DNA from: a bacterium | Lineage (GTDB): Bacteria; Bacteroidota; Bacteroidia; Flavobacteriales_D; Crocinitomicaceae | Assembly (NCBI GenBank): GCA_024742305.1 | Contig: JANSYQ010000002.1 | Coordinates: 1 to 64,000 of the forward strand | Direction: 5' to 3' | Length of the DNA stretch: 64,000 bases | Part shown: piece after piece, positions 1 through 64,000 of the stretch | How the letters are laid out: each line of letters starts with the position of its first letter | Numbering within the stretch: position 1 is the stretch's first letter | Program-made: the position numbers and the translations under genes | Notes under the pieces: model-generated | Seen by the model: the letters and a program-made list of their open reading frames with translations, nothing else | The model's database searches: none | Told to the model about the DNA's origin: nothing

Positions 1-269
1 GTCAACCCACGACCGACAAATGCCGGCCCACCCATCGACAAACTTGCCACGGATCCACATGGGCATGCGCGGCAGACCGCGCTATTAAAAGCAACAACCG
101 CGTGCCAAACCAATCTGCATGAATTCCCCCCATCGAAAAAAATGTATCCCCAATAACCCCAAAGTGTTCCGCGCGCATCCGATTCTTTTTTCTTCATTCT
201 TCGGTATTGCGCATCAGCAGAAAAGCTAGCACCAGCGAGTATTAGTAAGATCAACGTCCAACGCAACAT
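1..269 (-). CDS. Partial ORF running off the left edge; secreted/outer-membrane-like N-terminus (signal peptide MLRWTLILLILAGASFSADAQ)
   Basis: Own translation of the minus strand from ATG at 269; signal peptide followed by GTLWGYWGY. The downstream translation is odd and Cys-rich, so the frame may be broken. Confidence 0.3.
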   Translation of the reverse strand, partial: MLRWTLILLILAGASFSADAQYRRMKKKESDARGTLWGYWGYIFFDGGNSCRLVWHAVVAFNSAVCRACPCGSVASLSMGGPAFVGRGL

Positions 270-273
270 GATT

Positions 274-1173
274 CTATGTGTTTTGTGTCATTTTCAAAAA
301 TCCAACCTCTCTTTCTGTCAAATGGCGATAACGTCCTCTTGGAAGATCTTTCTTCGTCAATCCGGCGAACGTTACTCGATCCAATTTTCGTACGGTATAT
401 CCCAAAGACTCAAACGTTCTGCGAACAATGCGATTCTTCCCTGAGTGTAGTTCAACTCCCACTTTTCTGCCGTCCTCGTCATCCAAGAAATGGGCCGCAT
501 CGAAACGCGTGGTTCCGTCCTCTAATTTAATGCCATCCACCAACATTTTCAAATGTGCTGATGAAACGTTTTTATCCAATTCTACTTCGTAGATCTTTCC
601 CGCCTTGAAACGTGGGTGCGTCAACTTTTTCGCTAAATCACCATCGTTCGTAAACAAAAGGAGTCCCGTAGTTTCTTTGTCCAATCGACCTACTGGATAA
701 ATGCGTTCTTTACATGCTTTTCTCACCAATCCCATTACCGTCTTTCGCCCCATTGGATCATCCATGGTCGTGATGAACCCTTTCGGTTTGTTCAACAGGA
801 CGTAGCGTTTCGTTTCCGCATTAATCGTTTCTCCGTCGTAACGAATTTGATCTCCCGGTTTCACTTTGTAGCCCATCTCCGTGATGATTTCACCGTTCAC
901 GGTAACTACACCCGTTTTAATCAACACATCCGCCTCTCGACGCGAGCAAACACCCGCATTCGACAAAAACTTATTCAATCGAATTTCGTTGTCGTTAAAA
1001 CTTGGTAATGGATCGCCTTTTTTCTTGCTATCCTTGAAGTCAATATACTTTTGTTTTCCTTTCTGTGCCTTTGACAGATTTGGCTTTCCAGTACGCGTTT
1101 TTCCCTTAGATAACGGGCGCTTTTTCGATTTGTTACCGGAGCTTTTTCCTCCAGCGTTTCTTGAGTTCTTCAC
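274..1173 (-). CDS. rluB: 23S rRNA pseudouridine synthase, RsuA/RluB family, with basic low-complexity N-terminal extension
   Basis: S4 domain (IRLNKFLSNAGVCSRREADVLI) plus catalytic motif YPVGRLDKETTGLLLFTNDG. Confidence 0.9.
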   Translation of the reverse strand: MKNSRNAGGKSSGNKSKKRPLSKGKTRTGKPNLSKAQKGKQKYIDFKDSKKKGDPLPSFNDNEIRLNKFLSNAGVCSRREADVLIKTGVVTVNGEIITEMGYKVKPGDQIRYDGETINAETKRYVLLNKPKGFITTMDDPMGRKTVMGLVRKACKERIYPVGRLDKETTGLLLFTNDGDLAKKLTHPRFKAGKIYEVELDKNVSSAHLKMLVDGIKLEDGTTRFDAAHFLDDEDGRKVGVELHSGKNRIVRRTFESLGYTVRKLDRVTFAGLTKKDLPRGRYRHLTEREVGFLKMTQNT

Positions 1174-1355
1174 GAGCTTAAGTTTTTGTTTTCATCTTTC
1201 CTTCGGGTTTCGGTGCAAGCACCTACCCAAAGTCTTCGGCTCGTTTGAGGCAAAAGAGCCTCTTTTCACGAGCTTAAGTTTTTTAATATCAGCGCAAAAA
1301 GTATAGCGCGAGTACAAAGGTACGCTATTCCAAACGAAATGCATTGCGAAAAGTT

Positions 1356-1715
1356 TCAAAGCGTGGGATAGAATGCATTTTGAATGTGGTCAACTTGTGT
1401 TTCGTACGAATTATGAATGATAGATACGACATCGAATCGAACATCAAGATCTAGCTGCCGCTCTTGAATATAAGCGTTCGCCGCTTTGATTAAATGACGC
1501 TGCTTGGTCCTAGTTATCGAGTTTTCCGGTGCCCCGTAAGAGGTATGTTTTCGTGTTTTCACCTCAACGATGACCAATTCTTCTCCTTGCTGAGCAATAA
1601 GGTCGATTTCCTGTTTTTTCCATCGGTAATTGACCTCCAAAATGGTCAGTCCGTGGTTTTGTAAATGTCTGCGAGCAATTCCTTCGCCCGTTTTGCCAAG
1701 TTCAATGTGGTTCAT
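1356..1715 (-). CDS. YraN/UPF0102 family endonuclease-like protein
   Basis: G.GEGIAR.HL...G..IL..NYR..KQEIDLIA....LVIVEVKTR motif. Confidence 0.9.
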   Translation of the reverse strand: MNHIELGKTGEGIARRHLQNHGLTILEVNYRWKKQEIDLIAQQGEELVIVEVKTRKHTSYGAPENSITRTKQRHLIKAANAYIQERQLDLDVRFDVVSIIHNSYETQVDHIQNAFYPTL

Positions 1716-1795
1716 ACTTTTTCGGTTAGTGGTTACTTTAAGTTAGTGAAAAAAGTCCTTTCTCCGACCTAGCTCGCCTCTAACTTAAAAGTACG

Positions 1796-2239
1796 TCAAA
1801 AGACAGCGAAATACATCATCGCAATCACCACATATCGCACCAACTTCCCAATAAGAACCGTCAAACACAGCGGCCAAAAGCGAGACTTGAGAAAACCGAG
1901 TGCCACCAACATAGGATCACCAACTATAGGCACCCAGGCTATCAATCCCAACCAATATCCCCAACGGTTGGATCGTTTTTCCCAACGGTGAATGCGCTGC
2001 GTATTGATTCCGAATCGAGTAAACATGCGTTCATTGTTCGCGGCGTATCCTAGACCGTAGTTGGTCATTCCGCCCAGGAAATTTCCCACCGTTGCTACCG
2101 AAATAGCCAAAATGGGGTCCATTTCCAAACCAAGTCCTGAAACGAGTAGTGCCTCAGAAGGAAAGGGTATAAGTGTGGCCGCTAGGAAAGCCCCTAGAAA
2201 CAAGCCGAGATAGCCATATTCGATCCAATCTGCTGCCAT
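1796..2239 (-). CDS. YqaA/DedA-type small membrane protein
   Basis: GYLGLFLGAFLAATLIPFPSEALL and GNFLGGMTNYGLG...W...RF GYWLGLIAWVPIVGDPMLVALG motifs. Confidence 0.85.
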   Translation of the reverse strand: MAADWIEYGYLGLFLGAFLAATLIPFPSEALLVSGLGLEMDPILAISVATVGNFLGGMTNYGLGYAANNERMFTRFGINTQRIHRWEKRSNRWGYWLGLIAWVPIVGDPMLVALGFLKSRFWPLCLTVLIGKLVRYVVIAMMYFAVF

Positions 2240-2312
2240 TCGACAAATGTACTATTCAAAAAAATAACTTTGAGCGGATGAACTATTGAGACTACTAGCT
2301 GTACGGAAAAGC

Positions 2313-2933
2313 ATGAAATTCATCGTTTTCATTCTTTCCATAATTGCCTTTCAGGGCTTTGCTCAAACGGGAGCTCAAGCATTGATTATGGGGAATGTTG
2401 AGCGACTGTGTTTACCCGATTCATCTCTTATCGTTTTAGATGAATTACCTGACTCTTTGGACTCCTTCAATACCATTTTTTTGTTTTCGAACTCCACCAG
2501 TTTTCTCTCAGAAGATGATGTAGCAAAAATAGATTCGTTTGTAGTGAATGGCGGTGGATTGTATAACGGCTCCGACAATTGGCCCTTACAAGCAGAGGCA
2601 AATCAAATGACGCAGAAACTGTATCGAAAGGAGAGTTTTGGAAATTATGAGGCATCCTCAGCAAGATCGGGCGAAGCGGGCAACTTGAATTTGAAAGATT
2701 TAGACACCATTCCTGCGGGAAAAACAACCGCTGCCTTTCCCATGGATTACCGACTAAAAGTTGAAGCGTGGATTTCGGATCAACCGCTCATTTTATCCGG
2801 GCATCATGGCGATGGAAGAATTGTCGTGGACACCGGATACTCCCGTTTTTACTGTGACATACGTGATGAGAACACCGACGTCATTTTTGAACGCGTGTAT
2901 CGGTTTTTGAAAGGTGAGGTAGATTATCGGTAG
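2313..2933 (+). CDS. Exported hypothetical protein (possible glutamine-amidotransferase-like/DUF4350-like fold)
   Basis: ORF 2286..2933 uses TTG; ATG at 2313 gives a signal peptide (MKFIVFILSIIAFQGFAQ). Confidence 0.6.
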   Translation: MKFIVFILSIIAFQGFAQTGAQALIMGNVERLCLPDSSLIVLDELPDSLDSFNTIFLFSNSTSFLSEDDVAKIDSFVVNGGGLYNGSDNWPLQAEANQMTQKLYRKESFGNYEASSARSGEAGNLNLKDLDTIPAGKTTAAFPMDYRLKVEAWISDQPLILSGHHGDGRIVVDTGYSRFYCDIRDENTDVIFERVYRFLKGEVDYR

Positions 2934-3020
2934 GGGGGCTAGGGGGAGGATACTAATTTAAACTTCGTTACCTTTTTCCAAAACAGACATTTCATGGTAT
3001 AAGAACTTAATCGACACATC

Positions 3021-3983
3021 ATGAACTATTTTTTAACGCTCACCCTAATTGCTTTGACCTTTATCTGTAAAGCGCAGGTCATCAACAAACAACATACGTT
3101 GTATCAACAGGGCAATCCACAAGAGTGTGGAATTACTGGAGATCCAAATGCCTTGAGTATGATTATTCAAACCGTGTATCGCGCCAAACCGGATGGATAT
3201 CATGCCATTTTTACCACCTCATTTATTGGAAAAAGCGTTCTCGATGTTGAGTCTCAAATGAATAAGAAAACGGATAGCTTAATTACAGCAGTCGGCAAGC
3301 TAGGAATTGAACCAAGAGATGTCTTAGCAGAAATGACAACATTGGACCCGATTTTCGATGTTGGATTGAACGGGTCGTCCAATCAGCCATCCGGTTATAA
3401 GGTAACCGAAAACATTACGTTTCACGTGAGAGATTTCAATACCATCCGGTATTTGGCAAAAACCTGTCTCGATTTTCAAATCTACGATCTCACCCATGTA
3501 ACACCCTATGTTCTTCAACCCGATTTGATCTATGACACGCTTGCGGCTAAGTCCGTTGAAATACTAGAGTTCAAAAAGGAATTGAGTCGAGATATTGGAT
3601 ATGGTGCCGCGGATGGTAAGGCTTACTTTAGAAAATGTCGGAATGTGTACTATCCAAACGATATGCATCTCGTAGCTCAAATTCAAAACTCACGGATGTA
3701 CATGCACGATTTAAGTCAGAATTCTGATATCGCATACAATCGAAATCTTCGTGTGGACAGTTACAACAATCTTGATTTACGCTCTGTAGATTACGTCTTT
3801 AATCCGAATATTATTGAGCCTACCATTGACTTTCATTACCGTATTGATTACAACTACGTCTTTCCGCCCGATGAGGAGGAAGAATCAGAAAACGATGAAA
3901 ATGTGGAGAAGGTTTTCTACATCCTGAATGAGGAAGGAGAGCTTCAGCAATTAAGCTTTGGAAAGAAGAAAAAGGAGGATTGA
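3021..3983 (+). CDS. Exported hypothetical protein with weak SIMPL/DUF541-like pattern
   Basis: Signal peptide; GYKVTENITFHVRDFNTIRYLAKTCLD... resembles the SIMPL core. Confidence 0.5.
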   Translation: MNYFLTLTLIALTFICKAQVINKQHTLYQQGNPQECGITGDPNALSMIIQTVYRAKPDGYHAIFTTSFIGKSVLDVESQMNKKTDSLITAVGKLGIEPRDVLAEMTTLDPIFDVGLNGSSNQPSGYKVTENITFHVRDFNTIRYLAKTCLDFQIYDLTHVTPYVLQPDLIYDTLAAKSVEILEFKKELSRDIGYGAADGKAYFRKCRNVYYPNDMHLVAQIQNSRMYMHDLSQNSDIAYNRNLRVDSYNNLDLRSVDYVFNPNIIEPTIDFHYRIDYNYVFPPDEEEESENDENVEKVFYILNEEGELQQLSFGKKKKED

Positions 3984-4091
3984 CGCTTTTCATCCTCCCC
4001 CTAGCCCTCTTCAAAGCGACGCATTGAACTCGCCGAAATAGGGGAAGAAAATGAACTGTTCAAGAATAATAATCTTTAGATTATACGTCCT

Positions 4092-4180
4092 CCTCCCTTG
4101 AGGGAGGTGCTGAAGGCGGAGGGTGATACAAATCGGAAAGTCACCCCTGTGAGTCCCCTCAAGGGGACAGGGGGGGGGGG
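4092..4180. repeat. Pair of GC-rich palindromes (CCTCCCTTGAGGGAGG; GTCCCCTCAAGGGGAC) followed by an 11-G run
   Basis: Read directly; a related element occurs near 57708-57741. Confidence 0.8.
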
Positions 4181-4230
4181 TAATGCCAAAAACTTATCTT
4201 TTTAATATCAAAAGAAGGACATGGTCATTT

Positions 4231-4950
4231 TTACAACTCCCCAAGCAGCTGCAATGTCTCCTTTGATGCCGCTTGTTCTGCTTTCTTTTTCGAGGATCCC
4301 GATCCGCGGCCAAATTCTTGCTCGTTAATGACCACACGCACTTTGTAGCTCCACGCAGATCCTAGGTTTTCTTCTGAGACTACCTCAAACTCCAAAGGCA
4401 AACGATTCTTTTGGCTCCAAATGAACAATTTCGATTTAAAATCAATCTCTTCTTCGAGAATTTGGTTCAGGTCAATGTATTTGCGTAGTATATGATCGTT
4501 CAAGCTCTTTTTAACTTGCAAGTATCCTGCATCCAAATAAAGTGCCCCTACGAGGGCTTCAAAGGCGTTTCCTTCAATCGTTGCCATCTTTATGGACCTA
4601 CCTCGGTTAAAACGCAACACGCTGCCGATTTCCATTTCCTCGCCAATGAGACTCAGCGTACGGCGGCTAACCACTTTCGATTTGATTTTAGTGAGATGTC
4701 CTTCATCCTCTTCAGGATAAAGATTGAACAACATTTCTGCGATTACGGCATCCAATATGGCATCGCCTAAAAACTCAAGACGTTCGTTGGAAATTTCGTC
4801 GTTGTTATGCGCAATGGATTTGTGGGTGAGCGCTCGCTGAAACAATTCCAAATTCCTCGGTCGATATCCGAAACTTTTCTCCACGAACTGAACCACGAGG
4901 AGTTCATCTTCGTTGTATTTTTTTGAGAAAAAAGGAAAAAGTGCAAGCAC
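4231..4950 (-). CDS. rnc: Ribonuclease III
   Basis: NERLEFLGDAILDAVIAEMLF signature plus C-terminal dsRBD. Confidence 0.97.
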   Translation of the reverse strand: MLALFPFFSKKYNEDELLVVQFVEKSFGYRPRNLELFQRALTHKSIAHNNDEISNERLEFLGDAILDAVIAEMLFNLYPEEDEGHLTKIKSKVVSRRTLSLIGEEMEIGSVLRFNRGRSIKMATIEGNAFEALVGALYLDAGYLQVKKSLNDHILRKYIDLNQILEEEIDFKSKLFIWSQKNRLPLEFEVVSEENLGSAWSYKVRVVINEQEFGRGSGSSKKKAEQAASKETLQLLGEL

Positions 4951-4954
4951 CGTT

Positions 4955-6208
4955 TTAACCGTTGTACTTCTTAACGATCACAGTGGTGTTATGTCCTCCG
5001 AATCCGAAGGTGTTTGATAACGCGATATTCACTGTTCGTTCCTGTGCCTTATTGAACGTAAAGTTCATTTTCGGGTCAAGGTCCGGATCGTCGGTGAAGT
5101 GATTAATAGTAGGCGGAACCACATCGTTTTTCACAGCAAGAACACAGGCAATTGCTTCAATTGCTCCGGCTGCTCCCAACAAGTGCCCCGTCATCGACTT
5201 AGTGGAACTAATGTTTAGGTTATAAGCATTATCACCGAAAACTTGCTGTATGGCTTTCACCTCGGCAATATCTCCGAGTGGAGTAGATGTTCCGTGAACA
5301 TTCACGTAATCCACTTCTGAAGGATCAATCTCAGCATCTTCGATGGCCGCTTTCATGGTATTCTTCGCTCCAAGTCCTTCAGGATGCGGTGCTGTCATGT
5401 GATAAGCATCTCCTGACATTCCACCTCCGATAACTTCCGCGTATATTTTCGCGCCACGCGCTTTTGCGTGTTCGTATTCTTCTAAAATTAGAGCACCACT
5501 ACCCTCTCCCAAAACAAATCCATCACGATCCAAGTCAAATGGACGAGAAGCTGTTTCCGGAGCATCATTTCGAGTAGACAATGCTTTCAAGGCGTTAAAT
5601 CCGCCCATTCCCATTTCGTTTACACATGCCTCAGAACCACCGGTCACGATAGCATCAGCTTTACCCAAACGGATATAGTTGTACGCATCGATGATAGCGT
5701 TTGTTGAGGATGCACAGGCAGAAACCGTAACGTAGTTGGGTCCGCGCAATCCGTATTTAATGGAAATGTGTCCTGCGGCGATATCCGCAATCATTTTCGG
5801 GATAAAGAAAGGATTCAATCGAGGTGTCCCGTCACCTGTAAAGAAATCTTTGGCCTCATCTTGGAAGGTTTGAAGTCCTCCGATTCCCGATCCCCAAATC
5901 ACACCAATTCGGTCTGTATTTGGATTTGACTCCATCAATCCCGAATCTGCCATAGCTTCTGTAGAAGAAACCATGGCATACTGGGAAAATGGATCCAATT
6001 TTCTTGCTTCTTTTCTGTCAAGGTGTTCGTTTACATCAAACCCTTTTACCTCGCAAGCAAATTGTGTTTTGAACTTCGATGCGTCGAAATGTGTAATTGG
6101 AGCAGCACCACTCTTTCCATTGGTTAGACCTTCCCAATATTCAGAAACAGTATTTCCGATTGGGGTAAGCGCCCCTAGTCCAGTGACTACAACTCTCTTT
6201 AATTCCAT
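4955..6208 (-). CDS. fabF: Beta-ketoacyl-ACP synthase II
   Basis: Full-length KAS II; SACASSTNAI active site, HGTSTPLGD, NTFGFGGHN. Confidence 0.98.
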   Translation of the reverse strand: MELKRVVVTGLGALTPIGNTVSEYWEGLTNGKSGAAPITHFDASKFKTQFACEVKGFDVNEHLDRKEARKLDPFSQYAMVSSTEAMADSGLMESNPNTDRIGVIWGSGIGGLQTFQDEAKDFFTGDGTPRLNPFFIPKMIADIAAGHISIKYGLRGPNYVTVSACASSTNAIIDAYNYIRLGKADAIVTGGSEACVNEMGMGGFNALKALSTRNDAPETASRPFDLDRDGFVLGEGSGALILEEYEHAKARGAKIYAEVIGGGMSGDAYHMTAPHPEGLGAKNTMKAAIEDAEIDPSEVDYVNVHGTSTPLGDIAEVKAIQQVFGDNAYNLNISSTKSMTGHLLGAAGAIEAIACVLAVKNDVVPPTINHFTDDPDLDPKMNFTFNKAQERTVNIALSNTFGFGGHNTTVIVKKYNG

Positions 6209-6250
6209 AAACGAATCGTTAGTTCAACAAAGTATTGATATGAGTAAGGT

Positions 6251-6487
6251 TTAGTTTGCGTTTTCTTCGATGTAAGAAATCGCATCTCCAACCGTTTGGA
6301 TGTTCTCTGCTTGATCGTCTGGAATAGCGATGTTGAATTCTTTTTCAAATTCCATAATCAACTCAACTGTATCCAAAGAATCTGCTCCTAGATCATTTGT
6401 GAAGCTCGCTTCGTTTGATACTTCGCTTTCTTCCACACCCAATTTATCTACGATAATAGATACTACTTTTGATTTAACGTCAGACAT
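6251..6487 (-). CDS. acpP: Acyl carrier protein
   Basis: [17 protein letters not shown] phosphopantetheine site. Confidence 0.98.
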
Positions 6488-6552
6488 TTCTTCTTATTTT
6501 AAGGGTTAATTCAGCCGCAAAGAAAACCACAAATTATGAAAAGACAAAATTA

Positions 6553-7230
6553 TTACTCATAATATTCAATGACGTCATCCTTGGATTTGCGCTCCAAATC
6601 TGGGACTTGAACATTCTCAGCAGGATATCCTACTGGGATGAGTAAGAACGGTCTCTCGTTATCTGGTCGCTCTAGGGCTTTCGCAATAAAATTCATCGGG
6701 CTCGGCGTATGGGTCAATGCAACCAAACCGGCATTGTGCACTGCCATTAAGAAAAATCCCGCTGCCAGCCCTACTGATTCGTTCACGTAGTAATTCTGAT
6801 GCTTGGTTCCATCTTCATTCATTTCATACGGTCTTTTCAGCACAATTACGATCCAAGGGGCGATATCAATGAACTCTTTCACAGCATCGGTTCCCAATGG
6901 TTCGAGGTCTTTGAGCCATTCATCACTCATGCGCCCTCCATAGGATTTTCGCTCTTCTTCTTCTGCCAGTTCGCGAAGTTTGGACTTTAGCTCTTTATTG
7001 GATATCAAACAGAAGGTCCATGGTTGTTTGTGTGCTCCCGATGGTGCTGTGGACCCCGTCATGATAAGGTTTTCCATAACTTCCTTCGGTACCGGTTTGT
7101 CAGAAAAGTCTCTCACAGATCTTCTCGTGTTCGCCCATTCGTAAAACGATTTTGAGCGCTCCAACATTTCTTCAGCTGTGTATTGATCCCGCACGTACGG
7201 TACAAAAGGGTGGTCTTTGTCTAGTTCCAT
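6553..7230 (-). CDS. Nitroreductase-fold flavoprotein resembling iodotyrosine deiodinase (IYD) subgroup
   Basis: RRSVRDFSDKPVP, TGSTAPSGAHKQPW, EEEERKSYGGRMSDEWLKDLEPLGTDAVK lid, NAGLVALTHTPSPMNF, LLIPVGYPAE..VPDLERK. Confidence 0.85.
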   Translation of the reverse strand: MELDKDHPFVPYVRDQYTAEEMLERSKSFYEWANTRRSVRDFSDKPVPKEVMENLIMTGSTAPSGAHKQPWTFCLISNKELKSKLRELAEEEERKSYGGRMSDEWLKDLEPLGTDAVKEFIDIAPWIVIVLKRPYEMNEDGTKHQNYYVNESVGLAAGFFLMAVHNAGLVALTHTPSPMNFIAKALERPDNERPFLLIPVGYPAENVQVPDLERKSKDDVIEYYE

Positions 7231-7443
7231 GATTCTTTGCGTTGATACGAATATAAGGAATGTCAGCCTTTCATAAGCCCTATCCCCTTTCTCATTACTA
7301 TTTGGGCCATTTCAACTTTGAAGTTTTTCCAAAAGGTTATGCCCGTATTACCGATAAATAAAGTTTTTCTTATCAATCGCACTCATACTTTTTCTTCTAG
7401 CTGAATTGGCATAAGTTCGTTACCTCAACTACATAATCGACCT

Positions 7444-9231
7444 ATGAAATCCATTTACGTCATCCTATTTGCATTCGCATTGCTTTCTGTTGTTTCTTGC
7501 AAAAAAGAGACTCAACCTGACTCTGATACACCAGTAACACCGGTTGGATCGACGGTATTGCATTCTGGAACAATAATTAATAAAAAAGTAGTGGGTTTGG
7601 TTACCGATAGCAATGGACTTCCCGTAGCAGACGCGCAAGTTTCCATCGGAAATCAAGTTACCTACACAAATAACATCGGTATTTTTTCTTTTGCCAGTGT
7701 TAGTCTGGATCAACAAAGAGCTTTCGCGAAAGTGAAAAAGAGTGGTTTCTTCACAAGCGGAAGAAGTTTTCGACCGGTGAACTCTGAAATGATTGAGCTG
7801 AACATCGTTCTGTTGCCTAAAACGGTGGTAGGAACATTTAACTCTAACTCGGGGGGCACTATTTCTGTCGGCAACAATGCTTCTCTTCAATTTGAACCCG
7901 GAGATATTAGTTTGGGTAATGGCTCAGCTTACTCAGGAAACGTAACTGTCTTTGCACAATATTTGGATCCAATGGCCGATGAAACATTGGACCGAATGCC
8001 CGGCGACCTTGTAGGAATCAATTCACAAGACGCAGGAGTTGGCTTGGAAACTTTTGGAATGATCGCTGTCGAATTAATAGGGGCGAACGGTGAAGAACTA
8101 AACGTAACTCCCGGACAAACCGTAGGTTTAACGATGAATGTACAGCCTATGCAATTGACCAATGCTCCATCAAGCATACCACTATGGTACTTTGAAGAGT
8201 TCAATGGGCATTGGGTGGAAGATGGAAATGCTACCCTGAATGGCAGCGCTTACGAAGGAGAGGTTGGTCATTTTACCTTTTGGAACTGCGATTACCCCGA
8301 ACCTTTGCTTGATTTTGAAGTAACAATTGTATGTAATGGAGTGCCGGTAATTGGAATTGAAGCAACATTAACCATTCCCGGCAGCTCGCCTAGAGGAGGT
8401 TCGTATTCTGATGGTCAGGGGAAAATTTACGGGGCCATTCCTGCCAACAGAGAGTTTGTTCTCACGCTAACGGATCGTTGTGGGAATGATTTCTATCAGC
8501 AGAATATCGGTCCATTTACTTCCGATGTGAATCTAGGAGAGCTTGATCAATGTGCTAACTTACCCTCTAGTTCTTTAATATCCTGCACCGTCCTTGATTG
8601 CAATAACAACCCGATACCGAATGGTGCGATAGAGTTTACTTATGATGGATATACGGATCATCTTTTTACTAATAGTTCAGGGGAAATAAATAGTTTTTAC
8701 ACGTACTGCGTAACCCCGACTAGCAATGTAGAGGTCACAGCATACAATCTCGATCAAGGAAATCAGAGTAACCCTCAATCACTTCCTTTTTCGTCGAATA
8801 TGGATTTCGGTGATATACCTACGTGTAATCAGGCTGATGAATTTGTGAACTTTACTGTCGATGGAGTAGACTATGGTATTATTGAAGTTATCAGCAACGA
8901 AATTATTGTGGGCGAGGTAAGTCTCAATCCTACATTGTATCAATTCGTAGCCTCTTATAATGGAATTGAACTCAAGTTTTTGTTTGAGGACGTTACCGCA
9001 CCTGGAACCTATCCGAATCAAGACTGGGCATTCCCTACTGGGTTTAGTCCTCTGAACATATACACACCAACAAGCAACATAGATGCCAGTGCGAACTCCA
9101 TTGATATTACTTTTTCAAACGTGGCGCTGACAACAGGTGATTATTTTGAAGGATCGTTCGGTGGGACATTCAACGATCTGCAAGGAAACCCTCATACACT
9201 GTCAGGAACATTTAAGGCAAAGCGGCAATAA
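7444..9231 (+). CDS. Lipoprotein with carboxypeptidase-regulatory-like domain
   Basis: Lipobox-like LLSVVSCKK; GLVTDSNGLPVADAQVSIGNQVTYTNNIGIFSF. Confidence 0.75.
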   Translation: MKSIYVILFAFALLSVVSCKKETQPDSDTPVTPVGSTVLHSGTIINKKVVGLVTDSNGLPVADAQVSIGNQVTYTNNIGIFSFASVSLDQQRAFAKVKKSGFFTSGRSFRPVNSEMIELNIVLLPKTVVGTFNSNSGGTISVGNNASLQFEPGDISLGNGSAYSGNVTVFAQYLDPMADETLDRMPGDLVGINSQDAGVGLETFGMIAVELIGANGEELNVTPGQTVGLTMNVQPMQLTNAPSSIPLWYFEEFNGHWVEDGNATLNGSAYEGEVGHFTFWNCDYPEPLLDFEVTIVCNGVPVIGIEATLTIPGSSPRGGSYSDGQGKIYGAIPANREFVLTLTDRCGNDFYQQNIGPFTSDVNLGELDQCANLPSSSLISCTVLDCNNNPIPNGAIEFTYDGYTDHLFTNSSGEINSFYTYCVTPTSNVEVTAYNLDQGNQSNPQSLPFSSNMDFGDIPTCNQADEFVNFTVDGVDYGIIEVISNEIIVGEVSLNPTLYQFVASYNGIELKFLFEDVTAPGTYPNQDWAFPTGFSPLNIYTPTSNIDASANSIDITFSNVALTTGDYFEGSFGGTFNDLQGNPHTLSGTFKAKRQ

Positions 9232-9336
9232 TTGGTTGGACAGCACAAAAATAGGATGAGTTCAAACGAGGCTTTTCCTTGAATTCGTGCTGAAACTTCG
9301 GTATTTTTCGTACTTTTTTTCCATAAAATTGAACCT

Positions 9337-9894
9337 ATGTGGATTGCCCTCGGAATTGTCGGATTCCTGTTACTTGTGTTTGTAATACTTTATAACAGCC
9401 TTGTTTCTCGTAAGAATCAGGTGGAAAATGCCTTTGCCAGTATTGACGTCTATTTGAAAAAACGAGCGGATCAAATTCCTGCTTTGGTAAGTGCCGTGAA
9501 AGGCTATATGAAACATGAAAGTGAAGTGCTCACCAAAATCACCGAATTGCGCAATCAAGCAAAAAGTAATTCGTTGGGTACGGATGACCGCGTGGATGTA
9601 GAAAACGGAATTACCGATTCCATGTCTCGAATTATGATTGCCGCAGAAGCCTACCCCGATTTAAAAGCGAATGAAAATTTCCTAATGCTTCAGCGCAGTA
9701 TCAATGAAATTGAAGAACAGTTGGCTGCATCGCGCAGAGCTTTCAATGCCTCGGTAAACGATTACAACAACGGCGTAGAAACCATTCCAATGAACATGGT
9801 TGCTGGAATGATGGGCTACAAACGAATGCACTCTTTTGTAATTCCTTCTGAGAGCCGTGCGCAGTATGAATCGAACCCGGAAAATGATCTATGA
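9337..9894 (+). CDS. LemA family protein
   Basis: YNSLVSRKNQVENAFASIDVYLKKRADQIPALVSAVKGYMKHE... Confidence 0.93.
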   Translation: MWIALGIVGFLLLVFVILYNSLVSRKNQVENAFASIDVYLKKRADQIPALVSAVKGYMKHESEVLTKITELRNQAKSNSLGTDDRVDVENGITDSMSRIMIAAEAYPDLKANENFLMLQRSINEIEEQLAASRRAFNASVNDYNNGVETIPMNMVAGMMGYKRMHSFVIPSESRAQYESNPENDL

Positions 9895-10865
9895 AAACAA
9901 TAGAGGAGTTCAAACAGTTTTATGATACCGACTTGCAGCCGACTTTGCAAGCATTGGAACTGAAGCGGAAAAAGGCGGTCAAACTTGTGGCATTTTTAGT
10001 GGTAGCCGTTGTGGGGGCTGTTGTTCTCGCACTTGGTGCTTCTACCCTGTTTCCATCAGAAAATTTAAAATACGTAGGAATTGGTGTGAGTGCTTTGGCT
10101 GGCATCGTTTTTATCGTTGTTTTCGCTATCAAAATTAATCGGGCAAAAAAGGCGATTAAGTTGGAGTACAAGCAAGAAGTAATTAAGGAAATGATTGCCT
10201 TCGTGGATCCAAATTTGACATATACGGCTACAGGCAGTATCTCAGAAGGTGCATTTAACGGAAGTAAAATCTTTTTGAAAGATCCCGATCGCTACAAAGG
10301 TGACGACCTTATTCAGGGAACGATAGGCAGCACAGAAATTGACTTTTCGGAGATTCATGCGGAGTACTATACTACCGACAAAGATGGAAATCGGAAGTAT
10401 CACACTATTTTCAAGGGTATTTTCTTCATTGCTGACTTCCACAAGGACTTTCATGGTGAAACTATTGTTCTTCCTGATACCGCCGAGAAGTTTTTTGGAA
10501 AATTGGGCACCCTATTTCAAAAGATGAACATTTCTCGCCCGAAGTTGGTGAAGTTGGAAAATCCTGAATTTGAAAAGGCTTTCGCTGTTTATGGAACTGA
10601 TCAGGTAGAAGCTAGATACATTCTCACGCCATCTTTAATGGAACGCATTATGGATTTTCGAAAGAAATCGGGTAAAATTCATCTATCCTTTCTTCATTCC
10701 AAGGTGTACATCGCCATTTCGGTAAAAAACAATTTATTTGAACCGCCCTTTTTTAAGTCCATGTTGAAATTCGAACTGATTGAAGAATACTTCAATTACT
10801 TAATTCTGAGCGTAAACATCGTAGAAGATTTGGACCTTAATACACGTATTTGGAGTAAGGAATAA
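9891..10865 (+). CDS. DUF3137 family membrane protein
   Basis: Two N-terminal TM segments; FEKAFAVYGTDQVEARYILTPSLMERIMDF; overlaps lemA by 4 nt. Confidence 0.8.
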   Translation: MKTIEEFKQFYDTDLQPTLQALELKRKKAVKLVAFLVVAVVGAVVLALGASTLFPSENLKYVGIGVSALAGIVFIVVFAIKINRAKKAIKLEYKQEVIKEMIAFVDPNLTYTATGSISEGAFNGSKIFLKDPDRYKGDDLIQGTIGSTEIDFSEIHAEYYTTDKDGNRKYHTIFKGIFFIADFHKDFHGETIVLPDTAEKFFGKLGTLFQKMNISRPKLVKLENPEFEKAFAVYGTDQVEARYILTPSLMERIMDFRKKSGKIHLSFLHSKVYIAISVKNNLFEPPFFKSMLKFELIEEYFNYLILSVNIVEDLDLNTRIWSKE

Positions 10866-10866
10866 T

Positions 10867-12243
10867 CTACTCTACCGTAGGATTCTGTGCACCAGCCGGA
10901 ACTTTTACACTTCGTCCGTCTTCATAAATGATGAAGCGTGCACCGGTGTAGTATTCATCTACCACTTGCCCCATTAGATTCACAATTCGATATGTCCCTG
11001 ATGCTCCATCAGGACCGTTGTTGATAGTAATCATATCAAAAGACTTAGACGTGCCATCGAAATCCGTTTGCGTGAGGCGGTAATAATTAATTCCATTAGC
11101 ATAGCGCTCATCAAAATACTCGTAATCGGATGGAAGGTTTGTGGTTCCCGCTCCTGGAACAATCGCAAGAACTTCCCAATATTCACCATCAACGCTGCTT
11201 TCAATAGTGTAATAATCGTTGTTATGTTCAGAACGAGAGGACCAGTACAATCGGTTAGAGTGATTCTTTGTGTGTTCCCCATCGAAGGAGTATAGCTCCA
11301 CGGGCAGCGGTGTGCATGGAGCAGTTACGGAAGATACTGTTGCATCCCATCCAGCCCGATTCACCACACTGGTAGCCCAAAACTCGAAGGTCATACATTG
11401 TCCGGAGGCACAAAAGTCCATGGCGGCTGCTCCAATTCCACAATCCCCGAAAGGATTATCAGGTCCGGTAGAACTATTATCGTACAATACAGGTGAAGCT
11501 GTATTCGGTCCGTCATAAATGCGCATCCAATCCCATCCTGATGTCGTGTTCCACATGGCAAACTCGCTGAAATCAACGATTAAATATTCACCTGCTGCAG
11601 CACAAATGGTGGTGGTTGTGAAACAATTGGCATTGGCGTAATTCCCAGTACCTGTGACATCGGCACAAGGGTCGCCTCCAGCTCCTCCATCATCATGAAA
11701 GTTTTGTGTTTGCAAAGAAGTTAAATTGTAAGTGGCTGTGGCACACGCCGTGGGAATAATTGTTCCTGTTGGCGGTGGCGGTGGCGCACCTCCGGTATGA
11801 ACACATACCGTCCCGGCCATGGTTGCCGTATTGTTTCCACTGTTTCGGTGTATTTGAATGTAGTAGGTAACACCAATAGTTGTCGCGAAAGTGATGGTTG
11901 CCGTAGTTCCTGATGGTTGGTTGTCACAAGCCAACTCTCCAGTTCCGCAACTCCCTGTAAAAGCTGCAATAGTTCTATCATAATCTCCCGAAACTTCAAT
12001 TGTGGTAGAGGTTCCGGTCGCTACAAATTGATACCATCCATCATCTCGATCCTGCCCTGCTTGACAAGATGCTAATGTAGCACCTCCATTTGTATAGGAC
12101 CCCGGGAGTGTGTATGCACTTGGAGTACAAGTTGCTGAAGATGTTAATGATTGTGCTCCTGCACCGCAGGCATCGGATGGATTTTGGGAATAGCCGATAA
12201 AGGACCAAAGGCCCAGTGTTAGTAGTAAAAAGGTTTGTTTCAT
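10867..12243 (-). CDS. Secreted protein with CUB-like domain and T9SS-like C-terminal tail
   Basis: Signal peptide; YLIVDFSEFAMWNTTSGWDWMRIYDGPN; C-terminal YRIVNLMGQVVDEYYTGARFIIYEDGRSVKV. Confidence 0.65.
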   Translation of the reverse strand: MKQTFLLLTLGLWSFIGYSQNPSDACGAGAQSLTSSATCTPSAYTLPGSYTNGGATLASCQAGQDRDDGWYQFVATGTSTTIEVSGDYDRTIAAFTGSCGTGELACDNQPSGTTATITFATTIGVTYYIQIHRNSGNNTATMAGTVCVHTGGAPPPPPTGTIIPTACATATYNLTSLQTQNFHDDGGAGGDPCADVTGTGNYANANCFTTTTICAAAGEYLIVDFSEFAMWNTTSGWDWMRIYDGPNTASPVLYDNSSTGPDNPFGDCGIGAAAMDFCASGQCMTFEFWATSVVNRAGWDATVSSVTAPCTPLPVELYSFDGEHTKNHSNRLYWSSRSEHNNDYYTIESSVDGEYWEVLAIVPGAGTTNLPSDYEYFDERYANGINYYRLTQTDFDGTSKSFDMITINNGPDGASGTYRIVNLMGQVVDEYYTGARFIIYEDGRSVKVPAGAQNPTVE

Positions 12244-12406
12244 GGTGAATTAGCCGTATAGTTATAATTGTAGTCAAGGCAAATTACTGAATTACAACTT
12301 CTTAACTTCTCGGTTTGATCAAATCCAAACCATCAATGAACATAGTTAGTTCATGATTTATCAAAACGAATTTTGATAAACTACTGGATATTTGATTTTC
12401 AGTCAA

Positions 12407-14038
12407 TTACATCAATTTGAACTTATTTCCGTCAAATGTATAAGTTGACTCTGCTATGATGATACGTCCGCCTTTTTGAACATTTCCGAGGTAAATACGA
12501 CGTCCATTTACAAAGACATCTCCACCCGTAGCTTTCGCCAAATTGAGATAACACTCTCGAACTGTGCTAACATCGCCGGCGACCAAAACGTGCGTCTTCA
12601 TTTGAATTTGAGACAATAGTTGTTCATCTCGTACATCGGAGAAATTATCAACAATGAGCAACAGCGCATCGGCATTTGTTTGTTGATTCTGAGCGGCTAA
12701 CACGGCCTCAAAATCGTTCTCAGTAACATCGCCTCCATTACCGTTTCGCATGGCCTCCATTAAAGTTGCAGGCAAATCGCGGAGTTTGGTCCCGTGATAA
12801 ATTCCTCCTGTTTTTCCTGACTTTTTCTTTTTATCGTCTACGTTATCTCCATCGTTGAAGAAAGTGTAATGTACCACATTCAAGCTGTCGGCGCTGTTGG
12901 CAACCCACCAATTCATGGAAGCTAAATGCAAAGACATGCTCGTAGTAACATCCATGACCATTGCCACCTTTTCCCTTGTGATGACTTCTTCCATAGAGCG
13001 ATACACTGGACTTCTTTCCACTGTGGCAATTCGTGCTTCAGTTTGTTCATCCGGAGCAGCATTTTTAATAGCAAAGGCAGCCGCTTCGTCTTGTGTGAAT
13101 TTGGGCTTCTTTCCATCTCGATTGTACATACCGCGAACGATAGGTGAATAACTCATCCGTAAATCAATATTGACTCTGGACGCAACTGGTTTGCCGTTTT
13201 TGATGGCAGGATCCCACTTAGGCATAGCGCTCAATACATCTTCAATGGTTTTCTGCATGTAGGTCTTGGCCTCGGAAAAACGAACATCGCTAATAGTTCC
13301 ATGTTCATCTACTTCAAAACTCAGCGGCACCCATTCATCGTCTCTATTTTTCGCCACTTCACCCCCGCCAGGAATGTTCTGTTTGAAATATTGATATAAG
13401 GCAAAGTTTCCCTCCGGAAAGTTTGCTTGACGATCCATTTTTTCCGGTTCGGGCGTATGGTCGTTTGTAGGGATTTCGCGCAGCAACCCATTCTGTAAAT
13501 CTCCATTCAATTCGGAAAGGGTTGGATCGTTCATAAGGTCAAATCCCGCCGTTGGATTCTTCAAAAAAGCCTCCAAGTTTGCAATCTCGGCTTCTCGATC
13601 GTTTGTAGAGACTTCCGACCGATACTCTAGCACGAAACCATGGAAATACGACTTTCCCATTTGTGGCGACGTGCAACCTGTTTGTTCTATAATCTTCCAT
13701 TCGATGTACGGGTTCTCCAGTACTTCAGGTGCCCATTCCGCCAATTTTTGAATGCGCTGTTGGTTCAATCTTCTTTGATCGAATGAAGGGTTTTGACGAT
13801 ACCCCGTATAAATGTAATACACCGATTGCAGATGACCACTTTTACGAGAATCAACTTTTTTCAAAGCTTCTTGAGAGAAAGAAGAGGGTATTATCACCAA
13901 GTTGGGTTCTGATTTGGGCGTAAGTTGACTGACCTTTTTAGGTGTCATTTTGAGAATTCGCTCGAACAGTTCCGATTGAGCAGAAACCTGTGTGGCCGAA
14001 AAAAAGAGAAGAGAGAGAAGAGTAACAGTTCGTATCAT
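12407..14038 (-). CDS. Exported protein with TonB-C-terminal-like and von Willebrand A-like domains
   Basis: EWVPLSFEVDEHGTISDVRFSEAKT...EDVLSAMPKWDPAIKNGKPV (TonB_C-like) followed by VAMVMDVTTSM...ADALLLIVDNFSDVRD (VWA-like); ORF listed from TTG at 14056, ATG at 14038 gives the signal peptide. Confidence 0.65.
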   Translation of the reverse strand: MIRTVTLLSLLFFSATQVSAQSELFERILKMTPKKVSQLTPKSEPNLVIIPSSFSQEALKKVDSRKSGHLQSVYYIYTGYRQNPSFDQRRLNQQRIQKLAEWAPEVLENPYIEWKIIEQTGCTSPQMGKSYFHGFVLEYRSEVSTNDREAEIANLEAFLKNPTAGFDLMNDPTLSELNGDLQNGLLREIPTNDHTPEPEKMDRQANFPEGNFALYQYFKQNIPGGGEVAKNRDDEWVPLSFEVDEHGTISDVRFSEAKTYMQKTIEDVLSAMPKWDPAIKNGKPVASRVNIDLRMSYSPIVRGMYNRDGKKPKFTQDEAAAFAIKNAAPDEQTEARIATVERSPVYRSMEEVITREKVAMVMDVTTSMSLHLASMNWWVANSADSLNVVHYTFFNDGDNVDDKKKKSGKTGGIYHGTKLRDLPATLMEAMRNGNGGDVTENDFEAVLAAQNQQTNADALLLIVDNFSDVRDEQLLSQIQMKTHVLVAGDVSTVRECYLNLAKATGGDVFVNGRRIYLGNVQKGGRIIIAESTYTFDGNKFKLM

Positions 14039-14151
14039 ACTCTTATAACTATTCAATCGTGAATTGGTAACATCACAATTTATTCATGTTTGTGCGAAAA
14101 ATGGCATTTAGGAATGTATACTTTGACTGTTTTTAACAGTTTTACTAACCT

Positions 14152-14179
14152 TTTGTGAAGTTTTTACGATATATATTTG
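14152..14179 (+). promoter_or_regulatory. Candidate Bacteroidota promoter TTTG-N16-TATATTTG
   Basis: Match to -33 TTG/-7 TAnnTTTG consensus upstream of the CDS at 14211. Confidence 0.5.
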
Positions 14180-14210
14180 TAACACTTTATTAAAACACAA
14201 AAAAGAAGTA

Positions 14211-15998
14211 ATGAAAAAATTTTACGTAACACTACTTTCGTTGGCTGTTGTCGGATCTGCATCTGCACAGGTAACGAATACTACTAATGTCGGTAAAACT
14301 TTGCTCTCTCCAGTGCACAAATCAAAAGCACAGGTTGAAGCGACGACAGATGTACAAAAAGCAACACTATGGGGGCCGAACACATTCGGAACTCCTTCAG
14401 ATTGGACTTTCAATGACAACGCTGGATCAGGAGATAACTGGGTAATTGGAACTGGAGTTCCTTCTGGACCGTTCGCAATTCCAGGCATTGCATCAACAAC
14501 TGCCAATGACGGATTCGCTTTGTTTGATTCTGATGCCTTGTGTTCAGGAAACCAAAATGCTGATGTAATTATTGCACAGCCAGTTGACTTGACAGGAAAT
14601 CCTTCTGTTGCCGTTCAGTTCGAATCGTACTACCGTGCATACCAAGGAGCTTGTTATGTAATTGCAAGTGCTGACGGTGTTAACTGGACAGAAATTCCAG
14701 TACACTCGAACATCGCATTGAACAGTTCTACTGCTAACCCTGTGACAGTTCAGGCGAACGTTTCTGCGGTAGTTGGAGATTCTGCTACTGCATGGATCGG
14801 ATTCCGTTACATCGGAGGGTGTGACTACGCTTGGATGGTGGATGATGTGTGTATCACAACTCTTCCAGACAACGATATGGCCTTGGTTCGTGGATGGCAC
14901 GCTGACATCATCACGGATTACGAATACTCTATGACTCCATTGACACAAGCACGCGAGATGATCGCTGGAGTTGTAGTGGAGAACCAAGGAGGTCAAGCAC
15001 AAACAGTTGACGTTACTTGTGATGTAACAGACGGAACAAATGTTTTGACGACTTCTACGCAGTCAGTTACATTGATTCCTGCTGAGATGGACACATTGTG
15101 GTTCAGCACAGGATTCACACCATCTGCTAACGGTAACTACCGTGCCGAATTCAGCATTCCTGCCGATATGGTAACAACAAACGATGAGTTCATCACATCT
15201 GAGTTGGAGGTGAACGACAACCTTATGGCTCACGATTACGGTGCAAATACAGCACTTGGATGGGATCCAGGGGCTAATGATCCAACAAATGCACAAGCAC
15301 CTCACTCTTGGGGTAACGTATACTACCCAGAAGTAAACCAAGAAATCCGTGGGGTTGATATCAACTTTGCTTCAGGAACAACTGCTGGATTATACGTTCT
15401 AGTTCGTGTTCAGGAAATGGATCCAAGTGGTTCTATCCAAGATCCATTGACATTCAACAATGAAATCGATCACGTAATTGACGCTTCTGAAATTGGATCA
15501 GCAATCACAACAATTGTATTCCCGAACCCTTCTATTTTGGAAGCTGGAAAAGGATACATGATTGACGTGTTCAAAGTAGACGGAACAAGTGGAAACGAAA
15601 CATTCAACATTGGTGCTTCTGAAGGAAACGATGAAGATGCAGATTTCGGAGCATTTGGATACGGTCCTTACGGTGTGAATGATGCGGTGAACTACTACCT
15701 TGGATGGGATGCTTCTCCAATCGTACGTGCGAACTTCGACCCAACTTTGGCGGTTGAAACAAACACATTGGAAGGAGTTAGCGTATATCCTAACCCATCA
15801 ACTGGTGTAATTACTGTTTCTAACGACAACGGATTCGCTAATTCTATCCGCATTTCAAACACTGCTGGTCAAATCGTTTACACCCAAGAAGTTTCTTCTG
15901 AGGTAACGGTAGACTTGTCGACTTTTGGAGCTGGAATGTACGTTGTAACTGTAGAAGGTGACAACGGATCATTGGTAGAAAAAGTAGTGATCAAGTAA
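14211..15998 (+). CDS. Secreted protein with T9SS type A sorting domain and choice-of-anchor-like N-terminal domain
   Basis: Signal peptide MKKFYVTLLSLAVVGSASAQ; C-terminal VSVYPNPSTGVITV...GMYVVTVEGDNGSLVEKVVIK. Confidence 0.85.
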   Translation: MKKFYVTLLSLAVVGSASAQVTNTTNVGKTLLSPVHKSKAQVEATTDVQKATLWGPNTFGTPSDWTFNDNAGSGDNWVIGTGVPSGPFAIPGIASTTANDGFALFDSDALCSGNQNADVIIAQPVDLTGNPSVAVQFESYYRAYQGACYVIASADGVNWTEIPVHSNIALNSSTANPVTVQANVSAVVGDSATAWIGFRYIGGCDYAWMVDDVCITTLPDNDMALVRGWHADIITDYEYSMTPLTQAREMIAGVVVENQGGQAQTVDVTCDVTDGTNVLTTSTQSVTLIPAEMDTLWFSTGFTPSANGNYRAEFSIPADMVTTNDEFITSELEVNDNLMAHDYGANTALGWDPGANDPTNAQAPHSWGNVYYPEVNQEIRGVDINFASGTTAGLYVLVRVQEMDPSGSIQDPLTFNNEIDHVIDASEIGSAITTIVFPNPSILEAGKGYMIDVFKVDGTSGNETFNIGASEGNDEDADFGAFGYGPYGVNDAVNYYLGWDASPIVRANFDPTLAVETNTLEGVSVYPNPSTGVITVSNDNGFANSIRISNTAGQIVYTQEVSSEVTVDLSTFGAGMYVVTVEGDNGSLVEKVVIK

Positions 15999-16017
15999 TC
16001 ACGACCAATAATACTGG

Positions 16018-16065
16018 AAAGCGCCCGGTATCTCGACTCCGTTCGATGATCCGGGCGCTTTTTTT
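16018..16065 (+). terminator. Rho-independent terminator, stem AAAGCGCCCGG/CCGGGCGCTTT, T-tract
   Basis: Perfect inverted repeat followed by T run. Confidence 0.85.
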
Positions 16066-16131
16066 ATACCATAAAATCTCCTATTAAACCATTTTGATTC
16101 ATGACCATCTAATTCATAAATTGCACTTACT

Positions 16132-17805
16132 ATGAAAGTTGGTCTGATTCTCCTCCTTTTGATCCAAAGTCTTGCCCTCATGGCTCAAAGCCCGAACCCT
16201 CCCTGCGGTGATGATTACGGGTCTGCACAGGACGAAGCCAATATCATTCAGCAAATGCGCTTTGGCACTATTTCAGATGCACAAAATGCCATAGATCAAG
16301 CAAAAAATACTCGTGGTACAAGTTTGGGCTGTCCGCAGATTGCCTACAATCATAATCCGGCAAACTACAATCAGCCAAGCTTAAACGACGTTTCTACCAT
16401 TTGGAACACCGTACATCTTCCGGCTATTGAATCGTTTACAATCAATTGTCCGAGAATTGGACGGTATGAAAACAACGCCGCACTCGGTGCCTATTATGCC
16501 AATTTAGCCGGTTTCTCGGTGGACTTAAATGTGTTGTATGATGTCGCTCAAATGCAGATGGCTCAGCAATACACTGCAGCGAACGTAAGCAATCTTGATC
16601 CACAGCATGAAGGCGTATTCGGATATGTACACACGCCGTCAAGCGATCCTTGTTATCCCGGTGGAGTAGTTGGTTCATCGGTTGCTGCGGTTTGTGCAAA
16701 TATTCCATCCTATTGCGTCACATACGACAACGGATTGTTTGCGGGTGAGGACTTTTTAATTGGCGATCAATACGATCCTTTATCCTTTTATGACGGTGGA
16801 ATCGCCTATGATCATGGATGGGTTGGCGCTCATTTGATAGAAGCAGGCATTCAACAGGTGGATGCAAATCGTAAGTCAATTATCCGAAATTCCTTATTGA
16901 ATGCAACAGACTGGGCGAAGAATCAAGAAGTTGTTAAAAATCATAATTATACAGCTAAACTGATTTGGTTACTGGCTCAAATGTACAATTGGACAGGAGA
17001 TTCCACATATCGAATTGAATTGGATTACAAGCTAAATAAGAACCTTCTTCCGTCTGTTTTAATGGACCTTGACAACAACGGTTTTGTGGATGGAACCAAT
17101 CCAAATATCGCCTTTCAAGACTTGACAACGGTTGCTGAAATGCCGGGCAGAAATTGGGATGGTCACAACTCGTTACCGTGGTACAATGCGATGAATGCTT
17201 GGGCAATTACTGACGCTTATGTCGCATTTCGAGACCGAGGAGAAACACTTCGAGCACAAGAATTAAAGCCCTATGTCATTGCCATGCTCGACAATCTATC
17301 ATGGGAAATAAACAACCTGGGCATTATTGATGACCAACTGGGCGTTCGAGATTTGACATTTGCTCTGCTGAACGGAATTTGGAAAGTTGCTCAATACGAA
17401 AATGAAGCGCATCCTGAATGGGAATCTGCAGCTTGGGCCATGTGGAATTCCGGTTATTTCAATACATATTCAACACATAGTGTATGTGTAGGTTTGTATC
17501 TATGTGTGCTTTCTAGTACACCGTATCAGCCTCTTTTCGAAAGAGAAAGCTTTGTATCCGTAACTGAGTTGGATGATGCTGCTATTCGAATTTATCCGAA
17601 CCCATCTTCAGGTGTAATCACAGTTAAGAACGAGCTTGGAGGTGAATGTCATATCGCCATTAAATCATTGACGGGACAGGAAGTGTATACGGGACGTCTC
17701 TCATCAACGGATGTAATTGACTTATCGACCTTCGGTTCGGGGATATATTTAATAGCCGTGATGAATGAAAACGGATCATTGGTAGAAAAAGTAGTGATCC
17801 AATAA
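16132..17805 (+). CDS. Secreted T9SS protein of unknown function, possibly alpha/alpha-toroid-like
   Basis: Signal peptide; helical repeats; C-terminal IRIYPNPSSGVITV...NENGSLVEKVVIQ sorting tail. Confidence 0.7.
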   Translation: MKVGLILLLLIQSLALMAQSPNPPCGDDYGSAQDEANIIQQMRFGTISDAQNAIDQAKNTRGTSLGCPQIAYNHNPANYNQPSLNDVSTIWNTVHLPAIESFTINCPRIGRYENNAALGAYYANLAGFSVDLNVLYDVAQMQMAQQYTAANVSNLDPQHEGVFGYVHTPSSDPCYPGGVVGSSVAAVCANIPSYCVTYDNGLFAGEDFLIGDQYDPLSFYDGGIAYDHGWVGAHLIEAGIQQVDANRKSIIRNSLLNATDWAKNQEVVKNHNYTAKLIWLLAQMYNWTGDSTYRIELDYKLNKNLLPSVLMDLDNNGFVDGTNPNIAFQDLTTVAEMPGRNWDGHNSLPWYNAMNAWAITDAYVAFRDRGETLRAQELKPYVIAMLDNLSWEINNLGIIDDQLGVRDLTFALLNGIWKVAQYENEAHPEWESAAWAMWNSGYFNTYSTHSVCVGLYLCVLSSTPYQPLFERESFVSVTELDDAAIRIYPNPSSGVITVKNELGGECHIAIKSLTGQEVYTGRLSSTDVIDLSTFGSGIYLIAVMNENGSLVEKVVIQ

Positions 17806-17873
17806 TCACGACCAATACTACTGGAAGTCCCTAGTCATCTCGACTCCGCTCAATGATTTAGGCGCTTTTTTAT

Positions 17874-19589
17874 TTACTGCTTCACAAAGCGAATTCGTGC
17901 CGGATGACTTGGATAGTTCACAGAGTGAACCTCTAAGAAATAAGCTCCCGATTTCAAGTGCGACAAATTCATCGAAAACTCGGAGGTATGAACACTTTGC
18001 GATGTAATTTCCCGTCCGGAGATATCCAAAACGCGCACTTGAGACAATAACTCATCACTTTGAATGTTCAAAGTTCCCAATGTTGGATTCGGATGTACCG
18101 ATAGACTGCTCATCCATACTTCTTCAAGCCCAACCAACTGCACGGTGAACTCCACACTTACTTGGCACCCTTCGGCATCGGTAATCACCACTTCGTACGT
18201 TCCCCCGCAAAGATCTGTCGCTGTCGCTGTGGTTTGCGATTGTGGATCGTTCCATTGATAGGAATACGGCGATACTCCTCCATCCACAATTAAATAGATG
18301 GTACCGTTACAATTGTCCGAGTCAGGAGCCATAAAGTTACTATAGGTAATGGCCTGAGGCTCGGGAACGTACACACAATGATTGTCTACCTGTCCCAAAT
18401 TGTCCGTAACCTGAACACAATACGTCCCAGCGGTTAGTCCGGTGACGGTTGCCGTAGTTGCATTCCCTGCTGCAGCATCCCATTGATACGTATACGGAGG
18501 TTGTCCCTGATTGGCATTAATCGTTGCCACGCCGTCTGAATCTCCAGCACATGTAGGTTGCTGTACACTTGGGTAAAGCGCCAGTCCATTACTGGTAGGA
18601 TATGTGACCATAACTTCCATGGCTACGGGAAGGTGATCGGACATATAGTACAAGGCGTTCACCACTGAGTCGGGGTACATGCTATTTGCACCGTTAAGAA
18701 GATTGGTATTGAAATGATTTCCATCGTTTCCTACCGCATCATAGGAGTTCGCAATGTATTGAACGTCATCAACTCCTGTCATCACGTTCGAAGAAACGAG
18801 AATTTGGTCAAAACGATCATCTGACCCGCCTTTGCTACCACAATCAAAATTCAAACTAGAGCGTGTGGACTGCGTGTGAATAGCTGCAAACGAACTATTG
18901 TTGTTCCAACTTCCGGGAGCATTGATGGGATCTTGAAGAGCGAAGGGGCCTGAAACGAGGTTTTGATAACCCGACTCGTTCGATGTGTACACATTTAGAT
19001 CTCCGCATACAAAATGATGATGATCGGTTGGTTGTGTAGCAATGTAATCCATGAGCAACTGCGTTTGTGCTGCACGAATATTCACGTTAGAGCCTCCACT
19101 TCCGGCTTTCAGGTGACACATGTACACGTCGATGAAGGTCGTATCATAGAAAGTGGTGAGATTGGGATCGTTGAGATATAAAACGTAGTGATCGATATCG
19201 CGCGAACTTGTAGCAATGACATCTTGGCTGTAAAAGATGAGTTTGTTTGCGTTGTAGAATAGCTGATTGTTCAAGTCGCCACCGTTTCCATTGGGGTGCC
19301 ACTGTGCTGATTGAAAATAATTCACGCCATTGACATTCAACGATCTTGTCAAAATGCTATCAGTACCAGCCTCCGTTTGAATTTCGCACGCCACAAAGAT
19401 ATCCGGCTGTAGATAGCTTAATACTTTTCTCAATGTATCCGCACGATTGGGCACTACCGTGTTGGTTCCGCAGTCATCGCGACCGTCAGGAAAGTTAAGC
19501 ACGTTGTACGCAACAATTTTTACCGTTTCTGTTTGAGAGAAAGATGCGGATGTACACAAGACAAACGCAAGTAAGAGTAGGCTTTTCAT
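17874..19589 (-). CDS. Secreted endonuclease/exonuclease/phosphatase-family protein with SprB-like repeats and T9SS tail
   Basis: VKIVAYNVLNFPD...HHHFVCGDLNVYTSNE...YMSDHLPVAMEV; PTCAGDSDGVATINANQGQPPYTYQWD repeat; VHPNPTLGTLNIQ tail; ATG at 19589 gives a clean signal peptide. Confidence 0.85.
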   Translation of the reverse strand: MKSLLLLAFVLCTSASFSQTETVKIVAYNVLNFPDGRDDCGTNTVVPNRADTLRKVLSYLQPDIFVACEIQTEAGTDSILTRSLNVNGVNYFQSAQWHPNGNGGDLNNQLFYNANKLIFYSQDVIATSSRDIDHYVLYLNDPNLTTFYDTTFIDVYMCHLKAGSGGSNVNIRAAQTQLLMDYIATQPTDHHHFVCGDLNVYTSNESGYQNLVSGPFALQDPINAPGSWNNNSSFAAIHTQSTRSSLNFDCGSKGGSDDRFDQILVSSNVMTGVDDVQYIANSYDAVGNDGNHFNTNLLNGANSMYPDSVVNALYYMSDHLPVAMEVMVTYPTSNGLALYPSVQQPTCAGDSDGVATINANQGQPPYTYQWDAAAGNATTATVTGLTAGTYCVQVTDNLGQVDNHCVYVPEPQAITYSNFMAPDSDNCNGTIYLIVDGGVSPYSYQWNDPQSQTTATATDLCGGTYEVVITDAEGCQVSVEFTVQLVGLEEVWMSSLSVHPNPTLGTLNIQSDELLSQVRVLDISGREITSQSVHTSEFSMNLSHLKSGAYFLEVHSVNYPSHPARIRFVKQ

Positions 19590-19715
19590 GCTACAAAAAT
19601 ACCGCATTTTTGGTGAGAAGTGAAAAGAGAAAAGAAAGAAGATAGGATTTACATTTCAATCTTATCAACGCTTCTGACCAATCACTTCTGACCTCTGACT
19701 AATCATCTTTTCTCA

Positions 19716-21176
19716 TCAATTCATGAGGAACGGGAACCTGTAGGCAATGGACCATACGTGCGTACTTGCCAATGGCGCTCGGCGATATCGAAAACTCTGA
19801 TAACGGAACTGCAAAGCACCAATATCCAGTGCGAAGTACCAACCACCTAAGTAGCCTCCTTTACTTAACATCGGATTATTGAAGTTGGTGTTTTCCTCCG
19901 GGTCCAGGTTCTGATATTGAGATTCTGCTCCCTCGTAGGTAAACTGTTGGTTAAAAACGGCGTATCCACCCAAGGAATAACCAACAGAAGCCGCAAAGAA
20001 AGGAGTTCCTGAACCACGCTCATTAACGTACATTCCGCCCAATGCTAAAAGCAGCGAGTTTAGTTCTACACCAATATCGAGATACGACTGAAAAACACCC
20101 ATGGAGCCTTTTCCGTACGTGGAGGCACGATCTACAAATTTGTATTTCCAGTATTTGTCCTCCGCAGTTACGTTTGATTCCACTTGCGAGGCATGACCCA
20201 AGCGTCCGCCTTCAAAATTCAAACCAAGCGACATGGGTCCGACCCGCATGTGCGTGACCAATCCATACAGTCTTGTCGGTGTAGAGTGTTTTTCAAAATG
20301 AGGTGGTTGGAAAGTGATTTTCGGACCAATTCCTACGAAAGGACCAATATCCATGAATGCAGCTCGTCCAGTACTCGTAGTTGCTGTGTAGTAAGTGGTG
20401 GTTCTTTTGTAGATGAAGTTTCCTTCGCGGTAAGTTTCCGTCGATGTATGTGAGCTTGTAACGTGTACGTTTGTGTAATCGAAATAACTGGCTTTAGGAT
20501 TGAAAAGCGTGAGCATGGCATCGGCACGGAGCGTAAATCTAGGTGCGATAATTCCAGTGATACCCCATTTCTTTAAGTGCGGATTGTCAGTTATTCCTCC
20601 GCAAAAATCAATGTTGAAATCCGCTGTAACGAAGGGTGCTTGTAGGCGTACTCCAGGGGTTATGGAAATATAATTAAAATCGTCTTCCCGTTCTTTTTTA
20701 CCGCCATATACTGACCAATACTTATAACTCCCAAAGTGCAACCCTATCGACGGCATTAAACGCCAAGTTCTCGCATACGACTTCGCTTTGCCCAATCCCC
20801 AATCTGAAATCGGTACTTGCGATCCGAAGGACCACCAACGACCATAACGCGTCTCATAGGGATTAAATCCTTCTACGGTAATATCAAAACCACCCGGTTG
20901 AGCATCCTGAGAAACGGCACTACTAATAAAGTTCGCACGACAAAACCCTACATTTAAATCGAAATATCCGTAGTTGATGTTGAAGGCGCGCCATGGCTCC
21001 TCATTCTGGATGGCATCTCCAAACCTCGGGAAAGTAGTTGTGATACCCATACCCGTGTGTGCGAAAGCCAATTCTCTTAGCTCCTTTTTCGACTGTTGGA
21101 GAGAGTCGTACTTGCTTTGAGCGAAAGCAGAATCCACAAAAAAAACTAGTAGTGTGATCAAAAGTATTGAGCGCAT
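19716..21176 (-). CDS. Outer-membrane beta-barrel-like hypothetical protein
   Basis: Signal peptide from ATG 21176; Gly/aromatic-rich beta pattern; terminal aromatic-rich strand VWSIAYRFPFLMN. Confidence 0.5.
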   Translation of the reverse strand: MRSILLITLLVFFVDSAFAQSKYDSLQQSKKELRELAFAHTGMGITTTFPRFGDAIQNEEPWRAFNINYGYFDLNVGFCRANFISSAVSQDAQPGGFDITVEGFNPYETRYGRWWSFGSQVPISDWGLGKAKSYARTWRLMPSIGLHFGSYKYWSVYGGKKEREDDFNYISITPGVRLQAPFVTADFNIDFCGGITDNPHLKKWGITGIIAPRFTLRADAMLTLFNPKASYFDYTNVHVTSSHTSTETYREGNFIYKRTTTYYTATTSTGRAAFMDIGPFVGIGPKITFQPPHFEKHSTPTRLYGLVTHMRVGPMSLGLNFEGGRLGHASQVESNVTAEDKYWKYKFVDRASTYGKGSMGVFQSYLDIGVELNSLLLALGGMYVNERGSGTPFFAASVGYSLGGYAVFNQQFTYEGAESQYQNLDPEENTNFNNPMLSKGGYLGGWYFALDIGALQFRYQSFRYRRAPLASTHVWSIAYRFPFLMN

Positions 21177-21348
21177 AGTAGGGCGATTTCTACCTAAAAA
21201 TATAAATTCCTTTTGTTTTGGGGGTATCACTAATGGGTTGAACTAAAGAGGGCAACGATACAATATGCTTCCAAGAAGCTGAGACTGAATTACGCTTATT
21301 TTAAGAGTTTTTCATGTTTCCACTTCAAGGTTTTCCTACCTTTGCGGC

Positions 21349-21924
21349 ATGCAAACGAAACGAATTGCCATATTCGCCTCAGGCACAGGTAGTAACGCTA
21401 TAAACTTGATTCGCTTCTTTCAAGAAGATGCCGACATCGAGGTGGCATTTGTACTAAGTAACAAGGCCGAAGCGAAAGTGCTTTCCTCTGCGCAAGAATT
21501 GGGCGTGAAAACACTGCATTTCGATAACCAACAAGTGGCAGATGGTACTTTTTTGGTAGGACTTTGCAAAGAGCACCGCGTTGATTGGATCGTATTGGCG
21601 GGATACCTGCGTTTAATTCCGGCAGCGTTAATTCAGGCTTATGATCGAAAAATGATCAACCTGCACCCATCGTTGTTACCCAATTATGGCGGGAAGGGAA
21701 TGCACGGAAGAAACGTTCACGAAGCCGTAATTGCCAATGGTGAGGAAAAGTCAGGAATTACGATTCATTTTGTGAATGAAGAGTTCGACAAGGGAGAAAT
21801 CCTTGCTCAGTTCCACTGCAAGTTGACACCAGAAGATACGGTAGAAAGTTTGGAGGGAAAGATTCGTTACTTGGAGCAAACCTATTTGCCAACCGTAGTT
21901 CGCGGGGCAATTTTAAATCAATAA
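21349..21924 (+). CDS. purN: Phosphoribosylglycinamide formyltransferase
   Basis: RIAIFASGTGSNA, INLHPSLLPNYGGKGMHG, HFVNEEFDKGEILAQ. Confidence 0.96.
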   Translation: MQTKRIAIFASGTGSNAINLIRFFQEDADIEVAFVLSNKAEAKVLSSAQELGVKTLHFDNQQVADGTFLVGLCKEHRVDWIVLAGYLRLIPAALIQAYDRKMINLHPSLLPNYGGKGMHGRNVHEAVIANGEEKSGITIHFVNEEFDKGEILAQFHCKLTPEDTVESLEGKIRYLEQTYLPTVVRGAILNQ

Positions 21925-21931
21925 GCACGTC

Positions 21932-22522
21932 ATGACAGCATTTTTGGGAGGATTCGATTGGGTCGAATTGTTTAAAGCGACCATGGTACTTTTTGCGGTA
22001 GTGGACATTGTTGGTTCCATTCCGATTATTATCAAACTAAAGGAAGAGGCGGGCGAAATACATGCCGGGCGCACCAGTTTTGTCTCCTTAGTGATCATGG
22101 TGAGTTTCCTTTTTTTGGGAGAAAGCATCCTGAAGTTGTTTCACGTAGATGTGAATTCCTTCGCCGTTGCGGGGGCCTTGATATTGTTCGCGATGTCCTT
22201 GGAAATGATCATGGGCGTTCGACTATTTCGTGATGAACCTTCGGGAAAAACGGCTAGTATCGTTCCTTTGGCCTTCCCAATCATTGCCGGTGCTGGTTCT
22301 ATGACTTCCATCATCTCACTACGCGCTGAATACGAGAGCATCAATATTGTAATTGCTATCGTCATCAACATTGTGTTGGTGTACGTTGTTTTACGATTGA
22401 CCAAGCATATTGAGCGTTTGTTGGGACCTGGAGGTATTGCCATTTTGAAGAAAGTATTCGGAATTATCCTACTATCCATTGCGATAAAGCTGTTTAGTTC
22501 GAATGTAGCGTCGTTGTTCTAG
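21932..22522 (+). CDS. marC: MarC family membrane protein
   Basis: FAVVDIVGSIPIII, VAGALILFAMSLEMI, VPLAFPIIAGAGSMTSII. Confidence 0.92.
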   Translation: MTAFLGGFDWVELFKATMVLFAVVDIVGSIPIIIKLKEEAGEIHAGRTSFVSLVIMVSFLFLGESILKLFHVDVNSFAVAGALILFAMSLEMIMGVRLFRDEPSGKTASIVPLAFPIIAGAGSMTSIISLRAEYESINIVIAIVINIVLVYVVLRLTKHIERLLGPGGIAILKKVFGIILLSIAIKLFSSNVASLF

Positions 22523-22535
22523 AGGTAGTCTGTTT

Positions 22536-22601
22536 GTAGAAGGTGAAAGGCTAAAAGTTGAGTTTCCTTCAACTTTGGGCATTCGGCTTTATACCTTCTA
22601 C
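22536..22601. terminator. Long imperfect hairpin between convergent marC and DUF2071 genes (possible bidirectional terminator)
   Basis: GTAGAAGGT...ACCTTCTAC with inner AAAGTTGA...TCAACTTT. Confidence 0.5.
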
Positions 22602-22616
22602 CAGCTAAGTACGTAC

Positions 22617-23348
22617 CTACTTCAAAATCGACTTTTTATAGACGGTTACAGGAGAGCCATCAAAAAGTTGTACGGATTCTGGCTCGATGTTGGTAAGCAA
22701 GTGGAAATCTGCACCGAAGACGGTTCCAAAATCGAAGGTGATCTCGCTATCAACCGTTTTGTAAATTTTCCAATCCGAGCGATCAACTTCGTAAACGGTA
22801 CATTTTTGGTCATTCACTTGCGCCGTACCCCAATAGTGCTTTGAAAATAAATGCTCTGGGGTGTTTGTGGCAATTGGCTTACATTTCTTCTCTGTGACAA
22901 CGCTTATTTGATGCCAGCCCCCTTTTTTTATACCATAGCTTGTATGCAGATACAACGAATCTTCAGACCAGGAATGATTCATTTTACGCGTTTCATAGTT
23001 TTCCTTGTAAATGGTATTCGCTACAAAACTAACGGCTCGTTTCGGAAAGAATAATTTTGGGAAAGCCACTTCGGATCGCCATTCGTTTTCGCCAATTCTT
23101 CGCTTTACATAGAGGCGTAGATTGATCTCTTCGAATGTTTGATGAAAGGGCACTGGTATTTTCATCAACTTGGTATTGGAATAGAGAAATGCCACCAAGC
23201 TAACATAGCACTTACCCTCAAATAACTCTAACTCTGTGCCTTTTGGGATGTATTTCCTAATGAACTCTGGATCTACCACATAATTGGCTGATATCATTCG
23301 GCCCCAATCTGTTTCTAAGAATATTTTTCTGTCTTTCCTTCTACTCAA
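22617..23348 (-). CDS. DUF2071 (YqjF-like) family protein
   Basis: TDWGRMISANYVVDPEFIRKYIPKGTELELFEGKCYVSLVAF. Confidence 0.85.
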   Translation of the reverse strand: MSRRKDRKIFLETDWGRMISANYVVDPEFIRKYIPKGTELELFEGKCYVSLVAFLYSNTKLMKIPVPFHQTFEEINLRLYVKRRIGENEWRSEVAFPKLFFPKRAVSFVANTIYKENYETRKMNHSWSEDSLYLHTSYGIKKGGWHQISVVTEKKCKPIATNTPEHLFSKHYWGTAQVNDQKCTVYEVDRSDWKIYKTVDSEITFDFGTVFGADFHLLTNIEPESVQLFDGSPVTVYKKSILK

Positions 23349-23539
23349 ACCCTTCTCTATATTGACAGCTTAAAGTTATAGGAAAGTTTGTTGTTGGGCA
23401 AGGGAATCGTGTTTCTTCAAATGCGAAATGATTAGAGACCGTGGGTGCGCTTTATTTCGTAGTTAAAATAATAAATTGGAGGTGCTCATAATTTGAGGGT
23501 AATTTTAATTGATTAGAGGCTAGATAGTATTGAAATGCG

Positions 23540-23923
23540 CTAGAATAAAAATATCGTTCTTAACCAAAAAAATTGTTCCCAAAAGGCTAGTGTTGTTATT
23601 AGAGAAAATAACATTCCTAACACGAATAAAGTTACTCGAAGTGATTGTAGTGGCTGTTTAATTTTCCAGTAATATGAGATAAGAAACTCAATGCCCCAAC
23701 CAAGGCAATAGGAAATGTTTGCCGCGAAGAGAAAGAAGATTGAAGTAATAATTAACTCTTTCAATTCGTGAGCAACATATTTCCAGTACTCAAAAATAAC
23801 AATTGACTGAACTGCGAGAATACTTAGGTTGTACCGAATTCTTTTTCGCTCCCACCAGCGTAAGGTTTCACGAAAAGGGTATTCTTTCTCAGGGAGGAAG
23901 TCGTTGTCAATTTCTTTAGTCAT
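23540..23923 (-). CDS. Small multi-TM hypothetical protein
   Basis: ORF with three hydrophobic helices. Confidence 0.45.
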   Translation of the reverse strand: MTKEIDNDFLPEKEYPFRETLRWWERKRIRYNLSILAVQSIVIFEYWKYVAHELKELIITSIFFLFAANISYCLGWGIEFLISYYWKIKQPLQSLRVTLFVLGMLFSLITTLAFWEQFFWLRTIFLF

Positions 23924-24033
23924 AGTGGTTCTTCTCGTTTATTACACAAATAATGATCTTTTACATCTCGTATTTTGCCCAAATTCGACAATTCTAGAAT
24001 TGCCAAATTGTAGAATTGTATAAATGCCTCACT

Positions 24034-24405
24034 TTAATCTCCAATAATCAAAATAGGAAACCACGATTCCGTATCAGAAAACCATATATTCCGTAGAGCG
24101 GTATCGCCTTGAAACAAATATTTGTTATACCGTTCGGAATACCTTCCCACATCCCCAAACTTCAATTTTTCCTTGGTAGGGTGTAAAAAAAGCGTATCTC
24201 CAATTTGAACCCAATTACCGGCAGCCACAAAACCAAATGTACAACTGTTCACTCGATGTACAAACCGTCCGTTATCCCTCAATATCAATTCTTCCTTTTC
24301 GTATCCCGTATTATAAGAAAAACGTCTGCTTTTTTGAGTCTCAACGGTACTGAAACCGAAAAGGAAACCGAGTAAGAACAGCAGCACCATTCCCTTCACA
24401 TACAT
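24034..24405 (-). CDS. Hypothetical protein (lipocalin-like pattern), N-terminal TM
   Basis: ORF; start set to ATG 24405, removing the overlap with the upstream gene. Confidence 0.45.
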   Translation of the reverse strand: MYVKGMVLLFLLGFLFGFSTVETQKSRRFSYNTGYEKEELILRDNGRFVHRVNSCTFGFVAAGNWVQIGDTLFLHPTKEKLKFGDVGRYSERYNKYLFQGDTALRNIWFSDTESWFPILIIGD

Positions 24406-24427
24406 TCTCTGATTCTTCACAAACTTT

Positions 24428-27400
24428 CTATTCGATCCGCTCCCATTTCTCCTTCTTCTGATAATAAAACCATTCTCCATTCAACTCAAATACCATCACG
24501 TCTTCATCAATGAAATAACAACGATGGTACGGAATACCGTTCATCTGCTCTAAATGAGCATCAAACAAGTTGATTACATAATTTTGTGTAGCGCGAAATT
24601 CGCCTTCTCCTGCATAGTACAATCGATCATACTTTGTTGGTATAATTTGCTCATCATCACGCACGGCACCATACTTTCCAAACTCTTTAACCAAAGTCAT
24701 CTCATTCTCTGATGCTGCATTGGATAGTGCTTGTTCCCTCTCGGTAACTTTATTCAATTCACCGGATTGCGCTACAAGAAAACTTGTGTCCGACGTTTTT
24801 ATCAAAAGATCGTCGGAATACGTTTTAACGCGCGCATCTTCCTCCGAGGTGTGGATGAGCTTTCCATCTGAATTGAGAATCAACTTATTCTTCTTCCCAT
24901 CAATGACTAAGAAAGCACCATATTCTTTTGGTCCCGAAGCTTTTTTATAGGTCGACTCAACACCGTTTGCATCCAAAACGAACAGTTTCTTTTTCTTCTT
25001 GTAAACGACGGCATTTTGAACACAATACGGTTTGATTTCCGAGGCAACTTCCATCGCTTTGGGGTTTCCGAATGGTCGCAATGTGTAGGTTTCGTCTTCC
25101 ACTTTTCGATAAAAAACGCGATTGCCCAAATAGGTCTCTTCAGCTAGAAGCGTATCGTAGATTTTTGTCTCGGCATCAAACCACACCTCCTGAGGTAACT
25201 CCCGAACCTTGTAGAGACTGCCTTCTATGTGCGTCAATGTTTCACTCGTCTCCACGACAACCTCTCCAGTAACCGAATAAATTCCTTTCAAGTCGTTATT
25301 GTTGGCAGAGAAAAAGCCGTTGTTCACCTTGCCGACTTGTGTGAACTCTCTGTCGATTACCGGCTGTCCATCTCGAGTCAGTACACGCCAAATTCCGGAC
25401 GATTTCACGCCAAAAAAGCCTTCACCGAGGTATTGAATTCGGTCTTGATTGGAGACATACATCGTTCCATTTGGATCAACGAGATCGAAACCATTTGGAT
25501 TCTTTTGAATCAACCTTCCTGCGTAATAATTGCGTGGTAGTGAGTCGGAGGTGATGTACTCAAATTCCGGAAAATCTTCGTGAATGATGTAGGTGGATGT
25601 GCCTTCCTCTTTGAGTTCTAAACGGGTTTCGAATCTATTTGCAATCTCTTTGTAGTCGATGCATTTTCGGCTGGGTAATGCTTTTTCATCTTCGCGCCAA
25701 ATAAAATCACGGAGGTCCCAAAGTGCAGTATCGCCGAGGTTTTTCGAAAAGATGAAATCTCCCGATTCAGTAAAGCGAAAATCGTGGAAGGTTTTATGTG
25801 GGTTAAAACGAAGACACGACGTTCCGAAACGGAAGGAGTTTGCATCGGACACACGTCGTTTCCCACCTTCGAAACGAATTCCTAGATTGGGATTCATGAT
25901 GATAGGCGCCGATTCTTTGGTCATGCGCAATCCGCCGAGCATATTGAAATAGTGATAGTACTCGAACAAGCTGATTTCGGCTGAGTCGATAGAACAGACA
26001 ACAGGTTTCGCGTCAATCAGATACATTTTGGGAAGATTGACACCAAACTGGCGACTAAATGTGAGGTTCATTTCTGATAACTCACCGAAGGAGAAAGGCA
26101 TACTTTCATGTGGCACTTCAATGGTTCCATGATTGTTTTTGTTCTGTGCCACAACCGTGAAACTCCAATTGGAAGAAGTATTATGTGCCACCGATTCAGC
26201 TGAGACCAAATCTTTATTCTCAATGTGCGCATTTCCTTGGTACATGTGATCATAAACGGCTCTGCGGCGCAGATCAATTCCATCAGCCAATTGAAAAGTT
26301 CCCTCATCCAATCGTTCCCCGAAATGTCCTTCCAGTCCCGTGCTTTGAATTTCTTTGTAAATGGGCTCCACCGCCAATCCTTTCTTTTGGAAATAACGCA
26401 ATCCGAATTGTCCGTTCAATTGATTCTCCTCTAGATAAGATCTACCCCATCCTCCAAGACCCCATCTAACACGTGAGTCCCAATTGCCTTTTTTGACTAC
26501 GAGGCTGCTTACATTAGGATAGATCACACTTTCTTCTATTTCCGTATCGTCATCCAGCACCAAAACTTCAATTTCATTGTCTCGGTAGAGCTTCGCTGTT
26601 TGATTTCCGAAATTGTAATCGTTGAATTTTTTTGAGGTCAATCGCCCGCGAATATTCGCCAACAATAGTTTTCCTGAAAAATCTTCAAACACAATGGCGT
26701 AAAAAGGATCTTCCCATGAGTTTCCATTTTCCACGCGATAATGGCGGAATTGGGGTTCGAAAATGATGTCTCCATCTATACTCGCCAGTCCAATTTGATT
26801 TCCATATTCGAGAAAGAAGCAATTGTTTCCGTATTCGATAAAGTTGTATTTCAGAGGGATGATGACTTTCCCTCGCTTGTCCACTACGCCCGTTAATTCA
26901 TTGTCAATCACGAGCAGGCGATCGGGATCTCCGGTAGAAAATATGTTGGCGTAATTAGGTTGAAATAGCTGCACACCTGACTTGGTTACGAGGCCGCAAG
27001 AATCACCACGGAAAAACTTAAAATAACCAAGTTCACTGTCCACCAATTCAATTTTATCGTATCTCGGCGAAATATGAACGGTTCCATTCACCTCCATTAG
27101 CCCTACCTTTCCTCCATTTCTAAAGGCTAAAAAATCACCGCCAATAAGGAAGTAATCATCGTATCCTGACACTGTTTTATCTCCTACATGAAGCGTAGCA
27201 TTCGATCTATTGGGACCATAAATCTTGATTGCTTCTACACGGATAAAACGCTTGAAATAGGTGTAAATAACGACATCGTTCCCCTGCGAATCATACGTGT
27301 TTTGGGAGGTGAAATTATAATACCACCAACGTCCATTCTTTTTGTAGCGCACAAAATTATCCCGCATTAATTCAAACTCGGGGGTTGCAGTTCCTAACAA

Positions 27401-28024
27401 ATCCTTGCCTTGATAATCGAAAAAACGATACTGATCGCCGTCGAAAGCGAGAATGACTTCATAAGACTTGTTGTACCAATTTGGCAATAGTAAGGGTTGA
27501 ACTGCAATATAAACGGGAGGAACAGTGACCGCTCCATAGGAATATATCCCCACTTTGTTTTTGGTGTACAAATACACAAGTTCCCCTTTGCAAGATATGG
27601 AGTCCAATTCAAGGGTGTCTATTGAATATTCAAACTCGGAGAATTTCGGAAAATACCATTCCTTCCCCTTGCTACCAATAACGCCATAAACGGTGGTGGC
27701 AATCGTATCGTATTCAAAGGGCAAGATAGTATCACCACTATGACTTAACGCCCCATACCAGCCATCCTTTTTTAAGGCGTAGTAATCACTGAAGTTTCCT
27801 TGTGGTAACCACTCATCAAATTGAAACGAATCATTTACGGTTCCCGAATCAAGATCGAAGAGTGTCCACGAATTTCCGACTTTGTAAGGGATGTAGTTTG
27901 ATTCCAATGCTTCCAATGAATCCCAGTAGGCGATGTCTGCAAGCATTAAGGAATCTTCCTCACTCATTTGAGCATAAGCGGCACTGTAAACAAGAAAAAG
28001 AAGGCAGATAATTATGTACCTCAT
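24428..28024 (-). CDS. Large exported WG-repeat protein
   Basis: Signal peptide; repeated pattern Y...G..G..D..G..I..P.Y(D) such as FEYGNQIGLASIDGDIIFEPQF. Confidence 0.75.
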   Translation of the reverse strand: MRYIIICLLFLVYSAAYAQMSEEDSLMLADIAYWDSLEALESNYIPYKVGNSWTLFDLDSGTVNDSFQFDEWLPQGNFSDYYALKKDGWYGALSHSGDTILPFEYDTIATTVYGVIGSKGKEWYFPKFSEFEYSIDTLELDSISCKGELVYLYTKNKVGIYSYGAVTVPPVYIAVQPLLLPNWYNKSYEVILAFDGDQYRFFDYQGKDLLGTATPEFELMRDNFVRYKKNGRWWYYNFTSQNTYDSQGNDVVIYTYFKRFIRVEAIKIYGPNRSNATLHVGDKTVSGYDDYFLIGGDFLAFRNGGKVGLMEVNGTVHISPRYDKIELVDSELGYFKFFRGDSCGLVTKSGVQLFQPNYANIFSTGDPDRLLVIDNELTGVVDKRGKVIIPLKYNFIEYGNNCFFLEYGNQIGLASIDGDIIFEPQFRHYRVENGNSWEDPFYAIVFEDFSGKLLLANIRGRLTSKKFNDYNFGNQTAKLYRDNEIEVLVLDDDTEIEESVIYPNVSSLVVKKGNWDSRVRWGLGGWGRSYLEENQLNGQFGLRYFQKKGLAVEPIYKEIQSTGLEGHFGERLDEGTFQLADGIDLRRRAVYDHMYQGNAHIENKDLVSAESVAHNTSSNWSFTVVAQNKNNHGTIEVPHESMPFSFGELSEMNLTFSRQFGVNLPKMYLIDAKPVVCSIDSAEISLFEYYHYFNMLGGLRMTKESAPIIMNPNLGIRFEGGKRRVSDANSFRFGTSCLRFNPHKTFHDFRFTESGDFIFSKNLGDTALWDLRDFIWREDEKALPSRKCIDYKEIANRFETRLELKEEGTSTYIIHEDFPEFEYITSDSLPRNYYAGRLIQKNPNGFDLVDPNGTMYVSNQDRIQYLGEGFFGVKSSGIWRVLTRDGQPVIDREFTQVGKVNNGFFSANNNDLKGIYSVTGEVVVETSETLTHIEGSLYKVRELPQEVWFDAETKIYDTLLAEETYLGNRVFYRKVEDETYTLRPFGNPKAMEVASEIKPYCVQNAVVYKKKKKLFVLDANGVESTYKKASGPKEYGAFLVIDGKKNKLILNSDGKLIHTSEEDARVKTYSDDLLIKTSDTSFLVAQSGELNKVTEREQALSNAASENEMTLVKEFGKYGAVRDDEQIIPTKYDRLYYAGEGEFRATQNYVINLFDAHLEQMNGIPYHRCYFIDEDVMVFELNGEWFYYQKKEKWERIE

Positions 28025-29412
28025 ACACTCTGAATAAATGCCTCTAATTCTGTTGGATCTTCAATCTTGATGTGCTTTTTCAGCTTGAATTGGATGGTGG
28101 AGCCCGGTTCTCGTTTCTTCAAGTTCATCTTCCTCAAATCCCGAGATGATAAGTAGTAAACTTGATTATCAGTATCTATAGCGATCAATCGGTTTTTAAT
28201 GTCCGGATTGATCGAAAACTTCTCGAAAGAGCCTTCGTAATATTGCACCACAATTCGTCGATCCGTTGGAAGCAAGTAGAAACTCATTCCGGCGATATCA
28301 CCGCCACCTTCTAAACTGAAATCCGCAACGAAGTGCGTTACTTTCGGATCATAATAGTAGACGTCATAATTGTACACGGCCAATTCATCCACATTAAATA
28401 CTCTCAGTAGTGCTTTTTCTCGTTTCAATTGATCAGAAATCTTTTTCATCTCTTTGGACGCAGCCACAGTTCTCGCCATGATTTCTGCCATTAGCTTGTT
28501 CTTTCGATCCAATAATTTCCCTTGGTAAATAGGAACAGCATCTATGGTCAGCTCTCTATTATCATTCGACTCGAACGTAAGGCGATATTCCAAAAATGGT
28601 TGCTCTGTTGTATCGAGATGAACCAGTTTATACGTAGTGGCGAAAGCTCCAATATTCGCCGGGTTTAACTTGGGATCCGTTCCCGAATACTTCCACATTA
28701 CTCCGTTCATGTCTCTGAGGTAATCGCTGGAGAAACCGGCTAATTTGATATCGAAAAGTTGATCTCCCTTTTGGTATTTTACCGGCTTTTTCGGAGTAGG
28801 TTGAATCTGCGTTTCCAATTGGCGCATCTCTTCCTCCTGCTCTTCGATGTATGGATTTTTAATGGGTTGACAGTCGGTATCCTTTAGCTCCCAGTTGGTT
28901 CCTTCTTCGTTGAGCTGCCAAAAATCGAACGGTCCATCGACATCCGTTGCGAGTTCTACCTTGATTTCTTTCCCCTCGGCCAATTCTAGCTCTCGACCAT
29001 CTTGCGAAGCACTGATTTCAAACATACCGGCACTTTCGAATACTTCCTCTTCGCCATTTTCTTTGGTGTGCACCATGGTAATGTCGCTAGCAATAATTTC
29101 ACCACGATTGGAATATTCCGAAAATTCTAGCTCCACTTCACCTTCTACAGGTTTGCCATCATCTTTGTACACGAAAGCATTCTCCGGCACTTCAATGCGC
29201 GTTCCTTCGTCGGTGCGAATGGTGTGGCGTTTGTTGTGAATGATGCGGAACGTTTGTGCAAGCGTGAGGAATGTTGCTCCGATAAGCGCCTGAACTTTGT
29301 TGTCTTTAAGAGCGCTATTTTGTCTGTTTTCCTGAATAGGATTCGTAGTACTTTGCTCACTACAAGCGGTAATGAGAATGAAAGCAGCTAGGATTAGAGA
29401 TACGTGTTTCAT
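28021..29412 (-). CDS. Lipoprotein, Bacteroidota-specific hypothetical
   Basis: Lipobox ILITACSEQ; IRTDEGTRIEVPENAFVYKDDGKPVEGEVELEFSEY; overlaps the downstream gene start by 4 nt. Confidence 0.65.
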   Translation of the reverse strand: MKHVSLILAAFILITACSEQSTTNPIQENRQNSALKDNKVQALIGATFLTLAQTFRIIHNKRHTIRTDEGTRIEVPENAFVYKDDGKPVEGEVELEFSEYSNRGEIIASDITMVHTKENGEEEVFESAGMFEISASQDGRELELAEGKEIKVELATDVDGPFDFWQLNEEGTNWELKDTDCQPIKNPYIEEQEEEMRQLETQIQPTPKKPVKYQKGDQLFDIKLAGFSSDYLRDMNGVMWKYSGTDPKLNPANIGAFATTYKLVHLDTTEQPFLEYRLTFESNDNRELTIDAVPIYQGKLLDRKNKLMAEIMARTVAASKEMKKISDQLKREKALLRVFNVDELAVYNYDVYYYDPKVTHFVADFSLEGGGDIAGMSFYLLPTDRRIVVQYYEGSFEKFSINPDIKNRLIAIDTDNQVYYLSSRDLRKMNLKKREPGSTIQFKLKKHIKIEDPTELEAFIQSV

Positions 29413-29570
29413 AAGATCGGGTCTTTAGTGATAAATGTCCGATTACTTGAAAAGTAAACAATCTTCTTCCTTTTTTGGCTGAAAACAGGAGGAAATCGAA
29501 TGAAATTAAGAAGTTTTAGTACATATTGTTTCTAAAAACTGACGCACTCACACCTCACACTCCATCCTAC

Positions 29571-31304
29571 TTATCTTCCTGGCGTAAAGGTTCCCGGTTG
29601 ATTCGTTTGCCCCTCAATAACACGCATGCCATGTTCGTAATCACGCTCTTCAAGCACACGACCGCGTTTGTCGTAGATGATGAATTTACCGTGCTTCAAT
29701 CCATCTTTGTAGTCCATTTCTTGGAGCAGTTTTCCTCGTCTGCTGTACTGCTTCATTCTTCCATGTAGCTTTCCTTCTTTGTAATTGGAAATAACAGCAG
29801 GGAGGCGGCCTCCAGGATGGTGAGCGATCCATTCGCCGTGTTTTTCGCCTTCTTTGTATTCACCTTTCTCGGTGAGTTTGTAATCTTCTTGGGAGTAACT
29901 TTCCGCCAATCCGTGCTCCTTACTTTCCATATGAACACGATCGCTCATGATTTTATCATTGAACTTGTTCTTCTTTTTGAAAAGCTTGTACGTAGTAACG
30001 TTTTTCAGGCGCCCGTTTTCAAAATACTCTCGCCATTCGCCAACCTTTAAATTGTCCTTGTATTCTCCCTCCACAAGCGGCTTACCATTCGTGTAGAAGG
30101 AATTCCATTCGCCGTCTAATTCTCCATTCGAGAATGTTGCCTTGTTTTTCAAGTCACCGGTATCCCAATAGTTCGACCATTCGCCGTTTTCTTTTCCATC
30201 GACGTAATCGCCCTCCATGAGCAACGTGCCGTCTTCGTACCACGTTCTCCACGTGCCGTTTTTCTCATCTTCAGCAAAGGTTCCTTTTTTGAATTCCTGA
30301 CCGTTTTTGTAATAGTAGGTCCATTCGCCTACGCGGTCGCCCATATCGTAATTCGCATAGTAAGAAACTTCTCCGGTTGGATACCAGTATACCCACTTAC
30401 CGTGCTGCTGATCTTCAACAAAAGAACCTTCCATGTCGCGGTCGCCTTTGTTGGTGTACCACGTCCATTTTCCATCTTTTTGACCGTTCACGTAATTTCC
30501 CTCCACATTCAACTGACCGTTGTCGTAATAGTACTCGTACCTACCGTTCAGTCTTCCATCCACATAGTGGCTCACTTTTTCTAAGTCGCCTGTGTAATAG
30601 AAAAACTCCCATTTTCCATCCTTATTCCCGTTGTTGAAACTACCTTTCAGCGTTGGATATCCGTAAATACTGTACTCGATAAACTCGCCGTGTTTGAGTC
30701 CGTCTCTGTAGTTGTACCATTCTTTGGTGGCACCTGTCGTGTAGTAATCGGCCATTTCCCCGTTACCATTTTCCACGGCTTGCGTATGTAGCGAGTCCGG
30801 ATAGTAGTATTCCCACAGGTAATTATCTTCTCCTTTGACTTCCTCTACCGACTTCAAATGTCCATCTCGATAATAATACTCCCAACGACCAACGGGTTCG
30901 TCCATATCGTACTCTCCCATGACCTTGATGTTGCCGTTTTCGTACCACTCGGTGTAAACGCTATCTTGTCGATCCCATTTGAAATATCCTTCCGTTTTCT
31001 TCGCTCCGTTGTCGTAGTACTGCGTCACGTTTCCGAAAAGCATGCCTTTGTAGTAATTCCGTACTTCTTCCAAATCGCCCAGTCGCGTGTAGTACTCCCA
31101 TTTACCGTGCTCATCTGTTGTTTCACAAGCTTCGTCATTACAGGTACTATCCTTGTAATACTTACCACGGGAAAGCACTTGTTTTTTCTCGTAATCCCAG
31201 AACGTACGTTTCGACTTAGTGAGGTTGTATCGACTGATTTCAATTTCTTGCGCTTGACCTGAAAATGTCAACAAAAGGGAGAATATGAAGAGTATTTTTT
31301 TCAA
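29571..31304 (-). CDS. Exported MORN-variant (YwqK-type) repeat protein
   Basis: More than 15 repeats of type ..NG.L...G.Y.dG...G.W..Y. Confidence 0.9.
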   Translation of the reverse strand: MKKILFIFSLLLTFSGQAQEIEISRYNLTKSKRTFWDYEKKQVLSRGKYYKDSTCNDEACETTDEHGKWEYYTRLGDLEEVRNYYKGMLFGNVTQYYDNGAKKTEGYFKWDRQDSVYTEWYENGNIKVMGEYDMDEPVGRWEYYYRDGHLKSVEEVKGEDNYLWEYYYPDSLHTQAVENGNGEMADYYTTGATKEWYNYRDGLKHGEFIEYSIYGYPTLKGSFNNGNKDGKWEFFYYTGDLEKVSHYVDGRLNGRYEYYYDNGQLNVEGNYVNGQKDGKWTWYTNKGDRDMEGSFVEDQQHGKWVYWYPTGEVSYYANYDMGDRVGEWTYYYKNGQEFKKGTFAEDEKNGTWRTWYEDGTLLMEGDYVDGKENGEWSNYWDTGDLKNKATFSNGELDGEWNSFYTNGKPLVEGEYKDNLKVGEWREYFENGRLKNVTTYKLFKKKNKFNDKIMSDRVHMESKEHGLAESYSQEDYKLTEKGEYKEGEKHGEWIAHHPGGRLPAVISNYKEGKLHGRMKQYSRRGKLLQEMDYKDGLKHGKFIIYDKRGRVLEERDYEHGMRVIEGQTNQPGTFTPGR

Positions 31305-31338
31305 AGGAGATTGTTTACTAACTATAACTTCAATTTCT

Positions 31339-31983
31339 TTACTTGGTTACTAATCCTATGATTCCTTGCGTGACCAGCACCAATCCAAATCCGACAAAAA
31401 CAATGCCGACCATGCGATTGAGACCCATCAACAGTCGAGGCGTGACCAAAGAGCGGAGTCGTTTTGCGCCAATAATTTTGAGGAAATCAATGGAAAAGAA
31501 GGTGACCAAAATGTAGGTTAAATACAAAATCATAGAGCTGCCGTGTTCGTCCCCATCACCTGCTCCTAAGGTCATTACTGAGAACCAATAGAAGACCACC
31601 AAAGGATTCATCATGTTGAGCAGAAACCCTTTGAGTGCTAGAATAATGTATCCGGCTGCATTGGGAACGACTTCAAATTCTTTGGTTGATTCTGATTTCT
31701 TCACTTTTTTGAAAAAGGTATAAACACCATACACCAAAAAGAGGGAACCACCGACCAACCGAAGGATAGAATTGTCATTTCCTTCTGCGAGCTCTGCCAC
31801 TTGAGTGAAGAAGACGAAGGCAATGACGATGTAAACGATGTCAGAAATTAACACACCAAGATCAACTGCCAGCGCGGCTTTTACACCTTTTCGAATACTG
31901 GTTTCCAGTAGAACAAAGAAAACGGGGCCAACCATTATGCTTAGTAAAAGTCCGGTGGCGACGCCTTTCAATAATAGATCCAT
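31339..31983 (-). CDS. LysE family translocator
   Basis: GVATGLLLSIMVGPVFFVLLETSIRKG..AALAVDLGVLISD. Confidence 0.9.
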   Translation of the reverse strand: MDLLLKGVATGLLLSIMVGPVFFVLLETSIRKGVKAALAVDLGVLISDIVYIVIAFVFFTQVAELAEGNDNSILRLVGGSLFLVYGVYTFFKKVKKSESTKEFEVVPNAAGYIILALKGFLLNMMNPLVVFYWFSVMTLGAGDGDEHGSSMILYLTYILVTFFSIDFLKIIGAKRLRSLVTPRLLMGLNRMVGIVFVGFGLVLVTQGIIGLVTK

Positions 31984-32147
31984 GGGTTTAGGGCTGCTCT
32001 TCGTAACAAAAGTACGATTTCATTTAACTTTTGCCCGTTCACAATTGGCTTTTTATAAAATGTTCGCAGGTGTTCGCGGTAATTGAAGTAAGTTAATTAC
32101 TTTTGTCTGCGAAGTACGTAAAAGGTGTCATCCGCATTAACGAAATT

Positions 32148-32507
32148 ATGAAACTCGAAGCAGCTAATAAAAAACTCGAAGCGATCATTAAAAACGTGGA
32201 AAAGAATGGTCTTTCCGCAGATAACTTGATCGATGACTTAAAGGAACTTCGCGAGTACGCTTTGAAGGAGCAGGATCCGTTGGTGACGAAGGTACTCCGT
32301 CTTAGTTATGAATATTTGGGAGAAAATAATTCTTTTGATGTTCAGGCTCAGTTTGAAGAGGACGAAGAAGAAAATGAGTACCCAATTGAAATTGAGGATA
32401 CTGAAAACTTCCTTTACTTGATGAACTTGCTGAAAAACGCAGATCACAAAATCAACCGAGAAGAAATTAAAGATTACCGTACTGCTCTGAAATTGGAGTT
32501 GTACTAA
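32148..32507 (+). CDS. Small acidic conserved hypothetical protein
   Basis: ORF listed from TTG at 32103; ATG 32148 gives MKLEAANKKLEAIIKNVEKNG... Confidence 0.6.
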   Translation: MKLEAANKKLEAIIKNVEKNGLSADNLIDDLKELREYALKEQDPLVTKVLRLSYEYLGENNSFDVQAQFEEDEEENEYPIEIEDTENFLYLMNLLKNADHKINREEIKDYRTALKLELY

Positions 32508-32529
32508 AGATCGAATTCAAGAATAGTTT

Positions 32530-32568
32530 AAAACCGCGTCTCGACAAGCTCGACGACCGGTTTTTTTT
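32530..32568 (+). terminator. Rho-independent terminator containing a TCTCGACAAGCTCGA repeat unit
   Basis: AAAACCG-CGTC...GACG-AC-CGG + T8. Confidence 0.7.
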
Positions 32569-32731
32569 GTTTGCCCCTTTATTTTTAGAGTACCCAAACG
32601 AATTTCCAACCATTTTTTAGACTTTCTCAACACTAGATATATCAAGGGTTTGAGCACTCTTGCTTAGAATCATTCTAATTTTTTTTTCCTTTCGTGCCAA
32701 CCCTTTTTCAAACAGGTGCGTCTTAGTAATG

Positions 32732-32840
32732 AATATTGAAATTCTGGTTTATTCAATATTTGGTTTTATTTTCCTTGCAGGTACCTGAAAAGAGCTCCTA
32801 CCTCGGACAAAAGTCTTAGAGTTCTTTTCAGGTTTTTTTT
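32732..32840 (+). ncRNA. Candidate short structured RNA or leader: two hairpins, second with strong terminator
   Basis: Hairpin AATATTGAA-N11-TTCAATATT (32732-32760) and ACCTGAAAAGAGCTC...GAGTTCTTTTCAGGT (32783-32833, one G-T pair) followed by T8. Confidence 0.35.
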
Positions 32841-33022
32841 AAGCGATTATTTTGACGTACCTCGAGCCTGTCGAGAAGTGAATGATTGGTAAGACTACCA
32901 TCTTACCATTCGTGCTCGCTCAATGCGTCGCTGGCTCAATATCCGAAACCTACCCTATTTTTTTGTGATTTTCCTGTAACCTATTTTCTTGATCTGCATT
33001 ATGATAGAAACCAGAAATTGTT

Positions 33023-35317
33023 ATGCAAGCATTATTTTACCTCCTGTTCACTGGGCTGCTCCTGCTCTTCCCTTTTGTGAACTTCGCCCAAAACTCATCA
33101 GAATTTTCTTACGAACTGCGTGTTACCAACATGAAAGGACAACCCGACTCCGGACGAGAAGTTGTTTTTGTGGAAACAAGCACCTTTGAACGTCGCGCTT
33201 TCAAAACCGATGCCTCAGGTCAATTGTCGCTTACTTTTGATCGCGGTAAAATATGGCTCGGATCTGTTGGTGAGATGCGTAACTGTATTGAGATTGATGT
33301 CTCTTTCGGTGGTCGTGGAAGTCGCACTATGACTTATGATCCTGTTGGATGGGAACGCGAAAATCAAGTGCTTCCCGATCGCAGATCCATTGCGTTCACT
33401 GAAGTGGATCAAACACGACTAACGACACGAGAGAAGCCGACCACCAACGAAACGGTTTTGACCATCATGCTTCAAGATCAGAAAAGAAGAAGCTATTCAA
33501 AAGTGGAGGTTGCATTGGTTTGTTTTGAAACAGAAACGAAATACATTTCTAAGACGGACGCTGCCGGAAAAGCAACATTCAAACTGCCGATTAATCAGAA
33601 TTATGAAATTGACGTAGATGGTGTTGAGTCGCTGAAATACATTGACCTAGGACCAAGAGCCATGACCCAAACGATGGGAATCATGTATCAGCCGCGAACT
33701 TTTACAGAGCAAAAAGACGACCGATTCATCGTTCAAAACGTGCCGAAAGATACAGAGCCGAGTTCTTCCCATGCGCGGGTAAAATTGAAAGTGCGAAAAG
33801 ATTACGATCCTGCCATCAATGAGGCGGTGTATGTGCGTATGCTTCAATCGAATAAGGTGTACCGAGCAAAAACAAACGATCAAGGTGAAGTAACGTTTAT
33901 GCTGCCGATTCGTGCGAAATACGCAGTGGATTTCAAGTATCAGCGCGATGCCGATTTGATTGATTTATCAAAAGTGAAAGGAATTGCATTTCAGAACATG
34001 GGCGTGAATTACATCGTTGATCCACGATTGGCAAACATTGAGGAGTTTATTCCAGCGGTGGATGAATTGGTCGAGTATGACATGCATAGTTTTGTCGACG
34101 CACAATATCCCGAACCAACTGCCAATGATGTTGACTTCCAACTAAAATGGGGCAACAAGTTCAACAAGAATTCGAAAGAAGCCTTGCTTGAAGTGGGGAT
34201 GCGCGTGAAGTCGAAAATGACGCGAAAATCTCCTGATCCATTGAACATCTGTTTCGTTGTGGACAAAAGTGGTTCGATGTCCGGTGAAGACAGAATTGGT
34301 CAATTGAAAAAATCAATGATCAAATTCATAGAGCAGTTAAGCCCGGATGATATTGTTTCTATTGTCGTCTTTGAGAGCAATGCCACATTGGCGGTTCCGG
34401 CAGCGAAGGTGAAGGATAAAAAGGCCATTATTGACATCATTCATGCCATTCAAGCCACGGGAGGAACGAATATTTACTCGGGAATGGTGATGGGATTTGA
34501 AGAGGTGCAGAAGCTGAAAACGGCAAAAACGATTGATCGCGTTATTCTTCTGACAGACGGATACGGTAGCACACCTCCGGAGCAAGTCATTGCCGAGGCG
34601 AAAAAATACATCGCTGGAGGAACCGAACTATCTTGTGTTGGTGTTGGAATTGACTACAACAAAGAATTATTGTCTTTGTTAGCATCAGCGGGAGGCGGGT
34701 TATTGCACTTAGCATCTACGTCTTCGGGAATTGAAGAAGTTTTCCAGCGCGAATTGGAAAGTATCTTGTATCCGATGGCAAAAGAAGCACAGTTGACCGT
34801 TCGTTACAACGATAAAATTGTATATCGCCAGTTGTACGGCTACGCTAACGAAAAGGTGACTCCAGGAAAAATGAACGTGGAGATACCGCATCTTTTCCCA
34901 GGGTTGAGTCAAATGGCACTGATTAAGTTCGACCTTATCAACCCGACGAAAGACATTATCAAAGAAAAAGTGGTGGTGACTCTCGAATATACGGATGCCG
35001 TTACTGGAAAACCGGTTACCATTGAGAAGAAAATTCATCCCGAGTGGACAGATGCTACGGGCGAGTTGGACATGGCGATCGATCGTGAGCACAAAAAGGT
35101 TCTTGCCGTGGCCATCGCCAATCAATCGTTGAAACAGATGTCGAATTCGTTTGAGTCTGGAGATAATGATGCGGCGAAAGCGGCGCTAGAAAGTGCTATT
35201 GCACAGCTACAAAACTTGTTCCCTGACGCCACACCTTCTGAGTTGCTTGCAGTAGTGGATCAGTTGCAGGTTTATGTGGATGCGTTCCAAATACTGAAGG
35301 AACAAAGTAATTATTAG
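33023..35317 (+). CDS. Exported von Willebrand factor A domain protein
   Basis: MIDAS motif NICFVVDKSGSMSGEDRIGQLKKSM; VILLTDGYGSTPP; signal peptide. Confidence 0.9.
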   Translation: MQALFYLLFTGLLLLFPFVNFAQNSSEFSYELRVTNMKGQPDSGREVVFVETSTFERRAFKTDASGQLSLTFDRGKIWLGSVGEMRNCIEIDVSFGGRGSRTMTYDPVGWERENQVLPDRRSIAFTEVDQTRLTTREKPTTNETVLTIMLQDQKRRSYSKVEVALVCFETETKYISKTDAAGKATFKLPINQNYEIDVDGVESLKYIDLGPRAMTQTMGIMYQPRTFTEQKDDRFIVQNVPKDTEPSSSHARVKLKVRKDYDPAINEAVYVRMLQSNKVYRAKTNDQGEVTFMLPIRAKYAVDFKYQRDADLIDLSKVKGIAFQNMGVNYIVDPRLANIEEFIPAVDELVEYDMHSFVDAQYPEPTANDVDFQLKWGNKFNKNSKEALLEVGMRVKSKMTRKSPDPLNICFVVDKSGSMSGEDRIGQLKKSMIKFIEQLSPDDIVSIVVFESNATLAVPAAKVKDKKAIIDIIHAIQATGGTNIYSGMVMGFEEVQKLKTAKTIDRVILLTDGYGSTPPEQVIAEAKKYIAGGTELSCVGVGIDYNKELLSLLASAGGGLLHLASTSSGIEEVFQRELESILYPMAKEAQLTVRYNDKIVYRQLYGYANEKVTPGKMNVEIPHLFPGLSQMALIKFDLINPTKDIIKEKVVVTLEYTDAVTGKPVTIEKKIHPEWTDATGELDMAIDREHKKVLAVAIANQSLKQMSNSFESGDNDAAKAALESAIAQLQNLFPDATPSELLAVVDQLQVYVDAFQILKEQSNY

Positions 35318-35475
35318 TGCAATGAAAAGGAGCGACTTTCATCGCTCCTTTTGCTTTGATAATGCGACGAATTAAGTTTCCGTTTCTTAAATTGAAATTT
35401 GAAAGTTTTACTATTCGTAGATTAATTCCACTGTTTAAAAATTGAATGTTTTCGTTAAAAATGTAACTTTGACGG

Positions 35476-37026
35476 ATGAAATCTATTATCTCTTGTCTAC
35501 TACTAATTCTCTCTTTCAACTTAACCGCCCAAACTGGCTCCTCGGAATTACTCGGTGAGTATGAGCATATTGGGGCAAGTGAATTGTTCATCAATTCGGT
35601 CGTAGAAATAAACGGTTCGTACTATTCTATTATTGGTGATGCTGGCGATCAGGCGTTAAAATGGTCAAAGGAAGTAGAAATTGACATCCTCACTGTCTCT
35701 CGATTCTCCGATTCAGAAACTCGCAAAATTGGACCAGAGTTGGAATTCTCGCAATCGGAAGGATCTATACTTAGCTTCACACGCTTGGGTTCAAACCCAG
35801 TCTTGATTACAAAATCGTATGATAAAAAGAGTGAGATACTCCAGTATTTCGTAACTCTTATTGACCCTCAATCACTGGATATTGTAGATAAAAGGTTGTT
35901 ATTTGAGACAAGCTCAGAAAAATTTCCAATCGTAAATTTTTGCTCCTCTCCTGACTATTCTAAACTAGGTCTAAGCATATCAACGGACAGTAAAATCATC
36001 TTAACCACATTTGATTCCGAGGCTGAAAAGATTTGGGAAACGGAGATTATGGGATTTGTACAGTCTACTTTTCTTCGAAATTTAGATAACCGAATCTTTA
36101 TTGAAAATAATTATAACGATAGAGTCATCATGGATAATCAAGGCTGCATCTATATGTGTGCTTATCCTAAGGCTGGACCGAACGAGTATGCCTACCAAAA
36201 ATCATCACACCTATTCTATATTTCAGAAGACGGTACAGAAATATGGTCAGAAGAACTTACAAAGCCAAAAGGCTATCTGATAGACTACAAATTACAGCAA
36301 ATAGAAAACGGAATTGTATGCGCGGGATTTTATGGAGGAGCGATCAGCGGAAGCTTTCAAGTTAAAGGGGCCTCTTCAATTCTATTTAAGCCCGATAAGA
36401 AGCAGCTTACAAATTACAATGAGCAGCCCATTTCCTTTGAATTAATGATCACAGGGTACGAGGATAAAACACTTAAGGAGGCATTGAAAGACAAGGAAAA
36501 AGGGAGAAGCTGTAATCAGCTAATAATATCAAACGTAAAAATAGTAGGAGGGAAAGAGAATGTGTACTTACTTGGAGAACAATTCTTTGCAACATCTACG
36601 GATAATGGCGGAGTATATTACACTGCTGGAGACGTAATTTACCTACCCATTACATCAGATGGGTCGATTAATACTGTAGATAAAATTACGAAACGGCAAT
36701 ATTCTGGAAAAAAACAGAAAGAGATAATCGCTTATTCTTGTGGAGTAGTCAACGAAGACTTACTAGTTCTTTTCAACGATAATAAGGAAAATCCAATGAC
36801 TGTGAAATCAGTCGAAGATGTCGATTTTTTTAAGGCATTTTCTACGAGAAAGGCTGTACCTATTATGGTAGAAATTTCACCAGACGGCGAAGCATCAAAA
36901 AGTGTTGCGAACGACGACCTTGATCATTTCATTTACCTAGGTACCAAAGTTTACAGTTTGGAAGAAGATGTCTTTTTGTACATAGGTGAAGCAGATGACA
37001 CATCACTATATAAGTGGGTTGAGTAA
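35476..37026 (+). CDS. Exported hypothetical protein
   Basis: Signal peptide MKSIISCLLLILSFNLTAQ; no family recognised. Confidence 0.55.
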   Translation: MKSIISCLLLILSFNLTAQTGSSELLGEYEHIGASELFINSVVEINGSYYSIIGDAGDQALKWSKEVEIDILTVSRFSDSETRKIGPELEFSQSEGSILSFTRLGSNPVLITKSYDKKSEILQYFVTLIDPQSLDIVDKRLLFETSSEKFPIVNFCSSPDYSKLGLSISTDSKIILTTFDSEAEKIWETEIMGFVQSTFLRNLDNRIFIENNYNDRVIMDNQGCIYMCAYPKAGPNEYAYQKSSHLFYISEDGTEIWSEELTKPKGYLIDYKLQQIENGIVCAGFYGGAISGSFQVKGASSILFKPDKKQLTNYNEQPISFELMITGYEDKTLKEALKDKEKGRSCNQLIISNVKIVGGKENVYLLGEQFFATSTDNGGVYYTAGDVIYLPITSDGSINTVDKITKRQYSGKKQKEIIAYSCGVVNEDLLVLFNDNKENPMTVKSVEDVDFFKAFSTRKAVPIMVEISPDGEASKSVANDDLDHFIYLGTKVYSLEEDVFLYIGEADDTSLYKWVE

Positions 37027-37091
37027 CATGCGTTTATTCATCGCCGAGAATTAAGAAGAATTTTGTCGCTCCTTTTTCACATCGTGAATAG

Positions 37092-37742
37092 TTAGCTCGA
37101 TTTCTTCAAATGTCCAAACGAGGGAACTTCATTAGCTCGTGCATAAGGATAAGAAGCAATGCGCTTCAAACTGTAATAGTTGTTCAATCCACCGATTCCC
37201 ACATCAAAGATTTTATCCAAACGGATGTATCCTTTGTCGTCTAAACTTTCTTCTGGAAGAATGATTTCCTGAATTTCACCGATGATTAAACGCGTATCGT
37301 TCGCTTCGATGAGTATTTCCTCTTTGAACTTCATCCCAATTTTAACGTAGCTCTCCTTCACGAAAGGTGCAGCAAAATCATACAGGTATTCTTCTGTCAA
37401 ACCACAGCGTTCAAATTCCGAATCTCCATGATCGAATTTCGCGGAAGTGTAATGCGCTTTTTCCGTTATCGTCTCGTGCACGTGATTGATCGTGTAATAC
37501 CCAGTTTCTTTAATGTTGTCGTAGGTATTGCGATTCACCTCTCCCGTAGGTCGTAAAATGAATCCCAATAGCGGGGGATTGCTCCCCAAATGAACTACCG
37601 AACTGAATATACTCACATTGCTTCCAAATTTTTGGGAGTACGTGCCGATCAAATTGGCCGGTTTAATTCCTGTAATTCCGTTGATCAGATTCAATCGACG
37701 AACTCGATGCATTTCTTCTATGGATTTTCTACTCACTCTCAT
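37092..37742 (-). CDS. Flavin reductase family protein
   Basis: NLIGTYSQKFGSNVSIFSSVVHLGSNPPLLGFILRPTGEVNRNTYDNIKETGYYTIN. Confidence 0.85.
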   Translation of the reverse strand: MRVSRKSIEEMHRVRRLNLINGITGIKPANLIGTYSQKFGSNVSIFSSVVHLGSNPPLLGFILRPTGEVNRNTYDNIKETGYYTINHVHETITEKAHYTSAKFDHGDSEFERCGLTEEYLYDFAAPFVKESYVKIGMKFKEEILIEANDTRLIIGEIQEIILPEESLDDKGYIRLDKIFDVGIGGLNNYYSLKRIASYPYARANEVPSFGHLKKSS

Positions 37743-37747
37743 ACTAC

Positions 37748-37927
37748 CTAATTTAAATACGCGACTTTAAGCTCCTCAATCTGATCCTGAAGACGCTTTG
37801 CTTTCAACAACTTTTCTTTAGATGCGGGAGGATTTTGAATATGTAGCAATTGCGCATCTCTAATCAATGCTTCGTAACGGTCCGATAGCTGCTCTATCCG
37901 ACTTCTAAATTTGAAACGATACACCAT
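37748..37927 (-). CDS. 59-aa basic/coiled-coil small protein, Lacal_2735-like; not in supplied ORF track
   Basis: Own translation: MVYRFKFRSRIEQLSDRYEALIRDAQLLHIQNPPASKEKLLKAKRLQDQIEELKVAYLN*. Confidence 0.5.
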   Translation of the reverse strand: MVYRFKFRSRIEQLSDRYEALIRDAQLLHIQNPPASKEKLLKAKRLQDQIEELKVAYLN

Positions 37928-37975
37928 AACTCATTATTTAGTTCCGGCGAATGATCCTCCTTAATAGGATGTTTT

Positions 37976-38692
37976 TCACTCCATCCGGATGTAATCCAAA
38001 AATTCTCTTTTGGTGGCTTGCTCTTTAAATTTACCACCGTAATATGCTGTAACGGTAGTAGAATTTGTGTCTTCAATACCACGCGATGCCACACATAAGT
38101 GCTCTGCATTCACCACTACCGCAATATCTTCTGTTCCTAAAATCTCTTTCAGCTCGTTCGCAATCTGATTCGTCAAACGTTCTTGTACCTGCGGGCGTTT
38201 CGCAAAATGACGAACAATCCGGTTGAGTTTCGAAAGTCCGATAACCTTTCCGTTGGAAATGTAGGCCACGTGAGCTCTACCGATGATTGGAACAAAGTGG
38301 TGCTCACAATTTGAGTAGAGTGTTATGTCCTTCTCTACCAACATTTCGTTGTACTTGTATTTGTTCTCAAAAAGGGCGACTTTCGGCTTGTTTCGATCAT
38401 CTAATCCGGAAAAAATTTCCTCTACGTACATCTTCGCCACACGTTCAGGCGTACCGCGAAGTGAATCATCTGTCAGGTCCAACCCCAAAGTTTCCATGAT
38501 GTCGCGAAATTTCTCAGCGATCACCGCTTTTTTCTCTTCATTCGTTAGCACGAAGGCATCCTCGCGCATTGGAGTATCCAACGACGTCCCGATATGTTGA
38601 TCACCTATCTCCTCCACTGTGACATCGTGCCCGTTTAGAGCACTGGTCCCGTTAATCTGCTGGGTATTCAACAATGTTCCGTTCAGTTTCAT
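37976..38692 (-). CDS. folE: GTP cyclohydrolase I
   Basis: TLYSNCEHHFVPIIGRAHVAYISNGKVIGLSKLNRIVRHFAKRPQVQERLT. Confidence 0.97.
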   Translation of the reverse strand: MKLNGTLLNTQQINGTSALNGHDVTVEEIGDQHIGTSLDTPMREDAFVLTNEEKKAVIAEKFRDIMETLGLDLTDDSLRGTPERVAKMYVEEIFSGLDDRNKPKVALFENKYKYNEMLVEKDITLYSNCEHHFVPIIGRAHVAYISNGKVIGLSKLNRIVRHFAKRPQVQERLTNQIANELKEILGTEDIAVVVNAEHLCVASRGIEDTNSTTVTAYYGGKFKEQATKREFLDYIRME

Positions 38693-39068
38693 ACAGTTTA
38701 ATTTTTAATTCAAGTTCATCAGAAAGCACTTGTCTCAAATTTTCAAAAATCACCTTAGCAATATTCTCCGCCGTTGGATTTAGTTCTTTGAATTCCTCTG
38801 TATCGAGGTTGAGATTTTTGTGATCGTATTTATCTACCACATGCTCCCGAATCAAGTTCTTTAAAATTTTCGCATCCATGACATAGCCCGAGTCTTGATC
38901 GATGAATCCAGTTACCTTCACTTCCAAGTCGTAATTGTGTCCATGATAGTTAGGGTTGTTGCATTTTCCGAAGATTTCTCGGTTTTTCTCATCACTCCAA
39001 TGGGGATTATGCAAGCGATGTGCTGCATTAAAATGTTCCTTTCGAATGATTGCCGTTTTGTGAGCCAT
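38652..39068 (-). CDS. 6-pyruvoyl-tetrahydropterin synthase family protein
   Basis: FNAAHRL...GKCNNPNYHGHNYDLEVKVTG...YDHKNLN...PTAENIAKVIFENL. Confidence 0.93.
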   Translation of the reverse strand: MAHKTAIIRKEHFNAAHRLHNPHWSDEKNREIFGKCNNPNYHGHNYDLEVKVTGFIDQDSGYVMDAKILKNLIREHVVDKYDHKNLNLDTEEFKELNPTAENIAKVIFENLRQVLSDELELKIKLYETERNIVEYPAD

Positions 39069-39186
39069 GACTGCTGTTTTCAATGCCAAGGTATAAAATG
39101 TTTAACTATAATGGAAATTTGTTAAACAAAATATGTGTTAAAAATTTACCCGGGTAGATTTACACTCTTCTTTTGGACAGAGATTT

Positions 39187-42045
39187 CTAACAATACTTAC
39201 AGAAAGAGAAAAACCCTGTATCCGTGTGTTGGAAAGGGATATCGGTGTCGTAAACGTGCTCTAAAATTGTTTGAAGATACGTTGGGAAGGCGTCTACGGC
39301 ATCTTGCATACTGATAGACTTTGTATCTAAGTAGAAAGGTTCACTTTTTCCGGAAACAAGCGAAATGATGGTCGGATCTGCTAATTTGCCCTCATTTTTT
39401 TGATACAGAAAAGCGTATTGCAATAATTGGAGTACGTGCTTTTTGTTGGACATCGTTTCCACTATTTGATCGGCGTCGATATCATTTTTTCGCATTTCGA
39501 CATCGGTTTTTTGTACGCGCCCAGTTTTGTAATCGACAATTCGTATGCGTTCCCCAATTCTATCAATCCGGTCTATGATACCGCGAAGGCGTACTTTTTT
39601 CTCCTTTCCTCTTACGTTTACCGAAACGGTAGCTTCGTACTCCTTCTCCAATGCCTCAATGTACACAGGTTCGGTTTGCTGAGACAAGAACGCGATTTCA
39701 GATTTCAAAAAGCGTTCTGTTAACTCCATCGCCATTTGGTAGGACAATAGATTTTTCCCTTTCATGAATGCAGACTCCTGATTATTGAAGTGCTTCATGA
39801 ATTCTTTGTGGAGAACGAGAGGATATTCCTTGAGCATTTTTTCAACGTCGAAGGAAGTAATTGCTACCATTCCTTGGGCATCTCGACCGTCTCCATGATC
39901 CAAGTTTTTGTCAATCGATCTTCGAGCCTGCCGAGAGGTCGGCTGAGAAGAAACAAACGGCTCATATAAGATTTCCAGCGTATTGTGAATGAACGTTCCG
40001 AAAGTGCTGTGCTCTACTTCTTCCTCGACGGTAGTTGCTTCTCCAAAATCCATCACATAACGGAAATAGAAATCTAGCGGACAAGTGAGATATTTCTTCA
40101 ACATTGAAGCCGAGGTAGAGCCTTCGAACAATTCATCCAAGCGAGCGAATAACTCAGGCGTTTTTTCAATCTCGCGATACAATTCTTCTCTCGAAGTCTT
40201 CAAAGAATAAATGCGTTTGTTCAGTCGCATGTTTGGATTTACGCGCGCCAATTCCATCTCCAACTGCATCAAATATCGACTAGGCTCGTTGCTTCCAATA
40301 GATTCATCCGCACTTGTGTAGGTCACCAATAATTCCTCACAATGGTGCAATAAACGATAAAAGTGGTGGGCGAAGATGCCTTGTTTTTCCCGTGGTGTTG
40401 GAAGTTCCAAATAACGGCGTAAATCCATTGGAATGAGTGTTTGAATAGAATTGGTTGGCGGTAACATTCCTTCGTTCATACCTAGGCAGATAATCCTTTT
40501 GAAGTCGAGTCCGCGCGTTTCCAGCATTCCCATAATTTGAAGTCCGTCTGTTGGATTTCCATGATAAGCAATACTCTTTCGGGACCAATGTTGATGGAAA
40601 AGCAGTCGGAAACTTTTCAGTTGCATGCTAGGCAATCCTTCGTTCACAAGGTTTTCCATTTCGAGAAGCGCACTATCGAAGCATTGCAACATCGCTCGTT
40701 CAAATGCCATGGTATCCGAAAGGTTGGCGTACAATCGTTGGTTCATCTCTCGGAACAAGGTCATCGCACTGCCCCAGTTTTCGTTCCAGTCGGTGGTGAT
40801 GCACTGCAATAGTTCCTTGGCGATTCCTTGTAATTCAATTGTATCGACATTCAAGAAAATCCGATTGCACTCAATGATTTCGTGTTCCAACTGCAATTGC
40901 GCTGCTTTTTCCTCCTCCGTACAAACTGCCTGTACTAAAGGATGATTCCAAAAGGCCTGTAAATCTTGAAAGTACAGCGCTTGGGTTCTAAACCTTGCTT
41001 TGTTTTCCTGAATACCGAAGACGAGATCTACCCAAGTTTTAATGGCTGTATTCCGAATGGGAAGTCCGAGCGAGATATTTGCCTTACCAATGGATTTTGG
41101 AAGGTTTTTTACCATGGGAGCGATCAAGGATTCATCCGCAAGAAGCAGCACGGTATCGTTCAATTCCTCCTTTGACAATGCTGCCAATGCCGTAGCGGCC
41201 ACCTTAACCTGACCGGTTTTCTGAACAGATTCTATGACATTTACGTCCATCGGTTTCAAGGAAAGGACATCCTGCACTCGTGGTAGTTTCGGTTCGTCCA
41301 AAAACGATGATATCTCTCGTAGAAAAGTGCCTGCTTCGTGTGTTTTCTTTTCGTAGTAGAACGTATCTGCATCCAATAAATAATGTCCTCGACCGTAGCG
41401 AACCAATTGCCGCACAATACTCATTTCCGCTTTGGATAGCGCGTTGAATCCAGCGAAAACGAAATGATGTTCTTTATCTTCTTGAAACACGGGTTGAATA
41501 TCCTCGGCGAGTGCTTTGTATGCGCTTCCCATGTAACATTGTTCGTTCGCATCAAGCTTTTTGTTCAACGCGTAGTAATAACCGGGAAGGCGATCCCAAA
41601 ACTCCATGAATCGCTTTTGACTGGCGGTTAACTCTTGCTCACCGAAGCTCCAATTTTCAATTTCTTTGATGTCCGCCAAATTTCTGAAAACTTGTTTCGC
41701 ATCAAGCAAGTAACGATCAATTTCATTGAAATCAGAAAGCAAAATATTCCCCCAATTTAGAAACTCTTCGAACGATCGGTCCTCTTCTGTTTTGGCCTGC
41801 TCCAGTTGGATTTCAAACAGAGCGAGTAAAGCCCGTGTAGAATCAATCACTGTTCGTTTAGATAATTGGCGTACCCATCGATCCATGGTGATCATTTCAG
41901 GCGCTAAAATGGGTTTTCTGGCGGCTTCCACTAATGCTTTGGAAACGAATTTACGCATCCGTTCAGAGGGCAGAATTAGCGTCACATGCGCGAGATCAAG
42001 ATCTTGCTCCTTGATATAGTTGGCTATGTATTGAGTAAAGGTCAT
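39187..42045 (-). CDS. PD-(D/E)XK nuclease superfamily protein (AddB/inactivated-helicase-like)
   Basis: C-terminal RLRGIIDRIDRIGERIRIVDYKTGRV nuclease motif; helicase-like middle. Confidence 0.85.
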   Translation of the reverse strand: MTFTQYIANYIKEQDLDLAHVTLILPSERMRKFVSKALVEAARKPILAPEMITMDRWVRQLSKRTVIDSTRALLALFEIQLEQAKTEEDRSFEEFLNWGNILLSDFNEIDRYLLDAKQVFRNLADIKEIENWSFGEQELTASQKRFMEFWDRLPGYYYALNKKLDANEQCYMGSAYKALAEDIQPVFQEDKEHHFVFAGFNALSKAEMSIVRQLVRYGRGHYLLDADTFYYEKKTHEAGTFLREISSFLDEPKLPRVQDVLSLKPMDVNVIESVQKTGQVKVAATALAALSKEELNDTVLLLADESLIAPMVKNLPKSIGKANISLGLPIRNTAIKTWVDLVFGIQENKARFRTQALYFQDLQAFWNHPLVQAVCTEEEKAAQLQLEHEIIECNRIFLNVDTIELQGIAKELLQCITTDWNENWGSAMTLFREMNQRLYANLSDTMAFERAMLQCFDSALLEMENLVNEGLPSMQLKSFRLLFHQHWSRKSIAYHGNPTDGLQIMGMLETRGLDFKRIICLGMNEGMLPPTNSIQTLIPMDLRRYLELPTPREKQGIFAHHFYRLLHHCEELLVTYTSADESIGSNEPSRYLMQLEMELARVNPNMRLNKRIYSLKTSREELYREIEKTPELFARLDELFEGSTSASMLKKYLTCPLDFYFRYVMDFGEATTVEEEVEHSTFGTFIHNTLEILYEPFVSSQPTSRQARRSIDKNLDHGDGRDAQGMVAITSFDVEKMLKEYPLVLHKEFMKHFNNQESAFMKGKNLLSYQMAMELTERFLKSEIAFLSQQTEPVYIEALEKEYEATVSVNVRGKEKKVRLRGIIDRIDRIGERIRIVDYKTGRVQKTDVEMRKNDIDADQIVETMSNKKHVLQLLQYAFLYQKNEGKLADPTIISLVSGKSEPFYLDTKSISMQDAVDAFPTYLQTILEHVYDTDIPFQHTDTGFFSFCKYC
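39919..39945. repeat. Copy of the dispersed CTCGAGCCTGTCGAGA palindrome family, in frame inside the CDS
   Basis: TTCGAGCCTGCCGAGAGGTCGG compared with CTCGAGCCTGTCGAGAAGTGA near 32864. Confidence 0.6.
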
Positions 42046-43185
42046 TTACACTTTTCGCGTTAGAAAGTTCCAGTAAGTTGATTTGTTTAGCACCGACGTT
42101 TTTGCCTCGGGATACAACTCTTCAAAGGACTTTGGAATCTTCACTTTCTTTCGTGTGGCATAGCTAAATATCGATGGATCGGCTTTGTACGCCATGAGGG
42201 TTTCAGCACCTTTTTCAATGAAGTCCATTTGTTGGCGCGTATGAGTTCTCCAGAAGTATAATTCCTTGTCCATTTTATGCGTTCGAATCCACTTGACGCG
42301 CTCGGAAATCATGTAGTTCCGCCAAAGTGCATCCAAGTCATTGCGGAACTCCGGCTTATGAAAATTTTGAATCAATGCATTCCGTATTCCGTTATCCTGG
42401 AAGTAAATACAATGTGTTTTCTTTAGTTCGTAGCGGTGTCCGTTGTAAAAGGACGGCAATCGAATCAATAAAAACGCCTTTTCAAATAGGTCGATATAGC
42501 GCTCAATCGTTTCATTATCTACGCCGCAACGTTGAGCTACATCGTTGTAGGATATTGGCTCACCACATTGGAAGGCCAATATTTTGAGCATTTTCATCAA
42601 CTTATCGGCTTTGTTTACGCGATCCTTTGCTCCTAATTGTGTGTGCAACACATCGTCGATGAGATCGGTCAGATGTTTGGATGCGTTATCGAGATCGCTC
42701 AACACGTTCGGGTAATTCCCGAAAATCAGGCGTTCCTCGAGCAGTTCCACCTCATGTGTCAACCCGAAATGTTGCGCTGCTTCGCTAAAAGAAGGTGCAT
42801 ACAGTGAAAACAGCATACCTTCCATCTCCAATGCCGTACGTAACTCAGGGTCCATCATGGGTGGATAGGAGCAAGTGACGATCAAAGTTGCTTTGAGATC
42901 ACCTACAAGGGTCATTTCCAAAATTGATTGCAAATTTGGTAAGAACTGGGCCTGACGAAGAATCAGGAATGGTTCGGTATATTCCGCGAGCTGCCCCGGA
43001 TTTTCTTCCACCGATTTTCGCACGCTCTTTTGTGATAGGTCGATGATGGAAAACGATTGTGAATTCTCTTGCAGAGTACTCGCAATTAAGGTTTGCTTTC
43101 CGGCTCCTTTCGGTCCCTCAATAAGAACGAGTTTACTTTTGGAAATGGCTTCAGAAACTGCCGCATGAATGCCGCGTTGAATCAT
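42046..43185 (-). CDS. AAA ATPase with DUF4143-type C-terminus
   Basis: LIEGPKGAGKQTLIA Walker A; winged helix then HRYELKKTHCIYFQDNGIRNALIQNF. Confidence 0.85.
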   Translation of the reverse strand: MIQRGIHAAVSEAISKSKLVLIEGPKGAGKQTLIASTLQENSQSFSIIDLSQKSVRKSVEENPGQLAEYTEPFLILRQAQFLPNLQSILEMTLVGDLKATLIVTCSYPPMMDPELRTALEMEGMLFSLYAPSFSEAAQHFGLTHEVELLEERLIFGNYPNVLSDLDNASKHLTDLIDDVLHTQLGAKDRVNKADKLMKMLKILAFQCGEPISYNDVAQRCGVDNETIERYIDLFEKAFLLIRLPSFYNGHRYELKKTHCIYFQDNGIRNALIQNFHKPEFRNDLDALWRNYMISERVKWIRTHKMDKELYFWRTHTRQQMDFIEKGAETLMAYKADPSIFSYATRKKVKIPKSFEELYPEAKTSVLNKSTYWNFLTRKV

Positions 43186-43346
43186 AGTGCTGTTTTCTTT
43201 CGAAGATAACTTTTTTGGTTAGTTAATCGCTTTTTATTGTTGAATTTTGCGTTTTATCAGGATTGCTTGAGTATTTGAGCGCTTCGCTTTTCGACAGTTT
43301 GACTTTTCGACAAGTCAAAAAATCGAACAGTCAAAATATCTACTCC

Positions 43347-44573
43347 CTACTCCATTCTGAACGTATCAAAAAAGCGAAAGGCGCGGGGGGAGTTCATGAA
43401 TTTATTTCCTCCAAATGCTTTGAGAACAATGACGTATTCTTCTGTGAGTAAAACGCGCATCCATGACATGGAATTGTCCCAGTATTCTTGCCCCAAACCT
43501 TGAATGGCTTCACCTCCATTTGGAAGCTCAATTTTCTCGTAAGGGCTTTCTTCAGGACTTGGTAAATATTCTGCTGCTGCATCCTCCCAAGAATCGATAT
43601 CCAAACGATCGTACACCTCAATGGAGTAGGAATTTCCCTGTCCGAATTCACGGTAAATACTGCTTACATGTTGTTCATCATAAAGACCGAGTTCTTGCGG
43701 TTTGCCAGGAAAAGAAATGGTCAGTCCAAGAGAATCGACGGAGTACTCATAGGTTCGCATCGCCTTAACTGCTTTTTCAGCCAGGGTTCGATGTTCGGCA
43801 TACGTGGCTTCTATTTTTCGTACGGTGTACCCTTTTTGCCCAAGAAGACTTATGATGCCTTGATCTCCAGCTAAATGCCCGGCTCCCACTGCGCAGAAAA
43901 CAGATTTCTCCGAAAGTACTTGTTCCAATGAGTCCACCATACTGATATTTCTGTCTGTAATCAACGATTGATAATATCTTGGAACAATAGATAGTGAGGT
44001 CTTTACAAAATCATTGAGTCCGTAAATATCCCCCTCTAAATACAGTCCTATCATTTCTTCCTTCGTGGATAGAATGGCGCCAAGATTTCCTTCTTCGAAG
44101 TCGAAAGAGGAGTAATCGCTAATGTCAGGAACGACATTCATTTGAAATTCAATGGTCTCTAACGGATAGAACTCCTTCCCTGCATTGAAGCAATACTGCT
44201 GGAAATATGCATCTAAAAATTGTGGCATTCCATCCTCATCGCCATACGCAGATTTACTCGCTCGTGCATTGCTTGTGTAAGGCTTACCATCGCTATCAAA
44301 CTTTAGTTTGACGTTTCCTTTACGAGCATCGAAAGTTTCAAAAATGGAGAAGATGTCTGTTTCTAGAGAAATAACCTCCGCTTGATCCATCGCATAGTAA
44401 ACGCTGTCGGGTAATTGAAACAAGCGTTTATCATTGGAATGCATGCTGCCGAATAGATACGATTTCTTACCATTTTTTGCTTTCACCTCCCACAATAATG
44501 CATAATGTTCCTGCTGTCCAAATGAAAATCCGGAAGAAAGAAGAACGAATAAGAGGATCAAAATTGACTTCAT
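43347..44573 (-). CDS. TraB/GumN family protein
   Basis: LLWEVKAKNGKKSYLFGSMHSND; VFCAVGAGHLAGDQGIISLLGQKGYTVRKI; ATG 44573 gives the signal peptide. Confidence 0.85.
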   Translation of the reverse strand: MKSILILLFVLLSSGFSFGQQEHYALLWEVKAKNGKKSYLFGSMHSNDKRLFQLPDSVYYAMDQAEVISLETDIFSIFETFDARKGNVKLKFDSDGKPYTSNARASKSAYGDEDGMPQFLDAYFQQYCFNAGKEFYPLETIEFQMNVVPDISDYSSFDFEEGNLGAILSTKEEMIGLYLEGDIYGLNDFVKTSLSIVPRYYQSLITDRNISMVDSLEQVLSEKSVFCAVGAGHLAGDQGIISLLGQKGYTVRKIEATYAEHRTLAEKAVKAMRTYEYSVDSLGLTISFPGKPQELGLYDEQHVSSIYREFGQGNSYSIEVYDRLDIDSWEDAAAEYLPSPEESPYEKIELPNGGEAIQGLGQEYWDNSMSWMRVLLTEEYVIVLKAFGGNKFMNSPRAFRFFDTFRME

Positions 44574-44587
44574 AGCACTACAACGCA

Positions 44588-45820
44588 TCAAAAAATGAGC
44601 CGCTCTATCAGCTGATCTCCAAATGCATAGGGAATATACGCCAAATTTGGGATTTCTTTGGTAAGAATCACAGGAGATTTTTTACCGAGTGAGATTGTAC
44701 CGTGTGTATCGGACAAATCCATGGCATAAGCGGCATTGATGGTAAGTGCGTTAAGCGCTTCCTCTGGGGTCATTTTCATTTTTACGCAAGCCAAGGACCA
44801 AACGAAGCTAAGGTTTCCACTTGGTGTAGACCCTGGATTGAAGTCACTTGCGAGTGCCACAGGCAGATCGTTGTCCATTAGCCTTCTAGCATCACCATAA
44901 GGAATAGAAAGGAAATGAGAACAACTTGGTAAAATAGTTGGCATGGTAGACCCTGACTTTAACGCTTCGATATCGGCATCTTCCAATTCCTCCAAATGAT
45001 CTACGGATAAGGCGCCCAACTCTACGGCTTTGGCTATTCCTCCGAGGGCAGAAAATTGATTCACGTGCACTTTGGGTTTGAGTCCAATCTTGATTCCTGC
45101 CTCTAAAATCTCCGCCATCTCATCCACAGAGAAATAGTTGCGCTCACAAAAAACGTCGATGTAATCCGCTAGATTCTCTTCGGCAATTTTCGGTAGCATT
45201 TCGTTGATGATAAGGTCGATATACCCTCGATGATCTTCTTTGAACTCTGCCGGGAAAGCATGCGCTCCCAAGAAGGTTGATTTTATGGCAATCGGACAAG
45301 CTTCCTTCAGTCTCTTGATTACGCGGAGCATTTTCAATTCGGCATCTACCGAAAGTCCGTAACCCGATTTAATTTCCAACGCTCCCGTACCGTAGGACAT
45401 CAATCGTTCTACGCGCTCTTTGGACGCGTCGAACAAATCATCTTCTGACATTTCGGCCAATCGTCGGGCAGAGTTCAATATTCCACCGCCTTTCAAGGCT
45501 ATTTCTTCGTAGGACAAACCATTGATTCGGTCCACGAATTCCTCCTCACGCGACTTGGCAAATACGGTGTGTGTATGTGAGTCGCAAAAAGCTGGAAGCA
45601 CGTACTTTCCTTCCGCGTCGATGACCTCCAAGTCGCGCCAATCGGTAATTCCGCCCCATTCCGACATAGGTCCGTACGCAATGATTTCTCCATCTTCCAA
45701 TGCTAGAAACGCATCTTCGATGATAGGCAGATTTTTCATTTCGGCACCTTTGCGAATCTTTGGTAGATTTTCTCCGCATTGCACCAGTCCTTTAATGTTT
45801 TTGATGAGTGTTTTTGCCAT
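44588..45820 (-). CDS. hutI: Imidazolonepropionase
   Basis: YVLPAFCDSHTHTVFAKSREEEF; ALEIKSGYGLSVDAELKMLRVIKRLKE; ALASDFNPGSTPSGN. Confidence 0.95.
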   Translation of the reverse strand: MAKTLIKNIKGLVQCGENLPKIRKGAEMKNLPIIEDAFLALEDGEIIAYGPMSEWGGITDWRDLEVIDAEGKYVLPAFCDSHTHTVFAKSREEEFVDRINGLSYEEIALKGGGILNSARRLAEMSEDDLFDASKERVERLMSYGTGALEIKSGYGLSVDAELKMLRVIKRLKEACPIAIKSTFLGAHAFPAEFKEDHRGYIDLIINEMLPKIAEENLADYIDVFCERNYFSVDEMAEILEAGIKIGLKPKVHVNQFSALGGIAKAVELGALSVDHLEELEDADIEALKSGSTMPTILPSCSHFLSIPYGDARRLMDNDLPVALASDFNPGSTPSGNLSFVWSLACVKMKMTPEEALNALTINAAYAMDLSDTHGTISLGKKSPVILTKEIPNLAYIPYAFGDQLIERLIF

Positions 45821-45923
45821 GAGGCAATGTTAATGAAAATAGACTAAAGACAATCAGACTTTAGACAAAAGACCTCGTGCTCTCGAAGTGCAATGATAAC
45901 CCACTTGTTTTTTTATTCGTCAA

Positions 45924-45954
45924 TTTGGTCAATTAAAGAAAATAGGTATCTTTG
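45924..45954 (+). promoter_or_regulatory. Bacteroidota promoter TTTG-N19-TATCTTTG upstream of tRNA-Leu
   Basis: Close match to -33/-7 consensus, 25 bp before the tRNA. Confidence 0.65.
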
Positions 45955-45979
45955 CGCTCGCTCTATCAGAGAAAAGTAT

Positions 45980-46061
45980 GCCTGGGTGGCGGAACTGGTA
46001 GACGCGCTGGATTCAAAATCCAGTTCCTTCGGGAGTGAGGGTTCGATTCCCTCCCCAGGTA
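45980..46061 (+). tRNA. tRNA-Leu (anticodon CAA)
   Basis: Acceptor GCCTGGG/CCCAGGT, anticodon arm CTGGA-TTCAAAA-TCCAG, long variable arm, GGTTCGATTCC T-arm; CCA not encoded. Confidence 0.93.
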
Positions 46062-46117
46062 CGAAAGTCAGAGTGAGAAATGAGAGTGAGAGCGATCATT
46101 GAAACTCTGACTTTTTT
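46059..46117 (+). repeat. 59-bp direct repeat copy 1, containing an 11-bp stem terminator (AAAGTCAGAGT...ACTCTGACTTT, T8)
   Basis: 58/59 identity with 46599-46657. Confidence 0.95.
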
Positions 46118-46190
46118 TTCGCTCTCAAACCCCAACTCACATTTTTTTAATTCAACATTTTAGGTAACTTAATTTAGAAACCTACCTACT

Positions 46191-46544
46191 ATGTTTGATT
46201 TTGAAAAACTTACTATTTACAAAAAAGCGAAACTCTTTAATTCACAAATTCGATCATTTATCGACTCCACTCCATTGGACCGTACAACGAAAGATCAACT
46301 AAGACGTGCCTCATTCAGCATTGTTTTGAATATTGCTGAGGGGTCAGGCAGATTTACTAATCCAGATCGGAGGAATTTCTTCGTGATTGCGAGAAGTTCT
46401 GCTTTTGAATGTGTTGCAATTCTTGATATCTTAAAAGATGAGCAGACCTTAGATCAAACACAATATGAAAACTTTTACACGAACGCCGAGGAAATCTCAA
46501 AAATCCTTTTCGCCTTGATAAAAAATCTTAGTGTTAAACCCTAA
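46191..46544 (+). CDS. Four helix bundle protein (S23/IVP/bAvd-like)
   Basis: FEKLTIYKKAKLFNSQI...LRRASFSIVLNIAEGSGRFTNPDRRNFFVIARSSAFECVAIL. Confidence 0.93.
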   Translation: MFDFEKLTIYKKAKLFNSQIRSFIDSTPLDRTTKDQLRRASFSIVLNIAEGSGRFTNPDRRNFFVIARSSAFECVAILDILKDEQTLDQTQYENFYTNAEEISKILFALIKNLSVKP

Positions 46545-46598
46545 GTATATTCTCAATTTCCTTATGGATGTTTTGGTTCGATAATTGTTCCGCTCCGA

Positions 46599-46657
46599 GT
46601 ACGAAAGTCAGAGTGAGAAATGAGAGTGAGAGCGATCATTGACACTCTGACTTTTTT
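46599..46657 (+). repeat. 59-bp direct repeat copy 2, terminator hairpin with extended stem
   Basis: One substitution relative to copy 1, 540 bp away. Confidence 0.95.
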
Positions 46658-46807
46658 CTTTTATACTCACTCTGAGGCTCAAACTTACTGAGGATCAAAC
46701 CAATTAAACTGAACATAACTTTGCTGAAAGCGCTAGGGGTTATCACAAACTCTCCTTTATTTCACTGTACTTTTCCGTAACTTTCATCTTTGTTCTATCT
46801 TGAACTC

Positions 46808-47761
46808 ATGAAAACACTCCTATTTTTTTGTGTTTTGTTCCTTACAAGAGCTGCTTTCGGCCAAACCGATACCATCAATCAATTGGATGGCAATGGTCTA
46901 AAACAAGGGTATTGGATTCATTATGGAGAAGAGCATCTAGATCAAGGATTTCCTCTCAATGCCATTTATTCAGAAGGCGTATATGTAAATGACAAAAAGC
47001 AAGGTTATTGGAAGAGGTATCATATCAATGGTTCCATACGGCTACTCGGACACTATGAAAATGATAAGCCCTGTGGAGATTACACCAAGTACTTCGAAGA
47101 TGGTACCATCGAGGAGGAAGGTACGTATTGCAACGATAAATATTTCGGAGAACTCAAAAGATACCACCCCAATGGAGTATTGAAGTATCGGTCGAAGTAC
47201 AGTCAAAAAGGAGTAGAAATAGATACCACTTTTTACTATTCGGAAGTTTCAACTGTCCGAAACATGATTATTCATGATTCCGTTATGGGTATCTCACAAG
47301 CGATAAGTTATAATGACTTCGGCGAAATAACTGATTTTACCGTGGAACCATATTCTTGCGAGGAAAAGCCATTTAGACTGAAGAATTTTATTGACACCAC
47401 TCAATCTGTATCTGAAGGTATCGCTGGGACCTATTATTGTATAATGACGTATTCTGGAACGCCTATTTATCAAGAGTTCATTTTAATTATTCACTCAGAC
47501 CTACATTACGAGGTGGTTTCGTATAACTATGAACAATGCTATGGGACGCTACACTCTTTTGAAGGTACAATTACGGATCAAGTAACTGAAATTGAGTTCA
47601 GTGAAAGAGGTCCTTTACCCAAGTACCTCAACAAAGAAAGTTTCGGATTTGAGAGTGTTCCCGTTACGAAATATCGAGACCACCGGGTAACATTTCGATT
47701 TAAAAAAGGAAAATTAAATCCTGATTTTCGGATTCCTAAATCGCCTACATCAGTGAGATAA
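46808..47761 (+). CDS. Exported MORN-variant repeat protein
   Basis: GNGLKQGYWIHYGEE...GVYVNDKKQGYWKRYHINGSIRLLGHYENDKPCGDYTKYFEDGT; ATG 46808. Confidence 0.75.
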   Translation: MKTLLFFCVLFLTRAAFGQTDTINQLDGNGLKQGYWIHYGEEHLDQGFPLNAIYSEGVYVNDKKQGYWKRYHINGSIRLLGHYENDKPCGDYTKYFEDGTIEEEGTYCNDKYFGELKRYHPNGVLKYRSKYSQKGVEIDTTFYYSEVSTVRNMIIHDSVMGISQAISYNDFGEITDFTVEPYSCEEKPFRLKNFIDTTQSVSEGIAGTYYCIMTYSGTPIYQEFILIIHSDLHYEVVSYNYEQCYGTLHSFEGTITDQVTEIEFSERGPLPKYLNKESFGFESVPVTKYRDHRVTFRFKKGKLNPDFRIPKSPTSVR

Positions 47762-48908
47762 AACTTGGCAAGAAGCTTGACACGATTGGAGCAGCTACGG
47801 CAAACGCAACTTTTAAATTTTGAAGTGCACTTTGGGTCATAACCAGCTCTGTTTTCGCTTCTTTTAAATCGAGCGATGCATCCTTTTTCGCACCCTCGTA
47901 GACTTGGTCGAGTAATTCACGACTCTTGGCACGAATGTATAGATGAACGGGAATATAAATCATCGCCAATAAAAACGAGAATAATAATCCATAAGCATAG
48001 CTTACTTCGTCTGGATAAATCTCAAAACCCGGAATGTCGATCGCATCGTTTAATGATGCTCCTAATGCTGTTGAGGTGAGAACAGAAAAAACCACAAGTG
48101 CTGCCATCGTGTGCAAACATCGTTTCAATGTGGCTTCCAACTTATTCAACGCTCTTGAAGCGGCTTCTATAGATCTCTTATCATTCCCTTTCAATGTTAT
48201 CTTGTCTGCAACAACGGGGATGATAAATACCGTAGTAATAATTGGCAGTTGCAAGAAAAGCGTGATGCGTACAACGGCATCCAAAACCCAACCGCCTTCC
48301 AATATCACGCCAAATTTGTCAATAAAATCACTTGGTTTCAGGATATTCCCACCTTGACCTGAAAAGTATCCAGCCGCAGCACCAAAGAGAATAGCCAATC
48401 CCAAACATATTCCAATTATCCTCAGTCTATTTTCTAAATCGACAGTTAGCGTTCTGATTTCATAGACAAAAACTACACAGGCGCCTCCTGCAATACTCAT
48501 CATAATGATGATTAACAACGTCCAATTTAAAAAGGAAGTGTTCTGATGATATGCCGCATCATGAACATCCATAGTAAACGTACTCTTGTGTTTCTTTTTG
48601 TGCCCCGAAACGTGAGACTCAAGCACCGTAGAATCTATTTCAGATGAATCTTGCTCAGGTGTTTCTTTCTGGATATATTTCTTAACCTTGTCGGTGGAGT
48701 CCTTCGAATATTGATTCAAATACGTCACCGTCAGCGTATCATTCTTCGCATGCCCATTGTAGTTAATTACAAACTCTTCAACGTTCTTGGGAACGGGATT
48801 GCTATTATCCATGATTAATTTGAAGCCGACAGAACCTGCGGCTAGCGCAAAAACGACTATGATCAACACATGATACGACTTATAATGTAACTTGTTGACT
48901 TTTTCCAT
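47745..48908 (-). CDS. Membrane hypothetical protein
   Basis: Multiple TM segments; ATG at 48908 (MEKVNKLHYKS). Confidence 0.5.
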   Translation of the reverse strand: MEKVNKLHYKSYHVLIIVVFALAAGSVGFKLIMDNSNPVPKNVEEFVINYNGHAKNDTLTVTYLNQYSKDSTDKVKKYIQKETPEQDSSEIDSTVLESHVSGHKKKHKSTFTMDVHDAAYHQNTSFLNWTLLIIIMMSIAGGACVVFVYEIRTLTVDLENRLRIIGICLGLAILFGAAAGYFSGQGGNILKPSDFIDKFGVILEGGWVLDAVVRITLFLQLPIITTVFIIPVVADKITLKGNDKRSIEAASRALNKLEATLKRCLHTMAALVVFSVLTSTALGASLNDAIDIPGFEIYPDEVSYAYGLLFSFLLAMIYIPVHLYIRAKSRELLDQVYEGAKKDASLDLKEAKTELVMTQSALQNLKVAFAVAAPIVSSFLPSFISLM

Positions 48909-48996
48909 GATATTACTAGTGATGTATGGATAAATGTACAAGAAAAACTTGCAAATCTGACGATTAAGTTAATGGTGAAGTATTTACCTTTATTCC

Positions 48997-49206
48997 ATGG
49001 AAGACATACTCGACATCATTGTAGGCATATTTTCAGGAAATGCCACCACCCTACGCTCCGTTCTTGTGATAGTCGCTGGAGTGCTTCTCATCATTTTCTC
49101 TCCGCTGGGAATTGTCACTTGGATTTTCGGCGCTGGTCTGATCGTTTTGGGTATTGTTTTTCTTGTCATCAGCCTCTTTATGGACTCTAACAAAAAAGAA
49201 AAATAA
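48997..49206 (+). CDS. Small two-TM hypothetical protein
   Basis: MEDILDIIVGIFSGNATTLRSVLVIVAGVLLIIFSPLGIVTWIFGAGLIVLGIVFLVISLFMD. Confidence 0.5.
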   Translation: MEDILDIIVGIFSGNATTLRSVLVIVAGVLLIIFSPLGIVTWIFGAGLIVLGIVFLVISLFMDSNKKEK

Positions 49207-49235
49207 TATCACCATCGGAAGGTAAGCTACACTTT

Positions 49236-49375
49236 GGTCATCGAGCTTGTCGAGATGCCAATGTGCTAGACTTTAGTCCGTCAAAAGCACGGTAATTCAT
49301 TCAAAGGACAATTTAGTATCAGGATTACAGCGTGAGATCGAAATTCATAACGGCATCTCGACAAGCTCGATGACC
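49236..49375. repeat. Perfect 24-bp inverted repeats (GGTCATCGAGCTTGTCGAGATGCC) bracketing 92 bp
   Basis: 49236-49259 and its exact reverse complement at 49352-49375. Confidence 0.95.
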
Positions 49376-49416
49376 GTTATCCTCTTAAAAACAATAAAAC
49401 TGTAATGTTTTATCGT

Positions 49417-49893
49417 CTACAAGCCCAACAAATGCTCCTCTACCCAAGCATGCAAGCGCAACTCCTCTTCAAAGCGCTCCAACGAGCCAATGAGCATGCT
49501 TCCAAAAGGATTCTTTGCATAACGTCCGCTCTTCAATAACTGGATAATTTCTACAAGAAACGGCTCCTGATCTTCGTGGGAAATGAGATGTGTATTCTCC
49601 TCTATATTTCCTGAAAGGGCTTGCGGGTACAATACTTGCTCCTCGTGCTTCATGTGCCATTGCATTTCCAATTGGAACTTTTGGAACAAATTGAACACCG
49701 CCGTCAAAGCTGGAGAATTGGGATACAACTTTATCAACCCTAAGAACTGCTGTTCAATCTTAGGTATATCGCGCTCCAAATAACGAACATGCGCATCCTT
49801 TAAGTAGTGAACGATCTCAACATTCGATCCCTCCAAAAGGTGAACGGGTACATCAATAAACTGAACGAGATTTTTGGATGGCGTGTAAGACAT
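49417..49893 (-). CDS. Hemerythrin-like domain protein
   Basis: HYLKDAHVRYLERDIPKIE...QWHMKHEEQVLYPQ...HEDQEPF...LHAWVEEHLL. Confidence 0.7.
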   Translation of the reverse strand: MSYTPSKNLVQFIDVPVHLLEGSNVEIVHYLKDAHVRYLERDIPKIEQQFLGLIKLYPNSPALTAVFNLFQKFQLEMQWHMKHEEQVLYPQALSGNIEENTHLISHEDQEPFLVEIIQLLKSGRYAKNPFGSMLIGSLERFEEELRLHAWVEEHLLGL

Positions 49894-50000
49894 GAAATTG
49901 CAGATTTAGCGTGTTTTCTCAAAGTTAGGGCAATCCACCCTTCAAAGCAATACCGCATTTCAGGTATAATTTATCTGTATATTTCCGAAAAATCCAATTT

Positions 50001-50432
50001 ATGCTGACACGCGAAGAACAAGTCGCCTTTTGTGAAAAGTGTACCAACCGAAAGCCTTCCATGCAAGGTCTGCTCTGTAAGCTTACTGATGAAAAAGCCA
50101 CGTTTGAAGAAACCTGTCCCGATTTCGAATTGGACGAATTAGAACAATTCAACTTGGAAAAACAACGTCGTGATGCAAAGTATGGAGATGCGCCGGGAGC
50201 TGAAATCGAAGTGGGTGTCTTAAATGGTGGAATCATTGGTGGTTCACTTGCTATAATTGGCTCCATCGTATGGTTCTTCGGTGCTTGGATCTACATGGAC
50301 ATTATCTTCTTCTATCCACCGGTTTTATTGGTGATTGGAATTGTTGCCCTTGTCCGAGGCATTCAGGCTCAAAAAGAGAAAAAAAGAAAAGCGGCAAGAC
50401 AAGACAATGTTTTAGACGCCGAATTAGATTAA
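50001..50432 (+). CDS. Small membrane protein with N-terminal Cys motif
   Basis: FCEKCTNRKPSMQGLLCKLTDEKATFEETCPDF then two TM helices. Confidence 0.6.
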   Translation: MLTREEQVAFCEKCTNRKPSMQGLLCKLTDEKATFEETCPDFELDELEQFNLEKQRRDAKYGDAPGAEIEVGVLNGGIIGGSLAIIGSIVWFFGAWIYMDIIFFYPPVLLVIGIVALVRGIQAQKEKKRKAARQDNVLDAELD

Positions 50433-50644
50433 AACCAATACCGCGATTATGGTATTCTTCATTAAATCCTAATGAAGGTTTTGTAAACACTTTTCCGTAT
50501 ATTCGGCTCTATATAACTGTAATACTGACACTTACAAATATTTCTTATTTAGAATAATTTTAAATACCACATTTAGGGTATTGTGAAAACTGCCCCTCGT
50601 TCATTTCTTTGTACCGGATTAATTATTCGGCAAAAAACAGAAAA

Positions 50645-51796
50645 ATGAAGATTACTTACTTGACAATCGTTCTTGTAGCAGGTGCACTAACCTTCACCTC
50701 ATGTAAAAAGAAAGGATGTACTGATCCTACCGCATTAAACTATGATGCCAGCGCAGAAAAAGATGACGGCTCATGCGAGGAAGATCCAGGACCTTCTTAC
50801 ACAACACCTTCAACTTATGTATTTACCGATGCCAACGGAAACAACACCGTGGCGTATCAAGGTCAAACAGACCGATTGAATCAATTGAGCGAAATGACCG
50901 CACTGATGGGAACGGGAACTTCGGCTCCAGTAGATGCACAAGCATTGAAAGACATGTTTGCAAATGTAGGCGATAACGGTAACGGCAACTTCACTTTCAC
51001 CTCAACTAAACAATTAAAGAACAAAACATTCCCGGCAGATCAAGCCCTATTTGAAGGATGGATGGACGATTTCGCAGCAGCGAGTCAATCACATGCCATG
51101 ACCGCTTCTGATGGACAAGCTGGAACGTTGACAACCAATTCAGGCTCTACGTACTTGTTCGATGAAAACGGAATCGAACACAAGCAATTCATCGAAAAAG
51201 GATTGATGGGAGCTACATTTATGTACCAAGCATTAGTAGTGTATTTTGGAGATGGCAAAATGAACGTGGACAACACTACTGCCGAAGATCCTGCCAATGG
51301 AGCGTACTACACTGCTATGGAGCACCACTTCGATGAGGCTTTCGGATACTTCGGAGTTGATGTAGACTTCCCGGCGAACATTCCTGATCGTTTTTGGGGG
51401 AAATACTGCAACCAGCAGGATCCATTGATCAACTGCAACGAGGACATGATGAACAACTTCTTGAAAGGACGTGCAGCCATTACTGGCAACGTACTTTCAG
51501 ATCGTGATGCTGCAATTTCAGCGCTAAGAACAGAGTGGGAAGATATCTCAGCATACCAAACAGTAAAATACATCAACGATTGTTTGAATTACTTCGGATC
51601 AGACGACGCGGCTTTCCTTCACGCATTGGCAGAGGCGTACGCCTTCGCTTGGAACTTGCGCTATGCTCCTACAGAAACACGTCGTATGACAACTACAGAG
51701 CACGCTGATTTGATGTCTTTGTTCCCCACTAACTTTTGGAATACAACGATCACCGATTTGAACAACATCAAAAACGCTATCGAAGCAAAGTATTAA
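50645..51796 (+). CDS. DUF4856 lipoprotein
   Basis: Lipobox TFTSCKKK; GCTDPTALNYDASAEKDDGSCEE; TYVFTDANGNNTVAYQGQTDRLNQL; ATG 50645. Confidence 0.8.
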   Translation: MKITYLTIVLVAGALTFTSCKKKGCTDPTALNYDASAEKDDGSCEEDPGPSYTTPSTYVFTDANGNNTVAYQGQTDRLNQLSEMTALMGTGTSAPVDAQALKDMFANVGDNGNGNFTFTSTKQLKNKTFPADQALFEGWMDDFAAASQSHAMTASDGQAGTLTTNSGSTYLFDENGIEHKQFIEKGLMGATFMYQALVVYFGDGKMNVDNTTAEDPANGAYYTAMEHHFDEAFGYFGVDVDFPANIPDRFWGKYCNQQDPLINCNEDMMNNFLKGRAAITGNVLSDRDAAISALRTEWEDISAYQTVKYINDCLNYFGSDDAAFLHALAEAYAFAWNLRYAPTETRRMTTTEHADLMSLFPTNFWNTTITDLNNIKNAIEAKY

Positions 51797-51853
51797 TAAT
51801 TGAAAATGTAAAATGCTTCTCAATTTTTCTTTTTCAATTTTCAATTAATTCAA

Positions 51854-52912
51854 ATGACTTTCAAACGACTTTCAATCATAGGCTTACTAGCTGTTCTCAC
51901 CTTGGGAACAGCCGTGAGCTGTAAACCAGATCCGGAACCAACACCTGACTTTGACAAGGCATCTTTGTTGACCAACATTGCGGACAGTCAAATAATTCCA
52001 GCCTTGGATGATTTTGACACGAAGCTTGGTACTTTGGAAACGGATTATTTGGCATTTCAAGCCAACCCAAATGCTACCACGCTAGAAACCGTGCGCAATA
52101 GTTGGAAAAATGCCTACATCTCATGGCAAAAAGTAAAAATCTACGATTTCGGGCCGGTGCGAGATTATGCATTGAAAGGAGCAACCGGAACATTCCCAAC
52201 GGACACAACGAAAATCAACAACAACATCGCCTCCGGTTCTTACACACTGGGAACAGCGGCTAACGTTGACGCCATCGGATTGCCTTCCTTGGATTACTTG
52301 CTGTATCGAAATGACGCACTGAACACGCTAACCAACAATGCTAATGCCATGCAATATGGTCTGGATGTGGTTCAGAAAATGAAAACAGAAGTTGCCGCAG
52401 TGAAATCACAGTGGTCGTCTTACCGTTCAACGTTCATTGCATCTACGGGAACGGAAACCACTTCTTCCTTCTCAGAATTTGTCAATGAATTCAACCGCGA
52501 TTACGAATTAGCGAAAAATGCCAAGGTGGGCATTCCCATTGGAAAGCAAAGCTTGGACATCGCTCTACCTGAATATATCGAGGCGCGCTACTCCGGAATT
52601 TCATTTGATCTTTTGGAAGCAAGCATCATCGCTTTGAAAAATGCGTACACGGGAGGAGCTGGCGTTGGTTTCGATGACTATTTACTCCACTTGGAACGCA
52701 GCGAATTGAACAATACTATTAATGCCAACTTCGACGGGATTCTTGCCAAGATTGACACGTTCAACGGAACATTGGAGGAAGAAACGGCGAACAACTGGTC
52801 GGAAATGAATGATTTGTACACACTCTTGCAAGGACAGGTGGTGTATTTAAAAACGGATATGACGTCCGCATTTGGAGTTCTAATTACGTATCAAGACAAC
52901 GACGGTGATTAA
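51854..52912 (+). CDS. Imelysin (peptidase M75-like) family lipoprotein
   Basis: Lipobox; ETVRNSWKNAYISWQKVKIYDFGPV; GLPSLDYLLY. Confidence 0.9.
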   Translation: MTFKRLSIIGLLAVLTLGTAVSCKPDPEPTPDFDKASLLTNIADSQIIPALDDFDTKLGTLETDYLAFQANPNATTLETVRNSWKNAYISWQKVKIYDFGPVRDYALKGATGTFPTDTTKINNNIASGSYTLGTAANVDAIGLPSLDYLLYRNDALNTLTNNANAMQYGLDVVQKMKTEVAAVKSQWSSYRSTFIASTGTETTSSFSEFVNEFNRDYELAKNAKVGIPIGKQSLDIALPEYIEARYSGISFDLLEASIIALKNAYTGGAGVGFDDYLLHLERSELNNTINANFDGILAKIDTFNGTLEEETANNWSEMNDLYTLLQGQVVYLKTDMTSAFGVLITYQDNDGD

Positions 52913-54281
52913 TGCGCTGAGAGATAAACTATCCTTTCACAAAGAGGTTTCCATTGCCCCACTAATTATTTTTCGAATAATTTTTGGGGCTTTGATGCTT
53001 TTTGGCGTTTTGCGCTTTATAAGCAAAGGCTGGGTGCATCAATTGTATATTGAACCTCAGTATTTCTTCGGCTATCTTGGCTTTGAATGGGTGAAACCAT
53101 TAGAGGGAAACCTCATGTATTTGCCCTTCGTTTTAATGGTGATTGCAGCCTTGGGAATTTTACTCGGCGCTTTCTATCGCATCTCAGCATTCGTATTTTT
53201 TATCTGCTTTACCTACGTGGAACTGTTAGACAAATCGAACTATCTGAACCACTATTATTTTGTGAGTTTGATGAGCTTTCTGATGGTACTGGTTCCTGCC
53301 AATCGACGTTTTTCTATTGATGCTTGGCTTCGACCTCAAATTCGACAAAAAACAACCGAGCAATGGCACATTGGTATTTTGAAGTTTCAGTTGGCCGTGG
53401 TCTACATTTTTGCTGGAATCGCAAAGCTACATGCCGATTGGTTATTCGAAGCGGAACCCCTTAGAACATGGCTTCAGGCGCATCATAACATTCCATTAGT
53501 TGGTGGACTCATGCAAGAAAAATGGCTGGCTTTCGCGTTCAGTTGGACGGGCTGCATCTACGATTTGTTCATTGTCTTCTTCCTGCTGAGTAATCGCTTT
53601 CGACCCTATGCCTACTTTTTCGTCATTTTCTTCCATGTGGTAACGTGGTACCTCTTCCCTATCGGTGTATTCCCATGGGTGATGATTTTCTCTACCTTGA
53701 TTTTCTTCCACGAAGAAACCCACCAAAAAGTACTGAACTGGCTGGAAGGATTATGGGGCAGAGCAAAAAGCTCGAAAGAGTTGATTACACAACGAAGAGG
53801 AACCTCAAAAGCGATGCGTTATTTCCTCATCGTGTTCATTGCCGCCCAATTACTGATTCCGTTTCGTTACGTTTTGTATCCCGGTGATTTGTTTTGGAAC
53901 GAAGAAGGGTTCCGGTTTTCATGGCGCGTTATGTTGATGCACAAGGAAGGATACGCCACTTTTTACTTGCATGACAAAGCTACCGGACGCGAATCGGAAA
54001 TCAACAATGCGAAGTTTTTAACGCGAACGCAAGAAGATCAAATGGCAACACAGCCAGACATGATTCTGCAATACGCCCGCATTCTCAAAAATTATTACGA
54101 CGGTAAAACCTTACACTACGGGGAGCATAAATTCAAGATTGAAGATCCTGCGATATATGCGCGCATTTATGTGTCCTTGAATGGACGTCCGTCACAGCTT
54201 TTTGTGGATAAGAAACACGATTTGGCTTCATTGCCGTACAATTTAAAACACCGTAACTGGATAGAGCCTTTTCAACCGTGA
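52905..54281 (+). CDS. HTTM-domain (vitamin K-dependent gamma-carboxylase-like) membrane protein
   Basis: APLIIFRIIFGALMLFGVLRF...LDKSNYLNHYYFVSLMSFLMVLVPANRRFSID; GTG start overlapping upstream gene. Confidence 0.9.
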   Translation: MINALRDKLSFHKEVSIAPLIIFRIIFGALMLFGVLRFISKGWVHQLYIEPQYFFGYLGFEWVKPLEGNLMYLPFVLMVIAALGILLGAFYRISAFVFFICFTYVELLDKSNYLNHYYFVSLMSFLMVLVPANRRFSIDAWLRPQIRQKTTEQWHIGILKFQLAVVYIFAGIAKLHADWLFEAEPLRTWLQAHHNIPLVGGLMQEKWLAFAFSWTGCIYDLFIVFFLLSNRFRPYAYFFVIFFHVVTWYLFPIGVFPWVMIFSTLIFFHEETHQKVLNWLEGLWGRAKSSKELITQRRGTSKAMRYFLIVFIAAQLLIPFRYVLYPGDLFWNEEGFRFSWRVMLMHKEGYATFYLHDKATGRESEINNAKFLTRTQEDQMATQPDMILQYARILKNYYDGKTLHYGEHKFKIEDPAIYARIYVSLNGRPSQLFVDKKHDLASLPYNLKHRNWIEPFQP

Positions 54282-56668
54282 AATTCCTTCTGTACATAGC
54301 ATTTTTGACAATGGCGCTCTCCAGTTGGGGGCAACTTTCCGGTACCGTAATGGATACCAAAGGCGGAACAATTCCGGGAGTTCGAATTAAAAATATGAAC
54401 GCAGATATTTTGTGCGATGCCGATCTTGATGGTAAGTTCAAATTGAAAGGAAACATTGGTGATACCTTGCGTTTTTCCATGCACGGATTCGATACCACCT
54501 ATATTGCGTTTGATAAATCGAATAAAACGATTACCCTAATGTCCGTTCAAGATATCGGTGAAGTGAACGTGATCCGAAAACGTCTAGCGGATTTCGATGT
54601 GGGTTACTTGCCTCCGATCAAAGGCGTTCAGATTTACACAGGAACGGGACAAATCATTAAACTGGATCGACTCAATGGAGCAAAGTCTGCCGCAAATCCG
54701 CGGGAAATGTTTGCCAAAATTCCAGGGTTGAATATTTGGGAAAGCGATGGAGCCGGAATTCAAATTGGAATTGGTGGGCGTGGATTGAGCCCGAATCGAA
54801 CGGCGAATTTCAATACGCGTCAAAACGGTCACGATATTAGTGCCGATGCATTAGGATACCCCGAAAGTTACTACACACCACCGTTTGAAGCGCTGGAATC
54901 TGTGGAGATAATTCGCGGATCGGCGGCCTTGCAATTCGGAACGCAATTCGGTGGATTGTTGAACTTCATCATCAAAGAACCACCAACAACAACTCCTTTC
55001 GAATTTACGACAAGAAATACGGTAGGGACCTACGGATATTTCGGCACGTTTAATCGCATTGCAGGATCTAAAAACCGATTCTTCTATCAAGTGTACCACC
55101 AATACAAGCGTGGCGATGGCTACCGGGAGAACAGCGAGTTCAATCAGCACCAATTGTTTGGTCAGATTGGCTATCATATCACCGAAAGAACTAAAGTCCG
55201 TTTGGAGTACACGCACATGAATTACTTGGCGCGTCAAGCCGGTGGACTTTCCGATTTACAATTCGAACAGAACCCGCGCCAAAGTTTGCGCGATCGCAAC
55301 TGGTTCAACGTGAACTGGAATACGCTTGCCTTCCATTTCGATCACGAGTTCTCGGACCAGGCTTACTTAAACGTTCGCGCTTTTGGAATGCATTCCAGCC
55401 GTAAGACTCTTGGTTTCCTCGGGAAAATCACGCAACAAGATCCGGGAGGTGCACGTGAAATGCTGTCAGGTGACTTTCAAAATGCTGGTGTTGAAGCCCG
55501 TTTCTTGCGTCGCTACATTCCGAATCAAGGGAAAGATATTCGTGGTGCGGTGTTGCTCGGTGGACGCTACTATCAAGGACAAACGATTGCCAATCAAGGA
55601 ATTGCAACCGATGGAAACGATGCCGATTTCACGTATCAAAACCCCAATGACTTGGAAGGTTCCTCGTTCACTTATCCCTCTCAAAATGCCTCGCTCTTTG
55701 CAGAAAATATCTTGTTCATTGGCAAAAAATTAACGCTCAATGCCGGAGTTCGTTTGGAGCACATCAACAGCGGTTCGGGCGGTTATTACAAACAGTATTT
55801 GATTCATCCGGTGAACAACGATACGCTGAATATTTACACGCGCACGGATTCCAACGTCGTCTCTCGTCAAGTGCCATTATTCGGTGGAGGACTTTCTTAC
55901 AAGGTGTCGAAACGTGCTAAATTGTACACCAATTTTACGCAGAATTACCGCGCCATCAACTTTACCGACATCCGCGTGAATAACCCCAACGTGGTGGTAG
56001 ACAGCACCATGCGTGATGAATATGGCTACACTGCCGAACTTGGTTTCCGAGGAATGAAAAAGGATTACTGGATCTACGATATTGCAGGATTCTATGTCTT
56101 TTACGGCGATAAAATCGGGTTGGCTCCAAAGCCGGGAACGGTGTTGAAAGAGCGCACAAATATTGGCGATGCCCGTAATTTTGGCGTGGAAATTTTTAGT
56201 GAGTTCGACTTCGTGAAAGCCTTAACGGATTCATCGAATCATTCTCTTTCTTTGTTCGTTAATGCGGCGTACATCAATGCCAAGTACATTCGTTCGAAAG
56301 AACCCAACTTTGTCGATAAGCAAGTGGAATACGTGAGTCCAGTCATTTTAAAATCTGGATTGCGGTATCGCTACAAAACGTGGAGTTTCCAAGTGCAGGG
56401 AAGCTATAACGCAGCGCAATTTGCTGATGCTTCGAATTCGGTAGTGCCTTCAGGCGATGCCGTCATAGGCGAAGTGCCTGCGTATTACGTGTTCGACATG
56501 TCCGGTCGCTACACGTTTCCAAAGTATTTCCAAGTGGAATTTGGCGTGAACAACTTCACCAACCAATCCTACTTTACCCGAAGAGCGACGGGCTACCCTG
56601 GGCCGGGAATTTTACCATCGGATGGCATCACGGCGTATGTCACCGTTCAATTCAAAATCAGTAAATAA
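54278..56668 (+). CDS. TonB-dependent receptor (FecA-like)
   Basis: Plug FAKIPGLNIWESDGAGIQIGIGGRGLSPNRTANFNTRQNGHDISADALGYPESYYTPPFEALESVEIIRGSAALQFGTQFGGLLNF; C-terminal barrel strand. Confidence 0.93.
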   Translation: MKFLLYIAFLTMALSSWGQLSGTVMDTKGGTIPGVRIKNMNADILCDADLDGKFKLKGNIGDTLRFSMHGFDTTYIAFDKSNKTITLMSVQDIGEVNVIRKRLADFDVGYLPPIKGVQIYTGTGQIIKLDRLNGAKSAANPREMFAKIPGLNIWESDGAGIQIGIGGRGLSPNRTANFNTRQNGHDISADALGYPESYYTPPFEALESVEIIRGSAALQFGTQFGGLLNFIIKEPPTTTPFEFTTRNTVGTYGYFGTFNRIAGSKNRFFYQVYHQYKRGDGYRENSEFNQHQLFGQIGYHITERTKVRLEYTHMNYLARQAGGLSDLQFEQNPRQSLRDRNWFNVNWNTLAFHFDHEFSDQAYLNVRAFGMHSSRKTLGFLGKITQQDPGGAREMLSGDFQNAGVEARFLRRYIPNQGKDIRGAVLLGGRYYQGQTIANQGIATDGNDADFTYQNPNDLEGSSFTYPSQNASLFAENILFIGKKLTLNAGVRLEHINSGSGGYYKQYLIHPVNNDTLNIYTRTDSNVVSRQVPLFGGGLSYKVSKRAKLYTNFTQNYRAINFTDIRVNNPNVVVDSTMRDEYGYTAELGFRGMKKDYWIYDIAGFYVFYGDKIGLAPKPGTVLKERTNIGDARNFGVEIFSEFDFVKALTDSSNHSLSLFVNAAYINAKYIRSKEPNFVDKQVEYVSPVILKSGLRYRYKTWSFQVQGSYNAAQFADASNSVVPSGDAVIGEVPAYYVFDMSGRYTFPKYFQVEFGVNNFTNQSYFTRRATGYPGPGILPSDGITAYVTVQFKISK

Positions 56669-57545
56669 GCGGAAGTTTGTCGGAGATTACCCGAAGACTT
56701 TTCACGCGATCAACAATCAGCTCTCCATCCACCTCCATTTGAATCGTAGGGTGCAACTGTTGAAATTCGACTTGTGATGCAGCGGAATAGGTCAATTGAC
56801 GATGTTGAATGTGACGTCCTTTTTTTAGATCACCCAACTTTGATGCGTAGGTCAAAAGTGAAACGTCCCCAACGATGGTAATTCCCAAATCGCCGCTGTT
56901 TAGCGATGCTTCCGGATGAATTGTCAATCCGTAGCCGAAATCGCGCCCGTTGCAAAAGGCGATTAACAACGCTTTTCCTTCCCAGCTTTCTCCATTCAAA
57001 AGCAGTTGCACTTTGCGCTTCCGATAACTCAAAAAAGCACGAATAATCGCCAATGAATACGCCAGTTTGCCGCGTATGCCCTTTTTTCGTTGTCGCTCTA
57101 AAAGCTGCACCACTTTTGCTCCGAAACCTAGGTCGGCAATGTTCAAAAAAGCACGCTCGCCAGCATCCATTTCCACCAATCCGTAATCGACGTGCTTCAC
57201 GTTCAGCGCCTCTAGGTTGTACACAAAAACTCTTGGGTCGAAGGGCTGCAACATCCGTTGGAAATCATTTCCGGTGCCGTCAGGAAGAATACCAATAGCG
57301 CAACATTCTGGTTGTGATTGATGCCATCCATTCAAAACTTCATTGCACGTACCATCGCCACCCACCGCAATAATCACTTGTTTGGATTGTGACCACGCTC
57401 GCGCTATTTCGATGGCGTGTTTGGAATATTGCGTGGTACTTACCTCGGTTTCCAATCGCGGGGAGTTTTGCGCCAATTGGATAGTTTGCAGAGCTTTTTC
57501 ACTTTGCTTCCTTGAACCATTGACTATAAACCCGACGCGAATCAT
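56658..57545 (-). CDS. Diacylglycerol kinase-type lipid kinase
   Basis: VIIAVGGDGTCNEVLNGW; IGILPDGTGNDFQRML. Confidence 0.93.
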   Translation of the reverse strand: MIRVGFIVNGSRKQSEKALQTIQLAQNSPRLETEVSTTQYSKHAIEIARAWSQSKQVIIAVGGDGTCNEVLNGWHQSQPECCAIGILPDGTGNDFQRMLQPFDPRVFVYNLEALNVKHVDYGLVEMDAGERAFLNIADLGFGAKVVQLLERQRKKGIRGKLAYSLAIIRAFLSYRKRKVQLLLNGESWEGKALLIAFCNGRDFGYGLTIHPEASLNSGDLGITIVGDVSLLTYASKLGDLKKGRHIQHRQLTYSAASQVEFQQLHPTIQMEVDGELIVDRVKSLRVISDKLPLIY

Positions 57546-57707
57546 TGCAGTACAAGGTACTTAATTTCGGTGAGTGAGATTTCGAAGGGGGTTATTCTTA
57601 GTATTCACTACAGCTCCTGCACCGGAGCCATACCTTCGCAAGGCTTTGACGGAAAATTAGGGAATTATAAGGGTGAAGACATTGCCAAGCCAAGTCGCTA
57701 TATTTTG

Positions 57708-57741
57708 TCACCCTCCCGAGACCTCCCTCTAGGGAGGAGGG
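57708..57741. repeat. GC-rich palindrome TCACCCTCC...CCTCCCTCTAGGGAGGAGGG, same family as ~4092
   Basis: Matches the reverse complement of 4091-4127 in layout. Confidence 0.7.
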
Positions 57742-57763
57742 AATTTATCCTTGACTGACGAAC

Positions 57764-58930
57764 TCATCTACCCGGCGGTTTCAACTCTTCCAAAGTCAAG
57801 AATCCGTCCTTGTTCTGATCTACCCGGTCAAAGTCGTTTTGCAACGGACCACGTGCTTCGGAGCGCTCAATTTTTCCATCGCCGTTGGTGTCCATCATTT
57901 TCATTAGCTCCTTTGGGTCAGGTCTATCTCCACCGCGCGGCATTCTCGGTGGTGGTCCGCTGGTGTTTTGTCTGCCATTCATTCCAACAACAGTCAACGG
58001 TCCATTTTTGAAATCTTCACTGGGACCGCCTTTAAAACAGATGGGCGTAGACGGAAAGTTATCCGTGATTACGTAGTAATATTCGTTGTCGCTTTCTAGT
58101 GTTTTTCCAAATCTTCCATTACAGGGATCAAGCTCAGACGTTCCTTCCACGTATTCGTAATCTTGAAAGTAGGTGCCGTCGTATTCACCATCTGGAGCCG
58201 CTTTCCCATCCCCTGGACGTTCACCTTCTTTCAAACGGTAGCCGCTTTCGTATGCTGTAATTTCACCCGATTCGTTGTAGCCCCACTTGTAATAAATTGG
58301 GTATCCGTCAGCGGCGTAACCCACTTTGATCATCTCTGATCCGTCCGCCTGAATTTCATCCAAATAAGCACTCGGCGTTCCGTGGTAGTGATATTTTCCG
58401 TTGGGTTGCACGTGTCCGTTGTTGCAGTCAAGACCGAGATCGACAGTACTCGTTAAGGTGGTAATATTCCACTTATAATTGGTGCCGCCCGAACCTCGGA
58501 AAAACTCTCCGGTGAACGGATCGAGCTCCACACCTGAGAACAAAACGCCCATGCGAATGCCTTGCGCCGAAATGAAATCGTCTGCTGGTGTTGGGTGCAA
58601 GGGAATTTCGTAGGTCACTTTGTGCGGTTGAATGGTATTTGGATTCCCTTGATTGGGAAACGCTCCGGTTTTGTGTTGCGGAATGCCATTCGCGGTGATG
58701 ATGCGCACACCTCTCTGCTCATCAATTTCTTCCTCGTACACGTGTTCGTGCTTGGGTTCCGTTTGGCAACTTTCAGGACTGAGAAAAATGCGGAAGGTGC
58801 TGGTATCGCTTTGGTACTGCCCGAAAGCAGAAGAACTGACGATTAAAGAGAAATAAAGGAGTCGTGTCATGCTGTTATGTAAGATTGATACTCCTTGTGT
58901 TGCCGGATAGTTGGAAAACTTGTGGTTCAA
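57764..58930 (-). CDS. YHYH protein with two C-terminal EF-hands
   Basis: NGKYHYHGTPSAY...VGYAADGYPIYYKWGY; MDTNGDGKIERSEA and DQNKDGFLTLEEL. Confidence 0.88.
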   Translation of the reverse strand: MNHKFSNYPATQGVSILHNSMTRLLYFSLIVSSSAFGQYQSDTSTFRIFLSPESCQTEPKHEHVYEEEIDEQRGVRIITANGIPQHKTGAFPNQGNPNTIQPHKVTYEIPLHPTPADDFISAQGIRMGVLFSGVELDPFTGEFFRGSGGTNYKWNITTLTSTVDLGLDCNNGHVQPNGKYHYHGTPSAYLDEIQADGSEMIKVGYAADGYPIYYKWGYNESGEITAYESGYRLKEGERPGDGKAAPDGEYDGTYFQDYEYVEGTSELDPCNGRFGKTLESDNEYYYVITDNFPSTPICFKGGPSEDFKNGPLTVVGMNGRQNTSGPPPRMPRGGDRPDPKELMKMMDTNGDGKIERSEARGPLQNDFDRVDQNKDGFLTLEELKPPGR

Positions 58931-58984
58931 TATTATTCTCCAAGTTTCAAAAATTTAATCGTTCTCAAATGATTCTGGTTTTCT

Positions 58985-59389
58985 TTATGACCGTTTGCCA
59001 AATACATTCTTTGAAAAAGTTTTAAAGTAATCGTCTGCCAAATTCATTTGTTTAGAAAACAGCTTAATGTAATTCTTCAATTCAATTTCAGGAAGATACA
59101 ACACCCTCTTTTTAACGGCTTCGAACTCTTCAAAGGTATATCTTCTTGGGTTGGGATGCCCTGTTCCAAAAGTGGCTTGCGTTTCTCTAAAGAGGATAAA
59201 ATAGAACGCCTTAAACCGAAACGCATCCGACTTTAAAATCTCCAAATCTTGCTCTGAAATTGGAAACTCAACGGACAGCTCTGCATGTCCGGATGAAACC
59301 GGGAAACAATACATATAGCCCATCTCACTTTTGTAGATAAAAGGGCTGTACCCTTTGCTTAGACTGTATACTTCCGAGGCTCTACTCAT
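58985..59389 (-). CDS. Hypothetical protein
   Basis: ORF; start placed at ATG 59389 because the listed GTG 59413 lies in the hairpin element. Confidence 0.5.
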   Translation of the reverse strand: MSRASEVYSLSKGYSPFIYKSEMGYMYCFPVSSGHAELSVEFPISEQDLEILKSDAFRFKAFYFILFRETQATFGTGHPNPRRYTFEEFEAVKKRVLYLPEIELKNYIKLFSKQMNLADDYFKTFSKNVFGKRS

Positions 59390-59395
59390 GGGCGG

Positions 59396-59478
59396 GGAAT
59401 AACCGTTTTGCACTAGGTAATGTGGCGTTTTCTCTCGAGTGTAATTGTTGCGCCATTTTGCTTAGTGCATGCTATGCC
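59396..59478 (-). other. attC-like imperfect hairpin 2 (downstream of TIR gene)
   Basis: GCACTAGGTAATGTGGCG (59410-59427) pairs with 59451-59468 at 14/18 Watson-Crick; shares AACCGTTTTGC and TAATGTGGC with hairpin 1. Confidence 0.5.
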
Positions 59479-59481
59479 TAT

Positions 59482-60255
59482 TTATTCATTTAATAATCTA
59501 ATTGTTTGCCTTACTATATTCACAAATAATTCTTCTCTCTCAATTTCATCCATTTTGATCAACGGGCGATCAGGAGGATTCATTGCCTGAAATTGATTCA
59601 ACTCCTCAAGGGATTCAAACAGACAAGGTTTTAGAATTACAGTTAGAATTGTCGCCCCATTAATTTCCGCGGCTTCAAGTAATGGTGGCAGCTCATGGGA
59701 AGAAATAAAGTCAGAACCCATAAAATCAGTACTTACTAAAAGAATTGCCACCTTCGTTTCTTCAATTGCTTTCTTAATTTCATCTTTCCATTTAGCACCT
59801 GGATTAATTTTGCTATCATCCCAAAATTCAATTTTATCTAGGAAAGGCTTAAAGTGCCTTTGAATTTCTTTCATATATTCCTTGTCAGCATGTGAATAGC
59901 TTACAAAAACTTTACTCCTAGATTTATTCGATGTAGTTGACTTCTTGTGGGCAACTGCGGGAAGAGTGCCTAACTCTTGTTTTAGATAAAATAGGAATTT
60001 TTCTGTCCTTATTTCATAATCACAACTCGGTGAGGCTTGGCCATCATGTCTTTCATTTCTATGATTTTGTAACTCAGATTTTGCATATAACTCGACTTGA
60101 TCAAGAAAAATAGCCTTTGACTCTTGAGAGTAGAAGTCTGTTAATTTGTCTTTAATCTTTTCGAATTGTGATGCTGCAGTTTGTTGCGCGTCTAGATGGA
60201 TGAAGTACTCCATAAACTCTGAGGCCTCATGTCGAATTAATTGTTCATCATTCAT
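59482..60255 (-). CDS. TIR domain protein
   Basis: C-terminal SKVFVSYSHADKEYMKEIQRHFKPF...IEFWDDSKINPGAKWKDEIKKAIEETKVAILLVSTDFMGSDFISSHELPPLLEAAE. Confidence 0.93.
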   Translation of the reverse strand: MNDEQLIRHEASEFMEYFIHLDAQQTAASQFEKIKDKLTDFYSQESKAIFLDQVELYAKSELQNHRNERHDGQASPSCDYEIRTEKFLFYLKQELGTLPAVAHKKSTTSNKSRSKVFVSYSHADKEYMKEIQRHFKPFLDKIEFWDDSKINPGAKWKDEIKKAIEETKVAILLVSTDFMGSDFISSHELPPLLEAAEINGATILTVILKPCLFESLEELNQFQAMNPPDRPLIKMDEIEREELFVNIVRQTIRLLNE

Positions 60256-60263
60256 TGTTATGC

Positions 60264-61553
60264 CTATTTTCCTTTTAACATTTTATCAATTTCAGCAATA
60301 GTATTTTCATTGAGTTCAGGTATCCTTGTGTAAAGTTTGTTCATCAGAATTTTTGGAGGGTCAATTTCTCCAATAACTAAAAACAACAGTTTAATTCTAT
60401 TCTCAGATTCCTTTAATAAAATATATTCCAACTCCCTTCCAAATTGTTCAGACGTTGAAGAATTCTTTGTAATTATTACTAAACCAATTTGAGTATTTTT
60501 AAAGTGTTTTTTAATTAAGGTTTGATCAAAGGTTTCACTGAACAACCATCCTTGATAATTATTCGACGATTTTCTAATTCTATTAGCAATTTGATTTTGA
60601 ATTTTCTCATCTTTTTGAGATGATATTATTAGTATGTTCTTTAATTCACTTTGATCGGCTTGTTTTTCTGAAACTACTTTGTTTTCAGTTTTTTGATATA
60701 ATTCATTTAAGAAACTATCAACTTGTGAATGAGTTTTATCAGTCTTGTACTCAATGATTTCTAACCTCTTATCTAGAAGCAATCTCCGTTTTTCTGTTAG
60801 ATTGAATTTAGTTTCTGGAAGTAAAACAAAGTGTCTATCCAAAGTACGAGAAAAAACTGATGATAATCTGTCCAATATGTAATCTAAATCTGGATCTGAA
60901 CCGCCGAAGCCAACGAAAAGAACGGTGTGAGTAGTAAACAATGTTTCTAGAAAATTCAAATATTCAGGAGTTCTAAAAAGTAAATTGGAATAGCTTCTAC
61001 TTCCAAGAATGATGGTTTCAGGTCTATCTATATCTCCGTGTATTTTGAAAAGAAAAAACTTATTTTTCCTTAAAGGCGAAGAAATTGATTTTAAATCTTC
61101 TTGAGTAAACTTAACAGGCATTTTCCCAGAATTTTCCAACGAATATCCGCCCTCAACCAATGCGTCATAGTTACTTGTTAAAATTGCACGAAAATTAATC
61201 TTATTTATAAGCCTATGTGTTTCGGTGGGCTTAACTTCTTCATCTCGGAATGTTAAGTTTAGAAAATCTGAAAATTCTCCAACTCCGATACATTCTTGAA
61301 GCTCTTGGGCAGCCATCAACAGATTGTTTCTACTAATCATGTCTCTAATTTCTTCTGGATCGCTCCAAAAGGTTACATTTTTGTCAATTGCCCAATCCAA
61401 GAGTTCTTCGAGAAAAACTGACCAGCTTGGCAAGTTCTTTCCGTTACTCCTCTTAACTTTTGAAGAAAGCCCTGATCCTATAAATAGAACACATTTACGT
61501 TCTTCGATTGAATTAGTCAGTTCTTGTGGTATTATTCCTTGAAATTTCTTCAT
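60264..61553 (-). CDS. SIR2-like domain protein with C-terminal TIR-like domain
   Basis: CVLFIGSGLSSKV; AILTSNYDALVEGGY; FKIHGDIDRPETIILGSRSY; VLFVGFGGSDPDLDYIL; C-terminal NILIISSQKDEKIQNQIANRI...LVIITKNSSTSEQFGRELEYIL. Confidence 0.88.
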   Translation of the reverse strand: MKKFQGIIPQELTNSIEERKCVLFIGSGLSSKVKRSNGKNLPSWSVFLEELLDWAIDKNVTFWSDPEEIRDMISRNNLLMAAQELQECIGVGEFSDFLNLTFRDEEVKPTETHRLINKINFRAILTSNYDALVEGGYSLENSGKMPVKFTQEDLKSISSPLRKNKFFLFKIHGDIDRPETIILGSRSYSNLLFRTPEYLNFLETLFTTHTVLFVGFGGSDPDLDYILDRLSSVFSRTLDRHFVLLPETKFNLTEKRRLLLDKRLEIIEYKTDKTHSQVDSFLNELYQKTENKVVSEKQADQSELKNILIISSQKDEKIQNQIANRIRKSSNNYQGWLFSETFDQTLIKKHFKNTQIGLVIITKNSSTSEQFGRELEYILLKESENRIKLLFLVIGEIDPPKILMNKLYTRIPELNENTIAEIDKMLKGK

Positions 61554-61566
61554 GCTGTGTTAATTA

Positions 61567-61622
61567 GGCATAACGTTTTGCGGCTAAGCCAACGTATTAA
61601 TGTGGCTTAGGTGTTGTTATGG
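61567..61622 (-). other. attC-like hairpin 1 (between large nuclease-like gene and SIR2 gene)
   Basis: Minus strand CCATAACAACACCTAAGCCACATTAATACGTTGGCTTAGCCGCAAAACGTTATGCC; CATAAC/GTTATG outer arms and CTAAGCC/GGCTTAG inner arms. Confidence 0.6.
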
Positions 61623-63998
61623 TTATTTTGATTTTTTTATATGTTCCTCCCATTTATCACTCAATACTTCGCCCCACGTTTTAATTTTGAGATGTTTTTT
61701 TAGCGTTAATTCACTCAGGTTAGAAATGAACCCTTCATTTCTATGATACGCATGCATTTGTGATTCATACTCGTTAAGTGCATCATACACTTCTGAAGGC
61801 ATAAGTTCTTTTCTTGTTAATATCATGATCGAATTAATTGGCCTATGATCATTTCCTTTTCTATAGTGATCCACAAGTAATTTTAATTGATCCTTTTCAA
61901 ATTTTGTTAGTTTATCTTTAAGTGTGGCAAAAACTAAGGTGGAACCCGGAATATCATCTCCAAGCATTTTCATTCTATTAAAGTCCTCTTGTTCAAAATC
62001 ATTAAATGTTTTACACTCACATAATAGCAATTCTGCGCCTTGGTCATTCCCAACACTTCTTTTAATCAATGTAGCCAAATCTACTTCTAGTTTTTCCTTT
62101 CCTTCCTGTTTCAATTCAAATCCAGCTAGAGGTGTTAATGCCCCAAACATATCAGCCAGCTCTCGCTTAAATAGGTTCAAACAAAGAAATACTGTCATCA
62201 AACCACCAACCTTATTGTTTCTGCTAAATGGACCGATACCTCGATAAGCCCATTTTATTTCATTTGGATTATAACTCGGAAGTTCAAATGACCTTCTACA
62301 GACGTTACAGGTCATTGTATTTTGTAGTTGATTCGGTAAGAAGAATGATTTTTGATGACATACGGTACATTTTAGTTGAGCTCCTAATTCAATTATTTTA
62401 TCATCTAAAAGTGTGTAAATCAAGCTTTCAACATGTCCATTATTGTTGTTTTTAAATGTTCTTTTTATTGTCCCAATAAGAGGCTGATGTTCAATAACCT
62501 TCCCATTCTCAAAGAGAGAAATAATTTCAAATGTTTCAATTTTTCCAAGAAAATAAGCTCCACGTAATCCTCCAAGATTTTTAATGACTTCTTCGGCAAG
62601 CTTTCCATTAGAATGTATTTCCAAAGTTTTTCCTTTATGCTTGAAGAATTCGGTATAGAAATCTTTGGCGCTTGGTATTTGAAATTGTATTCTTCTGTCG
62701 CCTGATCGAACATAATGGAAAACCTTTTTACTAGTTAGGCGCCATTTTTTTCTATCATAGGTTCCTACTATGCTATTCCAATCAGCTGTTGTTATATCTG
62801 AGATTGCTCCGGCTTTCAAAAATGAATCATCATTAAATGACATTTCTATTTCAACCTTGTAGAAGGTGTCACGAAATCCGTGATTTTCTATTTTAAAAGG
62901 GAGATCGTTTGCCTCAAATCGAATATAATCGTGGTCTACTTCATGTTGATCATATTCATTCGAAGAATATTGAAAGCAACTAACTGCTTTGTCAGCATCT
63001 AAAGTTTGGTAGTCTTCCCAATATCTTGGTTTCCAGTTATAATTTGCAAACTGAACTTTAAGCTTAGATTTATCTGCACAAGTATTTAGAAACGCATTGA
63101 GTTTCTTAGCATCTTTAGAGTTTATCCCAATACCAGGAATGACATTTAAAATGTTCATTACCGTACTACCTTCATTTCTAACGTACCATTCAATAAAATC
63201 ACATGTAAGTTTAATTATGTATTCTTGACTCAATTCTTCTATTGGTAGAGGGATTAAATTCCAACCAAGGGCACGTAAATTCCAGAAATTTTGAATGTCA
63301 ATCAGGTCATTATTCTTGATAACATATATTGCAGAAGCGCGATACCATCCTTGCTCCCTGCCAATGGAGAGTTTATACATGCTTATTTCATACGGACCGT
63401 AAGCATTTAAGCGTGTTTCTGATGGCTTATAGTTTTGCTTGATTCTAGGATTCTCGTAAAATTTCGAATCTTTAAATCTTTCATTGATTTTCTTGTGAAT
63501 ATCTTCGTTTAGCGCACCAATTGTTGTCCTTATTAATAATGCATTTTTGTTAAATGTCGGTAATGAAATTTTGAGGGAGTCGTTCCGAACATATTTAAAT
63601 TCATTTTCATTTAGACACTCGAGTAATTGAAAAATGTCGATACCATTAGATGAATGACCACGAATTAATTTGTCTTTGAACTGTGTGAAGGAAATAATAT
63701 TTCTGTCGTCGGATATTTCTTTAACAAGCTCCTCACTTAATGTGTCGTCGTAGACAATAACATCAACATTGTAGTTGTCTAAAGTATTGTAATAATAAGT
63801 TTCCGTTGGAACTGAAATACCCAGTCCATTAATGAATGACTCTGACAGGTTCTTATACAACGGTATAATAGGAGAATAAAAACCGCCCCATAAAGCACAG
63901 CTTAAACCTACCGCACTATCAAAACTCTTTTTTGAATTTGGACGAGTTAGAAAACAAAATTTAATCGGGGCTACCCTTTGATTTATTCCTACATACAT
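61623..63998 (-). CDS. Large protein of unknown family with zinc ribbon and candidate C-terminal PD-(D/E)XK nuclease domain; may continue past the right edge
   Basis: CTVCHQKSF...MTCNVCRRSFELP zinc ribbon; LEVDLATLI...GAELLLCECKTFNDF resembles D...ExK; the true start may lie outside the window. Confidence 0.75.
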   Translation of the reverse strand: MYVGINQRVAPIKFCFLTRPNSKKSFDSAVGLSCALWGGFYSPIIPLYKNLSESFINGLGISVPTETYYYNTLDNYNVDVIVYDDTLSEELVKEISDDRNIISFTQFKDKLIRGHSSNGIDIFQLLECLNENEFKYVRNDSLKISLPTFNKNALLIRTTIGALNEDIHKKINERFKDSKFYENPRIKQNYKPSETRLNAYGPYEISMYKLSIGREQGWYRASAIYVIKNNDLIDIQNFWNLRALGWNLIPLPIEELSQEYIIKLTCDFIEWYVRNEGSTVMNILNVIPGIGINSKDAKKLNAFLNTCADKSKLKVQFANYNWKPRYWEDYQTLDADKAVSCFQYSSNEYDQHEVDHDYIRFEANDLPFKIENHGFRDTFYKVEIEMSFNDDSFLKAGAISDITTADWNSIVGTYDRKKWRLTSKKVFHYVRSGDRRIQFQIPSAKDFYTEFFKHKGKTLEIHSNGKLAEEVIKNLGGLRGAYFLGKIETFEIISLFENGKVIEHQPLIGTIKRTFKNNNNGHVESLIYTLLDDKIIELGAQLKCTVCHQKSFFLPNQLQNTMTCNVCRRSFELPSYNPNEIKWAYRGIGPFSRNNKVGGLMTVFLCLNLFKRELADMFGALTPLAGFELKQEGKEKLEVDLATLIKRSVGNDQGAELLLCECKTFNDFEQEDFNRMKMLGDDIPGSTLVFATLKDKLTKFEKDQLKLLVDHYRKGNDHRPINSIMILTRKELMPSEVYDALNEYESQMHAYHRNEGFISNLSELTLKKHLKIKTWGEVLSDKWEEHIKKSK

Positions 63999-64000
63999 TC

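Follow-up and report, generated by a model that had tools for sequence, protein, structure and literature searches.

An attC site in a Crocinitomicaceae cassette array, with a XerA-like integrase lacking I2 as its likely recombinase

The DNA analysed here (the window) is composed of 64,000 nucleotides, positions 1 to 64,000 of contig JANSYQ010000002.1 (C54) in the Crocinitomicaceae assembly GCA_024742305.1 (G000). Towards its right end lie gene cassettes bounded by attC sites, with the following components:

59397..59478, minus strand: attC2, with R'' GGCATAGC and R' GTTATTC, a long stem with A.C mismatches
59403..61573, minus strand: cassette between attC1 and attC2, starting TTATGCCTA and ending TAGGCATAGC plus attC2
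59482..60255, minus strand: cassette gene 2, a TIR-domain protein (ThsB-like) of 257 aa
60264..61553, minus strand: cassette gene 1, a protein of 429 aa with a SIR2-like (ThsA/Dsr-like) domain and a weak C-terminal TIR match
61567..61622, minus strand: attC1, with R'' CCATAAC at 61622-61616 and R' GTTATGC at 61574-61568
61574..64000, continuing to C54 64022, minus strand: next cassette upstream, starting TTATGGTTA after attC3 and ending TAACCATAAC plus attC1
61623..63998, minus strand: gene of that upstream cassette, encoding 791 aa
C54 64015-64099, just outside the window, same orientation as attC1: attC3, 83% identical to attC2

C54 has three attC sites, all in the same orientation, and with five on contig C7 the whole genome has at least eight. 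The two that lie either side of attC1 are both longer than it.

The preliminary description had recognised an inverted two-box attC layout at 61567-61622 (minus strand), and re-reading of the sequence confirmed it. From 61622 to 61567 the minus strand reads CCATAACAACACCTAAGCCACATTAATACGTTGGCTTAGCCGCAAAACGTTATGCC, the inner stem being CTAAGCCA/TGGCTTAG; with 49 nt between YAAC and GTTR this is a short form. The crossover G|TT was placed between 61574 and 61573, a position inferred from the cassette boundary. CCATAAC and GTTATGC do depart from the RYYYAAC/GTTRRRY consensus, as had been remarked, but the gap of 1 nt reported between stop codon and site has to be corrected to 0 nt, the TAA of the 791-aa gene being 61625-61623. 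Folding of the bottom strand, proposed as a check, gave -13.0 kcal/mol (z = -5.5, equalled by 0 of 200 shuffles), and the gene strand folds more weakly (-6.8 kcal/mol, z = -1.9). That attC1 folds better opposite the genes agrees with the preference for the bottom strand that an attC should show. Rfam, scanned at gathering thresholds, gave one tRNA only and no match at attC1. A search of the whole genome for further copies, also proposed, identified an 83%-identical copy on contig C7 with unrelated genes on either side. The same hairpin found genome-wide without cassette boundaries would have refuted the attC reading; this was not the case, as the other copies in G000 also stand at cassette boundaries.

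If a cassette is a circle opened within its attC, the bases after the upstream crossover must complement the R'' end of the same cassette. On C54 the sequences just past the crossover, G|TTATGGTTA, G|TTATGCCTA and G|TTAACAGCA, are the reverse complement of TAACCATAAC, TAGGCATAGC (one mismatch) and TGCTGTTAAC, respectively, the last pair being the start and end of an upstream Old/AAA-TOPRIM cassette (gene at C54 64101-65795, outside the window). Closure covers the first 9-10 nt of each cassette after the G|TTR crossover; by direct reading, the ends of the mismatched cassette are complementary in 11 of 13 nt. First bases that are the reverse complement of a cassette's own last bases are what circular cassettes require. 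The five-site array of C7 has closure pairs that include GTTATAAGTA/TACTTATAAC, GTTAGGTGC/GCACCTAAC and GTTATGCAC/GTGCATAAC. Under an exact 9-nt rule, chained cassettes were observed in C54 and C7 and were nearly absent from first-order Markov shuffles of both; they were also found in many relatives. The membership feature of at least two attC with co-oriented cassettes is thus present in C54, C7 and relatives. The interpretation of attC1 as a real gene-cassette recombination site, inferred at the outset from shape, is supported by this complementarity, although it rests on sequence and no recombination data exist. The C7 array starts ...ATATAAGTAAG|TTAGTAAC and the C54 array ...ATATAAACTAG|TTAACAGC, indicating that both begin at attI-like sites without an adjoining integrase.

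Judging from their predicted domains, cassette genes 1 and 2 form a Thoeris-like pair. The 791-aa protein has no Pfam, NCBIfam or PADLOC match. Elsewhere the cargo includes GajA/Old-like proteins, a GajB-like helicase and HEC-05. Defence cassettes are already known from canonical integrons, according to 2025 work cited in PMC12444791. Between the SIR2-TIR and TIR genes, at 60256-60266 (minus strand), there is a lone R''-like sequence, TAGGCATAACA, nearly the same as the cassette end TAGGCATAGC and possibly what remains of an attC whose loss fused two cassettes. In G366, of the same genus, the genes flanking the C54 array are syntenic and there is no cassette. A precise empty site in that genome was considered and rejected: the YHYH-domain gene and recA are kept with other genes between them, so the array is absent without leaving a clean empty site.

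An IntI-type integrase had been anticipated beyond the right edge of the window. None is near, and canonical IntI is missing from G000 (99.9% complete) at the IntI cut-off, which none of its seven tyrosine-recombinase matches exceeds. The best IntI-like match is a 280-aa protein at C5:18235-19077, which passes NF040815 (235 bits, cut-off 220) and falls below TIGR02249 (199.9 bits, cut-off 265), leaving IntI profile positions 178-239 unmatched. Its matches among solved structures are XerA and IntI4, with no counterpart to the IntI4 residues between the two matched stretches; the structures nearest to its AlphaFold2 model (pLDDT 83) are XerA 5hxy and IntI4 2a3v. The XerA-type criteria (NF040815 cut-off, RKHRHY set, no insert) are all met, and the canonical-integron criterion of an IntI-specific additional domain is not. 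There is an attI-like site 83 nt past the stop codon, TATAAGTAAG|TTATGC (crossover part ATAAGTAAG|TTATGC), and the contig ends 140 nt beyond this site, 223 nt past the gene, inside the first cassette. G000 also has two other XerC/D-like genes (L003 and L005). In the C5 locus 17577-19077 (L021) the integrase directly follows thrS-infC-rpmI-rplT, the neighbours of the Vibrio integron integrase. Adjacency to rplT was rejected as a trait of the family, having been found only in G000 among the loci fetched; the neighbourhood common to G000 and Vibrio may be coincidence or a shared hotspot.

In the alignment, 88-94 residues separate the first catalytic Arg from the box-II His in 62 of 62 Bacteroidota integrases, versus 131-132 in 25 of 25 IntI. 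The IntI-specific insert of about 42 residues (I2 region) is present in none of these 62, and the RKHRHY catalytic set is complete in 61. In the tree, IntI forms one clade with support 100, to which the array-bearing Bacteroidota enzymes do not belong. Columns filled in less than half of the rows were omitted, and hence the insert itself. The deep branching order is weakly supported, so the tree does not decide between array use that predates IntI and array use that evolved on two occasions. In PMC7790495, I2 is described as a requirement of cassette capture that confers recombination of single strands and is known from no other protein; the same paper states that I2 has not been directly proven to be the cause of single-strand recombination. 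Deletion of I2 abolished IntI1 function, a result for which we rely on its citation in PMC7790495 (Messier and Roy 2001). Since loss of I2 kills IntI1, an enzyme without it would need another block on second-strand exchange.

Within the family 40 of 60 genomes encode the integrase, and within the class 105 of 198 do. Named carriers are, among others, Flavobacterium aciduliphilum, Algoriphagus ornithinivorans, Aquiflexum, Rufibacter, Seonamhaeicola aphaedonensis and Winogradskyella ursingii. In the complete genome G004 a superintegron lies downstream of it, with at least 15 cassettes and attC that are about 160 nt long. Counting the 32 loci that extend at least 1.5 kb beyond the integrase, the first cassette starts 30-170 nt after the integrase stop in 20, versus 35 of 1,063 control windows upstream (3.3%; p = 4e-20), and attI has the form ATAAnnnAG|TTR or hairpin-TG|TTR in 20 of the 32. 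The canonical-integron feature of an attI beside the integrase gene, to which the first cassette is joined, is present in these loci. A further sample of 20 class genomes yielded 14 loci reaching 1.5 kb or more past the integrase, of which 11 have chains downstream and one upstream. For the true IntI of Vibrio atypicus the chain is on the other side of the gene, as classical geometry requires. The alphaproteobacterial homologues checked have no cassette chain, and no array is detectable near some integrase homologues. Contigs of seven genomes (G037, G054, G047, G018, G057, G015 and G424) end in ...GTT, GTTA or GTTAT downstream of the integrase; these are the bases that all cassettes have in common at the crossover. 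An assembly forking at precisely this point agrees with first cassettes that vary within the population sequenced, which is a hint of activity seen without read data, or with repeats of the site.

The homologues vary in architecture. Most relatives (L025, L030, L054, L122 and others) are extended at the N-terminus by about 100 aa (in some cases 200 aa) ahead of the SAM-like domain; the extension has no clear Pfam match and is absent from G000. In a subgroup (L145, L148 and L152) the open frames reach about 700 aa, of which roughly 430 aa precede the recombinase, and L145 also has a downstream cassette array. In L065 and L066 (G057 and G015) the homologue is directly followed by a gene resembling a zinc-binding IS91-type transposase instead of cassettes. 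L139 and L133 are relatives in records labelled Spirochaetota (with the first-site closure link) and Undinarchaeales (transfer or contamination unresolved).

Across 116 chained cassettes the median length is 750 bp, and the longest ORF runs in the array direction in 103, starting a median of 35 nt after the crossover and stopping a median of 17 nt before the R'' end. Most attC have 124-129 nt between YAAC and GTTR. Of 102 sites folded, the bottom strand is more stable in 77, the top strand in 23, and two are equal (sign test, z about 5.4). As a control, three of four Vibrio attC were more stable on the top strand; four sites are no basis for a claim about strand bias. A spacer excess of 3-4 nt on the L'-R' side relative to the R''-L'' side was found in 76 of 92 strong stems.

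Taken as a whole, we think it probable that attC1 belongs to a sedentary-type integron array with a XerA-like integrase without I2 as the likely recombinase, a reading for which there are no activity data. Cassettes of one or a few genes would leave the array as circles and re-enter it through site-specific recombination at G|TTR, and the recombinase, an identity that we infer, is most likely the XerA-like tyrosine recombinase encoded in G000 at C5:18235-19077. The expected order is the integrase gene, then attI (ATAAnnnAG|TTR), then, in relatives, a co-directional cassette array. By inference, attC probably recombines as a folded bottom strand. What marks this strand could be the L'-R' spacer, with its conserved surplus of 3-4 nt, together with G.T pairs, instead of extrahelical bases docked in I2. 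Since the window array stands at an attI-like sequence without an adjoining integrase, its cassettes were probably inserted in trans, which is likewise inferred. Against this proposal, the integrase and the two arrays of G000 are on different contigs, and the only local link is the attI-like site. Further points against it are the homologues without a detectable array, those beside a transposase-like gene, and the loss of IntI1 function once I2 is removed.

The reading that competes most seriously, though we judge it unlikely, is that double-stranded circles move between dif-like sites in the manner of Xer/p-dif modules, the attC hairpin being merely a binding-site palindrome. The integrase is indeed XerA-like and without I2, attI is dif-like (ATAA, 5 nt, TTA) and there is a single crossover per cassette. 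However, dif modules are 28 bp, and these attC, unlike such modules, are long near-perfect hairpins that favour the bottom strand and have a conserved spacer excess on one side. Moreover, R'' and R' of one arrayed attC differ beyond YAAC/GTTR and are complementary only in the cassette circle.

The classical outline of the attC anatomy, and a window array that is CALIN-like in having no integrase beside it, would also be seen if an ordinary integron array depended on a canonical IntI that acts in trans or has since been lost, the XerA-like gene being a bystander. We regard this as very improbable: arrays begin 30-170 nt past the XerA-like gene in the 20 of 32 loci described above, and IntI is over the cut-off neither in G000 nor in any of the 60 family genomes, and in only one of 198 class genomes, whereas its detection in 85 of 299 phylum genomes demonstrates that the search is able to find it. 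Hardly any weight is given to a dispersed stem-loop, REP-like repeat or terminator without a cassette role, which would agree with a hairpin just after a stop codon but not with the lack of a poly-T run or with copies that are few and every one between cassette-like genes; the sites are of unrelated sequence, sharing only position and complementarity to the cassette end.

In our reading, the Bacteroidota arrays form an integron lineage of their own, in which cassettes are captured without I2. With less assurance than for attC1 itself, we lean towards a broader view in which Bacteroidota hold a separate lineage of cassette capture through attC hairpins without I2, its integrase in about half of the class genomes, either predating IntI or derived independently from a XerA-like enzyme, and with strands told apart by some other feature of attC. 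If true, a tyrosine recombinase without a domain thought indispensable runs widespread integron-like arrays in Bacteroidota, and a natural family that keeps cassettes without I2 makes the role of I2 in single-strand recombination testable. Integron finders, including IntegronFinder, demand the IntI-specific domain (PMC9668308), and IntegronFinder 2.0 reports Salinibacter ruber as the sole complete integron in Bacteroidetes proper (PMC9024848). For this reason a large cassette pool of Flavobacteriales and Cytophagales (Thoeris-like, Old/GajA-like, GajB-like and HEC-05) would have been missed or left without an integrase. No description of the system was found in the open literature on Bacteroidota integrons, the missing domain and cassette defence genes, subscription papers and preprints being outside our scope.

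Comparison with known systems places the arrays closest in plan to the Vibrio superintegrons, which are sedentary and chromosomal with intIA by rplT: both have attI and an array of one-ORF cassettes, co-oriented genes, defence-like cargo, attC ends YAAC...GTTR and the crossover G|TT. In contrast to Vibrio, the Bacteroidota integrase has no IntI insert of about 42 residues, does not fall within the IntI clade and points the same way as the array; attI takes the form ATAAnnnAG|TTR, frequently preceded by an inverted repeat, and the attC spacer excess is 3-4 nt and one-sided. The C5 integrase resembles XerA in scoring above the cut-off of NF040815, and the name of that family (site-specific tyrosine recombinase/integron integrase) indicates that annotators already tie it to integron integrases. 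XerA acts on dif-type double-stranded sites, and we know of no cassette array for archaeal XerA. Reverse-oriented integrons of the Treponema denticola type have the integrase pointing toward the array, as in Bacteroidota, and encode a canonical IntI. The window array is also like CALIN, defined as attC clusters lacking integron-integrases (PMC9024848), in having attC and no adjoining integrase; unlike CALIN, it is accompanied by a candidate integrase and attI elsewhere in the same genome.
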